Position numbers and translations under genes: made by a program
Source: Novakomyces olei
Taxonomy: Eukaryota; Ascomycota; Novakomycetes; Novakomycetales; Novakomycetaceae
NCBI GenBank assembly: GCA_016906335.1
Contig: JADEYG010000003.1
Span: 1-64,000 of the forward strand
Direction of reading: 5' to 3'
DNA length: 64,000 bases
Shown here: piece by piece, positions 1 through 64,000 of the stretch
Layout of the letters: the number at the start of each line of letters is the position of its first letter
Position numbering within the stretch: the first letter of the stretch is position 1
Notes under the pieces: generated by a model
Seen by the model: only the letters and a program-made list of their open reading frames with translations
Databases searched by the model: none
Told to the model about the DNA's origin: nothing

Positions 1-114
1 CTAACTAACCCTAACTAACCCTAACTAACCCTAACTAACCCTAACTAACCCTGACTAACCCTAACTAACCCTAACTAACCCTAACTAACCCTAACTAACC
101 CTGACTAACCCTGA
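1..114. repeat. Terminal telomere repeat array
   Basis: About eleven copies of a 10-nt unit, CTAACTAACC on the + strand (TTAGTTAGGG on the G-rich strand), fill the first 114 nt. At least three units read CTGACTAACC, which corresponds to TTAGTCAGGG, the unit known from Yarrowia lipolytica telomeres. The C-rich strand runs 5' to 3' into the window, so the chromosome end lies at position 1. The mixture of two variants suggests a degenerate telomerase template or older, recombined repeats. Confidence 0.97.
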
Positions 115-1635
115 CTCTCCCTCCCTTTCATATCCAACAATCTCAATATAATTCTCTACTCCATTCGATCATAAATAACCCTAACCCTAAATAAATATCA
201 CCGTACATTATTCCCCCATACATTATTCCCCCATACACATTATTCTCCATACATTAATCCCCCATACATTAATTCCCCATACATTATTCCCATACATTAA
301 TCCCCCATATATTATTATACCATACATTATTATACATACATTATTCCTCCATACATTATTCCACCATATATTATTATACCATACATTATAATGCCATATA
401 TTATTATACCATATGATTCTACCATATATTATTATACATACATTACTTTACAATAACTTTACAATACATTATTCTACCATATATTATTTACCATACATTA
501 TTATACATACTTTACTTTACAATACATTATTATACCATACATTATTATACGTTTACCTATACATTATTCACTTTACAATACATTATTTTACCATATATTA
601 TTATACCACACATTATTATACATACATTATTCCTCCATACATTATTCCTCCATACATTATTATACATACATTACTTTACAATAACTTTACAATACATTAT
701 TCTACCATACATTATTATACATACATTACTTTACAATAACTTTACAATACATTATTCTACCATATATTATTATACCATACATTATTATACCATACATTAT
801 TATACATACATTATTCCTATACATTAAATTACCATACATTATTATACTATACATTATTATACATACATTGCTTTACAATAAATTATTCTACTATACATTA
901 TTATAATGCCACATAAAATGCATCCTGCGCCGTCATGAGCTTTTTATAAATCTTTAAACCCATATATCTCCATAATTACTAATCCAATCTTGTAAACAAG
1001 TATATATTTACACTCCTACTGCACCCCTCTATCCAACCATACACTTTTTGTAAAAACACTTGTTCATTCGACGTTTTGTCACCTCTACACATGGACTACA
1101 CACTCTTAATTTTTCTTATTTTTCTGACGTTTTTCTTATTATACTTTATTACTATGGGGCTCTCTCTATAATATTTTTATTATATTATCAGATAGCTATA
1201 ATATGTGTAGACCATCTTGTATAATAATTATATTTTATAAATTCAGCAGCCCTACCCTCGCCGCAATATGGTTTGCCAATGTATTAGAATTAAGGCGGAA
1301 ACTATTTTTGCTCTTACGTCGTTCTTACCCCCGTTTATGCCAATTTCCTTAGCATTCCCGCGCAATTTCCCATATTATAATTTGGAATTTAGTCGGAAAA
1401 TTCTCCCTAAAAAACCCTGCCTCCACGTTTCTCCTACCATTCTTATTAGAATTACGCCATAATTCGCGGGAATGCTAAGGAAATTGGCATGACCCCCCCC
1501 TCATACATTAATTATTTTTCGAAATGGAATTATGGCGTAAAGGAAAAGCGAAAACCCTGACTAGAATTATACATAATAAGAATCACATTACATAAAAATG
1601 GAATTTCGCCATAATTCCGTCTTGAATATATCTAG
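115..1635. repeat. Subtelomeric module A, copy 1
   Basis: AT-rich subtelomeric block starting CTCTCCCTCCCTTTC and ending GAATATATCTAG. The first 800 nt are a degenerate minisatellite of words such as CATACATTATTATAC. The rest is a fixed sequence with a perfect 26-bp inverted repeat. It recurs almost unchanged at 2764-4221, in part at 4581-5635, and as an end fragment at 9738-9961. Open frames inside are low-complexity Ile/Tyr/Leu/Thr strings or repeat-borne frames and are not credible genes. Confidence 0.9.
1337..1490. repeat. 26-bp inverted repeat (hairpin) in module A1
   Basis: The arms 1337-1362 and 1465-1490 are perfect reverse complements, starting ATGCCAATTTCC, with about 100 nt between them. 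Equivalent pairs lie at 3923-3948/4051-4076 in A2 and 5338-5363/5466-5491 in A3. In the partial copy A4 only the right arm remains (9756-9781). It looks like a small inverted-repeat element or a structured end carried inside module A; no protein is encoded. Confidence 0.85.
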
Positions 1636-2125
1636 GCTGCGTTGGTTCCAACCTCGACCTTTACGCATGCCCGACAAGCCTTGCAAGCAACTACCTTTAA
1701 ACCAAAGGCCTCCTCGATTCCCAAGTACTCCATGACTGAGTATATCTGTTCAAGTCTTTAATTACTACTAGAAACATGCTGTAATCTATTTTCGATATAA
1801 TGCGAATCTTATTATTAATAGTGTGAATTTCCTTTCCGTCGTCGCGATTTTTACCATATATTAACCTGGAATTATGCAGTAAAATCTACCCTCGAAAACC
1901 CTGTTTGACTATTTGTTATTCAATTCTTATTAGAATTACGCCGTAATTCGCGACGACGAGCAGCAAATTCACATGACCCCCCTCCCATACATTAATTAAT
2001 TTTCAAACTGGAATTACGCCGTAATTCTACGTAGAACACCCTAACAAAAAATATAGCTAATAAAAACTACGATACATATATTTCGAATTACGGCGTAATT
2101 CGCGCAGGAATATGTATAGAATTAC
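1636..2125 (-). pseudogene. Module B copy 1: 5' stub of OrsD-like gene plus its upstream flank
   Basis: This stretch is nearly identical to 9258-9745. On the minus strand it holds the start codon and the first 33 or so codons (1732 down to 1636) of the zinc-finger gene seen more fully at 8784-9354, together with about 390 nt of its upstream DNA. The coding part stops at the junction with module A, so this is a truncated duplicate. The flank carries repeated near-palindromes of the form GAATTACGCCGTAATTC (near 1932, 2009 and 2086). Confidence 0.8.
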
Positions 2126-2401
2126 ATTACACATAAATGAAATTTCGCAATAGCTTCGTCTTGAATATATATTTTTTGAATATATTTATATTAGTCTCCA
2201 TGCTTAATAAATACTTATATTTATACCATATACATTCCTACATACATTATTCCCCCATACATTAATCCCCATACATCATTTTACCAAACATTATTCCTCC
2301 ATAACCCTAACCCCCATTACCATTCTCTATTTTATAAACTTCTTCCCCCAACATGCTATCATTCTCTTATAATAAATTACTAACCCTAACATTCATACAC
2401 T
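2126..2401. other. AT-rich spacer without gene
   Basis: AT-rich sequence with scattered CATACATTATTCCCCC words like those in module A and short AACCCTAA telomere-like words. No coding frame or RNA gene is visible. Confidence 0.7.
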
Positions 2402-2763
2402 TAGAACTAAATAACCCTAATTCTTCTCACTTTAACCATAGCCCTACCTCCTAACTCCATCAACTTCCATCTGCTTCCCTCAACTCTTCCAAAATCTTTC
2501 TTTCTTCATCTCCCATCACTTTTCCACATCCCCTCACACCCCTTCAATCTATTATTATTCACATTTTCCGCCCTTTTAAAACTTTTACATCATCATTTTT
2601 ATTTGATCCTTTCTAAACTTTAACCAAATATTATAAAATACTAAATAATATTAAAACAATCTTCCTTTCAATAACTGTCCTTTATCAAACATTTTTTTGG
2701 CAACTTCTACATTACTCTATTCCCATTTTCTATTTCCCTTTACTTCCTATCTCAACTCCAACT
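2402..2763. repeat. Subtelomeric module C, copy 1
   Basis: A pyrimidine-rich 360-nt block that begins TAGAACTAAATAACCC. It is almost identical to 4219-4580. In both places it directly precedes a copy of module A, so C-A behaves as a tandemly duplicated unit. No coding capacity is seen. Confidence 0.88.
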
Positions 2764-4221
2764 CTCTCCCTCCCTTTCATATCCAACAATCTCAATATAA
2801 TTCTCTACTCCATTCGATCATAAATAACCCTAACCCTAAATAAATATCACCGTACATTATTCCCCCATACATTATTCCCCCATACACATTATTCTCCATA
2901 CATTAATCCCCCATACATTAATTCCCCATACATTATTCCCATACATTAATCCCCCATATATTATTATACCATACATTATTATACATACATTATTCCTCCA
3001 TACATTATTCCACCATATATTATTATACCATACATTATAATGCCATATATTATTATACCATATGATTCTACCATATATTATTATACATACATTACTTTAC
3101 AATAACTTTACAATACATTATTCTACCATATATTATTTACCATACATTATTATACATACTTTACTTTACAATACATTATTATACCATACATTATTATACA
3201 TACATTATTCACTTTACAATACATTATTTTACCATATATTATTATACCACACATTATTATACATACATTATTCCTCCATACATTATTCCTCCATACATTA
3301 TTATACATACATTACTTTACAATAACTTTACAATACATTATTCTACCATATATTATTATACCATACATTATTATACCATACATTATTATACATACATTAT
3401 TCCTATACATTAAATTACCATACATTATTATACTATACATTATTATACATACATTGCTTTACAATAAATTATTCTACTATACATTATTATAATGCCACAT
3501 AAAATGCATCCTGCGCCGTCATGAGCTTTTTATAAATCTTTAAACCCATATATCTCCATAATTACTAATCCAATCTTGTAAACAAGTATATATTTACACT
3601 CCTACTGCACCCCTCTATCCAACCATACACTTTTTGTAAAAACACTTGTTCATTCGACGTTTTGTCACCTCTACACATGGACTACACACTCTTAATTTTT
3701 CTTATTTTTCTGACGTTTTTCTTATTATACTTTATTACTATGGGGCTCTCTCTATAATATTTTTATTATATTATCAGATAGCTATAATATGTGTAGACCA
3801 TCTTGTATAATAATTATATTTTATAAATTCAGCAACCCTACCCTCGCCGCAATATGGTTTGCCAATGTTTTGGAATTAAGGCGGAAACTATTTTTGCTCT
3901 TACGTCGTTCTTACCCCCGTTTATGCCAATTTCCTTAGCATTCCCGCGCAATTTCCCATATTATAATTTGGAATTTAGTCGGAAAATTCTCCCTAAAAAA
4001 CCCTGCCTCCACGTTTCTCCTACCATTCTTATTAGAATTACGCCATAATTCGCGGGAATGCTAAGGAAATTGGCATGACCCCCCCCTCATACATTAATTA
4101 TTTTTCGAAATGGAATTATGGCGTAAAGGAAAAGCGAAAACCCTGACTAGAATTATACATAATAAGAATCGCATTACATAAAAATGGAATTTCGCCATAA
4201 TTCCGTCTTGAATATATCTAG
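2764..4221. repeat. Subtelomeric module A, copy 2
   Basis: Second long copy of module A, offset by 2649 nt from the first and about 60 nt shorter because one stretch of the CATACATTATTATAC minisatellite is missing. It carries the same 26-bp inverted repeat (3923-3948 and 4051-4076) and ends with the same GAATATATCTAG. Confidence 0.9.
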
Positions 4222-4580
4222 AACTAAATAACCCTAATTCTTCTCACTTTAACCATAGCCCTACCTCCTAACTCCATCAACTTCCATCTGCTTCCCTCAA
4301 CTCTTCCAAAATCTTTCTTTCTTCATCTCCCATCACTTTTCCACATCCCCTCACACCCCTTCAATCTATTATTATTCACATTTTCCGCCCTTTTAAAACT
4401 TTTACATCATCATTTTTATTTGATCCTTTCTAAACTTTAACCAAATATTATAAAATACTAAATAATATTTAAACAATCTTCCTTTCAATAACTGTCCTTT
4501 ATCAAACATTTTTTTGGCAACTTCTACATTACTCTATTCCCATTTTCTATTTCCCTTTACTTCCTATCTCAACTCCAACT
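4222..4580. repeat. Subtelomeric module C, copy 2
   Basis: Near-perfect copy of 2402-2763, joined to the end of module A2 at TCTAGA and leading into module A3. Confidence 0.88.
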
Positions 4581-5635
4581 CTCTCCCTCCCTTTCATATC
4601 CAACAATCTCAATATAATTCTCTACTCCATTCGATCATAAATAACCCTAACCCTAAATAAATTACACATTATTATACATACATTATTCCTCCATACATTA
4701 TTCCTCCATACATTATTATACATACATTACTTTACAATAACTTTACAATACATTATTCTACCATATATTATTATACCATACATTATTATACCATACATTA
4801 TTATACATACATTATTCCTATCATTAAATTACCATACATTATTATACTATACATTATTATACATACATTGCTTTACAATAAATTATTCTACTATACATTA
4901 TTATAATGCCACATAAAATGCATCCTGCGCCGTCATGAGCTTTTTATAAATCTTTAAACCCATATATCTCCATAATTACTAATCCAATCTTGTAAACAAA
5001 TATATATTTACACTCTTACTGCTCCCCTCTATCCAACCATACACTTTTTGTAAAAACACTTGTTCTTTCGACGTTTTGTCACCTCTACACATGGACTACA
5101 CACTCTTAATTTTTCTTATTTTTCTGACGTTTTTCTTATTATACTTCTATTACTATGTTGCCCTCTCTATAATATTTATATTATATTATCAGATAACTAT
5201 AATATGTGTAGCACATCTTGTATAATAAATATATTATATAAATACAACAACCCTACCCTCGCCGCAATATGGTTTGCCAATGTTTTGGAATTAAGGCGGA
5301 AACTATTTTTGCTCTTACGTCGATCTTACCCCCGTTTATGCCAATTTCCTTAGCATTCCCGCGCAATTTCCCATATTATAATTTGGAATTTAGTCGGAAA
5401 ATTCTCCCTAAAAAACCCTGCCTCCACGTTTCTCCTACCATTCTTATTAGAATTACGCCATAATTCGCGGGAATGCTAAGGAAATTGGCATGACCCCCCC
5501 TCATACATTAATTATTTTTCGAAATGGAATTATGGCGTAAAGGAAAAGCGAAAACCCTGACTAGAATTATACATAATAAGAATCGCATTACATAAAAATG
5601 GAATTTCGCCATAATTCCGTCTTGAATATATCTAG
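4581..5635. repeat. Subtelomeric module A, copy 3 (shortened)
   Basis: Third copy of module A. It lacks about 400 nt of the minisatellite part but keeps both ends, the inverted repeat arms (5338-5363, 5466-5491) and the terminal GAATATATCTAG. It abuts the fossil retrotransposon at 5636. Confidence 0.88.
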
Positions 5636-8600
5636 ACTTCGGCCCATCTCGCCTGTCTTCTAGAGAGCTGTTTCGTCGTTGTAAATGTCTGTAAGTTGCG
5701 ATGGTCTGTGTAGACAATAATTGGTATAGCATGACCTTGCAAATACGTTCTCCAAACTTTGAAAGCCCAAACTATAGCTAACAACTCTTTATCATGTATG
5801 TCGTAGTTAGTCTCTGCTGGTGTAAGCTTTCGGCTTATAAATGCAACTGGTCGTCTGCCTTTTTCTGGCCCTTGCGTCAACACTGCTCCGAGTGCAAAAT
5901 CAGACGCATCCGTTTCGATAATACATTGTTGATCTGGGTCATAGTGTTGTAGCATCACATCGCTAACGAAACATTTTTTCAATTTAGCAAAGCTTTCCTG
6001 CTGCTCTGTCTCCCATATAAACTTTTCATTTTTCTTTAGCGTTCGTGTTATCGGCAACGCTATCTTCGCAAAATCTTTTATAAATCTCCTGTAGTAGTTG
6101 CAAAAACCAAGGAAGACTTGAACATCGTGCACAGATCTTGGTGGCTCCCATTGCAAAATAGGTTCCCTTTTATCTGCGCACATCGACACTCCATTCGTCG
6201 ATAAGTTGTAACCAAGAAATTCGACGCTTTCTTTGTGAAATGCGCATTTCTCGTCCTTAGCATAAAGATTATTCTCTCTCAATCTTCTTAATACTTCTTT
6301 CACATCGTTCACATGCGATTCCCTATCGCGTGAAAATACCAAAATGTCGTCCAGATAGATTAACACTTTGTAATCTAATAAATCTCGAAACACATCATTC
6401 ATCAAGTTTTGGAACGTGGCGGGTGCATTGGTAAGACCAAAAGGCATGACCAAATATTCGAAATGCCCGTACCTTGTTCGAAAGGCAGTCTTCCATTCAT
6501 CCCCTTCTTTTATCCTGATAAGATTGTATGCTCCTCTGAGATCGATTTTTGACATAATCTTAACTCCAGTAAGTTTGTCAATAAGGTCATCGATACGTGG
6601 GATTGGGTACTTGTTCTTGATAGTAATCGAATTCAATCCACGATAATCGACACACAATCGTAATTCTCCATTTTTCTTTGGTACAAATAGAACTGGCGCT
6701 CCTGCAGGCGACTTGGAACGACGTATAAATCCCTTAGCCAAGTTCTCTTCCAAATAATCCAATAAATACTTCTGTTCCTTTGGGTTGACACTGTAGACTG
6801 GCCCGAAAGGTACAACAGAATCCTTTGTTAGTTCGATCTCGTGATCGTAACTTCTGTGTGGAGGCAATGTTTCCACGTTCTTTTCTTCAAACACATCTTT
6901 AAAGTCAGTATACTCTGGTGGTATTGTATTTGTAACCATCTCTTCATCCGTGGTAATACTGCTCAACTGTATATTCGAAATTTCGTCTTTCACCGTAGGA
7001 GTACTTGCATTGCGAGGCTTTATAGTTCCATTAATCCAATCAATATCTGGATTGTGCTTCTGAAACCATGGTAACCCAAGGATGGCGTCGTTCTTGCCAA
7101 TATTGGTAACAAGGAATGATTCTTCAGATACAAAACCTTGTACATCGACATGTAGATCCTTCGTCTTTATGGGTACTCCACCTCGTGCAATATGCTTTCC
7201 ATTTGCAACTCTGACAAATATAGGTGTTTTCAGACGTTCGGTCTCGGCCTTAAGTGCCAAAACAGTTCTTGGATTAATAAAATTAGTGTCTGACCCACTG
7301 TCTAGTAGCACTTTAATTCTCTTGCCGTTTACAACACACGACAACTCAAACCTCCCATAAGGTTTATCGTCTGGTGGCTTTTTCTGTGCCATCACCCCTA
7401 GAGACACCACCGTCGGCTCTAGGCTTGGCCTTTTAAATTCTTCGAATCCTCTGCTCTCACATCTCTCGCAGGATATGGTGCAGGACAATACTTCGAAACA
7501 TGTCCTTCTTCATTGCAACGATAACATTTGACCTTAAAGCCAACATGCTTCGGTTTAGCGTTCCTGTTAGCACGGACGCTATCTTTCAAACTTGCTCTTG
7601 TCTCCAAAAAGTCAACTTCCATAGGTGTATAACCAGCCGAGCCCACTCCACGGTACTCCGGTATTCTCTTCACCGTTCTGGTTCTAGCCTTGCTTCGTTC
7701 AAACAAGCGAGTATCAATCTTAACGCATTCTTCAATGAGCTTCTCAAGCTCTTCTGGCGGATCGCGACGAGCCAATTCGTCTTTGATATCCTCTTTAAGT
7801 CCTTCGTAGAACTGCGCAACGAGCGCATCGTTGTTCCACGTAAGCCACGACTTAACACGCTCAAACTCTGTGGCATAATGCGACACGGATCCCTTCTGTC
7901 TCAATAAGCGGATCTGTCTTTCAGCCGTTCTGCGGACGTCCCTGTCCCCGAACATTTTCTCCAAGGTTTGGCAAAAATTGTTAAAATCGTCAAGTATGGC
8001 GCCATTGTCGCTACGGACATGTGGCTCAAACCATTTAAAAGCAACTCCCCTAAGGTAGGAGGCTGCAAACATAACACGCTGCCGATCCGTGCTGTATCGT
8101 TCCGGTTGTCCCGCGATGACCATCTGGACATGGGTCAGAAAATCCCCCGTTTGCGAACGATCGCCCGAAAAGTACGGCGGAGGAGCAAGCTTAGGCTCCT
8201 TGGTGCGCGTGTTGGACACGATTCCATTAGCGGCGCGAAGTCGCTCACTAAGGCTCTGGTTTTCCGTTTCGAGTCTCTCGAGGCGAGCCGTCGTTTGCTC
8301 AAGAAACGATTGTAGCTGCTGATAATCCATCGTAAAAAGCTCGAAGAAAACGTCACAGTCCCCGAATCGTGGACGTGTAATACTGTTATGGTTGTAGAAG
8401 GCGAAAGCCTAAAGGAGAACCCAATTGCCGGATTTCACGCCGGCTCTGGGACTATGAGAAAATTAAGAGATAGAACTGGGTTTAAAAGATTGGGTCTCCC
8501 CAAAGTTCGATTACACGTAGCGAGAAAAGTAGAAGCAGGACCTCTATTTATATCCTCGCTACGTAGAATATTCTAGAAACACTAACTACTTAAACGATTA

Positions 8601-8783
8601 AACAAACTAACAAGTAAAAGCAGTCAGAACAATAATAGTCAATAAATAATAAATAATAAGTAAATATTTAAATAAATATTCAATATTAAATAAAGACAAC
8701 AAACAAATAATAATATAGCGCTTCAATAGCGTCGGTGCTATCGAAGACGCAATAACAATATAGAAATAAATTAAATCGTAACA
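5636..8783 (-). mobile_element. Fossil Ty3/Gypsy LTR retrotransposon (incomplete)
   Basis: A minus-strand LTR element of the Ty3/Gypsy (Metaviridae) family. From right to left it shows a candidate LTR (8376-8783), a gag region (about 7419-8330) with a capsid-like domain and a CCHC zinc knuckle (CYRCNEEGHVSKYC), then an overlapping pol region (about 5632-7488) with an aspartic protease (LLDSGSD), reverse transcriptase (YLDDILVF) and RNase H. Overlap of gag and pol in different frames is usual for this family, which uses frameshifting or read-through. No integrase and no second LTR are seen, so the copy is incomplete. The long open frames suggest a fairly recent insertion. It sits inside a subtelomeric OrsD-like gene on the right and abuts module A3 on the left. 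Confidence 0.93.
8376..8783 (-). repeat. Candidate LTR of the Ty3/Gypsy element
   Basis: About 408 nt bounded by TG and CA: on the minus strand it begins TGTTACGATT and ends GTATTACA. The outer boundary falls exactly where the OrsD-like reading frame loses its family match. The inner boundary is about 46 nt upstream of the gag start. Only one copy is visible in the window, so the exact ends are inferred rather than proven by comparison. Confidence 0.6.
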
Positions 8784-9354
8784 CCCACGGTGGAATGTCT
8801 CTTTGATCGACATCACTTTCTGTTGCAGCACTGGGAAGGGTTATAAGGGTCTTTTCCAAGAACTTTCCTACAACGCCCTCCGCGGCTGAATTTGAGCTTG
8901 GTTTTAAACCATCTTTCGCAGCAACACGAAAATATTTCAGAAATTGATTCTCTGTAAAACAAGTTTGTAGGGGTGAACAAACAATATGATCTTTTGATGT
9001 TCGAACAGTATGTTCTTTTGAGATATGCTGCTCAATGACCTTTCGCGATGTTGAAGCAGCATCATAGCAAAAACTGCAGTAGTAGCCTTGGCAAACCTTT
9101 AGAAATAATAACGGTTCAACCACTTCACGCAGGCTCGGCGTGCTCCAATATATATTCAAAACAGGAGCGATATTCACGTCGTTTGCATTAATTACAGAAA
9201 GTGCAATTTGAAGTTCAGTTGACTTTAGCTTATGCGCCTGACGCAAATGCCTTTCGGCTGCGTTGGTTCCAACCTCGACCTTTACGCATGCCCGACAAGC
9301 CTTGCAAGCAACTACCTTTAAACCAAAGGCCTCCTCGATTCCCAAGTACTCCAT
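8784..9354 (-). pseudogene. OrsD/DUF3505-like zinc-finger protein, interrupted
   Basis: The frame starts at 9354 and gives about 190 residues of family-like sequence before the retrotransposon LTR takes over at 8784. Two C2H2-like units are visible: CKACRACV with a downstream HLRQAH (residues 18-41), and CSFCYDAA with HISKEH (about 94-116). A conserved block of the QTCF...KYF kind follows. This pattern is known from the OrsD (DUF3505) domain of filamentous fungi, often found in multi-copy genes, some linked to helicases. The first 33 codons and the upstream DNA are duplicated at 1636-2125. I infer a multi-copy subtelomeric gene, possibly the front end of a telomere-linked protein; no helicase part is in this window. 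Confidence 0.7.
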
Positions 9355-9745
9355 GACTGAGTATATCTGTTCAAGTCTTTAATTACTACTAGAAACATGC
9401 TGTAATCTATTTTCGATATAATGCGAATCTTATTATTAATAGTGTGAATTTCCTTTCCGTCGTCGCGATTTTTACCATATATTAACCTGGAATTATGCAG
9501 TAAAATCTACCCTCGAAAACCCTGTTTGACTATTTGTTATTCAATTCTTATTAGAATTACGCCGTAATTCGCGACGACGAGCAGCAAATTCACATGACCC
9601 CCCTCCCATACATTAATTAATTTTCAAACTGGAATTACGCCGTAATTCTACGTAGAACACCCTAACAAAAAATATAGCTAATAAAAACTACGATACATAT
9701 ATTTCGAATTACGGCGTAATTCGCGCAGGAATATGTGTAGAATTA
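9355..9745. repeat. Module B copy 2: upstream flank of the OrsD-like gene
   Basis: Non-coding DNA nearly identical to 1733-2125. It contains several near-palindromes of the GAATTACGCCGTAATTC type (near 9554, 9630 and 9707). It passes directly into the end fragment of module A. Being upstream of the OrsD-like start in both copies, it probably includes that gene's promoter. Confidence 0.8.
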
Positions 9746-9961
9746 CGCCATAATTCGCGGGAATGCTAAGGAAATTGGCATGACCCCCCCCTCATACATT
9801 AATTATTTTTCGAAATGGAATTATGGCGTAAAGGAAAAGCGAAAACCCTGACTAGAATTATACATAATAAGAATCACATTACATAAAAATGGAATTTCGC
9901 CATAATTCCGTCTTGAATATATCTAGGAATTTCGCCATAATTCCGTCTTGAATATATCTAG
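9738..9961. repeat. Subtelomeric module A, 3' fragment (copy 4)
   Basis: End fragment of module A containing the right arm of the inverted repeat (9756-9781) and the terminal GAATATATCTAG. The last 35 nt, ATTTCGCCATAATTCCG to TCTAG, are duplicated in tandem (9892-9926 and 9927-9961). Confidence 0.85.
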
Positions 9962-9980
9962 ACTAACCCTAACTAACCCT
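9962..9980. repeat. Internal telomere tract
   Basis: Two telomere units, ACTAACCCTAACTAACCC, in the same orientation as the terminal array, placed exactly between the end of module A and unique DNA. This layout resembles Y' elements joined through telomeric tracts in Saccharomyces and marks the inner border of the subtelomeric mosaic. Confidence 0.85.
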
Positions 9981-10597
9981 TTACTAGTTTTTACCGTTTT
10001 CCATTAAATTATCTTCTAAATCTTATATATGTTGATTCATACGCGTTTTGTAGACTGGATTCAGTCACTAGTTATGTGTTGGCTAGTAATAGATTGACTC
10101 TGTTGGAAGATGAATTTGTTATCCTCTCATACTACTTTTGTTTATGTCGTTTTCTCCAATTTGTGAATACTTTTAACCTCATTCATATTCCTATTAATCT
10201 CTAGCACTTCTCAAAATGTTCTCTATTTTTTACAAGTGCGGATTCAATACATTAAAATGTCAAGGTTATGTGATCACTATGTACCAAAAAGCGGCAAATC
10301 CTTCACTTACCGTCAAATACAATGCACACTTAATGCTTTTACGCACTCTAATATAACTTCACCGTACAATCTCAATTCGTTAGAGCCCCAGAACCCAAAA
10401 AAATAGTATATGAAGAATCATCGTTTTCATCGTTAGTATGAAAGCGCTAGTATACGTCTACGTACAAAAATCGGACCCCTAAATACTCATACGTTATGGG
10501 CATAAAGCGAGCCTGTGGCCAAATAAGCCAAAAATTATGTCCGCCTGAATAAAACATGAATTCATTAGATATCTTTAACTATTTCACGACAGGCTTT
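9981..10597. other. Intergenic, no gene seen
   Basis: Unique AT-rich DNA between the subtelomeric mosaic and the first host gene. I see no coding frame, RNA gene or clear motif. Confidence 0.6.
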
Positions 10598-11725
10598 TCA
10601 GGCACCCTTGCTTTGCAAAAACTTGAACGTATCCACAATACTCTTCTCCAATGTAATGTAATCGATTCTCAGCAAGTTCCTAGAACGCGAATTGTCATAG
10701 CCACTCAAGGACGCCGGCTTATCCGACTCCATTTTAGCAGGGAGCTTGTCTGAATATTCTGGAAAGTTTTTCTTTACAATCTCGGCCACCTGCTTCATAT
10801 CAAAGTCGCCGGCTATTGTGAAAAATCGCTTTCCACCGGCATCGGGAATCTCCATCGCCCGGACATGCGCAAGAGCGACGTCACGTACATCAACCCAGTA
10901 ATAAGATCCGGTAGGGGGCAGCTTTTCTTTCCATCCACCCTGCGCGAGGGAAACAAGACTGGCATTCGATGTGTTGATCGTGGCCAGTGTAAAGCCCGGC
11001 GGGCAGTTAATTACTGGGCCAAAGACCAAAGGAGGGCAAATGGTGGCAATGTCAAAGCCAGGTTTCTCCTCCGCCACAAATGACCAGGCCGCTTCCTCGG
11101 CAACCTTCTTGCTTGCACGATAGGTTTTGGCTCTATCAGCCAGACCCTCGCTGTACGTAACCGGGTTCCAGTTGCTTTCGCTGTACTCTGCCGGTGGCGC
11201 ATCAGGGTCGACCATAGACGCAAAGGAAGACGTGATAACCACACGCTTGACACTAGGCGCTTTCGTCTTGATCGCGTTCAGAATACCCTTAGTGCCATAA
11301 ACGGCAGGCTCAAGCAGCTCCTTGGGGTCTTGAAATTTGAAGTGAAACGGGCTTGCTGTGTGAAGCACTGCATCAAACGGCGGATCAGACACAACTGCCT
11401 TGTCAAAGGCACCTTCTGCCGCGATATCGGGAACAATCACATAAGAAATTTGGCCGCTCGGAAGATGCGCATAAGCAGCCAAAATGCTTTCGCCTTTTTC
11501 CGCACTGCGCACAGTAGTCACAACAGTATGCTTTTCTGCCAGTAGCGTCTTGCAACGGCAGAAGCCACGGTCAGTACTTTGGGCACGATTCATTCGTAGT
11601 TTGTATGCCTTACCTCCAAAATGTGTGCGGCAATAAAGCCAGAGCCACCTTTGCAAAGAAACTAGTCAGTTTATCCAGATTGTTATGCTGCGGAGCCTCT
11701 ACATACCTGTAACGAGAACCTTCAT
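10598..11725 (-). CDS. GRE2-type NADPH-dependent aldehyde/ketone reductase
   Basis: Extended short-chain dehydrogenase of the GRE2 / dihydroflavonol-reductase-like family, which reduces aldehydes, ketones and methylglyoxal in the cytosol with NADPH. Three exons, 11725-11707, 11648-11614 and 11548-10598, give 334 residues, close to the 342 of yeast Gre2. Exons 1 and 2 join to MKVLVTGGSGFIAAHILE, the Rossmann glycine motif. The catalytic Tyr and Lys lie in TYRASKK, and DVRDVALAH is the usual NSDHL-like signature. Introns have GTATGT and GTAAGG donors and a TACTGAC branch in intron 2. The substrate cannot be told from sequence. As a neighbour of other oxidoreductases it may remove an aldehyde intermediate (inference). 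Confidence 0.88.
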
Positions 11726-12391
11726 CGTTCAATTGAATGTTTGTCGGAAATGCTAAGCGCTCAAAATCGTTGCCAAGCCAGCGTTTATATATTCGTTTAT
11801 ATTATATGTATTACTTTAACAGGAAAGATTACGCGAGCAAGACGGGAGGGATAGATTGATTGCCCAGTACGTAATTACAATGTATTATATAATACTAAAC
11901 ATTTATTATCAAAGAGGCTTTCTTATATTTACTATTAAAGAGATATTTTCATTATATATATTACACAATTATATAGGATGTCACATAGAATCAGGTCTAA
12001 GGGATAACTGCCGAAATAAAAGCACTGGAAGCTTCTTGTATATCGCAACAGCCTACGCGCAGCGTATCATGTATCGGTCCAGGAAAAAGCATTGCGGTAT
12101 TGTCGTGAATAGTAAAAGCAAGAAACCCGGTAGGTTGGGCCTTTTATAGGCGGTTTGCTCCTTTCGAGCTAGGGTTAGTCAGGGTTAGTCAGGGTTATAT
12201 TAAAAGATGAACCTTATGTAGGTTATTAAGATAGATATTGGCCAAGACAAAAGCAGTAATTCATTATACAATATGTATTGCATCTATCTATGTTTATATA
12301 TATATATATATGTATGTATATGTCCCACGCAAGACTGCCAGGGCTAATCGAGCGTCTGACCCAAAGTATTTCCTGACTCGATGTTTTCTGG
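11726..12391. other. Intergenic with telomere-like motif
   Basis: AT-rich spacer between the reductase and the P450 gene. It contains a (TA)n tract near 12296-12315 and a telomere-like tract at 12171-12197. No gene is visible. Confidence 0.6.
12171..12197. promoter_or_regulatory. Interstitial telomere-like motif
   Basis: Two exact units AGGGTTAGTC followed by AGGGTTA, the Yarrowia-type TTAGTCAGGG repeat, in the opposite orientation to the chromosome-end array. It lies about 450 nt upstream of the GRE2-type start codon. A telomere-binding general factor (Tbf1/Rap1/Tay1 class) could bind here. Confidence 0.6.
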
Positions 12392-14133
12392 CTAAGCTGC
12401 TTGCTGATCAAATGTACGTCTCGAGATACCGAGCCAACATTCGTCCGGCTTTTTCGAAAACCCTTCGTGCGACTCCAGAGTTTTCTGGTACAGCTCGAAT
12501 TTGTATCGGTGAAAGGCTGTTGCAATAATGAGCGACAGCTCCATGCGAGCGACATTTTGACCTACACAAGCGCGCGGTCCAAAGCTAAAGGGGTTGAAGC
12601 AAATCTTTTGTCTAGAGGTCAAGGCTCCCGGAAGCCATCGATCGGGCTTGAACTCCTCTACATCGGCACCCCACACATTTGCATCATGATGAATTGTGTA
12701 GCTGGGGACGGACAACACTGTTCCCGTCTTGAACTCCCATTCACCGTACGTAATACCCTTTGGAGCGGTCACTGTTCGCGGAAGGCCGAGCGCCGATGTG
12801 GAGTGCAGCCTCATGCCCTCGTCAATACAGCACCGGAGAAAGGGCAGATTCTTGACTTGCTCAAAGGAAGCAATTTCCGCCTCGGGCGGGATCGCGCTGT
12901 CGAGTTCCGCATACAGTCGAGGCAGGATTGTGCCCGGTGCGGCTCGTTCTCCGTGAAGAATCCAGTAAAAAATAGCGCATGAAGTGTTGGAGACCGTATC
13001 GCTTCCAGCAATAAGCTGCGTCAGCGCCTCAGACACGAGCTCATCGTACGGCATTGGTTGGCCTTTGCCGTCTCGTGCATCCAACAGCATTTGCAAGATA
13101 TCGTTTCGAGCGGCGACTTCGCTTCCAGTGGCGAGTCTGCGTGCTGCTGCTACACTCGCTATTCCGTGCAATGCGCCCACAGACTGAAGGCCCTTGGTGA
13201 AAAAAGGATCAGGCAAATATTTCGCGATTGGCCGAAGTGCCGGAAGCCAGCCCAGAGTAGAGCTGACTTCGCCTCGCCGATTCAAGGTTTCCGCGCCTGG
13301 CGAAAAAGTGACAGGCCCGTCTGGGCTCGTGCGGGACTCACACTCGTCCTTGGCCTTATCAACCATACCAAACGGTGCACCAAAAGCCAAATCGCCAATC
13401 ACGTCGAACGCGAGAAAAGTGCACCAGGGCATCATATTCATTTTCGCTGGGCTGGTGGATGTTGAGCGAGCGGCAATTTTGTCAAGCTGCCGCACCCAGC
13501 GGTGCAGGTTTTCCGCCATATGGTCCTCAAACGCATGGACTGAGCCGGGCGAAAACGCATGCGCAATAATTTTGCGCTTTCGCGTGTGCTCCGCACGGTT
13601 TCGAACATTAAATACCCCAGGAACTCCCGACACAAAGGCTTCGTAGTACGTGCTGTTTGCATTAGTGAATTGCCCAATAAAAAACCAAGACAGAGATGAG
13701 AGATTGAAATAAATAGTATCAAAAAGACCATTTTCATATGTGTTTGCTTTTCAAAACTATTCTCTCTCTCCTTTATATATATAATTTGGTTCAATTGGTT
13801 TTTCAAGCGTCAAGTCTAATAGTTTACATACTCTTTCAAAAAGCCATTGCCGTGCGCGTAAACGGCTTGGAGACCTTCTGGTTCAGCAATTGAAACATGG
13901 TTGTACCCAATGCGCACGATTGGACCGTAAACCCCGTGAGCCCAATGAACCCAAGCAAACTTTTTGCCGAGTCTGGCCGCAAGCGCAATCCAGATGTTGC
14001 TGATTTTCGCCAGTGGTGGTCCCGGTACGCGCTGCAAGTCCGAGTATGTTGTAAAGTAGGGCACAAGGTAATATTGCAGTGTCCAAAGCAGGCCAATTGC
14101 GGCAGCAAATCTCCAGTCGTTTATGAGAGCCAT
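12392..14133 (-). CDS. Cytochrome P450, CYP53 (benzoate 4-monooxygenase)-like
   Basis: Microsomal P450 monooxygenase. Exons 14133-13832 and 13652-12392 give 520 residues. A hydrophobic N-terminal anchor (FAAAIGLLWTLQYYLVPYF) is followed by a proline-rich hinge (RVPGPPLAK). The I-helix motif is IAGSDTVSNT, the ExxR pair is in DEGMRL, and the haem-binding loop is FSFGPRACVG with its Cys ligand. Stretches such as DVIGDLAFGAPFGM and LNRRGEVSSTLG resemble CYP53, which hydroxylates benzoate to 4-hydroxybenzoate; that assignment is from memory of the family. The intron is 179 nt. A CCCCCCACTTTTGG site lies about 60 nt upstream, shared with the hxn-like genes. The first ATG with a proper anchor was chosen as start. 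Confidence 0.85.
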
Positions 14134-14191
14134 TGGGTCTGCTGGCGTAAACAAATTCGAATACTCTGGGCCACATTATATCCTTCTCGTA

Positions 14192-14208
14192 GGTCCCCCC
14201 ACTTTTGG
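14192..14208 (+). promoter_or_regulatory. Shared catabolic-cluster motif (P450 promoter)
   Basis: GGTCCCCCCACTTTTGG, one of about ten related sites between 14 and 36.4 kb. It lies 60-75 nt upstream of the P450 start codon. Its TF is inferred to be the cluster regulator at 28979. Confidence 0.6.
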
Positions 14209-15686
14209 TGCTCTCCATTATTGGCTGCCGAGACCCGTCGCCTGGTCGATACAAAAATGGGGTAGCTTTATTATTACGACTTTTGCGAGGTTTTCTTTAT
14301 CAGTGGTCGGATTGTTTTGGTAATTTTATTTGTTCCGCAAAAGCTTTGGAGAGCCACTTTATCACATTTGCGGAGATAAGAGATTTCATAGAAAACACGT
14401 TTAGCGCTAAAAGCGATAAGCGTTTGTGGATATATTATATATATATATATATATATAGATAGATAGACAAGGTACTAATAATTTGAATAAAACAAGTAGA
14501 TTTGTCTGCCAGTTCACATCAATTTAATGTAATTAAAGTCTTTCTATTCTGATGCCATTTACCTGGTTTGGAAATTTAAGAGATCAAGTGAGATCTCGCT
14601 CGGTGCATTTAACTTTTCGAATGCAAAGAGCAATTTATATAGACAATTTTAGTCATACGCGGTTTCGTCTCGTTCGACTGATCCTATTGAGGCCGCTCAT
14701 TAGTAATGCCTATTGAACGCTGAGCACGTAGCCAGCGATGTAATATAGTCTTTATCCTGGCCAAAGCTTCTAGCATAGGCTGAGAGATTCATGATTTTAC
14801 ATCCAAGGAAGCGTATAGCATATTAGTAGGATCTTGGTACGGTATATACATGGCCATGTGGGGTTATTCCGCAGGAGGGTACAAATTCTATTTTAAACCA
14901 TCGAGCTGTCTGCGCTATTTCAACATTATGTGCCAGTGCAGCGTTCTTTGTAGAAGACCTAAATTAACACCGATCTTTGTAAATGTCGTTGAGATACGCT
15001 CTCGTGCAACTGCAAGTGTATTTGGCGGAAGTTTCTATTGCAAAGACATCTTTGCGAATCCTAAACGCACTTTTGCTTGACTGGAATTGGTATTTTTCTA
15101 CCTGGGCTTTGTTTGGATGCAAAAGTGTTTGCGCGTTTGAAAGACCGTCTATGGCGATAAAACATGACTCTTTTTGTCCTGTTTTGTTTCCTGCAACTAA
15201 TTAATAGTAATCATTTGGTGCTGAAATCGTTATTTTTCATTTCTGGCGTCGATGATAATTGCCTTTTTTAACGTAGCTATTGGTCATACTTGCTTTGTTG
15301 TCATAAATATTTAGAGACGTAAAATCCCAGTTTGAAGCTCAGTCCCAAAAACCGCGCCATAACACACTGCTGGAAATGACACTGTAACGATAATGGATCT
15401 AGTTTTTCACAGACGGGCACTTGCTCGAACCATTACGTTAACGCAATATTTTCCATTTTCCTCCCGCTTACAGTCTATTAGTTTGTTGACCGTTTGGAAG
15501 AGTATTTCAGATAATGAAAACGCTAAATATAAAATTAGATACATGTATTGAACGCTAAATGGCTTTAACTGTCTTCTATTCAGCCTGATGGGCTACCTGC
15601 ACAGGCTGTCCAGTACCGCAAGGCTCCTAGAAAATTACGATGACTGGGCCCGAAAGATCAAGGCCTGTCTGGGGCGCCTTGTAATG
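14209..15686. other. Long intergenic region, no gene seen
   Basis: About 1.5 kb without a convincing coding frame. It contains a TATA/GATA dinucleotide-tetranucleotide tract near 14435-14466. Short frames are isolated, lack start context and resemble no family I know. Confidence 0.55.
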
Positions 15687-17024
15687 TTAGCAGTGCGAGA
15701 GCTGGGCAAGAGGCAGCTCTGGCACGCGATCCAGCTTTTGGTTCGCGAGCGCCAGATCAGCATCACTAACGGCATCGTACTTGAATATCCAGTCACTCAT
15801 GACCGGACACTTCCAGAGGAACGGGCAGCCCGGGTCCGGTACGTCTTTCGCAATAGCCGTGTCGCGTGCCTCCTGTTCCGGACCATCGTCCAGGTGCCAG
15901 TAGTACTGGTGGTGGCAGCCAGCGTCGACTATTTTGCCCGTCCGTGCAATGCGCGTCTCCTCGTACGCACAAATGCTGATGGGCAGCTGCTCCTCTTTAT
16001 TCTCGGCCGTGACTGCCGCCAGCACACGGCCCATAACAGCAGCATCTTCAATACACATGCCGGCTCCCTGTGACAGGTAGGGCAGTGTTGCATGGACTGC
16101 ATCCCCGAGAAAACAAAACGTCTTTTTGGCGCTTGACCACGACGGAGTCTGATCGCGTACAGCCAGACGCCAGGTCACCATATCCGCACAGTCTTCAACA
16201 CGGGCCAAAAGGTCGCCTATAAAAGGATCAAAGTCTTTAAAGTACTCACGCAGCTCCGCTGTTGAGGAGCTGCCGTACTTGATCTCTTGCGGACCAAGAT
16301 TGTCGGGCACGAGCAGCACCATATTCAGGTACTCGCCGCCCCGAAGCGGGTAGCATACGAGATGCGTCTGCGGGCCGACCCAGTAATTGACGCGTGGTGT
16401 GTCCAGCAAATCGCGAAATTTACCGTCCGAAGCGGAGGCCAAGGCCTTGCCCGGGACAAGGATGCGGAAGGCGAGATCGCCAGAAAGCCGTGGCAGATCG
16501 ATTTTTTTGTAGAACAAATTGCGCAGGCCTGAATTGACCCCGTCAGCCGCGATAATTAGGTCTGCCATGACCTCTGATCCGTCCCGGCACGTCAGCCTTG
16601 TCGCTTCGAAGTCTACGTCAATCACAGCCTTTTCCAGCAACAGTTCCGCTCCATTAGCCACGGCCGCCTGTAGCAGTACGTGATGTAGATTGGCCCGATG
16701 AAAATTCCAAAAGGGCGACCCGTACTTGTGGCGATAAGCCGTCATGTCCACTGACCCAATAATACGGCCGTCCGCGTAACGCCGAAAGTTTGCCTCCTTT
16801 GGCTCGGCAGCAAAGGCGGCTAGTGCGTCCGCTAAGCCCCAGTGAGTTAGTATACGTGTGGCATTTGCGTTGATTTGTATGCCTGCACCAACTTCCTTGA
16901 TGCTGCTGGCCGCTTCCAGAATCACTACTTGATGTTCTGGCTGCTCACGTTTGATCGCTATTGCAGCCGACAGGCCTCCAATGCCGGCACCTACAATAAC
17001 TACCTTGAACCGTGGCCTATCCAT
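15687..17024 (-). CDS. FAD-dependent aromatic monooxygenase (salicylate/6-hydroxynicotinate hydroxylase-like)
   Basis: Single-exon class A flavin monooxygenase of 445 residues, starting MDRPRFKVVIVGAG. The dinucleotide motif GAGIGG is at about residues 11-16, the DG motif in IIAADGVNSGLR, and the GD motif in FLGDAVHATLPYLSQGAG. The family hydroxylates or decarboxylates ring acids such as salicylate, 4-hydroxybenzoate or 6-hydroxynicotinate with NAD(P)H and O2. It is a clear paralogue of the enzyme at 23407-24944, sharing REVGAGIQ-like, DFHRA/NFHRA and GDAVHATLPYL blocks, but it has lost or never had its introns. Its upstream region has a telomere-like motif (17152) and not the CCCCCAC site. 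The substrate is unknown; HxnX-like activity is possible. Confidence 0.88.
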   Translation of the reverse strand: MDRPRFKVVIVGAGIGGLSAAIAIKREQPEHQVVILEAASSIKEVGAGIQINANATRILTHWGLADALAAFAAEPKEANFRRYADGRIIGSVDMTAYRHKYGSPFWNFHRANLHHVLLQAAVANGAELLLEKAVIDVDFEATRLTCRDGSEVMADLIIAADGVNSGLRNLFYKKIDLPRLSGDLAFRILVPGKALASASDGKFRDLLDTPRVNYWVGPQTHLVCYPLRGGEYLNMVLLVPDNLGPQEIKYGSSSTAELREYFKDFDPFIGDLLARVEDCADMVTWRLAVRDQTPSWSSAKKTFCFLGDAVHATLPYLSQGAGMCIEDAAVMGRVLAAVTAENKEEQLPISICAYEETRIARTGKIVDAGCHHQYYWHLDDGPEQEARDTAIAKDVPDPGCPFLWKCPVMSDWIFKYDAVSDADLALANQKLDRVPELPLAQLSHC

Positions 17025-17151
17025 CGTCTGTCTAAACCCCAAAAGTCGCTGGTCGTTTCTTTATCTGGCACCGCAGGCACCATTGTCGCACACGTCCGAT
17101 ACTCGTCGAACGGACGGCTAACATTATAAGTTATTTTATTATAGATAGATA

Positions 17152-17166
17152 AGGGTTAGGGTCAGG
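17152..17166. promoter_or_regulatory. Interstitial telomere-like motif
   Basis: AGGGTTAGGGTCAGG, about 130 nt upstream of the FAD monooxygenase start codon at 17024. Confidence 0.55.
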
Positions 17167-17415
17167 ATAAGAGATAACAATTCGGCCAAAGGGCCCTTTA
17201 GAACTGCGATATCATGTAGGTCTTTCGCGCTGGCAACTACGTTCCATTGCTTTTTCCATGGCTAAGACCAGCTAAGAAGAAATTGCCTATTTATTTTTGT
17301 TGAGGCGAAACAATTACGGTTGCTTTCAAAACTATCCAGAGATCCAGCAAAGTTAAGAAACAAATAATGGGGCACTGGACCTGTTAGGATTGTTCGAAGC
17401 GCATAGATAGTACTG

Positions 17416-17436
17416 TTAGGGTTAATTAGGGTTAGG
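17416..17436. promoter_or_regulatory. Interstitial telomere-like motif
   Basis: Two TTAGGGTTA words separated by a few bases, in the spacer between the FAD monooxygenase and the amidohydrolase. Confidence 0.5.
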
Positions 17437-17872
17437 AACATTAAACTTGATAACAGTTTTTGGCCTATTTATTGTCAAACCTATACAATACCCAATATAT
17501 TGAATCTACTGCTGGAAGAAGGCCTGGATAGCCAAGAACTTTGGTTTTTGGCAGGTAGACATTAAATTGCGCCTCAAGAATAATATGAATAGCAATAATA
17601 TGAATAGCAAAAATCGTCTTGTTTCATTAAACACGCCCCCATTAATGTGTAAGTCTATCCGACAAAGCGCACGTGGTAATATAACCTATAATACCGAGAA
17701 CTTTGGTTTGCTCAGCGCGGGTATAGCAAATCATGTGGAAGTTGGACTCGACGATCGTCATGCTCAAATCCGCCTGCCGCCCTTGTTGGCTATATCTTGA
17801 TCGTTGAGTTTTGATTGCACTGTACAGCACTATCCCATCAGTAGTCCGTCTGCACTATAAGCTGGCTGGGAG

Positions 17873-19879
17873 CTAGTCACCCGCTCCAAAATCAAGCCGC
17901 TCAACCCTCGTCTGGGCCACCACACGTCCGCCAAAGATGGTGAGCCGTGCGGCCGGGGGTCGGGCACACAAGCCGGCGAGCACAGCCCACTTTGGGTCAC
18001 GGGCTTCGAGGGCGGAGCGGTCCGACTGCAGTAGTACAAATGACGCCTCGGCGCCTGGCTGCGGTATGAGAGGCACTGCTTGTTTCTTGATCGATGCTGA
18101 CGCGTACTCTGTAACGCAGCGCAGCAGCACATCCAGTGCATCTGCCGTGGCACTTTGCTGAACTGCAATTGAGAGCGGCAGCAGCTCGAGCGGGTCAGCC
18201 GTGCCCTGTGGTGTAAACGCATTTGCCACATTGTTTGTCGACAACGCAACACTGAAGCCGCACTGCTGGAGCAGTAGTACGGGCATTGTGCCCCGCGGAC
18301 GTAGAATCCCGCTCTCACGTCCCATCATATATACATCGCTCGCCGGCAGCCCCACAAAGTGCACATTCACAGGACTGGTACTGGTACTAGTACTAGTAGT
18401 ACTGGTAGTGCTAGTAGCGCTAGTAGTGCCAGTAGTGCTAGTAGTGCTAGTAGTGCCAGTAGTACCACGACTAGTAGTAGCTGGGCTATTAGTGGCTAGG
18501 CTATTAGTGGCTAGGCTATTAGTGGCTGGGCTATTAGTGGCTGGGCTAGCACCAGCAGAGCCAATAGGAACAGAACTAATAGAGCCAGTGGGGTTAGTAC
18601 TAGCAGTAGCAGTGGCAGTCCTGGGACTAGTAATAGCATTAGCAGAACTATCAAGACTACCGTGACTGACGATGTCACTGACATTGCACCGGCGGGCTAA
18701 AAATTGCAATTGATCTTTGTTATACAGACACAGCTTTGTCATATGTCCGAGTACAATCTTGCGCAGAGTACCGTCGCGATGCCGAGGCAAACGGCTCTCA
18801 CCTGCCCGTTGTAGCACATAGGGCAGCAGTGACGGGCGGCTCGGGTCCAGATCGTAGTCCAGGTGGAACTGCACGTCCAGATCAAACTGCTCTGCCAACT
18901 GAAACACGGTATCGATGTTGCGCTCCGGACACGTGTCGACGTACGGGGCAGAGCCGATGGCACACACGGCCGGCTCATCCGCATAGCGAGAACACGCTTG
19001 CTGGAGCAGCTCCGTCATTGCCGTACCCGAGACTGCTCCACCTGTTGCGTCTTCGTGCTGGAAAATCGCGTCCTGTGCAAACACGGCCAGACGCAAATCG
19101 ATGCGGTCCTTGAAGCGTCGGCTCAAAGCGACACACTCGTCTAGACACAGGAAGCCTACCGTTTTGTCGACCTCTACGTGTGACATCATGAGGGATACAC
19201 CGTACCCAATGGCCTCCTGCAACAACCGTTGGGCCCGTGCTTGCACATCTGCCGCAGTGAAAGCCGCCTTTTGTCGAGCCGTTTCCCTTAGCGCTTCCCC
19301 AAAGTCACTGTCGCCTTTGTTAGCCTCATCGCAGGATTAATCATTAATTCATTCCCAGACAAACATTGTAATAAACAAAATTTTAGACTGAAAATATTCG
19401 TAAATCATTAAATGAAGTTTATAAATCTTAACAGTTAAGAAAATCAATAAGCAAGAATCAAAATTGATCCAAATACTCAATTCTAGCAACTGCGCGAAAC
19501 TAAATTAAATGATCCAAAATCAAGTAAACAATTATTGCTCAGATGCGGATATTTTATTTGAAAAATGCAAATTAAAAAGGGCGAAGCTGAAAACAAGCGT
19601 ATCAATCTTTACTCACCCCGTGCGTAAAACTGCGTCGCTCAGCAAATGACACTTGTCAATGTGCATGTGGGCCTGTGTTAATCCTGGCAATACAATGGCA
19701 GCCCTGGCATCGACCACGCTGCCCGAGATCTCAGCATTTGGTCCCCAAATCGCAGTCGCCTGTGTACCCTCCGTCTGCTTCTCCACAGCTTTAACAGCAC
19801 CATGCTCTAAATGTATCGTGTACAGCGAGCTCGCATCATGCAGCAGCACGCAATTGCGCACTATCCGTATGTGTTCCAT
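17873..19879 (-). CDS. Cytosine-deaminase-type amidohydrolase with Ser/Thr repeat insert
   Basis: Metal-dependent amidohydrolase, related to bacterial CodA-type cytosine deaminases. Exon 1 (19879 to about 19617) ends after the metal-binding AHMHIDKC motif. Exon 2 (about 19330-17873) carries SHVEVD, the QFHLDYDLD block, GHMTKLC and a C-terminal FGGRVV segment. An insert of roughly 95 residues of repeated (P/L)ATNS and (S/G)TT units, encoded by 18362-18660, interrupts the catalytic domain. The roughly 280-nt intron begins with a good GTGAGT donor, but the only nearby AG acceptor (end of GATGAG, about 19324) leaves the wrong frame. The match resumes in frame with GAT GAG GCT AAC. So the junction is either unusual or damaged. 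Substrate unknown: a cyclic amide or amine on a ring is typical of the family. Confidence 0.78.
18362..18660 (-). repeat. In-frame coding minisatellite in the amidohydrolase
   Basis: A run of 15-nt units (GCTATTAGTGGCTAG on the + strand, four copies near 18485-18545) and 9-nt GTA/CTA-rich units, read on the minus strand as (P/L)ATNS and (S/G)TT repeats. It keeps the reading frame throughout. Confidence 0.85.
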
Positions 19880-20861
19880 CCCATCAACATGTATTCACTA
19901 CCAGGGCTCTAGCTGTGACAAATGTTGCCGAGTCATCTTTACTTTGCTGCCACTTTAAAGATGCAATTATACGGCTATCACCGTTATGACAATTTGTTAT
20001 CGGAGGCATGTTTATTTTTTTTGGTACGGTAATTAATTATTTATCGGATAAATGGCTGAACATTTGTGTTCGCAACTAGTATTCAGGGTTATGTAGGGTT
20101 AATTACGATATTTCATCGATTACACTCATATCTGTGTTCTTGTTTTCTAATAGTTCGTTATGCGTTTGTGTAGTATATATTAACGTCGGTTCAGGCATAG
20201 GCAACAAGCTCAGTAGTAATTACGACCTCATCCTTTATTCAAAGCATTTATCTACGCGATATAGTCACCTACTGAAAACATGACAGCATGCAGATGTTGA
20301 GGCAATTTTTGTATAAAAATCAGTGCAAATACTATTTAAAAGTAATTAAACGCAACAAAACAAAGACTGTCAATGGCAGAAAATTAGTTTGTCTCATCTA
20401 TTATGGAAACTTTTTATTGGGAAAACGGGACGTGGGCGGTTTATCCCACTCTAAAAATGACAGTTTTGGCCAAAAGTTCAGAAAAGTTTGAAAGCTGTCT
20501 ACAATTTGAATCTAGCTCACAGTACGCCCAAGTTGTACACGTCATACGTTGAACACGTCATACGTTGGGGATCAAACTCAGTTGAATGGAGGAATGATGA
20601 ACTCAACTCGAATGTAATGTACATTTATTCTAAAACTGGCACAATCCGTCAAAATTCTTTTCAATTTTTGGACGCTTGGTCCGGAACGTTATTAAACGAA
20701 TATCCATCTAAAACATACGGTTTAAAAGCAATAATGAGCTGACAATAAAGTCGGCGTGTCAGTACTGCAGTCGCTGCGCTTTAGACATATTTACTGAAAA
20801 AAATTGATATTCAGGTTCTTACACATCTATCCCCCAAATGGTCCATAACGTAGATGTTCCG
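19880..20861. other. Intergenic with telomere-like motif
   Basis: Spacer of almost 1 kb between the amidohydrolase and the MFS gene. It has a telomere-like motif at 20084-20105. Short frames here (for example 20488-20742) have no recognisable family and no intron or start context. Confidence 0.55.
20084..20105. promoter_or_regulatory. Interstitial telomere-like motif
   Basis: CAGGGTTATGTAGGGTTAATTA, about 200 nt upstream of the amidohydrolase start codon. Confidence 0.5.
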
Positions 20862-20877
20862 ATAACCCCCACCTTTG
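20862..20877 (+). promoter_or_regulatory. Shared catabolic-cluster motif (MFS promoter)
   Basis: ATAACCCCCACCTTTG, about 275 nt upstream of the MFS start. A weaker inverted match, CACAAAAGTGGGCTC, lies at 21104-21118, only 35 nt before the start codon. Confidence 0.6.
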
Positions 20878-21152
20878 ATTTATTCCCCTTTTGGATTTGA
20901 CAACTAGGAATACTGTATGTATTGCTGCAAATGAGCATTCGTTACCCACTCTTGACGCGGATGAAATCCGTATCTTTTGCGATAGGGCAGTACACCACGA
21001 AAATCGGCCCTGAGTGCGGTGGGTTGCTTATCTAGCAGCATCTGCACAAAAGACAGTGCATATGGTTCAAAAGGCCGGCAAAGGTAGGAGTTTGTTTAAC
21101 TTTCACAAAAGTGGGCTCAAACAAAAGTGTGAACTTTGTACAAAGGACCACA

Positions 21153-22906
21153 ATGTCAGTTGGGATTGAAAAGAACAAAAGCGAATATGGCAAGGCTGAC
21201 GAAGAAGTCGGTCATGTCAGTGAGCTTATTGATTTGCCTTTGGGAACAGTTCATATTTTGGACTTGACCCATAACTATCACGGGAAGCATGCCAGCTCGG
21301 GCGACACAGAAATTATTTTGGAACCGCCTCCAAGTTCAGATCCCGAGGATCCTTTGAACTGGTCACGCAAGCGAAAATACCTGGCTACTCTATGCGCCAT
21401 TTTGTAAGAAGTAGATTGTTACTGGCGCTGACTCAAAAAAAGTTATACGTGGTGCGTTTGCGTATCGTCATCAGCCGTATACTCTGTGTTTGCACCAATT
21501 TACCTTGATACAGGAATAAGCTTTGGACAGCTAAATGTAATGCCAACAAAGCTGTATATTTGTTTGCACCCAACTTACTATAATAGGATGGCACAGGCTA
21601 CATGTTTCTCTTCTTTGGATGGAGTCTACTGTTTTGGCAACCAATTTCGCTCAAGTACGGAAGGCGAAGCGTTTATCTCATTCAGCTGCTGGGCACAATG
21701 GTAAGGGAGCAAATATTTTAAAAAAGCTTCAAATTTGCTGACGTAACACATAGGGATTTAATGTCTGGGCAGGATACGGCAGAAACAATGGTCAATGGAT
21801 TGCACAGAGAATATTGCTGGGGTTTTTCGGTGCGTCCAGCGAGGCATTGGTGGAGGTTACGGTCGCTGATCTGTGGTTCACCCACGAACGTGGAACTTAC
21901 ATGGCCATGTACGTTGTGAGTTTGTTTGGTGGTCAGCTCGGTACAATTCCGGCTGGCTTTATTACTGCCGCACAGGGCTGGCCATGGGTTTTTTACTGGT
22001 GCGCCATTCTGAATGCAATTGGGTTCGTGTTTTGCTTTTTCTTCATGGAAGAAACCATGTATGTGCGCGACTACACAAAACCTGACAAGATTACGCCGAG
22101 AAAGACTTTTCTACAAAAGCTTTCGCTATTTCCCAAGGAGCGTCCCAATATCAGCTTACTGGCGCTTACCATACAACCGTTCAAAATTTTGCAGCTACCG
22201 CTGGTGATATGGGCTGGAGTCTTATACGGATGCTATCTCTGCTGGTTTGCGCTTATGAACGCAACTGTGAGTGAGGTTTTGAGTGATGCACCTTACAACT
22301 TTTCTGGAGAGGTAAAGCCAGCTTTTCATTTTCTCGATTTTATTGTTCTAACCCCTCTAGATGGTTGGCGTGGCATACATTGGACAAATTATAGGACTCT
22401 ATATATCTGGAATTTTTGGCGGCAAGCTCGGTGACTATGTTGTTTTATGGGCAGCTCGAAGAAACAAGGGCATTGCAGAACCAGAATTTCGCTTGTACCT
22501 CTTTATCCCGGCCGCTATTCTTGCCCCTGCAGGCTTGATATTGTGGGGCGTGGGTGCTGCACACAAAGTACACTGGGTCGGTCTTCTCTTTGGGCTTGGT
22601 ATTACCGGTGTGACAATTCCTATGGCAGGTACAGTATGTGTGACGTACATTGTTGATTGCTATAAGGAAATCGCAGGGCCTTGCCTTGTCACGCTGGTTT
22701 TGTTCCGAAACACTATCGATTTTGGCTTCAACTACTCAGTCACTCCTTTTGTTGAGCACAGTGGTCTTCAAAACGTTTTTGTCATGTGGTCCATGATTGC
22801 GTTTGGAACAACTCTTTCGTGCTTGTTGATCATAAAGTATGGACGCCGCCTCCGAACTGCGGCTGCTCCAGTTTACGAGAAGCTGCGAAAAGAACAAATG
22901 CACTAG
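21153..22906 (+). CDS. MFS transporter, DHA1-like (HxnP/HxnZ-type candidate)
   Basis: Plasma-membrane major facilitator of 520 residues and 12 predicted membrane spans. Exons: 21153-21403, 21443-21536, 21587-21700, 21754-22311 and 22361-22906. The splice sites join blocks such as SSAVYSVFAPIYLDTGISF, GYMFLFFGWSLLFWQPIS with KYGRRSVYL, and LLGFFGASSEALVEVTVADL, all typical of fungal DHA1 drug/organic-solute transporters of the Hol1 kind. The N-terminal 80 residues are cytosolic and acidic, ending in the DPEDPLNWS motif usual in this family. Introns are 39-53 nt. It has the shared CCCCCAC motif in its promoter and precedes the hxn-like enzymes, so import of a pyridine acid or export of an intermediate is likely (inference). 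Confidence 0.87.
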
Positions 22907-23210
22907 GCAACGAGAGTAGAAAGAGCGAGCTTTGGCAAGATGGAAGTGTCAAAAATTGTTTGTTATAGAATTAGTGTAGTAAAAGGAATTTTTTAGATTT
23001 CAGACATGTACGAGGTACAGCGGAATATTAAAAATAAATCTTAATAATTTGGATACGGGTTTCAATGTCTCGAAATCTCTCGTGTTAAAATGTTGCAATA
23101 GTAAGGTGAGAGAAAGCAAGTTTAGACCTTAAAGTCCTCCAAACGTATGGCACCAAAGGCCGAGAAAAAAGTTACGCAAAAGCAATCTCGTACTTTACAT
23201 GGTCCCCCAC

Positions 23211-23223
23211 CCCCCCACTTTGG
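23211..23223 (+). promoter_or_regulatory. Shared catabolic-cluster motif (HxnX-like promoter, distal)
   Basis: CCCCCCACTTTGG, about 185 nt upstream of the FAD monooxygenase start codon. Confidence 0.55.
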
Positions 23224-23277
23224 ACACCTTGAGTGGGCGGATATTGGCGCCCGCTTACGCATACCTATACCAGATCA

Positions 23278-23292
23278 TCACCCCCACTTTTG
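23278..23292 (+). promoter_or_regulatory. Shared catabolic-cluster motif (HxnX-like promoter, proximal)
   Basis: TCACCCCCACTTTTG, about 115 nt upstream of the start codon. A partial inverted copy (CCAAAAGTGTGTAGGG) follows near 23314. Confidence 0.6.
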
Positions 23293-23406
23293 ACGTTCTA
23301 ATTAGTCTAAATGTACCAAAAGTGTGTAGGGCAATTATTATTGCCGCTTGATTCTTGGTCAATCTGCCAGCACTCACCATCACAGACAAGGACGAAGTTT
23401 TGAACG

Positions 23407-24944
23407 ATGGCACCTCGAATCTCTGTTAAAGACCAGGAGACTCGAACAGAGTCGTGCAGGCTTGACATTATTGTTATTGGAGCTGGCCTCGCTGGCCTTG
23501 GAGCAGCAATAAGCTCTGCACTTGCTGGGCATAGGGTACAAGTCCTCGAATGCACTTCCGATATTAGAGAGGTCGGTGCTGGTATTCAGGTCCTCCCAAA
23601 TAGCTCGCGCGTGCTGCAGCATTGGGGACTTGAAGAAGCGCTTACTCCTCACATGACGTTCCCGCGCGTATGCAATTTTGTTGGCTGGAAGGGCAACTTG
23701 ATCTCCTCGCTGGACTTTGCCGAGTCAGAAAAGGCGTATCCGGGAACTTGGTATCGTGACTTCCATAGAGCAGATCTTCAAAAATGCCTCTTAGATCGTG
23801 CTCTTGAATTGGGGGTTAAAGTGACTTGCAGTGTACGCGTTGCAGATGTGGTGAGCGATAACGATCTCAAAGCCACGGCTATTGCTACCGACGGCCGAAA
23901 GTGGGTCGCTGATCTTGTCGTTGGAGCGGACGGAGTCTTTGGCAAGTTGACAGAGAAGCTACTGGGCCGAAGCAATCCGCCAACGAAAACCGGCGATTTG
24001 GCATACCGCTTACTGCTGTCGACCGAGGAAATGCGAAAGGATCCAGAGCTGGAGCCTTTTCTCTCAGATCCACAGGTCAATTATTGGTTAGGCCCCGATG
24101 CTCATGCTGGTGAGTTTAAGCATTCGCTGCCAGCTTCGTCCCGACTAACATTTCATTTTTTGTGCTTTAGTAAATTATGTTTTGCGTGGAGGAAAGCTGT
24201 TCAACATGGTTTTGCTTGTTCCCGACGATATCCCAGAGGAGTCACTTGCCTCCACGATAGAGGGTAACGTGAAAGAGATGTGCGCTTTATTTGATGGCTG
24301 GGATCCGCGCATTCAAAAGCTTTTGAAACTCTGCCAGTCTGTTCAAAAGTGGCGTTTGTGTATACGGTTTGGAGATTTCAATTGGGTGCACCCCTCGGGA
24401 GCCTGGGTCATGATCGGAGACTCGGTGCATGCTACATTACCGTATCTGGCCTCTGGGTACGCAAATTTTGCTTTAATATTGAATATCAACTAATCTGGAC
24501 AGAGCTGGTATGGCGTTTGAGGATGGAGCGGTCCTCGGTGAATGTTTATCACGACTACCTAATGATCCCAATGTATCTAAACTATCCCCCGAATTTATCA
24601 GTGCAAAGAAGCATGCACTGGCAGTTTTCCAGGAATGCCGCAAACAGCGTACGCGAATGATAGTTCAGCGGGGTAATACCCAACAGTATCTGTATCATTT
24701 GCACGATGGACCAGAACAGCAAGAGAGAGACCGTAAAATGCAAATGGTACCGACCCCGGAGGGAGAAGCATTAGCCTGGCGCGACCCTGGTCTTGCCCCG
24801 AAGCTGTTAGGATATGACCATATCGCGGACGTAAGTTGAACATGCATTTATGATTCCATTCAAACTAAGCTAACTATCAAGGTCGATCGTAACTGGAACG
24901 GCAATGCTGGCGTCGAGTCCACAATAGACTGCCCTCGATTGTAA
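23407..24944 (+). CDS. hxnX-like: HxnX-like FAD monooxygenase (6-hydroxynicotinate-type)
   Basis: Class A flavin monooxygenase, 459 residues. Exons: 23407-24109, 24171-24456, 24503-24830 and 24882-24944. Motifs: GAGLAGLG nucleotide site (about residues 25-32), the DG motif VVGADGVFGKL, and the GD motif MIGDSVHATLPYLASGAG, the last completed by the 46-nt second intron. In A. nidulans the related HxnX turns 6-hydroxynicotinate into 2,5-dihydroxypyridine; that role is inferred here from family and from the neighbouring hxn-like genes. Salicylate hydroxylase is the main alternative, as the families are hard to tell apart. It is a paralogue of the intronless gene at 15687-17024. Promoter has two CCCCCAC sites. 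Confidence 0.85.
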
Positions 24945-25410
24945 GCCGCAAAGATAACGCTTTTAAAAGCCCCAAGAGCAAGCTTGATTTGATTAATTGT
25001 TTGGGATATTTCATACTGTTAATAAGCATTTGGCTAAACTGCAATTGAAAACCTGCTCCTCCATTGGGGAGCAAGAAAGTATGCTCTCGAGCTTGTTGTT
25101 ACCACATATTAGTCTGACTGTAGTGCAATGTCTCAGCCGTCGTACTGTTCTCTTCCAAGACAGTTGTTCTTCATATACCCCCGTCTCTGTCATGGTAAAT
25201 TTGCATTATTTACCGCTCACCGAACGCTTATGACACTGCACGCCCAAAAGCTATGCTTCGTAGCCAATGTGCTGCTATTGGACCCGTAAAAGAGCCGTGA
25301 CCGACAGTAGTAACCCTCCAAATATTTACTTTTACAGCTGCGGCTATACACTAAGGCTATAAACTTTAAGGGATCATCTATTGTAAACGAATATCATCTC
25401 TTGAATTAAA
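24945..25410. other. Convergent intergenic region, no gene seen
   Basis: Spacer between the convergent HxnX-like and HxnM-like genes. It should hold both transcription ends. No coding frame or repeat is recognised. Confidence 0.55.
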
Positions 25411-26521
25411 CTAGAAGCGTCGAGCAACGCTGCCTGGCGGTGCTGGCATGGCGGCACCAGCAGGAGGTTTGTTTTTCTTTTTAAACTCGTCACACATTTG
25501 CTCAAAAGTAACCCACTCAACTCCCTCGTGTTTGTTGATATACTCAATGATCCTACAATACGGCAAGTTAACACAATTCTAAATACAAAAGTATGGATTC
25601 CCTGCCACTACCATACGTACCTTTCATGCATAAGAATGACGTGTGGTCGCCCAGACACATCTGGATGAATGGTCATGGGGAAAATGAACTCGTCAAATTC
25701 GCGATAAAAGTAATCGAAATGATCCTATCGCAAGTTAGTCCCGAATAAACCTTTGTCTGCAGTAACGCCAACCTTCCAAATATCTTCAATGTCGCGAGGA
25801 TTGACCCATCCATGACTGTTGGGCGCACCCTTGATAAACATCATTGGCGGCAGATCGTCAATGTACCAGCTGCCAGGGATCTCTACAAGCCCAGTATCGT
25901 GGCCCCTTACCAAAGGCTTCATCCAAGTCTGTGCCTTTTGCGTATAGTCGATCTTTGTCCAGGTATCGCCCGTCCTGAGCCAGTACATTTGACAGTCTTC
26001 ATGAGACATGGAATGATCATACTCGATCCCATACTCGAGCAGCATGTCCGCCATTTCAGCGCTCGTCTCCCACCATGGCGCTACTATGCCCCGCGGAGGC
26101 TTCCCACAAAAATCCTTGAGCATATGATACGTCTTGTCCATTATATCGAGCAACTGCTCTTTCGAGAGACTCGAAGGATTCTCGTGCGAGTAACCGTGCA
26201 GACCAATTTCGTGACCGGCATCGCGGACCATTGCGCATTCTTGGGGAAACGTTTCCAGGGAATGTCCGGGGATAAACCAGGAGGCTTTGATATTGTATTT
26301 TTCAAAGAGTTTGAGTACACGCGGCGTTCCCACATGTCCTGCCCAGAGACCTTTAAAAATAAAACAAAAACATCAGTTTAGTATAGAACGACACACGTTT
26401 AACGGTTTGCGATACCTCGACTTATATCGCTCACGCTGTCTTCGCCGCCGTAAGACCCAAGCCAACCAGAGACGGCATCAATGTCAACACCATAGCCCAC
26501 GAGTACCCGCTTTTTGCCCAT
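25411..26521 (-). CDS. hxnM-like: HxnM-like cyclic imidase (HpPgdA/polysaccharide-deacetylase fold)
   Basis: Metal-dependent hydrolase of 309 residues. Exons: 26521-26416, 26350-25773, 25724-25621 and 25552-25411. The NodB-like fold is shown by [19 protein letters not shown] near the start (metal-binding Asp), the H-G-Y-S-H-E metal motif (HGYSHENP), the APWWE block and the C-terminal [10 protein letters not shown]. It matches Helicobacter PgdA (HP0310) and bacterial cyclic imide hydrolases along its whole length. In A. nidulans the homologue HxnM opens the 3-hydroxyglutarimide ring in nicotinate breakdown. The hxn-like setting favours imide hydrolysis. Peptidoglycan deacetylation is the alternative and is of interest because MurQ and AnmK genes lie 16 kb away. 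The intron 2 donor, GTTGGC, is unusual. An ATAACCCCCAC site lies about 170 nt upstream. Confidence 0.85.
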
Positions 26522-26683
26522 TTCACAACTAATTGATACAAATTTAAACCAGTGCTTTACTAAACAATATCGGTTTTTAAAGGCTTTTCAGGCAGTTGAT
26601 AGAGACCTTTTTACCGCTTCTTATGAAGCGGATGCGGGCGAGCAAATATTAGAACCGATAATTTCCCCTATCGGCTGTCAGCC

Positions 26684-26700
26684 CAATAGTGGGGGTTATC
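26684..26700 (-). promoter_or_regulatory. Shared catabolic-cluster motif (HxnM-like promoter)
   Basis: On the minus strand GATAACCCCCACTATTG, in the same orientation as the gene it precedes. The GATAA part also fits a GATA-factor (AreA-type) site. Confidence 0.62.
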
Positions 26701-26871
26701 GTACCTGTCACCGAAGAATGCTGGATGGATTGCTTGAAATCTATTATTATGTTACTTGACAAAAGCTCACAGCGAATGTTATCTGACCAAACAAAATCAT
26801 GTTTTAAAATGGAAGCTACACGCAAATATTAAAAGCGATAATTAAAGGCAGAGTCAGAGCACAACTTGTAT

Positions 26872-28011
26872 CTAGACTTTAGCAGTAGCGGGAGCAGGAG
26901 CGGGAGCAATGCCCTCCTGTTGCGCATTATTTTTGTACGCTTCAGCTCTACCATAGCTTAGTTTGTATGATTCAGTAATCATATCCTGTACCGTGATGGG
27001 TGGATATTTAGGCGCTTCTCCCTCTGCTCGACAGTTTGGCAAGCATTCACAAATATAATCGGGATTCCCACTGAAAAAGAAGGGAATCGAGTATCTTTCA
27101 CGACCAGACTTGTTGATGACACGGTGAGTATTGGATTTGTACCTATCGTTGGACATGCGCATGAAAAGATCGCCGAGGTTAACAACGTAAGCACCTTTCA
27201 CGGGTTTGACCTAGCAAATTAATTAGTGACCATTTGTTTTGCGTAAGAGGAATATCTTACGTCCAACCATTGCCCTGTAGGCGCATGCAGAACTTGAAGC
27301 CCGTCCACTTCATCTTGTAAGAGAAGTGTGATACAGCCAAAGTCGGTATGCGCTCCAATACCGCGACTCAGCTTCTCGTCGGAATCTTTTTCTTGGGGCG
27401 GATAGTGCAGATATCTCATTGTAGCAACAGATTCATCTGTAAGAGGCTTGAAGAACGAAGAATCCACCCCCACGGTCTCGGAAACAACAGCCAAAACGTC
27501 TTTGGCGAGATCCAAGACGGTATGATAGTATTCCATACTGGTCTTTTGGAATTCCTCCTTGTCCGGTACGGTCGGAGGCCATTGGTTTGGGCCACTGTTT
27601 ATTTTATTGTTGATGAAATACGGATGATCCTTGGAAATTTCCTCTCCGATATACAATCCCTCCTTCAATTCGGGCTTTGTACCGGCCTCAAGCATTTGCG
27701 AGCGCAATAGCTCATAGCCCCTGTTGAACGAGTTGTTATCTGTCTCTGTAAGCTCCAAAGTATACTTTAATGCATATGCAATTACTCTTGTCAATTTTCA
27801 GCTTTTCTTCCAGCGGAAGGGTAAAAAACCGCTTTGAGCAATTCAGCACACGTTCCTGCAGTTCTATGGGTACCCGATGTCCAGTGATTTGGAAAAAGCC
27901 ATTATACAGGCACGACCGTCTGACTTGGTCTACTAGCTGTGCTCTGCCCTCTGCATCATTGCCATAAAATGGCGAAAAGTCCAAGACTGGTGGTGCTGTT
28001 GGCGTATCCAT
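26872..28011 (-). CDS. hxnY-like: HxnY-like 2-oxoglutarate/Fe(II) dioxygenase
   Basis: Soluble non-haem iron dioxygenase of the isopenicillin-N-synthase-like family, 347 residues. Exons: 28011-27786, 27739-27261 and 27210-26872. The N-terminal DIOX_N region is clear. The iron ligands are in GAHTDFGCIT (His, Asp) and SNTHRVINKSGRERYSIPFF (His), which also holds the Arg-x-Ser that binds 2-oxoglutarate. The HxnY homologue of A. nidulans hydroxylates a piperidinone intermediate of nicotinate breakdown. Introns are 46 and 50 nt. The C-terminus ends in an Ala/Pro-rich tail. Only a partial shared motif (CACTTTTGGCC, minus strand, near 28110) lies upstream. Confidence 0.87.
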
Positions 28012-28978
28012 GCTCTTTGCTGCTGCTGGTCCAATATGCAGTCAAACCTGTTAAATAATTTAATCGATTTCGGCACCACCACAACTGCCGAGCTGCTTGT
28101 CTTGAAACAAGTTCCGTAGGCCAAAAGTGTGCCATGTTTATATATGAATTTTAATCATACGCTGCGACTCGAATATCCCACGCAAAATTTGTACAAGTTT
28201 GGTAATTACCTCGACAAGTTTTGTATTGGTAAATTCATACTTTTGCTTTGCGACTTGAATTATCCAATGCCTCATTGGGGAATACGTATTCAACAACAGG
28301 TGGATGGGCACAATCGAATACTACGTCCACAATGATTCCCCAACGATTGAGCTATCGGCGGTAGCAAGACACAAATTGTCGAGCGTCTAATCTCGTGCGA
28401 CTTTGGCTTAAATGCGGATTTTTGTTTACTTTACTACAGCTGGATCAAAGTTAGACAGACTGAGGACTTTACATATGCATTGACTCTCAGAATATAATTA
28501 TTTGGTCTTAGCAAGCAAGGTTTTATTCTTTTCCGGACAATTCCACTTTTACTTGCGGCAACGCTTGTTAGAACACTGCAGGGCTAGACACACACCGCGA
28601 GCTCAAAACTACGCTCTAAATTGCAAGATTGGGTCGAAGCAAGTTTAAAAGACGTGCTACACAAGCTGATTTAGACAATCAGCTCGTGCGTATTTTGGGC
28701 CAAGGCACCGACCGATAAGCAAAAACTCGGCAGATTTGCCCGAGTTTTAAAAATGTATTCATTTAAAATTAAAATCAGAAAGCGACAATAGACTTGTCTG
28801 CACAAATATTACTTGTTATCGCGTTTGCAGCTTGAGATTACTTGGGTCCGTCCATGTCCCGTCCCGGCGTGCTGGTGTGCTTATCTTTTCATAGTAGTAG
28901 CCACTATATTTTAAAGAATGGGGGTACGCAAACTCATCTTCCACCCAACGACAATTAAGCGCAAGTAGGCCGTATACG
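28012..28978. other. Divergent promoter region, HxnY-like and regulator genes
   Basis: About 970 nt between divergent start codons. A partial shared motif lies near 28110-28120 and a weak GGGGGTACGC word near 28919. No gene is recognised. Confidence 0.55.
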
Positions 28979-31792
28979 ATGAGCCATGCTTGCGTGTTCC
29001 CCGGCTGCGGCAGACTTTTTTCCCGGGCAGAGCATCTGCGACGGCACGCATTGAATCACGAGAAGCCGCGAGACGGGTATACGTGTGAACGGTGCTTTGT
29101 TCATTTCCAGCGACCAGATCTTTTAGGTGAGTTCCGCGTCCTTACCGCCTCTCCCCCCACTATTGTAACTTTTATTGGCAAACAAGTCGGCAAACAAGAA
29201 ATATTCTTACAATTTACAATTTTTACTATTATTCATTAGTTAATTTAATTCTTTCTCCCCCACTCCCATTTTTACTCCTTTTATTCGTTTGTTATTAGTG
29301 GCCAAAAGTGGGGTTACTAATGTTCAAGCTCGACATACGCAGCGACACACGCAACGTGACGCAGAAGCTGGAGGCCCCGGGCAGGGCACTTTAAAGACGC
29401 GAAAACGAACACGCCGAGCGGAGGATGGGAATATTATCGTGCGACCTTCGCAGCGGCAGGTCAGATCTGCCAAGCACAAGTCTCAGCCGATCAGCAATTG
29501 CCCTAGCATGAACGAGATGAGTGATGACACGGCGCGGCATAGCGGGACGCCTGCCAATTCGCAGCAGGATGTGCACCATATGCCGCTCTCGCCGCCCGGA
29601 TCCAGCGCGGAATCATCGTCCATGTCCATTATTGATGACACAGATCCTTTGTTAGCGCCGATAATGCCTGCAAATCCGTTTGAGCCCTATGCGGAACCCA
29701 TGCCTGGACAGTTTGACGCGGCAGACGGGTCGTTTAATATAGATTTGAACGGCACAGGCGATCTTTTCGGCATGGATACAGGTATTGGATTTTCGTTTTA
29801 TTTTTAATTATTTTTATTTTTATTTTTATTGTTTTTAATTTTGTTTTAATTTTGTTTTTTGTTTTCTTTTTTACTTTACGTGACTTGTGTCAAATACAAC
29901 CATGCTAATGTTTACAAGCGACGGATTTTAATTTACCCTTTGCTGCCACTTTTAATTACAACTGGCTGTTTGATGTCTCCTCGCTCGACGATGCTTTTGA
30001 CCACTTTGATTTTTCAGTGGGATTTGACACGGTCCCGGCTCTGGACGTTCCTGAATCGTGTGGCGTGCAACAGCAGCGCATTGAAAAATTTGATGCGCCA
30101 TCAGCCCTGTTGGAGATAGCGTCTACGACGTACAAGGGAGATGTGCCACGAGGCATGTCTGTACCCTTGGCTTCGGCTATACCAGACCTTGACTGGGTTT
30201 CCGGCTCGAATATCCTTGATACTAGCAATGCCTCACACTTACCGAGGATATCGGAGGATGAACGCAAAGGCCTCTTGTCCCTAGTGGCATGGGCACGCCC
30301 CAAGGACTTGGACGGACATCCAATTTCTCTCGATTCTGGGCTGCTAGCATTAACGGCATTACAGGGCTATTGCGATCTCTTTTTCACTCGATTCAACACC
30401 GTATATCCTCTCATTCATCAGCCTACTTTTGACCCGAAGACTGCTGACCCAGTATTTCTTGCTTCTATTGTTTTTATGGGAGCCACATATAGCTCTCGGG
30501 ATGCTCATCAGCTGGCGGTTGAGGTGCATGACGTGCTTCGGAATCAGCTTTTGTGCCACCCAGATTTTTCGCCACAGCCTGATCTTTGGGTTCTGCAGTC
30601 TATGTTACTGATTGATTGTTTCGGGAAGCTGAGAGCGGGTCCCAAGCAGAGAGAGCGAGCACAGCTTTTTCATTGCGTGCTCATTAAGCTTATCAGACGG
30701 AGCAATTGCTGTGCAGTACCGGATATGTCAGGACTACCCAGGTCCGATAACCTGGATCGCGACTGGCGCAATGCCATAGAAGCGGAGCAGAGAAAGAGGG
30801 TGGCTTTTCTTTGTTTCATGTGGGACACACAGCATGCAGTTTTGTTTTCACAGTCGCTCTGTATGTCTGCTTTTGAGATCAGATCTGCCCTGCCTTGTAG
30901 CGCTGCCGCTTGGGAGGCTACTTCGTCTCGGGAATGGAAGCATTATGCGTTTAGCGAGACAAACAAACCCTTCCTGTCGGTACTAAAAGGCTACATATCA
31001 CCGACTGCAATGGCACGAGTCAAGGATTTAAATGTTTTTGCCCGAATGGTTGTTTTCCATGGACTCATGTCAGTCTCTGCGGATCTCAAACGTCGCGATC
31101 AAACCACACTACGATCGGAAACGCCGGAGCGTGTTGGCGTATGGACACCGCGCATGCGACGGTCGTATGATCTGTGGAAAGTCGACTTTGACTCTGCCAT
31201 TTTGGCCATCAAGCTAGCTCAAGCTGCGAGTATGAAGCAGTTTACCGCTTTAAAGATGTCTGCGCATGCGCTCTACCATGCGGCAACGATTGCCCTCAAT
31301 GTTGAGGTACTGGATTTGCAAATAGTTGCTGGTGCTTCACATATACTGGGCCGTGCTGTTACAGACAGGGACAGGGAGAGGTCGGCCCTATGTATCAAGA
31401 AATGGCTTGAGCAGGACTTGGACGGTCCGTCTCTCATTGCGCGCCAGGCCTCTTTCTTTCTGCAGGATGCGGTCATGAGTTTCCATGATTGGGATCAGAC
31501 AGACTCCTTCCATTTCCCTTGGTGCCTGTATCTCTCTACTCTAGTATGCTTGGTTTTCTACCAAGGGCTGGATGATTCTCGCAATGACTCTCGCTCTGAT
31601 TCTCGAACAACGACTGATCTTTCGTCTCTAGTTGCAATGATGATAAATTGCTCAAACACAAATCAGCGGACGTCGGTCCTGGCAAGGTATGATTTCAGAC
31701 CTCTTGCTGCTGCAATTTCAAAGGAATTGGCAACCGTGCGCTGGTCCGTGGTACACGATGCAATGAAGGTGCTGGTACGGCTGTCTTTGTGA
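28979..31792 (+). CDS. hxnR-like: HxnR-like transcription factor (two C2H2 fingers plus fungal-trans domain)
   Basis: Nuclear regulator of 824 residues. Exons: 28979-29126, 29329-29781 and 29919-31792. The first finger is CVFPGCGRLFSRAEHLRRH..H. The second, CERCFVHFQRPDLLARHTQRH, is completed by splicing over the 202-nt intron 1. A basic and Ser/Pro-rich linker follows, then an acidic segment (about residues 130-230) and a fungal-specific transcription factor domain (about 330-600, with YCDLFFTRFNTVYPLIHQP). In A. nidulans HxnR has this same domain pair and is the pathway activator of the hxn genes. Intron 1 contains an inverted copy of the shared motif (29301-29316), which suggests self-regulation. 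It sits centrally in the cluster, so it is the natural reader of the shared site (inference). Confidence 0.86.
29301..29316 (-). promoter_or_regulatory. Shared motif inside intron 1 of the regulator
   Basis: GCCAAAAGTGGGGTTA on the + strand, TAACCCCACTTTTGGC on the minus strand, just before the branch site and acceptor of intron 1. It has four C instead of five. Confidence 0.45.
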
Positions 31793-32282
31793 ATACTCGG
31801 CGTACCCTGCTTCGTGTTTTCTGTGTATATCTTTCAAATGTGTGTTTTATGGGAGAGCGTTTGTACTATAAATCTCGAATTTACTCTGTAAACGAATATT
31901 GTAGACGGTTGTAGACGGTTGTAGACGAGTGTATAAAACCCACATATTTACGAAATTGCACTTGGCCGCGGCAGAGAATAATGGTTATCCGACCTGATCA
32001 TCGTAGACCGCACAAGGGTCTCGTATACCAAATTAGTGGCCGAAAAGCGGGTGGAAAAAGCTGCAAATTAGCCGTTGCCTGGCCGATAAGCTTTCTATTC
32101 TATAGATTAACCCTAAACATAGCCGTGGTGCATTAAACAATGCTTCTAGACGGCCGCCTATTTCTACAAGCCCTAAGACCACGTATTGTCTTGACCAAGA
32201 AAAGTCACATCGCAAAGGCATTGCTAGTTGGGAACTAACCGTCAATGTAAATTTTTAAATTCCTTCTATACTAAACTCTTGT
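31793..32282. other. Convergent intergenic region, no gene seen
   Basis: Spacer between the ends of the regulator and the HxnV-like gene. It contains a GTAGACGGTT direct repeat near 31902-31925 and one TTAACCCTAAAC word at 32107; no gene is visible. Confidence 0.55.
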
Positions 32283-34544
32283 CTATGTTTTCAGAAACGT
32301 AAAGTATTGCTTTATCCACTGTACAGCTCGATCAGCCTCATCGACACTGCACGACTCGAGCAAGCCAACGTACCCGTCAGGCCGGACAATCGCAATCCCG
32401 GCACTTTGAGCAGGCAAGTTTGGAAACCATTTTTCTGTACATTTTGGGGTGCTTGTGTCGTCGAGATAGAGGGTCCAGCGACTGGCGCGCATGATCTCTG
32501 GCAGATCGGCAATCTCAAAATCCTTTCTCTCTGACTGCGTGACAGTGGCAAAAGTGAAGGCCTCCGATATCGGTGTGTACCGCTGCGGTAGCGAGTAAGC
32601 GTCCGTTGCCCTTGGGCGGCTCTTGTACGACCGTGCGGCTTCAGTATTGACTTGGGCCAGAGTCGGAGTCAGACTAGTGTAAAACTGCCGTAAGAACGCC
32701 ATCGAGCGCAAGATATCCGGCACAAAGAGAAACACACGGAACTGGCTGAGCAGGGGGATATCGAGCTGCAGCTCGACCGGGTTGGCGTCCACGTACCGTG
32801 TGACCAGTGCAGACGGCTGCAGCATACCCGGACGCAGTATGGAGCCGGCATTGCTCTCGTCTGCCCAGGTCAACAGTCCCTCCGAGTATTCGGCTCCCAG
32901 CCCAGAAATAAAGCGAATATTATCGTCAAAATTTCTGGCCAGTGCTTCGTCTCCTTGGGCAAAGGCCTTGCAGTGCTCGGCGTCAAAGGCAATTAGATCA
33001 TTGGCTATTTTTTGCCTTTCCTCCTCGTACGTGCGAAGAAGCGCTGGACTCGCGAGTCCACGGAGCACAAGATTCAGCTTCCATGCGAGATTAAAACTAT
33101 CGTGCATACCTGGCAGAGAAAAGACCCACGCGTTAGTCTGTGTCTATGCGTACATTCAAATTGGCTTACTTGTGTTTGCGCCCTGAGCGGCTAGTGCACT
33201 GTGCGTATGACCGGCCTTGAAGATTAGCATTGGCCACAACCAAATGATTTTTATTTTATTTTTTATTTTTATTTTTATTTTTATTTTTATTTTTATTTTT
33301 ATTTTTATTTTTATTTTTATTTTTATTTTTATTTTTATTTTTATTTTTATTTTAATTTTAATTTTAATTTTAATTTTTTTTATTTTTATTTTTCTTTTTC
33401 TTTTCCCCAAATTCATTTGCTTGATTTGAATTCAACCTACGTCTCCAGCAATAAACACACGGGCCTCTGGATCCATGAAATGCTTTGCCACTCGCTGTGA
33501 TACGACATAGTTCCCGAACCATTCGATCGTCTTCCACTCCAAGTGGAACGGCGCCATTGCCTCCTTTGCCACCTGCATGACGTACTCCTTTGTGGCCTTG
33601 GCCTTGTCCACTCGCTCTCCGTCAGTGGAGCTCAGCTGCACGTACAGCCGGGTCATACCCCGCTCACGGGGTATCCACAGAATAGACCCCACCGTCTCAG
33701 ACCGGACGGCAACTTTGCTCCATAAATCGGGAAAGTCCGTCTCCACAACCCCGTCCAAGACGCCCCAAGACGCGTTTGTAATCTCACCCTCTAGCTGAGC
33801 GTCGGGAATAAAAGCCCTCACTCTAGACCGAGCTCCATCACAGCCGACCAGGTAGTCTGCCCTAATCGTGGAAAGTGCGTTGCCCGCTCCCACGTTCTCA
33901 TACACCACATCCACCTTGCCGGTCTCTGGCACACGTGCGCAAGAGACAAACTTACTACTGCGCTGGACAAATGCACCGTTCGACTCCATATCGTCAATCA
34001 AAACGTCCTCGACCATTCCCTGGTGCGCAAGCAGGATATACGGATCAGCTGCGCCCACCAAGTGCCGGGGGTAGTGGATCTGGCGGCCCGTACGCTTCAG
34101 CGGCTTTCCCTCACGAGACTCCTATCGCTTGTTTAGCAATTGAAAAATGACCCGTTGCTCAAGTCGCGTTCGTTACCCAAAAGGAAATATCATAAACGCG
34201 CGCACCTTTTTTCAATAAAGGCTCGGCCAGACGCAATTGCTTAAAAGTGTCGATCGTTTTCGGCTGCAGACCATCCGCCTTGCCGGTAGAGGTCTTGTCC
34301 GGTCGGTCGTCGAGCAGAACGACGTCGATCCCGTACCGCACCAGGTTGGACCTGTTGCGTGGAGCAGGTTAGCAGTTGTTTGGAACAGACACTTTTTAAA
34401 CGCAAAAAAAAAAAAGAAGAGAAGAAAAGCTTACGCCAGCATCAAGCCAGAGGGGCCTGCGCCTACTATAACTACACTCGCCGTATTGGAATCAATATGC
34501 TTTTGGCTCTCATGGTCGCCTGTCTGCATCACGCTCGGGGCCAT
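32283..34544 (-). CDS. hxnV-like: HxnV-like FAD monooxygenase (phenol 2-monooxygenase family)
   Basis: Flavoprotein hydroxylase of 612 residues. Exons: 34544-34435, 34351-34177, 34121-33441, 33215-33170 and 33109-32283. It shows the nucleotide motif [14 protein letters not shown] at the first exon junction, the [19 protein letters not shown] block, the GD motif [20 protein letters not shown] (completed across intron 3) and a C-terminal thioredoxin-like domain of about 170 residues, the full fold of phenol 2-monooxygenase. HxnV of A. nidulans has this architecture and acts in a side branch of nicotinate breakdown. Intron 3 (225 nt) is enlarged by an ATTTTT repeat. Two CCCCCACTC sites lie 113-176 nt upstream. 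Ordinary phenol hydroxylase is the alternative. Confidence 0.86.
33247..33390. repeat. ATTTTT hexanucleotide microsatellite in an intron
   Basis: About 20 units of ATTTTT, decaying to ATTTTA near the right end, fill most of intron 3 of the HxnV-like gene. Minus-strand transcripts carry it as an AAAAAT run close to the branch site. Confidence 0.92.
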
Positions 34545-34656
34545 TGTATCGATCTTTATTCTTTTCTCCTGCATTGGGTTGACAAGCGTTTCAATTTATC
34601 TGCAAATATACATACTATAAACGTATACGCACTATAAAATACAAATCAGGTGGCTA

Positions 34657-34670
34657 GACCCCCACTCATG
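34657..34670 (+). promoter_or_regulatory. Shared catabolic-cluster motif (HxnV-like promoter, proximal)
   Basis: GACCCCCACTCATG, 113-126 nt upstream of the HxnV-like start codon. Confidence 0.55.
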
Positions 34671-34703
34671 CCCATTCAAGCCCACGTAACGCGCGGGCTA
34701 AAA

Positions 34704-34720
34704 GATAACCCCCACTCTTG
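34704..34720 (+). promoter_or_regulatory. Shared catabolic-cluster motif (HxnV-like promoter, distal)
   Basis: GATAACCCCCACTCTTG, the best match to the consensus in the window, 160-176 nt upstream of the HxnV-like start. Confidence 0.65.
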
Positions 34721-34736
34721 TATAATAAATAGTACA

Positions 34737-35829
34737 TTACCATTTAGTCACACCGCCATCCACGACAACGTCCTGCCCGGTCATGTAAGCGCTGGCATCA
34801 CTGGCCAAAAACACACAGGCTCCCATGATGTCCTCCGGCTCAGCAATGCGACCATTCATGGCCTCCGTCTTCCAGCTTTCTAGTAGATGCGGAAACTAGT
34901 CGGTTAGTTTGGTCTCTGTATTAAGAAAAAAAATTAATTATTTAATTAGACGGTAAAAAGCACAAAAGAGCGGCTTACAGATGCTGTCATCTCAGTCCTG
35001 ACGTAGCCCGGTGATATAGAGTTTACACGGATTCCCTGTGATGTATATAAGCATGCGCTTTCCTCAATGTCATTTTGAATTACATATTCAGCCAGCTCTT
35101 TAGCGATAGCTGGGCACATTGCCCGCACAGCCCCCTTGCTTCCACAATACGCGCTGCAGAACTGGCTACGCACGGCAATATGGCTGGCCATGCTTGCAAC
35201 CAGTACGATGCTACCACATTTTGTGCCATTTGCGACCATTTGCTTAGCCGCTAGTTGAGCTGTGAAATACAATCCCAGAACATTAGTAGCAACAAGGTCC
35301 TGGTGGTCCTTGTACGTAAATTCGAGAAAGGGCAAGTGCCGGTTGATACCGGCGCACGGAACACAAATGTCCAAGCGATTGTTGAAATCTGCCTGAAACC
35401 TGGAAAACCCGGATTGCAATGACTCCTCTGACGCCACGTCAACCCTTACAGTATCAGCATTTTGAAACTTCAATCCGCTTTTTTTTTAATGTCTTTATTT
35501 TATTATTATTATTATTATTTTTATTGTTTTTTGGGGAGTTTTTTGTTTTCTTTTATTATTCGTTTTCAAACTGACTTGTAGTATGCAGTGCGGACCTGGC
35601 ACTCTTTCTCAATGGCATGAAACGCCTGCTCCGGTTCCACGACATCAAATACTGCAATGTCTGCGCCAGCCTCAGCCAAGCCTCGGGCGAATGCGAGCCC
35701 GCAGCCCCTGGCACCGCCGGTGACAAGTGCAGTGCGTCCTTGAAGAGAGAACTGGAAGAGCTAACAAAAGAAAGAAGATTCGGTTAGATAAAAGTCGGCA
35801 ATTTTGAAGCTTTTTCATACTCTAGACAT
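34737..35829 (-). CDS. hxnW-like: HxnW-like short-chain dehydrogenase/reductase
   Basis: Classical SDR of 267 residues. Five exons: 35829-35821 (nine bases, Met-Ser-Arg), 35760-35576, 35477-35084, 35035-34979 and 34895-34737. The cofactor motif is TGGARGCGLAFARGLAEAGA, the active-site serine is in VLVASMAS, and Tyr and Lys lie in SAYCGSKGAVRA. The C-terminal TGQDVVVDGGVT block is typical. HxnW of A. nidulans is the SDR that oxidises a dihydroxypiperidinone in nicotinate breakdown. The 48-nt intron at 35036-35083 keeps the frame open, so an unspliced form would add 16 residues before GIRVNSISPGY. The gene has a CCCCCATTCTTGG site and a telomere-like motif upstream. Confidence 0.86.
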
Positions 35830-35971
35830 TGACAATACAGGGCAATGCACGGCCAAAAGTTTAGCAGTATCAGACAGTTTGCGTGTGTAAGAGTATAAAC
35901 GCGTACTTCAAACCATAAGTTTACAGGGCTTTTCCACCTGCCGCTTATCACCCATACGGTCGGCAAAACCT

Positions 35972-35989
35972 TATAACCCCCATTCTTGG
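35972..35989 (+). promoter_or_regulatory. Shared catabolic-cluster motif (HxnW-like promoter)
   Basis: TATAACCCCCATTCTTGG, about 145-160 nt upstream of the HxnW-like start; directly followed by a telomere-like word. Confidence 0.58.
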
Positions 35990-35991
35990 CA

Positions 35992-36009
35992 TTAACCCTA
36001 ACTAACCCT
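35992..36009. promoter_or_regulatory. Interstitial telomere-like motif
   Basis: TTAACCCTAACTAACCCT, about 165-180 nt upstream of the HxnW-like start codon and next to a cluster motif. Confidence 0.55.
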
Positions 36010-36299
36010 TGATCATTACGGCGTTTCCCGTGGGCTGTGGCTGCAGGGTCGACTACACTAAATAAGCGCATTCGGCAAGACAAAATAATGGCAATTAAAA
36101 TTTCATAAAAGAGTGTATCGCTATTTTTATCGGGTTAAAGCATTCTTCGACGATACACCAAGGGTGGTGGTGGTGGTGTTTGCCGCCCACGCTACAATTT
36201 TGCCTCTCCCGTGGCAGTTGGAGGGAACAAGTAATACCCGGAAAAATCCTGGCCCACGGCAAATTGTCACAGAAAATAAAAGAACAAGTAATAGGCCCT

Positions 36300-36315
36300 A
36301 TAGCCCCCACCCTTG
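36300..36315 (+). promoter_or_regulatory. Shared catabolic-cluster motif (HxnT-like promoter)
   Basis: ATAGCCCCCACCCTTG, about 160-175 nt upstream of the Old Yellow Enzyme start codon. Confidence 0.6.
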
Positions 36316-36474
36316 TACTTTTGCCTGTGCTCGCTGATTACGATAAATAAGGACGACCCCAATCCTCCGTCTGAACCACTCACTCTTCTTTTCCACTCTC
36401 TTCTAACCTCCTAATTGCCCTTTGGCATAGTACCCGTGGCTTCAAGTCTTTTCTACAAAGCAAAGCAAAGCATT

Positions 36475-37793
36475 ATGACAGTAGGCGACAAGTCTGTTTT
36501 ATTTGAGCCGCTCAAGCTCGGCGCTATAACCCTCGGCCATCGGTAATTTTACAAATTATTTTGCACTTTTTTTCGTTTATTCCAAGTCAAACGGCCCACC
36601 TTTTTCGCTGCGGTACATTGGACAAAACTAACACGGATTGCAGGATTTACATGCTTCCGCTCACACGCAATCGTGGCGATGTAGGCGACGGCGACCGCCA
36701 CTTTGTGCCGTCCAAGAACCAAGTGGAGTACTATGGCCAGCGCGCGAGTAAAGGCGGCCTCCTTATTTCCGAGGCGACGCCGATCAGCGACACTGCGTGC
36801 GGGTACAATAATGTGCCGGGAATCTGGAGCCCTCAGCAGGTAGAGGGCTGGAAAAAAGTAACGGACGCGGTACACGCAAAGGGCGGGTTTATGGTCTGCC
36901 AGCTGTGGCACGTGGGCCGTGCCACAATGTCGGCTCTTTTGGCGGGGAACGCGGATCCGGTTTCGTCGTCGAGCGTCCCTATTTCCGGCGAGTGCTACTT
37001 GATGCCGGGCACACCGTGGTCAGCGAGCAAGCTGCACTCTCTCACACACGAGGAGATGAAGGAACTGCTTGGCACGTATGAACACGCAGCAAAAAACGCG
37101 ATTGCCGCTGGGTTTGACGGTGTCGAGATCCACGGGGCCAATGGGTACCTGTTGGACCAGTTTCTCAATGACAACATCAATGTCCGTACCGACGAGTTTG
37201 GCGGCAGTGTGGAGAACCGCGCCCGCTTTCCCCTTCAAGTCGTTGATGCCGTTGCCAGTGCTATCGGCAAGGAGCGTGTAGGCATTCGCATGAGCCCGTT
37301 TGGAGTGTTCCAGGATACGCTGGACAGCGATCGCTACGCCACTTGGGGCTATATGGCCAAACAGCTGGGCCAACGCGGTCTGGCTTTTGTGGACTGGCTC
37401 GATCCCCGTTTTGACGAGTTTATCAGCGACAAGGAGATGCGTGAAAAATTTGAGGCTTCGCTTAAAGGGCACAAGATGTCGTTGAAGCCGTTCCGTGAGG
37501 CGCAGGGCAAGGAGGTGCCCTTCTTGGCCGGTGGCGGATACACTGAGAAAACTTGTCTAGAGCCCGTAGCCAGCGGTGAAGTGGACGCTGTGGGGTTCGG
37601 CCGGTGGTTCATTGCCAACCCAGACTTGCCCTACCGCGTCAAGAACAATATTCCTTTTGCAAAGTACGACCGTACCACTTTCTACGGTCCTTTGCCTGAC
37701 CAGTCCAAGGGCTACACGGACTACCCTTTCTGGGCCGATGAGAAGAAGACTGCCTCCAGTGACAAGGAGACTGGTGTTGAGGTCTCGTCATAG
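36475..37793 (+). CDS. hxnT-like: HxnT-like Old Yellow Enzyme (FMN oxidoreductase)
   Basis: FMN-containing NAD(P)H oxidoreductase of 405 residues. Exon 1 is 36475-36542 and exon 2 36644-37793, joined as GHRIYMLPLTRNR. TIM-barrel signatures: EYYGQRASKGGLLISEATPI, MVCQLWHVGRAT, FDGVEIHGANGYLLDQFLND with the substrate-binding His and Asn, and a C-terminal VGFGRWFIANPDLP for FMN phosphate binding. The family reduces activated double bonds. HxnT of A. nidulans reduces 2,5-dihydroxypyridine in nicotinate breakdown. The last member of the hxn-like group; G+C content in exon 2 is clearly higher than in the genes to the right. Confidence 0.9.
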
Positions 37794-39520
37794 AGTAGAG
37801 TATATATACATATTTACATAAACGCATTTGTTGGGTTGATGGTCGATTCGCATGCTTCGTTCGTTAATTGAAAAAGTACTAAACTACACGAGTATACAGG
37901 CAAATGCTATAGTATCGCTCATTCGCCGTCCTTTCGCATCATTATAGACAACGTGTACACTCGTCTGCGATTTCTAAGCCTCTTCTCCTTGGCACCCGTT
38001 GTCTTTAGCTCCTGTAAGGATTGTATACTCTCCCACATTCCCGCTTGCAACAGCGGCCACAAGACTCCGCATGCCGGTTTCATAGCAACAGCTTTCATGC
38101 TTTAATTATTTTAGTCGGTGTGACAAAAATATTGGACACAGCATCGAGTGTTGTCGGTATTGTTTTCCTCTTAGACCTCGCAGCCTTGTACTGCTACGAT
38201 CAAACTGTTGGAAAAAGATACAATTTACAAACATTTTGAGCTGCAAAATTCGTCAATAATCATAATTTCGTTACATCTTCCCAACCAAGTCCGATTACCG
38301 CTCAGGCTTCAAATAACCTCACCGTTAAATGCTTTGCTTCGAGGTGGAGACTGGCATTTGAGAAAGAATTGCTACTTTGCTTATTGACGTATTAGTCCTA
38401 ACCTGTATCGTACGTATCATCCATTAGAATATATCTAAAAAGGCATATCTTTTGGTTAAATTCGCGATATATAAATGTACCTACGTGCAATGGATCTGCA
38501 CATACTAACTATTATTTAAATGAAATTAGCAAATACGATAAGCTTTAAGAGAAACCATTAGGATTACTAATTACTCTTGAGCATTGGAAATATATATATA
38601 TAAGCAATCTTATTCTAAAACAGGCTTATCAGTGGTGCGTCAAATTTATTGTCTATACAAGTTTGCCTTTTGTTGAAATTGTTTGTCATGTAACTCAACA
38701 TTTCTCAACTCTGAACAAACACGTTTTTGCGAATGTATACACGATCTACTCGGTGCCTATTTTTGTACCAAGTTTTACGAAATTTCACGAGCTGATTGTT
38801 GAAAATGAATTGTTGTTCAAGGCCATAGCTTTGTTCTCAGATATCTGTGACAATTCTACGTTTTCCGAGAGATTAGTCGAAAAGTACTGAGAACAGGGTA
38901 AGCGGTCGCCCAGAGAGTCACAAATTTATTCAACAAATTGCTTTGAGCCCAGCTTATTCCACTGCTACAAGAGGCTTTCTAACAAAGGCTCAAAGTTTGG
39001 GCAGAAGGCAATTTGGAAGAATTTTGATCGGGAGATACGCATCGTTTATGGAATCGCGGGGAATAGCTGAATTGGATTGACGTAGCATTCATTTACAGGT
39101 ACCGAGGCGCCGCTCACTGTACTTGAGTACTGTCCTTTCTAATGCTTCGAGTAGAGCATTTGACTAGTTTTTGTGCTGATTTCTTCTAGGATTTATAGGC
39201 TTAGGGTCTGCTTGGTTTTCACATTGGTCGACTTACGGTAGGGCATTTAGGACTTCTATTTTGTATTAGATTATATTTCAGAATTAAATTAGGTTTGCTT
39301 GCATCTTCAAAACGCGCGACACTAGATACTCTATCACAATAGCAATAGAAATATTGCATAATGGCTGCTCAAGCGTTGGATGATAAGTAAGGCGCTAATC
39401 GTAAGTCCTTATGCATTGTTAACGGGCGACAATGATACATCAGACCAGAATTTTCCCTAAATTCTGCACATACAAATATACAGAGTCAATTAACTAAGCG
39501 CCTTTTATCAAGCACAATGC
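37794..39520. other. Long intergenic region, no gene seen
   Basis: About 1.7 kb, AT-rich, between the hxn-like group and the MFS gene. One 75-codon frame (38663-38890) has no recognisable family and no splice context. No RNA gene or repeat is evident. It may be decayed gene sequence. Confidence 0.5.
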
Positions 39521-41682
39521 TTAAACCTGAACTCCGGAGAGCGTGCGCTGATTGCTTACAACAAAGTCGTTCTTTTCGTCATCCAGGCCATCATGCAATT
39601 TGATATCGTCTTCCGCCCTCTCTTCGGGGTCCGAATAAATAACTTGCAGTTTTAGGGTTCTCTTATCATGCCACCAGACTACCCCAATCCATACGGCCAA
39701 GCAAATGCTTACAACAATCATCGTTATTGTTCCTTTACGGAATCCCTTTATTGTAAGCCATTAAATCAAATTCAACCTGACATACAGTAGCTGCATCCGT
39801 AGCAGGGTAAAGGGCAACTCCCCAAAATGCGTAGAGAACCGAAGAAGCGCCTTTAGCAGTTAGAAGTGTAATATTGGCGAAAAATTAAATTTAATTCCTA
39901 ACCGTTCATTGAATAAAGTGTGACAGCCCGTGCTGCATCATCGCCGGACCGGGACAAAATATGGCTCGCCCATGTGAATACAACAGGCTGAATTAAGTAT
40001 GCGGTTCCCGCTAAATCTGGAGGCTCAGTAACTTATCTTCAGCTTTTTGTCTACTTACAGTAAGCAGCCATTATTCCATGGCTACCGACTGAGTTCCAGC
40101 ATAGGAGTACAATACTTGCAACGATCTGCACCATGCAAGCAAAGAGACCGTAAGGACTAATAAAGCCAGTAGCATCTATTGCAACCGAACTACAGAGAGT
40201 CACCACGATACCTTTTTATGTTAGTCTTTAGCCAATACAGAGACTAAAAAAGAAAGACAAATGGTGTAAAGAACCAAAAGAAAATCTAACCAATAGCAGT
40301 GATTCCAAGAGGGTAAGTGTTGTTTTCCGGAACAGAAAACAGCCCTGAAGCTCGCATCCATAGCACCATGCATGTCTGCGTAGAATAGGCCTCTAAAGCA
40401 CCACCAAGCATCCAAAAAATGTTGAAAATCCAGCTGAAAGTTTAGCGATCTGTTAAAAAGAAAAAGCATTACAAATTCGGGGTGAACAAAACACGCTTTA
40501 TAAGCGAAAATCCAATGTTATGTCCATCAGACTGCTTAGGAGGTAAGCGCTTAAGTGCGAGTTCTTTCTCTTGCGGCTTAAGATAGAACGCTTTTGTTGT
40601 TTCGGGAAGATCTGGGAAGAATACAAAACCAAAAATAGCTACAGGAATAGTGATTATTCCATCAATGAAAAATGACTGTTTGTTAGAATATTTTTCTGAT
40701 ATATCATTTTTTAATCTCGTTTTCTCATCATTTCTTTTTGGTTTGTTTATTCTGTTTCCTTTTTATGAAAGCCACATACCCATCTCCAACCAGGCAAGCC
40801 GTTTACACCATCCATTGTTTTCCAAATGGCCGTCATCATAATTCCTGAATTTAGCAATTGTATAGCAATCTGTTTCTATTACCAGCAAACATTGTGCCCA
40901 CCATACCCGATGCTTGGAAAAGGCCAATTCGCTTTCCAGCCTCCGAGCCTTTGTACCAGCTTCCAATGATATACTGAGTTCCACTATAAGTCGAAGCCTC
41001 GGCAATTCCTTGCAAGAACCTAACTGCGGCCAAGCTGGAAAACGAATGACATCCACCACAAGCCATCGTTAATCCAGACCAGACGAGGGTCATCAATGGA
41101 AACCAATACCGAGGAGGCACTTTCTGAATAATTATGGCATGAGGTGCTTGGCCCACAATGTCTGTCATGTGAGCAAATGCTTACGAGAGCAATAACATGA
41201 TATCAAATGCAGAGGCGAGTTAATAAAGAACAAAAAGTAGACCCAAATGTCCGGTAGAAATTTTAATTAGAGCAAAACAAATAAAGAACTTACATCCGAC
41301 TGAAAGGCACGTGACAAGTAGATTATACTCATTGCCAGTGAGGTTAATACTTTCTCGCATGCCTGAAACATAAGCATTTGCGAGAACCGCACGGTCTGAA
41401 ATATTAGTCTCATATAATTTATACATACGACCATTACCTAAATAATTGAAAAAGAAGGCAACACAGCAATAAGTCTGTGCTGTTAGTGAAATTGATCTCG
41501 CTTGTGTTTATACCAAGATGAAAAAGTCAATTTTTTGAAGAAGCTAATATGTCAGCATAAATTTGAGATTAATAGATTTCAGTCCATTATCTGGAGCTAA
41601 TATAACATACTCTGCGTTCCTCCTCAGTATCTGGTGCTTCTCCCCAAATCGCAGTGCGCAATTTGTGTAATCTTGCGCCCAT
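39521..41682 (-). CDS. MFS transporter, anion:cation symporter family (Dal5/Tna1-like)
   Basis: Plasma-membrane permease assembled from about 12 short exons, starting ATG at 41682 (MGARLHKLRTAIWGEAPD) and ending at 39521. Family blocks include KIDFFIL, FNYLDRAVLANAYVSGM, the PPRYWFPLMTLVWSGLTMA and GIAEASTYSGTQYIIGSWY segments, FQASGMVGTMFAG and NNTYPLGITAIG. This is the ACS family, which takes up allantoate, nicotinate, biotin, peptides and sugar acids. It is divergent from the MurQ-like gene, sharing a 610-nt promoter region with two identical CGG-N5-CCG sites. That suggests uptake of a muropeptide or MurNAc-type sugar (inference). The nearby hxn-like group offers nicotinate as an alternative substrate, but the CCCCCAC motif is absent here. 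Confidence 0.85.
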
Positions 41683-41939
41683 GATCAATTATCTTGATTT
41701 GACAGGAAAGTCAATATAGCAAATGGATAAATTCCAACACTAGATCAGACCCTAATGACCACCAGATGGCTCTTAGATAAAACCAAACTTCAGTAGGCGC
41801 GAAGGAACATAAAATTGTGATGCGATAATCAGGAGCGAGATCTTGCGCTTTTGAATTAACTTATCTCTCATAATTCAGCGCTTGACCCCACATGGTCAGG
41901 CGACTGATATATTACTAAACCGATTATGAGTTTCATTTG

Positions 41940-41950
41940 CGGGTTATCCG
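41940..41950. promoter_or_regulatory. CGG-N5-CCG site 1
   Basis: CGGGTTATCCG, an inverted CGG pair of the kind bound by Zn2Cys6 regulators. Confidence 0.65.
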
Positions 41951-42022
41951 ATCAGACGGAACGTTATGATTACTAGATCGAGAAAAGAGCTGCAAAAATT
42001 TTGTAATTAAATGGTGATATAT

Positions 42023-42033
42023 CGGGTTATCCG
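42023..42033. promoter_or_regulatory. CGG-N5-CCG site 2
   Basis: CGGGTTATCCG again, here inside a longer inverted repeat ATCGG-N5-CCGAT. Confidence 0.68.
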
Positions 42034-42294
42034 ATCGAGCTCTAGAGGTCTATTCAAAAAAACTATCGACACACTTTAGCGAAAATGCCGTGTGCCTTTC
42101 CCAGTAGAGCTCGCTTCAGACCCCGAGTTTTGTCCCATCTTAGGCAATCACTCTCTTTACTACTTTGTCAATATAGCTGATAGGGTTTAAATGCTTACGT
42201 TTATTTACACATACGCTCTACCTGTAGCTTTCTTTCTTTTTTTTATCGAGTGGCTAACAAGAATTCAATTGTGAAACAGAGCATTTGCTTGAAG

Positions 42295-43567
42295 ATGCCT
42301 GCATGTGCTATTTTACGTGACCGGACTGCCATTGACCTCGCAGGCCTACAGACAGAGCAGTCTAACGCAAACACTTCGAATATTGACGAGCAGTCAACTC
42401 TTCAATTGTGTAGTACGGTTCTTAATTTCCTAAATGTATTACTAACAGCAACAGAAACGATAAATGAGGAGGATACCACTGTAGCGGCTGCCGTTAAGAT
42501 GTGCTTGCCTCAAATAGCATCAGCTGTGGATATCATTGTTCCACGTATTTTGTCCGGAGGCCGGGTTATATATATAGGAGCTGGTACTAGCGGCAGGTAA
42601 GTTTAAATTTCTTTCCAGTTGCTAATTACAGGCTTGGAATTTTGGACGCTTCAGAAATGTAAACTTATTTTGCTTTTAGCTATATAATTTTTTAGTTTGT
42701 GTATCGGAAGCAAGCTCTAACCAACCTACAGTCCCCCTACTTTTTCTGCACCCCCATCTCAATTTGTGGGTCTAATTGCTGGTGGAGATCATGCTATTCG
42801 AAACGCTGTTGAAGGAGCCGAAGACTCGCAGGAAGCAGCCGTTTCTGATCTGGCTTCTATGGATGTTTGCAGACACGATGTGCTTGTCGGAATCGCATCT
42901 TCTGGGCGTACCCCTTACGTTATTGGCGGCCTGAAATATGCACAATCTATTAGAGCTGCTACAATTGGCCTGGCCTGTGTTAAGCCTAGTGCGCTTTCGA
43001 AGTTTTCCGACATTGTTATAGAGTGTGTTACTGGCCCGGAGGTAGTAACGGGTAGCACTCGCCTCAAAGCTGGGACTGCCACCAAAATGGTAATTATCGC
43101 TTCAGCGCAATATTTTTGAGATGTTCTTCTTTTCTTTTACTGATACCATTAACTGTGCTAATCTTCAGATACTAAATATGATATCGACTGCGTCTCAAAT
43201 TCGTGTTGGAAAAACCTACGGCAATTTGGTAAGTTCATATTATGATGCGAAAGTCCGAGTGAGAGCCTGATCCAGCCTAGTATTCAGGATTTACTTCTAT
43301 GTTTTAATGAATGAGAGCTTATTATAGATGGTGGATCTGAAAATGTCAAATGAAAAGCTGCGTCATAGAGCGAGACGTGTCGTCCGTGCAATCGTACCCG
43401 ACAATCTATGCAAAGACAGAGAAGTGGACGAAATCGTCGCTAAATGTGATGGCCAAGTTAAGCTCAGTATTATCGTGGCTAAACTAGGGTGTTCGCCAGA
43501 GGAGGGAAGAAAAGCACTCGAAGCGTGCTCCGGATCTCTTAGACATGCTCTTGCCTTGCATCAATAA
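42295..43567 (+). CDS. murQ-like: N-acetylmuramic acid 6-phosphate etherase (MurQ-like)
   Basis: Lyase that splits MurNAc-6-phosphate into GlcNAc-6-phosphate and D-lactate; SIS-domain fold, cytosolic. Exons: 42295-42596, 42632-42658, 42732-43089, 43169-43228 and 43328-43567, 328 residues, close to E. coli MurQ (298). The joined protein shows IYIGAGTSGRLGILDASE, then FVGLIAGGDHAIRNAVEGAEDS with the conserved acidic residues, GIASSGRTPYVIGGL, GSTRLKAGTATKMILNM and GNLMVDLKMSNEKL. These are near-universal MurQ signatures. Exon 2 is only 27 nt and intron 1 only 35 nt. The start is the first ATG with family-like sequence after it. Glucokinase regulatory protein shares the fold but is about twice as long. 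It is followed by AnmK, the enzyme that supplies its substrate. Confidence 0.93.
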
Positions 43568-44082
43568 AAAGCATTTAGAACATTTATAGCTTTTATCTCG
43601 AGAATGCTGACTCCATATATAATTTTTCAATATGTATAGCGTTCCGGTATCTCCATAATCACTAGATCCAGAATACTACCCGACCAAGGAATGTCCCGAT
43701 AGTGGGCTCCAATAGGTTATTCGTGACCTGCGTTTGCGATTACTTGATGGGGTATTGGAAAAGGATACGAACTCGGTAGCGATAATATCCGAAAATTGAC
43801 GGAACAGTCCATCGTCGGATAACCCGATACTACACAAGCCGAATGCTACAATCTTAAAAGTGAAAAAAAAAAAATGTAGGGCCACACTGACGTTTTGACA
43901 GCTCTTATCTTTTTGTTTTTAATTTGCGCTTAATGCAAGCTTTCTTTTTTAATTTTGACACCCTCTGATGGCCCTGGATTGACGAGTTGTACGCGAAATT
44001 ATTCGTTTAAATTACCGGTTTGCGCTACCAAATTGACTCTGATGCATCTCTCTCAAATCTGACTGTACTGAGTGCGCTGAGC
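43568..44082. promoter_or_regulatory. Intergenic promoter of the AnmK-like gene
   Basis: About 515 nt holding a third copy of the CGG-N5-CCG site (43816-43826) and a short A-run. No gene is visible. Confidence 0.6.
43816..43826. promoter_or_regulatory. CGG-N5-CCG site 3
   Basis: CGGATAACCCG, the exact reverse complement of sites 1 and 2, about 257 nt upstream of the AnmK-like start codon. Confidence 0.68.
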
Positions 44083-45555
44083 ATGGTCACGTTAAATGTT
44101 TTGGGTTTAAATGGGGGAACAAGCGTTGACGGTAAGCTTTGGTTTGTCCCGTTTTTTTCTTGCCACAAGACACATCGCTAATCTTTCTAGGGGTTGACGT
44201 CGCTCATTGTCGCATTTCATCTGTTGCCAATTCTAACGATGTAAGCGTCGAGCTCGTATCTTACTCTGAAGTGGATATCAGTCCGGAATTGCGATCCCAG
44301 GTACTTCGCTTATGTAATCCTGCACAAGAGGGTGGTCAGACTACAATGGCCGAGGTTTGCGATCTAAATTTTGCACTTGGGAGAGAATTTGCTCGTGCAG
44401 TTAAAGAATCAGGAGTTGATTTAGACCAAATCGACCTTGTTGCTAGTCACGGGCAAACTTTGTGGCATCAGCCAGTTGGTGAAACTCGTTCTACATTACA
44501 GATGGCTGAGCCAGCTGTGATTGCTCAAAAGACAAAAAAGTAGGGCGAAAATTTTACGAATGTCTACTAAATAAAGAACGGTAGTTAGCGGATTTCGTGT
44601 AGCCGAATTAGCTGCGGGGCGACAGGGGGCACCATTATCAGGATTTTTCGAAGCTGCGCTTTTATTAGATCCAAATGTTACCAGAATCGGCCAAAACATT
44701 GGAGGTATTGGTATGTGCAAATTGGAGAACGATTCAGTTTCCGATTCCTCATTTTAATCTTTTTTAATATCTGTGCTAACAGCTTTAGGTAATGCCTCTG
44801 TAATACCCTCGGAGAAATCGATAAAATTGAACGGTCTTTGCGCGAGCTACTTTGCTTTTGATACCGGACCTGGAAATGTATTTATAGACGCCTCTATGCG
44901 TCTTTTAGTCGGAAAACATTTTGACAAAGACGGAGCATTTGGAGCAGAAGGCGAGGCTGAAATTGACCAAGATCTGGTGAATGAGTACCTGGAAGCAGAA
45001 CCTTATTTCCTGCTGAAACCTCCAAAGACAACGGGCCGTGAGCTTTTCTCTGACGACGTTGCGCGTTCTTTAGTTGCGCGAATGAAGTCAACTGGAAAAT
45101 CTACGGCTGCTATAATAGCTACAATTACGCGTATAACCTCAGAATCAATTGCAAGGGCTTATGAACAGTTTGTCGTGCCACAGCTAGGCCCCAACGGCGC
45201 TATCGACGAAATATACATCTGTGGAGGGGGAGCCTATAATCCTAATATTTTGAAGCATTTACAGAAACGATTTCCAGACAGCAAGGTCCTCAAACTTGAT
45301 CAAGCTCCAAACAGCCTTGAGCCAAGTGCAAAAGAGGCGGTTTTGTTTGCTGTTCTGGGATTTTTATGCATATGTGGCCGTACTGTGCCTTTAGCCGCTG
45401 GGTCAGAAAGTACTGAACCGGCTGTGTTGGGCGTTGTTACACCGGCAGAAAACTATCGGAAAATGATGCAAGCCGTGGTTGAAGACGACGATGAGTTTTC
45501 CAGAAAAGGTGTACTGGGGCGCATTATAATGGAACAGAATAAAATGAGAACATGA
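44083..45555 (+). CDS. anmK-like: 1,6-anhydro-N-acetylmuramic acid kinase (AnmK-like)
   Basis: Sugar kinase of the ASKHA fold, 434 residues. It opens and phosphorylates anhydro-MurNAc to MurNAc-6-phosphate with ATP. Exons: 44083-44131, 44191-44539, 44577-44710 and 44783-45555. Signatures: [18 protein letters not shown] at the N-terminus, [61 protein letters not shown], and [18 protein letters not shown]. These cover the nucleotide, sugar and catalytic loops of the family. The first intron splits the GTSVDG motif. Fungal homologues are known from genome annotations of filamentous species. Next to a MurQ-like gene, it forms a two-step path from bacterial cell-wall sugar to GlcNAc-6-phosphate, which can join chitin-sugar metabolism. 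Confidence 0.93.
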
Positions 45556-46367
45556 GTACAGAAAAGTACGATATTCCAGTAATCTATGAAAGAAATCAAG
45601 TTTTTATAGTTTTTGAACAGTGACAAACTCAATTTCAATGTCAGGATTATTTATTTTTACAGCGCCCATTAAGCTTACAAATCGTTAGAAAACTTGCTCG
45701 CCGAAATGGAATTGGAAAGCGTCTAGTAATGACAAATCTTCAGCTTAATCAATTTCAATGAAGGTAAATCGCGAAATTCTGTCGGTTTATGTAAGTATGT
45801 TTAAAAACTCACAATCCCGGCCAATAGAAGTCACTGATACTTGACGTAGTATTAATCAATTAAATACCTTCGCAGTATGAATTATGCAGACTACTCGTTG
45901 CTTTGGAGTATTTTTAACATCGAGCGCCGTTAGCAGGTGATTCAATAATCGCTCGCGGAGTTAGAAGACTGGAGTTGCGATAGTAATAATTTTAATTTTA
46001 TACTAATTTGCCTGGCTCTAGTAACAGGATTCATATACACACTTTAGAAAGCAAAGAATGGGGGCAATCATAAGGGAGATTGCAAGGCAAAGCGAGACTC
46101 CGTTGTCAAAAGTACGCTTTTACCCTTTTAGGCAAAAAGAAGAAATGCTTATTTGCGTAACACATAAGATTTCTCACGAAGCTTGCAGGCATAAAATATT
46201 GCTATGACAATTATATGTAAAGCATACATACAATTAGGGTTAATAAGGCCATTCGATGTTAAAACAATTTAAGCTTGCTCAACCATTTGAAGGTCTCTTT
46301 CATAAATTTTTGAAATGTTAATAATTAGAATGTAAATTTTGAACTGCTAATTATCGTTCAGAATAAA
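45556..46367. other. Convergent intergenic region, no gene seen
   Basis: About 800 nt, AT-rich, with one TTAGGGTTAA word (46234-46243). It separates the subtelomere-type accessory genes from the core genes to the right. Confidence 0.55.
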
Positions 46368-46745
46368 TCATATTTTGAGTGCCTCTTCAATTGCGGAATT
46401 TCCTGCTGCGATAACGGTGAGGGCTTCTTTTCGGACCGCGTCACCAACATCGTCAGGATCGGCTTGACTCTATTCCACGCGTCAGTCTGGAAATAAATAG
46501 CAGTTTACCAGTGTATTTTCTAGCAGACCAAAAGATGCGCGTAATCGATTAATTGTGTCAGGCACAGCCTTTTCATGATCGTGCAAAACATCGATTTGGT
46601 GATTCACTTCGTGTTCGTCTTCCCCAGCTTCCCTTCGACTTTGCACGCGCTCGCGCGCAGCTTCGATATCTCGTAAAGTCACATGCAGATCCTTTGTGAG
46701 TCGGCGCACGCTGCCTGTTTGTATCTGCAACTCACGCAACGACAT
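46368..46745 (-). CDS. RBL2: Tubulin-binding cofactor A
   Basis: Small helical chaperone of 112 residues that captures beta-tubulin in the tubulin folding pathway. Exons are 46745-46509 and 46469-46368 with a 39-nt intron. The protein is almost wholly helical and charged: RELQIQTGSVRRLTKDLHV at the start, a central EDEHEVNHQIDVLHDHEKAV segment and RLRASFGLLENTL. This order fits TBCA/Rbl2 (106-110 residues in other fungi). A telomere-like motif lies about 195 nt upstream. It is the first core gene seen when moving inward from the telomere. Confidence 0.85.
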
Positions 46746-47296
46746 TGTAAATTGTCATATAAAACGATGGAGAATATGAACATCGAACTTTTCGTGTTTA
46801 TTAAGAGCTTACTTTAAAACAGTTATATTAAAGATTAGACGCGATTCGACGCAATTATTAAAATGTCTTGTAATTTATTGTAGCATATTTACATTAGGCG
46901 AAAATATGTTTTGATATCGCAGACGAAATAAATATTTGACTAACCCTAACTAACCCTAGATCCGTTGAATTCTAATTGAATAAGACTTCTAATTGATTTC
47001 TTGGGCTCCCTACAAGCTCTAGTTGGAATTTTCGAAAACAAATTTAGGCCTTTATTTGAGGACGAGGGCTCAGTCAATAAAAAAAAGGAGCAATCAAAAG
47101 TAAATTATAGTCTTGCATAAAATTGCGTAATCGAGAGAATTGGACAGTACTTTACTTCGATAATTATCAAATACTAGACACTCAAATTATTGCAATATCA
47201 AATCAAGTTCACATTTTATTCGTATCTCTTTCTGTTCCCTCAGCTGCCTATTAAACCTTCGGCATACGCATTATACCCTTCTTCATTAGAAAAATC
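46746..47296. other. Intergenic with telomere-like motif
   Basis: Spacer of 550 nt with the telomere-like tract at 46938-46959 and no gene. Confidence 0.6.
46938..46959. promoter_or_regulatory. Interstitial telomere-like motif
   Basis: GACTAACCCTAACTAACCCTAG, two telomere units, about 195-215 nt upstream of the RBL2 start codon. Confidence 0.6.
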
Positions 47297-48235
47297 TCAT
47301 ACTAAAGTACTCGCACTGGAAAGATTAATACCGCGGGTACCCATTTTTCTGTCTCTAATTCTGGTCCAAACATCAACAATCTCCTGTCTTTCTTCGCGAG
47401 AAAGTTCGAATTTCAAGTCTGTAACGATTTTGATACCTTCGTCGCTAAAGACAAAATTCTGTCTGGTCTCTTGGTTACCATCTTCCCGGACATCACCAGC
47501 CTTGATGCTATTGGCCTTGGCACTTTTCTTCTCTATATTTGCTCCCTTGGAATTGCCCTTCTCTTTTGCAGTTGTCGCAACGACCCAGTAGCTTGGATAT
47601 CGTCTTTGAATATTATTGACTAATAGGGAAACACCGAGCATCAGGATAGAGGATAGCATAACAACTGGAATATAATACCACCCGAGATCGGTTACATCAT
47701 CTTGAGTGGCAGCAATTAGTGCCGTTCCTCCCGCCGGAGGATGAATACATTGCGTAACAGCCATTATGACGTTTGCCGTAGAGCAAGACAAAGCTCCTAC
47801 GAGCCAACGATGCTCTATAAATCGATGCTGATTTGTACGCCAGAGCTTTGTTATAATTACTCCCGTAATTGATGATAACGTATGCCCCATGAAAACCGAC
47901 CGCGGTTGCGCAAATGGCACCTGTAACGTGCCAAATACCAAAACAGCGGAAGCCCCAAACGACCCAACTATCATTGGACCACCACGGCGTATGAAGTAGC
48001 TATCGTAACCAAAAACTGCTTCGATCGTAGCAACGCCGGCAAATGTGCCAATCCATAACCACAGCCAAACTAAAGCATCACAGACTGGTTTCTGCTGGGC
48101 CTTTCGATATCCAAGCCAGTAAGAAATTGGGTAAGGAATCCGATGCAGGAAACTTTCAGGAGTTATTCGGGAGATGTAGTCGTCGATATTGAAGTTTCCA
48201 GATATTTGCCGTTGTTCTTTATTTTGTCCGTCCAT
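47297..48235 (-). CDS. HPP-family integral membrane protein
   Basis: Single-exon protein of 312 residues starting MDGQNKEQRQISGN. It has four hydrophobic segments (about residues 55-75, 85-105, 145-165 and 180-200). The family-naming motif is present as CIHPPAGGTALIAATQ, and GPMIVGSFGASAVLVFG is the usual companion block. HPP proteins are found in bacteria, plants and fungi; a plant member moves nitrite into chloroplasts, but the role in fungi is not known. A cytosolic C-terminal tail of about 100 residues is charged. The ammonium permease lies 4 kb away, so a link to nitrogen use is possible but not shown. Confidence 0.88.
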   Translation of the reverse strand: MDGQNKEQRQISGNFNIDDYISRITPESFLHRIPYPISYWLGYRKAQQKPVCDALVWLWLWIGTFAGVATIEAVFGYDSYFIRRGGPMIVGSFGASAVLVFGTLQVPFAQPRSVFMGHTLSSITGVIITKLWRTNQHRFIEHRWLVGALSCSTANVIMAVTQCIHPPAGGTALIAATQDDVTDLGWYYIPVVMLSSILMLGVSLLVNNIQRRYPSYWVVATTAKEKGNSKGANIEKKSAKANSIKAGDVREDGNQETRQNFVFSDEGIKIVTDLKFELSREERQEIVDVWTRIRDRKMGTRGINLSSASTLV

Positions 48236-48713
48236 CAAACTACACCTGCATAGTATTTGTAACGCAAAAAGTTTTGGGAATAATGCGAACCGCAAAACGG
48301 ACGTGCAATCAATTCTTGTTTGTGACAGAGGCGCCCTGAAATCGCATTTAACGCAGCATAACGACCGCGGCGAATAGTAATAATAATCAAAAAAGCTTGA
48401 GACTTGGTTATATTGGTGTACCTTTTAAAATATATCTTTTCTTGTTCCTATCCTATAAGTACTTCGCTACTTAACTAACCTATCTTAACCATAACTAACC
48501 CTATATATTTCAAGCATGAATATTCAATTCCCCACATAAATAGAAGTCTGAAATGCCAAATATCGCGACGCTTATAATATAAACACATACTCTGAAACAT
48601 GGCGTTCAATAAAATGTTCAAACAATATATTAATACTCTGCATCCTGAAAATCCGCTTACTAGAGAACAAGTGCTAGCACGGATTTTCGGACTTTTACGG
48701 CGAAAAGCTCCAT
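48236..48713. other. Intergenic with telomere-like motif
   Basis: Spacer of 480 nt. It has TTAACTAACC (48471-48480) and AACTAACCCTA (48493-48503), about 240-270 nt upstream of the HPP-family start. No gene is seen. Confidence 0.6.
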
Positions 48714-50708
<1,995 letters not shown>

Positions 50709-51865
50709 ACTGGCAGTGCAATCAGAGCGTAAAAGCAAACTATTGAGCTCAAGTACTTCCTTCCTTCATTTATTAGCACCACAGATTCGCCATGATCGCG
50801 TCATTGATTGGATAATGCCACCAATTCCCCGCACTCTCAAGTACAAATAAAAAATGGAATTCCCAGTAACATTATCTGAAAGGTTGCGAAAAAAAAAGGG
50901 GGTAACTCTAGAAATATATCCTCACGGGCCCCGTCCATTTTCACAAGCAATGCCTGCAATGGACCTAGATGTAATCGTAATCCCGAATAGTATGCGGAGA
51001 ATAAGCATAATATCAAGCAGACATTCTACTAAGAATTAGACTCCTCTCCTGTTAAACATCCTACCTAGTCTTATAAAGCCCAAAGAGTAAATACGCCTCA
51101 AGGAAAATACACGATCCCGAATGTTTTAAAGCTGAATTAATGATTGCTAGTTCTTTGTTGTAATAGTAATCTACCTTTTGCGGCTCTTGATAGCGAGTCT
51201 GAAAATTGGCCTACAAATATGTGCAACAGGACTGAATCTTAAAGGCATTGGATTCATCAAAGGCGACAAAAACATAAACTACAGAGCTCTATTTTGCTGC
51301 AAATTATTATGTAAAGATAAGTAACTACATCAAACCCTGTGGAGAGCAGTCAAAACGCCCTTACGCCTATCTTCTCGCTAAACCATAATCCCAAAAAGGT
51401 CCGTGAACGCTTTTCACATAATTTTGACACTTCGCTTATCAAGCATTGCAAATATTTCGAGACCATGAATTACGCGAGATCAGGAACCCCAGAGATTATG
51501 GCCCAAAAAAATATAGTGGAGAAAAGCCCAGAGGAAGAGTAATCTTCTAAATCTAGAAGGATGCCACCGAATACTGTGATTATTCCTTAGTAGACGGGTC
51601 CATATCGCTCATACTAAAAAAATTTCCCAATTAATTTTACGCGTATCTTCATATCAATTTGCCGTTCAATACCCGATATGGAGGAGTACGCGAGCCAATC
51701 AAAAAGCACGAAGAACTGCCGGTGCATAGATAAGGGCTGAACGGAGATTTGGGAATGAAGTCATAGCCTGAAAACAGTCAGGGTTATCAATATGATAAAT
51801 TTCCGATATATACGGGGCAACGAACCTCAACTCGGCTGCTATAGCGAAAGCCATAGATCGACAAT
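50709..51865. other. Intergenic region, no gene seen
   Basis: About 1.15 kb between divergent MET17 and MEP genes. It contains an A-run near 50887 and a CAGTCAGGGTTATC telomere-like word at 51777, about 80 nt before the MEP start codon. Frames here (50854-51039, 51339-51542) have no family resemblance. Confidence 0.55.
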
Positions 51866-53566
51866 ATGGCGTCTTACAATACCAGTGAGCCTAAAGGCCC
51901 TAATCCTATGCTCATGGACGTGAATACTCAATTTGTTGGAGCGTCTGATGTATGGATTATGGTAGCAACTGGGGCTGTATGGCCAATTATGCCAGGCATT
52001 GGGCTTTTATACGCTGGATTAGCTAGAAAACACAGTGCTGTTGCATTATTGTTTCAACTGATGATGGTGTGGGGCGCTGTTAGTATTATTTGGTTTCTTT
52101 TAGGCTACTCGCTCGTTTCAAGTTCCACGGGGAGTGCTTTTATAGGGAATTTCGATAATGGCGGACTTCAGAATGTCTTGGCCAGCCCGAGCCCGGGATC
52201 GGCTGTTATCAATGAACCGGTCTATATGATTTTTCAGTGTTATTTTTGCGTTGCTACTGTTGCAATTATGGTTGGCGGAAGTTGCGATCGTGGTCGCATG
52301 ATTCCCAGTATAATATTTGCTTGCATCTGGTCAGTTTTCGTTTATGACTTTGCTGCTTATTGGACATGGAACGCGAATGGTTGGCTCTATACGTAAGTGC
52401 TGCCTTTAAATAGTAAACAGCTTTGAAAATTGGAAAATTAAACAATTGAATTATCGGAACTGCTCTGTCAGCTTTAAATTATTGCCTTTCACATCAATAA
52501 TGCAGTGGCGTCATTGGAAGTTTTCAATCTTTTTTTGTTTGCCTTTATACCTACACTCAGACTTGGAACTTTAGACTTTGCCGGCGGCTCACCCGTCCAC
52601 ATTGCCGCAGGCTTTGGTGCTCTAGGCTACGCGGTCATGCTCGGACCAAGACGGGAATATAGGGGTCGGAAGGTGGGCCAGAACAAGCCGCATAATGTTG
52701 TTCTTGTCTTGTAAGAAACAGCCAATTGTTCCCTTTTCAGTCTTGACTTCATCATGTATACACGCTCTTATTTATGCTTTACATAAGGCTTTCTATTCAA
52801 CTCTGAATCAACACCAATTTCGAATGTTTACTAACCTTGTTTGCTAAAAAGTATTGGGACGAGTCTCATCTGTTTTGGTTGGAATTTTTTTAACTCCGGT
52901 ACTGCGCTTAATGACTCAGTACGCGCAGCCTACGCAATGTCTAATACCAATTTTGCGGCCTCTGGAGGAATTATATCATACTCAATCCTTAGCTATTTTC
53001 GCAATGGCCGTCGCTGGAGCATAGTCGCTGCCTGCGAAGGCGCTATTTCTGGGCTAGTGGGAATAACTCCCGCGGCCGGATTTGTTCCACTGCATTTTGG
53101 ACTCGTCATTGGACTCGTTACCGGGATTGTATGCAATCTTACCGAGGGCTTGATTTCTTACGTGGGCATTGATGAGGGATTAGAGGTATTCAATCTTCAT
53201 GGTATCGGTGGGATATGCGGGGGAGTTTGTACTGCTCTTTTCGCCGCTGACTGGGTAGCTGCCCTGGACGGAGCCACTGTGATTGATGGCGGATGGATCA
53301 ACGGCCACTGGATTCAACTTGGGTACAATTTGGCTGGCTGTATTACAATTGCCGCTTGGTCGTTTGTGGTAACCATATTCTTCCTATTTATTATGAATTT
53401 TATTCCATTTTTACGGCTCCGGTTGCCGGACGAACAAGAGGCTGTTGGCATTGATTTTGCTATAATGGAAGAACAATTGTTCAAGGCAGTAGAGACGTTG
53501 GACGCAAACGATGTGAGTGAAGCAAAGGAGACAACTCCGGCTCCAACAGTCGCACCAAAGGTGTAA
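51866..53566 (+). CDS. MEP: Ammonium permease (Mep/Amt family)
   Basis: Plasma-membrane ammonium transporter, 463 residues, with the eleven spans usual for the family. Exons: 51866-52392, 52561-52710 and 52852-53566. Splicing joins NANGWLYT to LGTLDFAGGSPVHIAAGFGA, giving the first pore histidine; the second is in VFNLHGIGGICGG. Other signatures: GIGLLYAGLARKHSAVALL and FGWNFFNSGTALNDSVRAAY. The Thr/Pro-rich acidic C-terminal tail is cytosolic and could carry regulation. The Met17 gene is divergent. Which Mep class (transport only or nutrient sensor) cannot be read from sequence alone. Confidence 0.95.
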
Positions 53567-54070
53567 TCCAATTGGAAACTGTGTTTTTAAGTGTGAGCAT
53601 ATGGTGTTGCAAGTTACGATATGCGGTATACATTTGAATATTTGTTAATAGATCAAAGTTATTATAGATAAAAGTATTATGATTAAGCGCGTACGCTCAT
53701 CTTTGGCGTCTGTGAAGATGTATCTGGTAGATTTAAAGGTTCCAACTATTGAAGCTAAATCATTTCCATCAAAGGTAGTCCCACTGTCTTTGAATGTGTA
53801 TCAAAACATCAACGGAAAAGAAAGAAAGATGTCGACAACGTTGAAGAGAAGCAATTAATCTCTAATAAGCCAATAATAATTATGATGATTATACAGTAAG
53901 CAAGGTAAAGCTTACGTACTATAATGCACACAAGAAAGGGCGGTAATTCTGTGGCAATCAACAGTTTAGCCGATTATCCTAAAATGAAAAAATCATTTAA
54001 ACGACAAAATCGTTTAGATGACAACATACATTTCTGTAACTATCAATTTATACGGCTCTCGATACTATGA
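53567..54070. other. Convergent intergenic region, no gene seen
   Basis: 500 nt, AT-rich, between the ends of MEP and the aldolase; no gene or repeat is visible. Confidence 0.55.
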
Positions 54071-54931
54071 TCAAGCTTTACCTTCAGATCCGAGGACCTT
54101 GAACATGCGCTTAATACTCTCCACGTACGCGTCTCGCTGGTTCACCATCAGCTTTGTAATTTCGGCCTTGTTTGCATGTGCCTTATTGTAAGCGTAGTAA
54201 TTATCCATTATCAGGCCATTGACATTGATCTTTGAGATTCGGCCGAGCCTGATACATTTCTGTAAAAGATCGTCCGTAAACTCGTTTGTTCCGTGCATAC
54301 AAACTCGCACATCAACCTGGTCCAGAGACCTTCTGATCTCTTGTAAACGATCAAATTTTACAAATGCTTTCGGTCCTGCACTGCCATAAGTACCATGGAG
54401 GTTCCCAAAAGCGGGAGCAATCATGTCCGCCTGAGTTTCGCGAGCAAATTCCAGAGCAAATTCCGGTGTAGTCAAAAGTTCTCCAATATCGCCGGGCGAA
54501 GCCACGCCGTCTTCGCCTCCGTCAATTCTTCCCGTTTCCGCTTCGGTATAAATACCCTTAGATTTAGCCAGCTGTACTAAACGCCTCGTTTTATCAAGAT
54601 TCTCTTGTAGAGAGAAATGCGACATGTCTATCATGACGCTATCAAACGGCATATCCATAACTTTTTCACACAACTCGGGGTCCAAGCAATGATCCAAGTG
54701 CACTCCAATCGGCACTGACGCCTTTGCCGCTATTTTTGCACAATATTCAACGAATTCTGGACCGGCAAAGTCGATCGTCCAGGGGAAAAACTGGATAATT
54801 GCTGGTGATTTTGCTTCTTCCGCCGCTTTAACCGTGGCAATTGCTCCTTCCATATTATAGATGTTACAGGCAGCGATGGCATAACCTTCGCGCTCTGCTT
54901 TAAGCAGCATTTCTTTCACTACGTTACCCAT
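54071..54931 (-). CDS. Class II ketose-bisphosphate aldolase (FBA/GatY-like)
   Basis: Zinc-dependent aldolase of 286 residues in one exon, starting MGNVVKEMLLKAEREGYAI. The metal-binding HLDHC motif (about residues 81-85), IDMSHFSLQEN, the second motif YTEAETGRIDGGEDG and the phosphate loop NVNGLIMDN are all present. It resembles bacterial tagatose/fructose-bisphosphate aldolases (GatY/KbaY) and fungal paralogues more than the 360-residue main glycolytic FBA1, which has longer insertions. A likely job is cleaving a ketose phosphate in a side sugar pathway (inference). The open frame extends upstream of this ATG without family similarity, so an extra 5' exon cannot be fully excluded. Confidence 0.87.
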   Translation of the reverse strand: MGNVVKEMLLKAEREGYAIAACNIYNMEGAIATVKAAEEAKSPAIIQFFPWTIDFAGPEFVEYCAKIAAKASVPIGVHLDHCLDPELCEKVMDMPFDSVMIDMSHFSLQENLDKTRRLVQLAKSKGIYTEAETGRIDGGEDGVASPGDIGELLTTPEFALEFARETQADMIAPAFGNLHGTYGSAGPKAFVKFDRLQEIRRSLDQVDVRVCMHGTNEFTDDLLQKCIRLGRISKINVNGLIMDNYYAYNKAHANKAEITKLMVNQRDAYVESIKRMFKVLGSEGKA

Positions 54932-55835
54932 TGATGGCAGTGTCGGCGTCCTTTGTTGCCTGTTACCTGTCAAACCTGCGCGCCGGCTTTTATCTATCTC
55001 GTACTTTACTATCCCATATTCTTGGTCGTTTAAATCTGGAGAAAAATACGAATACTGGATGTACTCCACATAATCTAGCCTTACTTGTAAGCGCAAGTGG
55101 GATAGGGGTTGATAGTATGGGGAAAATGGGTATATACTGAGGCGAACGCGAGATTAGGGTTTTCGCTCGGATTGTATAGGGTTTGGATGTGGTTGCAGCA
55201 GTGCTGGAAATTAAGCAAAAAGGCCGCATTTCCTGCTTCTATCCCACCACAGTATAGAGCGGATGGGCAATCGCGGACTATGGCGGGATAGATACTCGTG
55301 GCCAATGACGTTTGTAAATTCCCGATTGGACCTATCAAGTCATACTACGTCTGTGCACATTGAAATCTCTATTTGAACCTTTGAATTGTATATATATATA
55401 TCTGCATACAAACGTATAAATAAAAATATTTGTACTTCCAAATCTAAATATATATAGCACGCCGTCCACAAACTCGTACATTGACGTGCGCTTCGTTATT
55501 CCTCAGACAAAAGACAAAAAATTGAAGACCCTCCTTTTTCGTAAATTTACGATTTATCATTGTTAACCATGAACGCATGCCAGGACGAAAAAGAAAGAAA
55601 GAAGAGAAAAAAGGAAAAAGAAGCAATCAAAAAAAACGACCAAGCAAAAGTAAGTCGATGTTTAACACGCAACAAAATTTCCAAACCATTTAGCAAAAGA
55701 GCGTCACTATTGGATGAAAATAGTATAGGAAAAAAAAAAAAAAAAAAGACCGGCGCACACACACATGAAACCCAAACCAATCTGCTGCCAAAAATGTTAA
55801 GACTTTTCACGATACAAACAACCCTTTTTCAGTGT
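54932..55835. other. Intergenic region, no gene seen
   Basis: About 900 nt with GATTAGGGTTTTCG (55152) and ATAGGGTTTGG (55178) words some 220-250 nt upstream of the aldolase, a TA tract near 55387 and a 17-A run near 55731. A Lys-rich frame (55560-55865) is low-complexity and not credible. Confidence 0.55.
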
Positions 55836-58311
55836 CTAGCCAGTTTGATCGTATTGATGGTGTAAAGTAACGGAAGAAAACGAAGTAAACGGATCTACAG
55901 CAGAATCTGCACCAGGCGTAGAAGCGCCCATAGGCACACCAATAGCTTTTGTAGTCACCTCAATATCGAGATCCATAGAATTAGAATCGTGGAGACGACG
56001 AAAGTTGATGGCATCTGTTCCCGGGCCGGCAGAAGGTACAATGGGTGGTGTCTGATGCCTTAGTAAAGCCCATTGAGTATTTCGGAAAAACGGATGGTTT
56101 TTAACATCAGAGGCACCCGCTCTTGATCCCAGCCGTCGATGTTCGTCCTTTATTAAGAGCTTTCTTATCAGACTCTTGCAGCTGCTGGAAGTATGCTGGG
56201 CACTGCTTGTCTCGGGGAACGAGACGCTATTCCGCAGAATATTGGAAAAAGTAAAATTTCTGTTTTTGCCTTTAAACGGCGTAGTTCCATAAAGCATTTC
56301 GTAAACTAGTATACCAAGAGTCCACCAGTCAACCGCGCTTGTATGCCCATTTCCCTTGATAACTTCAGGCGCGATATACTCTTCTGTGCCTACAAACGAA
56401 TTCGTACGAAAATCAGCAATGCACGATTTTGTATCAACCGCAGGCAAAGAATGAGACGAAGTTCCAGATGGAACCATTGTCGGCGCTCCGCCAGGACCGG
56501 ACTGCTTGGATAAATCGAAATCCGAAAGCATGATATGCCCAGTGTGATGAAGGAGGATATCTGCAAACGTTAGTTGCTGGTTTTCGTAGAAAAATGATTA
56601 ATAGCGAAACGTAAAAAGAAACAAATGATCGGAAAGACTGATTTTTTGGCTGGTAGACCACTGAGCAAACCAGCTGCAAATCTTGGACATTCGAATAGCC
56701 AAAAGTATAGTCAACCTTGTAAAAATAAGAGAGCACACATAAACGAGTTTTGAAGAATGTACAAGATTGCAGTGCGACAAGCTTGAGAAAGTCACAAAGA
56801 CTTGTATAAACAAAGAGTTTCGTTGTAAACATCAGCAAATAGCTTTGGCGTTGAAGCTATAAAATATATACACGTGTCATTCTTACTTTCTGGTTTCAAA
56901 TCACGGTAGATGAAACCCATCAAATGCAGGTATTCCAATGCCGCCGTTACTTCCGCCGCGTAAAATCTTGCCTCGTCTTCTGACAAGCATTTGCCCGGGC
57001 GCGATTGCAAAGCACGGAAAAACTCTCCGCCCATACAATATTCCATGCAGAGGTACAGATGATTATCAGACTGGAAAGAGTGATAGAGGGTAACAATAAA
57101 AGGGTGGTTGCTAGTAGCCAAAATCTCTTGTTCTGCTAAAGCACGTTTAATCTTGTTGCGCTTGATCATTTCGTTCTTATTCAACACTAAAAAATTAGCA
57201 AGAAAACACTCAAAAGGTCCAACAAGTTAAAGTAAAAACAGCAACAAATGTAACGACAGTAACTGAACAACTGCAAAGTAGATTGCGTCAAATCATGGTG
57301 AAAGAAATTCAAAGAATTTAGCGGAATGATACCCTTCATAGCGTAAAGCCGCGAAGTCTTTTTCTCCTTTACGAGATAAACCTTGCCAACATCGCCCTTG
57401 CCCAATAGCTTGATCTTTTCAAAACTATCCGGTCCAACTTGCACCTTTTGAGCCTTTATCGAGTTGCTAGAATACGTACGCCGGAAGGGCTTACCCCCAT
57501 TCTTAGCCGGCCTGGGTATTGTGTTTGCCACACCTGGAGCTGAGCTTTCATCGACGACCGCATTGAAAGGCGAGAGATTAGAGGAACAAAGTCCCAAGCT
57601 GCCAGCTCCATTTGACGTATTAGCACGAACACGACTAGACGGCCGATGCTCCACATTTTCTCCCGGTTTCTCTGGTATTGACGATATGCCAGCTTGATTG
57701 GTTGTCTCGTTCCATGCCGCCACTCCCTTTTCATCCGCACCCTTTTGGTCTGAGATTTTATAATTGCCATTACCATTGCCATTGCTATTGCTATTGCTCT
57801 TATCCGACTTCTGTTCTCCTCTTCCCTTCTGCTCTACAGGCGGGGCAGATGCAACGCGACGTAAACGTCTCGAGATATCTTCCTTAAAGGAAGTAACGCT
57901 TTTCTTATTAGAACTGGAACCACTGTTTCCTCCGGCTCCATTGCCGCCCGGCGCGGAACCCTCTTCGTCAGAATCAGGCAGACTTCTCATATCCGGAGCT
58001 TCGACCACATTTGTCTCAATGCTCGGAATTTCTGTGAAATAAGTGTCTCCAGAGTTTGTGCTATTATCATTTGTACCCGACTCGTTGCCATCGACCACGA
58101 TAGAGGGCACTGCGCCAGACGACACTGTCTTGCTGCTGTTCCGATTGTGGAAAGAAGACGATGAATCTGATCGTTCGCTCTCGCTCCTGCCGAGCCGGAA
58201 AAAAGTACGCAATCGCGACATTGATCGAGGCCGCGTCGTCGTTGTCGTTGCAGTCGCACTGTTTTGCAAAGAGTGAATTGAGGACGGAACCGACTTGTCC
58301 ACGTGAGCCAT
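55836..58311 (-). CDS. FPK1: AGC protein kinase, FPK1/KIN82/nrc-2 type
   Basis: Serine/threonine kinase of 667 residues. Exons: 58311-57333, 57186-56887 and 56560-55836. A disordered Ser/Asn/Gly-rich N-terminal half (about 300 residues) precedes the kinase domain: glycine loop [13 protein letters not shown], lysine in LYAMKV (split by intron 1), catalytic RDLKPENILLH (split by intron 2), DFDLSKQ (the DFD variant of DFG usual in this subfamily), and the activation segment [19 protein letters not shown] with the long insert after DLSKQ. This is the phototropin-like fungal group that phosphorylates lipid flippases (yeast Fpk1/Kin82) and controls growth in Neurospora (nrc-2). Introns are 146 and 326 nt. 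Confidence 0.93.
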
Positions 58312-59465
58312 TCCTTCTCTCGCCTTAATTGGGGTAAAAACAACGCAGTAAACTTAAATCAAATGCGTCCATTCAACAGGTTTTTGCAGTATTTAGCGTT
58401 TGCTTTAGTTTCCACAGTGCACTATTGCCTTTGCCTTCGCTTTTTGTATCTCTGCCGCTCAATTTTGCTGCTAAATTTTTGGGTTTGTCGAGACCAAACG
58501 TTAATTTCGTGCACAACGGCCTCAAATCACGCGTCTAGAATCTATCGCTACTCCTATACTTGCCCCGCTGCTCGTTAAAAGTACATATTTGCCGCCGTGT
58601 TAGCCAAGCGCGCGCGTATTGGGTTCGATTCCGGGAGATGTTATCTACTGCGTATAGAATTATTTAATTAATTCTTAATTTATTCTGTCTAACAAGGCGT
58701 TCTAGATAAAGCCTGCGCTCTGTAACAAGTAAATCGCTTTATATTTAGCAACACGATGCTGCTATATGAGGCTATCATCTCCACCGGGAAAACCCTGAAT
58801 TAGGTTTGTCCCTGATTGCCGTTTAAAGAGGGAGTATGGTTTGTATTGAGGCAGGCAAGCCAATGTCCAAACGTGCGTTGGGAAATTTATTCTTAAACGA
58901 ATACTCGTCACACTCCAAGCATGATCTCCTGCGATGGCTGGTTTGTTTAAAAAATCATAAGAAATAATCCAAGACATATCCAGCCGTCATACTGGCTTCC
59001 CATAGTATGAGAGCCAATACAATCAATGTATTGGAAGTTGAGTATGTATATACAATATAATAAAGCAAAAAAAAAAAGCATAAAAAACATTGACAGTGTT
59101 TGAACTAGTCTCAATATTAGGCCTACATGCATCCAAAGTGTACTATGTTCTTGTAGCAAACAACAACTCACTCAAATCCAGCAATTTCACAGTCCAATTA
59201 GCTCAAAATCCAGCCATACTACGTGCAATGCCTTCCAATGAAAATGGTTGTAATATCAAAATATCACGAGTCTGTAACTGACCACACTTCTTGTCCGGTG
59301 CACTGTTGCACTTTATATACAAAAGCACATTTATTTATGCAATAGCGCATTTATCTATACAAGTAGCAATTGTATATCAGCACCTTGTATACAGATAAGA
59401 TAAAAGAATTTTGCAAAAAAGAATAAATTATTTGTATTTGTTTGAACAGTCAAAATTGCACGGTG
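58312..59465. other. Divergent intergenic region, no gene seen
   Basis: About 1.15 kb between FPK1 and ADE8. It contains a tRNA-like fragment near 58590-58645 (see rejected items) and a 13-A run near 59068. No convincing gene. Confidence 0.55.
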
Positions 59466-60166
59466 ATGGTATGCTTTGAATTGAAGGGCAATAAAGACTT
59501 TAATATCCATCGAACATCCACGTGTTCTAACCAATTCAGCATGATCTTGTTGTTCTTATATCCGGATCAGGTACAAACTTACAGGCGATTATTGATAATT
59601 GTCGGGAAGGCGGAGTGCTGTTTGGCAAAGCTGCAGTAAAGCACGTGATAAGCAATCGCAAAGATGCTTACGGCCTCACTCGGGCTGCGAGCGCACAAAT
59701 ACCCACTACCGTCCACTCGTTGTTTTCATATAAGCGCAATTTTGGAGCTGAAGAGGGCCGGAGACGATACGATGCGGATTTAGCAAAGCTTATAATAGAT
59801 CTCTCACCGGGCCTAGTTGTCTGCGCCGGCTGGATGCACATATTCTCAAAACTAACGCTAAGGCCTTTGGCAAACGCCAATATCGGGATAATAAATCTAC
59901 ACCCGGCTCTCCCTGGCCAGTTTGATGGGGCTAACGCGATTCAGCGCGCGTATGCAGAACTGCAAGCTGGCCACATTGACCATACGGGAATAATGGTACA
60001 TTGGGTTATTGAAGCTGTTGACGCTGGAACACCAATCCTCGTAAAAAATGTAGAGTATTTCAAAACGGACAGCCTTGAGCAACTAGAGCACCGAATACAC
60101 GCGTGCGAACACAAGGCTATCGTGGAGGGGACACAAAGGGCTCTCGCACAAATTTTTGACTCATAA
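59466..60166 (+). CDS. ADE8: Phosphoribosylglycinamide formyltransferase (GAR transformylase)
   Basis: Purine-synthesis enzyme that moves a formyl group from 10-formyl-tetrahydrofolate to GAR; 209 residues (yeast Ade8 has 214). The first exon is the start codon alone (59466-59468). A 71-nt intron with GTATGC and TCTAACC...CAG follows, and exon 2 is 59540-60166. The join gives MHDLVVLISGSGTNLQAIID. Catalytic signatures: INLHPALPGQFDGANAIQRA with the active-site His, HTGIMVHWVIEAVDAGTPI with the Asp. No in-frame ATG upstream in exon 2 restores the SGSGTN start, which is why this single-codon exon is proposed. Confidence 0.9.
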
Positions 60167-60370
60167 TATTGGAATAAATTATAAAGAATTTAATACTACT
60201 CTTTAACAAGTCAATTAACCAACAGATTATGTCCTTGATAGATACAGTCAAGTAAATAATATTGATCTATTGCCTGGGTCCATTGAACATCCAATATAAT
60301 ACAAACAAATCGCCTATACCCTTGTCAAAATTACCACAACCCAAATTTAGTCACTGCCAGTGATGCAAGC

Positions 60371-62475
60371 TTATTTAGACCGTTTATAAGGCGGTTCATC
60401 CAAATCTGCTTTCGCATCGTGGCCGGGTTTCGATGCCGAATTACCGTCTATGACCTGCTTGTTCGTTTCCAGTAGAGAATCGTGCCCTCGCTTCTCGCCA
60501 ATTTTTTTAGGTCCCTCGACATAGTCCGGAGGGGGCACAAACCAGGGTATCTTGCCACGCATAAAATCATTGAGCACCATCTTGGCCACTGTACCTTCAT
60601 CCGGCTCACCGCCTTTAAGTAATCGGCCGTGACGCTGAGCAAGCATTGACAGGAACGCTTTTGCTGGATCATGCGCAGTATCCCAATCAGTGACTCCATA
60701 AGTTTTCGTCAAGTGCTTGGCCTTACAACGGCTGATGACATTACTTATGTACTGTTCCGGGTTGGCAACGTTTTCAACACGCACAACGCCTTTAAGCAGG
60801 ATATCCGCGTCCGTATCGGTGTTGCTTGGCGGGACAATTCCAGGACAATCGATAAGAAAAATCCGCCGCATTAATGTAATATACTGCCAAACTTTGGTCT
60901 CTCCCGGAATCGGGGCGACGTTGCATACCTTGCGCTTCCGCAAAGTATTTATTATGCTTGATTTTCCCGTGTTTGGGTAGCCAATCATGCCGACTGATAT
61001 TTGCCGTTTGTCTGAATGGAGAGTAGAGTATTGGCGAAGTAACTGGATCAGTGTGCCTTTGCCAAATGAATTGTTGATGCTCGCATGAAAAGCCAATGTT
61101 GGGCGTTGCCTTGAGAGATATTTGACCCATGAAGCCTTCTCATTAGCATTTATCGCATAAGCCAATTTTCATGTAGAAAACGTCGATATATAGAAAAGGC
61201 AAATTAATGGAAAACAAACAAAAGGCAAATCAGAATAAATACATCAAAATCAAATACATAGAAAAAGTTAAAAAAAAAAAAAAAAGATGAAATTTGTTTG
61301 GTTTTAAACTAAGAACAGTTTCAATTGCTTTTGTTCAAACGAACAAGCAACATCAATTTCTCGATCCATGTTCTACTCTTAAAAAACCGTTGCGCTACAC
61401 GTAAACTTTTCAGAACGAAAAGTCATAGAAACATGTGAGCGCTCTCTCTGCCAAAGTTGTAACAGACCCAGACTGGTAAGATGTGGCACAACGGCCCCTG
61501 TCTGGTCTTGACTTAACTTTGGCTAGCATTGGATGTGTATAGAGAATCAAAAACAATAAACACGCCAAGCTTTGACTTTCCATATAGAAGACAAAAGGCA
61601 AACTCGACTCTATACAGGTCGTTGATAAATGGAAGGAATTGAGAGGTAGAGAGAAAAAAAAAAAGACAAAATAAACTTACCGCAACGCTGGTAGGTACTA
61701 GGTCGCACTTATTCAGAACATATATCAGATGCTTGTGCGGAGCATCATTCTCAATATACTTTTCAACACTGACACAGCGTGTGCCCAATGGATCTCGAGC
61801 ATCAAGAACGTGAATAACAACGTCCGAGGAGTCTATAACTTTGTAGAGTTCGTTCCATATCCGTTTGGACTGTCCCTTTGAAAAAATTGCTTCTCGAGCA
61901 GTCTGAAAAGATCCACTGAATTCGTCTTCATTCTCGTCCTGCTGATCCTCGTATGCATCTTGAGAATCTTCCGAGTTCTTTGCCAGCTCCGTCAAAGAGC
62001 TTGCTACAACTTTAGGCCGTTTGCGTAAAGATTTCGGGCCAAACGTCGTATCAAAAGGCTCGCTTTCAATAATATTTGCTTTCACCGGCCGCTCAGACGT
62101 TTCCAACAGGCTCATTGGCAGCTTGTTCCGTTTCAATAGCACAGTATAAGGATCAGCACTTTGTCCCGCCATCCGTTCTCGGAATTGAGTCAAAGCATCT
62201 TGGCTAATGACGCGTGTGTTGTTGAACCACCGCCGGTCTGGATTCACACGGGCTTTGGGGACCTCTGTTGACTGAAAGGCGGCTTCTTGCACTATATCGC
62301 CCTGAGCGTTGCGTCTAGCATGGCCGCCCTTTAACAAATTTACTTGCTTTGCTTTCTTTGCATCGCGGTAGAAATTTTCGCCTTTAACGCGCAAATTAGA
62401 CGCTTTTGCTGCATTCTCGTTTCCTGCACTTGTCTGCCGCGCTCTTCTATTTGCCTCCTTCTTTCCCGTTCCCAT
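60371..62475 (-). CDS. NOG2: Nucleolar GTPase NOG2 (circularly permuted, 60S assembly)
   Basis: GTPase of 520 residues needed for late nuclear maturation of the 60S ribosomal subunit. Exons are 62475-61681 and 61138-60371 around a 542-nt intron, the longest in the window. The N-terminal NGP1NT region ([19 protein letters not shown]) is followed by the permuted G motifs: [11 protein letters not shown] (G4) first, then [15 protein letters not shown] (G1), and [11 protein letters not shown] (G3). The C-terminus has [10 protein letters not shown] and a basic tail ending PPYKRSK. Length and order fit yeast Nog2 (486). The intron acceptor is placed at GCTAATGAG to give [11 protein letters not shown]. 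Confidence 0.95.
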
Positions 62476-63229
62476 TTTGCAAAAGAGGCAGATAGATTAA
62501 TTTTTCATTTGCTATTTTTTAAATATATTGATTTTTTTGTCTTCATGCTATTTTCTAAACCCTCCAAGATAGGGTTATCCATAATATGCTATACTGCAAA
62601 TTACGAGCTAATCATAGGACTTTATTATCTGAAATCTCTGCTATACAGGAAACGCAACGCGAATTTGAATGAATTTTACTTTTGAAGCAAACCAAGTAAT
62701 CACCCGACACCGATGATTTGATCACGGGCCCGTATACTTTTAAATGGACTGGACCTGACGTGTTACCAAAAACTGGGCGCCGTCTGGAAAAATCGAGTCT
62801 TGTCTCTGCCCACAAGCGCCTTGGTCGATGGGGACAGCACACATTTCAATAATGGCACTTGAGAACAAAAAGTTATTGTCTATTGTGAATTGGATTGTTA
62901 GGATTAGGGCTTTAATTACTTCCATTGGAACACGTATGAGCATTATTATGATAAAGACAGATACTTTGTGCGAGCGCCCGAGCACAAGTCTAAATCGTGC
63001 AGTGTATTCTTCTTCAACGTAGAGATTCGCTAATCGATAGTCTAGCAGTCATAAACGGACTACTACTTACTTGAGCGAATGAATAAAAGTCCTCGCCAAA
63101 AATGTAAATGCAATTTCTTAAAAATGAAAAAACGCTCTCAATTCAAATAACATTTCCAAAAAATTAAACAAATATCCCTTAATCATTATAGTCTACGCGT
63201 TTATATTCGACTTGATACCTCGTGTAATC
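62476..63229. other. Intergenic region, no gene seen
   Basis: 750 nt with a GATAGGGTTATCC word at 62568, about 95 nt upstream of the NOG2 start. No gene or repeat is recognised. Confidence 0.55.
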
Positions 63230-64000
63230 CTATCCCATGAAAATGTTCCAGTTTTGTTCAAACATAACAGTGCGCCAGCCTCCAAGGTCTTGAATAGTGA
63301 TCGACGGTGAGGCGTCCAGCAACTGCCAGACCTTTGCTACAAGTTCGAAACCCTTTATCATGTTACCAAATTTTAATCGCCGCTCAATAGCAGCAAATCG
63401 CGACTGCACAAAAGTCCGGTTTGGCCCGGGAGCAATGTAGCAGGCGGCTTCTACCAAAGGCCAACAGTGAACTGTGAGAAGGGGTGAAGTTTCTGGGATT
63501 GACTGCATATACTCGACAATTCGTTCGGCTAAACGATAAGGCAACTGCGGATCTTCCTCCGGTACAAATGAAGGGATATGCGTATAAAGAAATATCAGCA
63601 TTGCCATACGATAACACTCGGCTGTTGACTGAACTCCGAAAGCCTGTTGCATGTTTTCGAGCACTCCCATTGGAGGCTGTGGAGGCTTCCACATCATCAA
63701 ATCTTCCGTGAGTGCGAGCAGCTTCTCCAACCGATCTGCCGTCGGATTCTCTTGGTACAGAAATATATAGTGTACAAGCAAAGGGATCCTGACAAAGACC
63801 CATTCCGCCGTCCCCAAGATTGGGTCCACCCGTGCAATCGCTGGTGTGGAAACAAGGTTATTTTGGTCAAGAGTAGCGTAATTCCGGTCGGGTAAAAGAC
63901 TCGGCATAGCTGCTGTTGGATTTGGCAGAGAAAGTGAAGCAATTGCATACTGATAAATCCACATTGATCTCACAAACTGAGCGACGCCAGACGAAACTCC
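63230..64000 (-). CDS. Fungal-specific transcription factor, C-terminal part (runs off the window)
   Basis: A continuous frame of 256 codons enters from the right edge and stops at 63230-63232. It is helical with stretches such as VHYIFLYQENPTADRLEKLL, the YRMAMLIFLYTHIP segment, and a C-terminal LGGWRTVMFEQNW. This resembles the C-terminal half of the fungal transcription factor domain type 2 found behind Zn2Cys6 clusters. The DNA-binding part would lie beyond position 64000. Target genes are unknown. One possibility worth noting is that a Zn2Cys6 factor of this sort could read CGG-type sites, but nothing links this gene to those at 42 kb. Confidence 0.7.
   Translation of the reverse strand, partial: GVSSGVAQFVRSMWIYQYAIASLSLPNPTAAMPSLLPDRNYATLDQNNLVSTPAIARVDPILGTAEWVFVRIPLLVHYIFLYQENPTADRLEKLLALTEDLMMWKPPQPPMGVLENMQQAFGVQSTAECYRMAMLIFLYTHIPSFVPEEDPQLPYRLAERIVEYMQSIPETSPLLTVHCWPLVEAACYIAPGPNRTFVQSRFAAIERRLKFGNMIKGFELVAKVWQLLDASPSITIQDLGGWRTVMFEQNWNIFMG

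Follow-up and report, generated by a model that had tools for sequence, protein, structure and literature searches.

Positions 39521 to 45555 of the window, the 64,000-nucleotide stretch of Novakomyces olei DNA that we analysed, hold three spliced genes, which encode an MFS transporter of 495 aa (divergently oriented), a MurQ etherase of 315 aa and an AnmK-family kinase of 432 aa. All three had been named in the original prediction, and they are present there and intact once the introns are removed. The transporter gene lies on the minus strand at 39521..41682 and has 12 exons (by coordinate, 39521-39745, 39786-39850, 39903-40016, 40059-40211, 40291-40433, 40473-40675, 40780-40844, 40883-41161, 41294-41395, 41438-41474, 41514-41543 and 41611-41682). 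On the plus strand are MurQ (42295..43567, 6 exons) and the kinase (44083..45555, 4 exons: 44083-44131, 44191-44539, 44577-44710 and 44789-45555). The splice sites of these predicted models were picked on the sequence with the help of protein alignments; 19/19 introns start with GT and end with AG, and one predicted splice join was matched by a homologue (P0001) seen after model building. Chance is ruled out for the three family assignments on profile scores that exceed their cut-offs: 116.9 bits to PF07690 for the transporter (cut-off 33.4), 360.7 bits to the TIGR00274 equivalog model for MurQ (cut-off 302) and 239.8 bits to PF03702 for the kinase (cut-off 24). The window starts with telomere-like repeats, and the position of the locus is subtelomeric. 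Further along, the exon at 60371-61168 encodes a Nog2-like GTPase, which scores 335.8 bits to chain 3jct (presumably S. cerevisiae) and 289.2 bits to chain 8pv1 (presumably Chaetomium), no more than a hint of a yeast-like lineage.

The DASE and EGAED motifs of MurQ are intact and align with those of bacterial MurQ, where we take them to contain the pair of glutamates that act in catalysis, which in E. coli MurQ are E83 and E114. Among fungal MurQ rows DASE is found in 36/40 and EGAED in 37/40, with 7 rows missing one or both. The best Pfam domain of the window protein is GKRP_SIS_N, and two of its fungal relatives are annotated as 'glucokinase regulator'. On score and motifs we reject a GKRP-like regulator as its identity, and it is very improbable that the protein acts as a glucokinase-regulator-like sensor of sugar phosphates in an incidental neighbourhood: it passes the MurQ equivalog cut-off with both motifs intact, is far nearer in sequence to bacterial MurQ (290 bits) than to GKRP (80 bits), and shares an intergenic motif with the other genes (see below). 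The genome has a second MurQ, on C5 and outside the window cluster, that is fused to a kinase-like domain. The best PDB match of this domain is the MurNAc/GlcNAc kinase MurK (8zo3, 49.5 bits), but the match is weak and hexokinase (46.3 bits) and GlcNAc kinase (42.3 bits) score close to it; unlike MurK, the C5 kinase domain is joined to MurQ.

The transporter is probably of the anion:cation symporter (ACS) type. Its best NCBIfam model is the D-galactonate transporter TIGR00893 (115.7 bits, under the cut-off of 395), its best PDB match, at 33.9 bits, also concerns D-galactonate transport, and its relatives are named Liz1 or ACS family. D-galactonate and pantothenate (Liz1-like) transporters are the nearest named families, but in an identity ranking the window protein belongs to a group of fungal transporters 55-77% identical to it, several of them linked to AnmK/MurQ, whereas Liz1-like rows lie at 42-54%, the short row P0314 excepted.

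The PF03702 matches found in the genome are confined to the exons of the window kinase. The NCBIfam AnmK equivalog cut-off was reached in 0/14 matched models (best 345.5 bits against a cut-off of 387). The closest characterised relative of the window kinase is the levoglucosan kinase LGK (327 bits, where a bacterial AnmK reaches 146), which is also its best PDB match (4yh5, 4zlu and others; 45% identity); the LGK chains presumably come from Lipomyces starkeyi. This match favours the main rival to the interpretation that we develop below, in which the locus serves the use of levoglucosan or another neutral 1,6-anhydrosugar: the kinase would act as an LGK and yield glucose-6-phosphate, the transporter would carry the anhydrosugar, and MurQ would be a bystander or a regulator. 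A published study adds to it a Rhodotorula toruloides 'AnmK' with levoglucosan kinase activity of 10.65 U/mg in yeast extracts, against 1.25 U/mg for the empty vector, but 4/6 of the proteins tested, LGK among them, gave 1.67 to 1.89 U/mg (PMC9476349). In Ophiostoma, according to another report, a fungal AnmK is up in mycelium with a logFC of 3.67 (PMC4632067).

Trees of 107 and 55 rows were built from fungal proteins of 380-480 aa and bacterial proteins of 345-440 aa, with clade B thinned and 11 further bacterial loci left out; the prokaryotic set consisted of the best 80 AnmK loci and includes the archaeal-labelled contig L042. The fungal AnmK-family proteins form two clades, with the window kinase in clade A and LGK in clade B, where LGK sits inside an 8-row clade (support 100/100) that is separate from that of the window kinase. 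LGK is 75% identical to clade B and 44% to clade A. Proteins outside the trees were assigned by identity alone, P0074, P0080 and P0105 to clade B and P0008, P0016, P0017, P0018, P0021 and P0026 to clade A. The fungal clade is supported at 100/100 and its grouping with Ktedonobacter at 98/92; within the best 80 prokaryotic loci, the rows nearest to the fungal kinases are Chloroflexota, Ktedonobacter first. The line of the window kinase appears to descend from bacteria. Trees with bacterial sequences had been proposed as a check on the locus, and for the kinase they agree with bacterial descent; the original prediction had left LGK, the closest characterised relative, unweighed.

Near the HGQT loop, H109 and Q120 are each present in 58/58 prokaryotic rows and in 0/20 LGK-clade rows, while clade A rows have H109 in 29/30 and Q120 in 28/30. 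The window kinase retains H109, P111, T118 and Q120, and LGK lacks all four; we infer that H109 and Q120 may bind MurNAc. The FDTGPGN motif is intact as well, and D202 of this D-x-GPGN motif, which we take to be the catalytic Asp, is D in 108/108 rows; since LGK has it too, it does not discriminate AnmK from LGK. Three conserved AnmK sites are altered in the window kinase, G11 (S in 56/58 prokaryotic rows), E143 (D in 57/58) and R148 (G in 58/58), so the claim that both enzymes keep all visible family motifs goes somewhat too far for AnmK. The Ser and Asp changes belong to clade A and the Gly change to both fungal clades. At the 55 sites that separate the fungal clades, clade A agrees with bacteria at 12 (a further 13 weakly), clade B at 8 (a further 3 weakly) and neither at 19; the sites at least 90% conserved in 45 other bacterial rows split 4 (clade A) to 2 (clade B). 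LGK and the window kinase thus have a common fungal AnmK branch and the fungal G-to-R change, but they stand in sister clades and only the window kinase keeps the H, P, T and Q. On the tree and the residue comparison we place levoglucosan use second, and consider it unlikely. MurQ, moreover, has stayed intact and in other fungi lies in linkage with the kinase, and we know of no role for it on glucose-6-phosphate; levoglucosan is neutral, yet the nearest solved relative of the transporter carries a sugar acid.

The intergenic regions of the cluster share a 12-mer, CGGGTTATCCGA (CGG-N5-CCG). Two copies lie on the plus strand between the transporter and MurQ (41940..41951 and 42023..42034) and a third on the minus strand upstream of AnmK (43815..43826). 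The 14.34-Mb genome has 4 exact copies, 3 of them in the 1127 intergenic bases of the cluster and the fourth within an 1804-aa open frame. In a shuffle control, any 12-mer occurred three times in 1/3000 shuffles. Repetition as such is not rare, because 38/199 other overlapping stretches of the window hold some 12-mer three times, which by eye look like simple or tandem-like repeats. Trimmed to its 11-base core, the motif has 12 copies in the genome, including the 3 in the cluster; of the 9 outside, 7 are inside open frames whose lengths range from 208 to 1804 aa, and the other 2 (L100, L102) lie outside any frame longer than 92 aa. One copy with 1 mismatch occurs elsewhere in the window, at 10715. 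A wider regulon was set aside: allowing as many as 2 mismatches, the loci of the second MurQ and of NagA have no copy of the motif, and the NagB locus has one site with 2 mismatches. Adjacency, linkage in other species and a common promoter element, the features of co-regulated metabolic clusters in fungi, are all found here, the motif being known in this genome, and the trio is apparently co-regulated.

On sequence comparisons, the trio recurs, whole or in part, in several ascomycetes and one basidiomycete, several filamentous fungi being among the carriers; this is judged from locus tags, from gene models that join two of the genes, and from contigs taken as shared on their equal length. Adjacent AnmK and MurQ, which the original prediction had proposed looking for in other fungi, are found in F. 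lateritium (ACHAPJ_006654, ACHAPJ_006655 and ACHAPJ_006656 being AnmK, MurQ and the transporter), in F. nematophilum (MurQ and AnmK on consecutive tags) and in the joined MurQ-AnmK gene models P0008 and P0026, which have MurQ first, in the same order as the window. In Malbranchea, AnmK and the transporter have consecutive tags and MurQ is absent from the listed matches; in F. oligoseptatum AnmK and the transporter are two tags apart. Mariannaea speaks against simple linkage, with the kinase and transporter on one contig and the listed MurQ on another. In clade A, 12/34 rows have a MurQ or transporter row on the same listed contig (for 4 of these, rows of both kinds) and 2 more are joined models, against 0/20 rows in the LGK clade (14/34 vs 0/20, Fisher p 0.0008), a count that is biased because the MurQ and transporter lists hold the nearest relatives of the window's own proteins, so that LGK-clade partners could be missing, and in which rows with no match are uninformative because each listed row gives one contig. 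From clade A the count omits P0015, which has no contig, and the short row P0035; it uses 20 named rows of clade B with the remaining rows left out, and takes as partners 41/120 MurQ rows (fungal-looking) and 119/120 transporter rows (P0259 having no contig). A subtelomeric position, where gene content turns over, would suit chance neighbours or decaying genes, but this reading is contradicted by the conserved linkage in other fungi, by frames that stay intact over 19 introns and by the motif common to the intergenic regions, and we regard it as extremely improbable.

In prokaryotes, 20 of the best 80 AnmK loci have a MurQ match in their flanks, and in Ktedonobacter (L015) the two genes are adjacent; in none of these 80 loci was a relative of the window transporter found. 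The window locus has in common with bacterial AnmK/MurQ recycling both enzyme families, their adjacency, the invariant His and Gln, and the MurQ etherase motifs. It differs in that its genes are spliced, run in the order MurQ then AnmK, are linked to an MFS transporter, include a kinase altered at the three conserved AnmK sites, and belong to a fungus; fungi make no peptidoglycan.

Away from the cluster, the genome has NagA-like, NagB-like and D-lactate-dehydrogenase-type (FAD oxidase) genes; the NagA and NagB matches were made exon by exon and are under the curated cut-offs. The NagA-like gene, on C9, lies beside hexokinase-like and GH3-like frames (the latter two names are our reading). The GlcNAc catabolic gene cluster of Trichoderma reportedly comprises hexokinase, deacetylase and GH3 and serves the sugar of chitin. 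The likeness to it lies in this gene neighbourhood and in the same GlcNAc-6-phosphate, but the C9 region is elsewhere in the genome from the window locus and neither AnmK nor MurQ was seen in 9.9 kb of C9. Exon-by-exon searches of the genome for three peptidoglycan-hydrolase families (GH25, Amidase_2 and SLT) gave no match, although a heavily split hydrolase gene could escape such searches. On these three families scavenging is therefore likelier than digestion, and digestion of peptidoglycan by the fungus itself was set aside. The same result would suit detoxification or sensing, in which phosphorylation and cleavage by the fungus would remove muramyl compounds before they act as signals or inhibitors; some fungi do respond to bacterial muropeptides as signals. 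A linked transporter and genes for a path to fructose-6-phosphate fit catabolism better, and we think it improbable that the locus serves such a role in place of nutrition.

Linkage in distant fungi, a near-private motif, intact MurQ motifs, AnmK residues that are lost in LGK, and the downstream genes make a cluster for bacterial-wall sugar the best reading, and the locus is in our judgement probably a fungal cluster for the import and catabolism of anhydro-N-acetylmuramic acid (anhMurNAc). The divergent MFS protein would take in the sugar acid. From its family and motif residues, the kinase would open the 1,6-anhydro ring and phosphorylate the sugar to MurNAc-6-phosphate, and MurQ would then cleave the lactyl ether to yield GlcNAc-6-phosphate and D-lactate. 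Judging by the gene matches, NagA-like and NagB-like proteins would convert GlcNAc-6-phosphate into fructose-6-phosphate and ammonia, and D-lactate-dehydrogenase-type oxidases would consume the D-lactate. The CGG-N5-CCG element would co-regulate the three genes, probably through a Zn2Cys6-type factor. The fungus would scavenge wall sugar freed by bacterial turnover instead of digesting walls itself. The proposal of a cluster for feeding on bacterial wall fragments is thus partly supported: linkage, motif, residues and downstream genes speak for the sugar, but 'wall fragments' is too wide, with GH25, Amidase_2 and SLT lacking a match; free anhMurNAc released by others is the more likely source of substrate.

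We found no description of a fungal anhMurNAc cluster in the open-licence literature, a scope outside which most subscription journals fall. Muramic acid is usually regarded as a bacterial currency. The balance tips slightly towards a broader picture in which a regulon for a sugar of bacterial wall turnover, private in its transcription, has spread horizontally and is carried by many fungi. Fungal 'levoglucosan kinases' would have branched off a muramic-acid kinase line, losing the residues that bind muramic acid after the gene had come in from a Chloroflexota-like donor, and the trio would then have moved between fungi, here into the subtelomere of a yeast-like one. If so, this conserved muramic-sugar cluster would give a genetic handle on fungi that eat bacteria or their remains. 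It would also account for puzzling names in the annotation of fungal genes (AnmK, MurQ and 'glucokinase regulator'), among them the murQ of Monascus, which one report places in the chitin pathway (PMC9159588), and it would provide a natural origin for the levoglucosan kinase of biotechnology.

Three genes are present at 39521–45555 as intact, spliced gene models, in agreement with the original prediction: a divergent MFS transporter (minus strand, 495 aa), MurQ (plus strand, 315 aa) and an AnmK-family kinase (plus strand, 432 aa). Their frames remain open after splicing, all introns (19/19) are of the GT–AG type, and a CTAA near the acceptor is visible in the printed ends of 14 of the 19. Contig C3, which opens with the window, belongs to a genome of 14.34 Mb in 15 contigs, and window positions 1–115 form a telomere-like array whose 10-base unit, CTAACTAACC (GGTTAGTTAG), differs from plain TTAGGG and which we take to be similar to the 10-base unit of Yarrowia. 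Retrotransposon-like frames, seen in the ORF list only, lie near the telomere (5632–8408, minus strand). Between the telomere and the trio, 10598–37793 holds a subtelomeric series of catabolic-looking genes with Pfam matches to FAD monooxygenase, 2OG oxygenase, fungal transcription factor and old-yellow-enzyme-like families, among which we also read a reductase, a P450 and an MFS protein. A 487-aa frame (17873–19336, minus strand) that contains long Thr/Ser-rich repeats but matches no Pfam family, and a polysaccharide deacetylase exon (PF01522; 25725–26372, minus strand; ∼13 kb from the trio), which might act on peptidoglycan, are also found here.

The window MurQ scores above the TIGR00274 equivalog cut-off, aligns with bacterial MurQ at 290 bits as compared to 80 bits for GKRP, and has both etherase motifs intact. 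Fungal-named MurQ sequences form one clade (support 100), for which no clear bacterial sister was found in the MurQ tree.

The kinase belongs to PF03702, and in a profile search of the genome this family matched the exons of this gene only. The original prediction did not weigh its best solved relative, which is levoglucosan kinase (LGK; 327 bits to one variant chain, ∼319 to the others) and not bacterial AnmK (146 bits). That the protein is itself a levoglucosan kinase is a serious rival. Three residues near-invariant in prokaryotic AnmK (a Ser, an Asp and a Gly) are also changed in the window protein, which counts against an AnmK role; the Gly change is common to LGK. The phylogeny and four neighbouring sites argue against the levoglucosan reading. 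In a careful tree of 55 proteins all fungal sequences form one clade (100/100) that divides into an LGK clade (clade B, 100/100) and clade A, holding the window protein (97/89); the split recurs in a quick tree of 107 sequences, and the mean identity of LGK is 75% within clade B but 44% with clade A. At the four sites, clade A keeps a residue absent from all 20 LGK-clade sequences: H109 (58/58 prokaryotic, 29/30 clade A), Q120 (58/58, 28/30), T118 (51/58, 29/30) and P111 (29/30 clade A; 41/47 prokaryotic sequences outside the Chloroflexota group, 0/11 inside). Of 55 clade-separating sites, clade A agrees with bacteria at 12 (+13 weak), clade B at 8 (+3 weak) and neither at 19. We read clade A as probable muramic-acid kinases and the LGK clade as probably derived.

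The transporter falls in a group of 55–77% identity, with Liz1-like sequences lower at 42–54%, and its nearest solved relative transports D-galactonate. D-galactonate and anhydro-MurNAc are sugar acids; levoglucosan is not.

The set is linked, wholly or in part, in other fungi. Consecutive tags hold kinase, MurQ and transporter in F. lateritium, MurQ and kinase in F. nematophilum, and kinase and transporter in Malbranchea, and the transporter is two tags from the kinase in F. oligoseptatum. The gene order of the window also appears in joined MurQ-AnmK models of F. decemcellulare and Paramyrothecium, and all three genes share a single contig in Dactylonectria, Cephalotrichum, F. lateritium and the basidiomycete Naematelia. 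A contig is shared with a MurQ or transporter sequence for 12/34 clade A kinases (+2 joined models) as compared to 0/20 of the LGK clade (Fisher p = 0.0008), a count tilted towards clade A, as the partner lists consist of the sequences nearest to the window MurQ and transporter. One report names a putative MFS transporter beside a putative anhydro-MurNAc kinase in A. nidulans (AN3498–AN3499; PMC8762651). Searches of an open-licence library gave no description of a fungal cluster of this kind.

In the 55-protein tree the fungal kinases adjoin Ktedonobacter (98/92) among Chloroflexota, which points to a Chloroflexota-like donor. AnmK and then MurQ are directly adjacent in a Ktedonobacter locus, and a MurQ match occurs in the flanks of 20 of the 80 best prokaryotic AnmK loci. 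The window kinase is nested in a filamentous ascomycete group (99/99, same tree), and one housekeeping exon of the window hints at a yeast affinity; a later move between fungi is possible.

The motif CGGGTTATCCGA, two facing CGG half sites with 5 bases between them, has two copies in the region separating transporter and MurQ and one upstream of AnmK. The genome has 4 exact copies, the fourth within a 1804-aa open frame on contig C1 that we read as glutamate synthase. Its 11-base core has 12 genomic copies: 3 at the trio, 7 in open frames of at least 208 aa and 2 elsewhere. When the two trio intergenic regions were shuffled, any 12-mer appeared three times in 1 of 3,000 trials. We infer a zinc-cluster factor common to the trio promoters. 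Near-identical stretches near the end of contig C7 and at the start of C8, each with an alpha-glucosidase-like frame, are apparently a duplicated subtelomeric block; each has one motif core within an upstream open frame.

The core of the predicted muramic-sugar cluster is likely right; the evidence disfavours the previously unweighed levoglucosan kinase rival, which stays a serious one. For the remaining pathway, NagA-like exons lie on contig C9 and those of a NagB-like gene on C3, with the single pieces scoring below the curated whole-protein cut-offs, and three genomic loci match the FAD-oxidase C-terminal family, which includes D-lactate dehydrogenases. Within C9:869000–878900 the NagA-like gene lies beside what we read as a hexokinase-like gene and a GH3-like gene, with an acetyltransferase-like frame next; this may be a cluster for GlcNAc catabolism. 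GH25, Amidase_2 and SLT had no match in the profile search of the genome, which suggests that sugar released by bacteria is scavenged. A second MurQ gene (C5:401454–404049) continues in the same frame, with no stop, into a kinase-like domain. Hand-joined, this MurQ scores 322.6 against the cut-off of 302, and the kinase part best matches MurNAc/GlcNAc kinase, weakly (49.5 bits). The fusion is possibly a one-protein route from MurNAc to GlcNAc-6-P, and because of it both MurNAc and anhydro-MurNAc may be converted to GlcNAc-6-P in this fungus.
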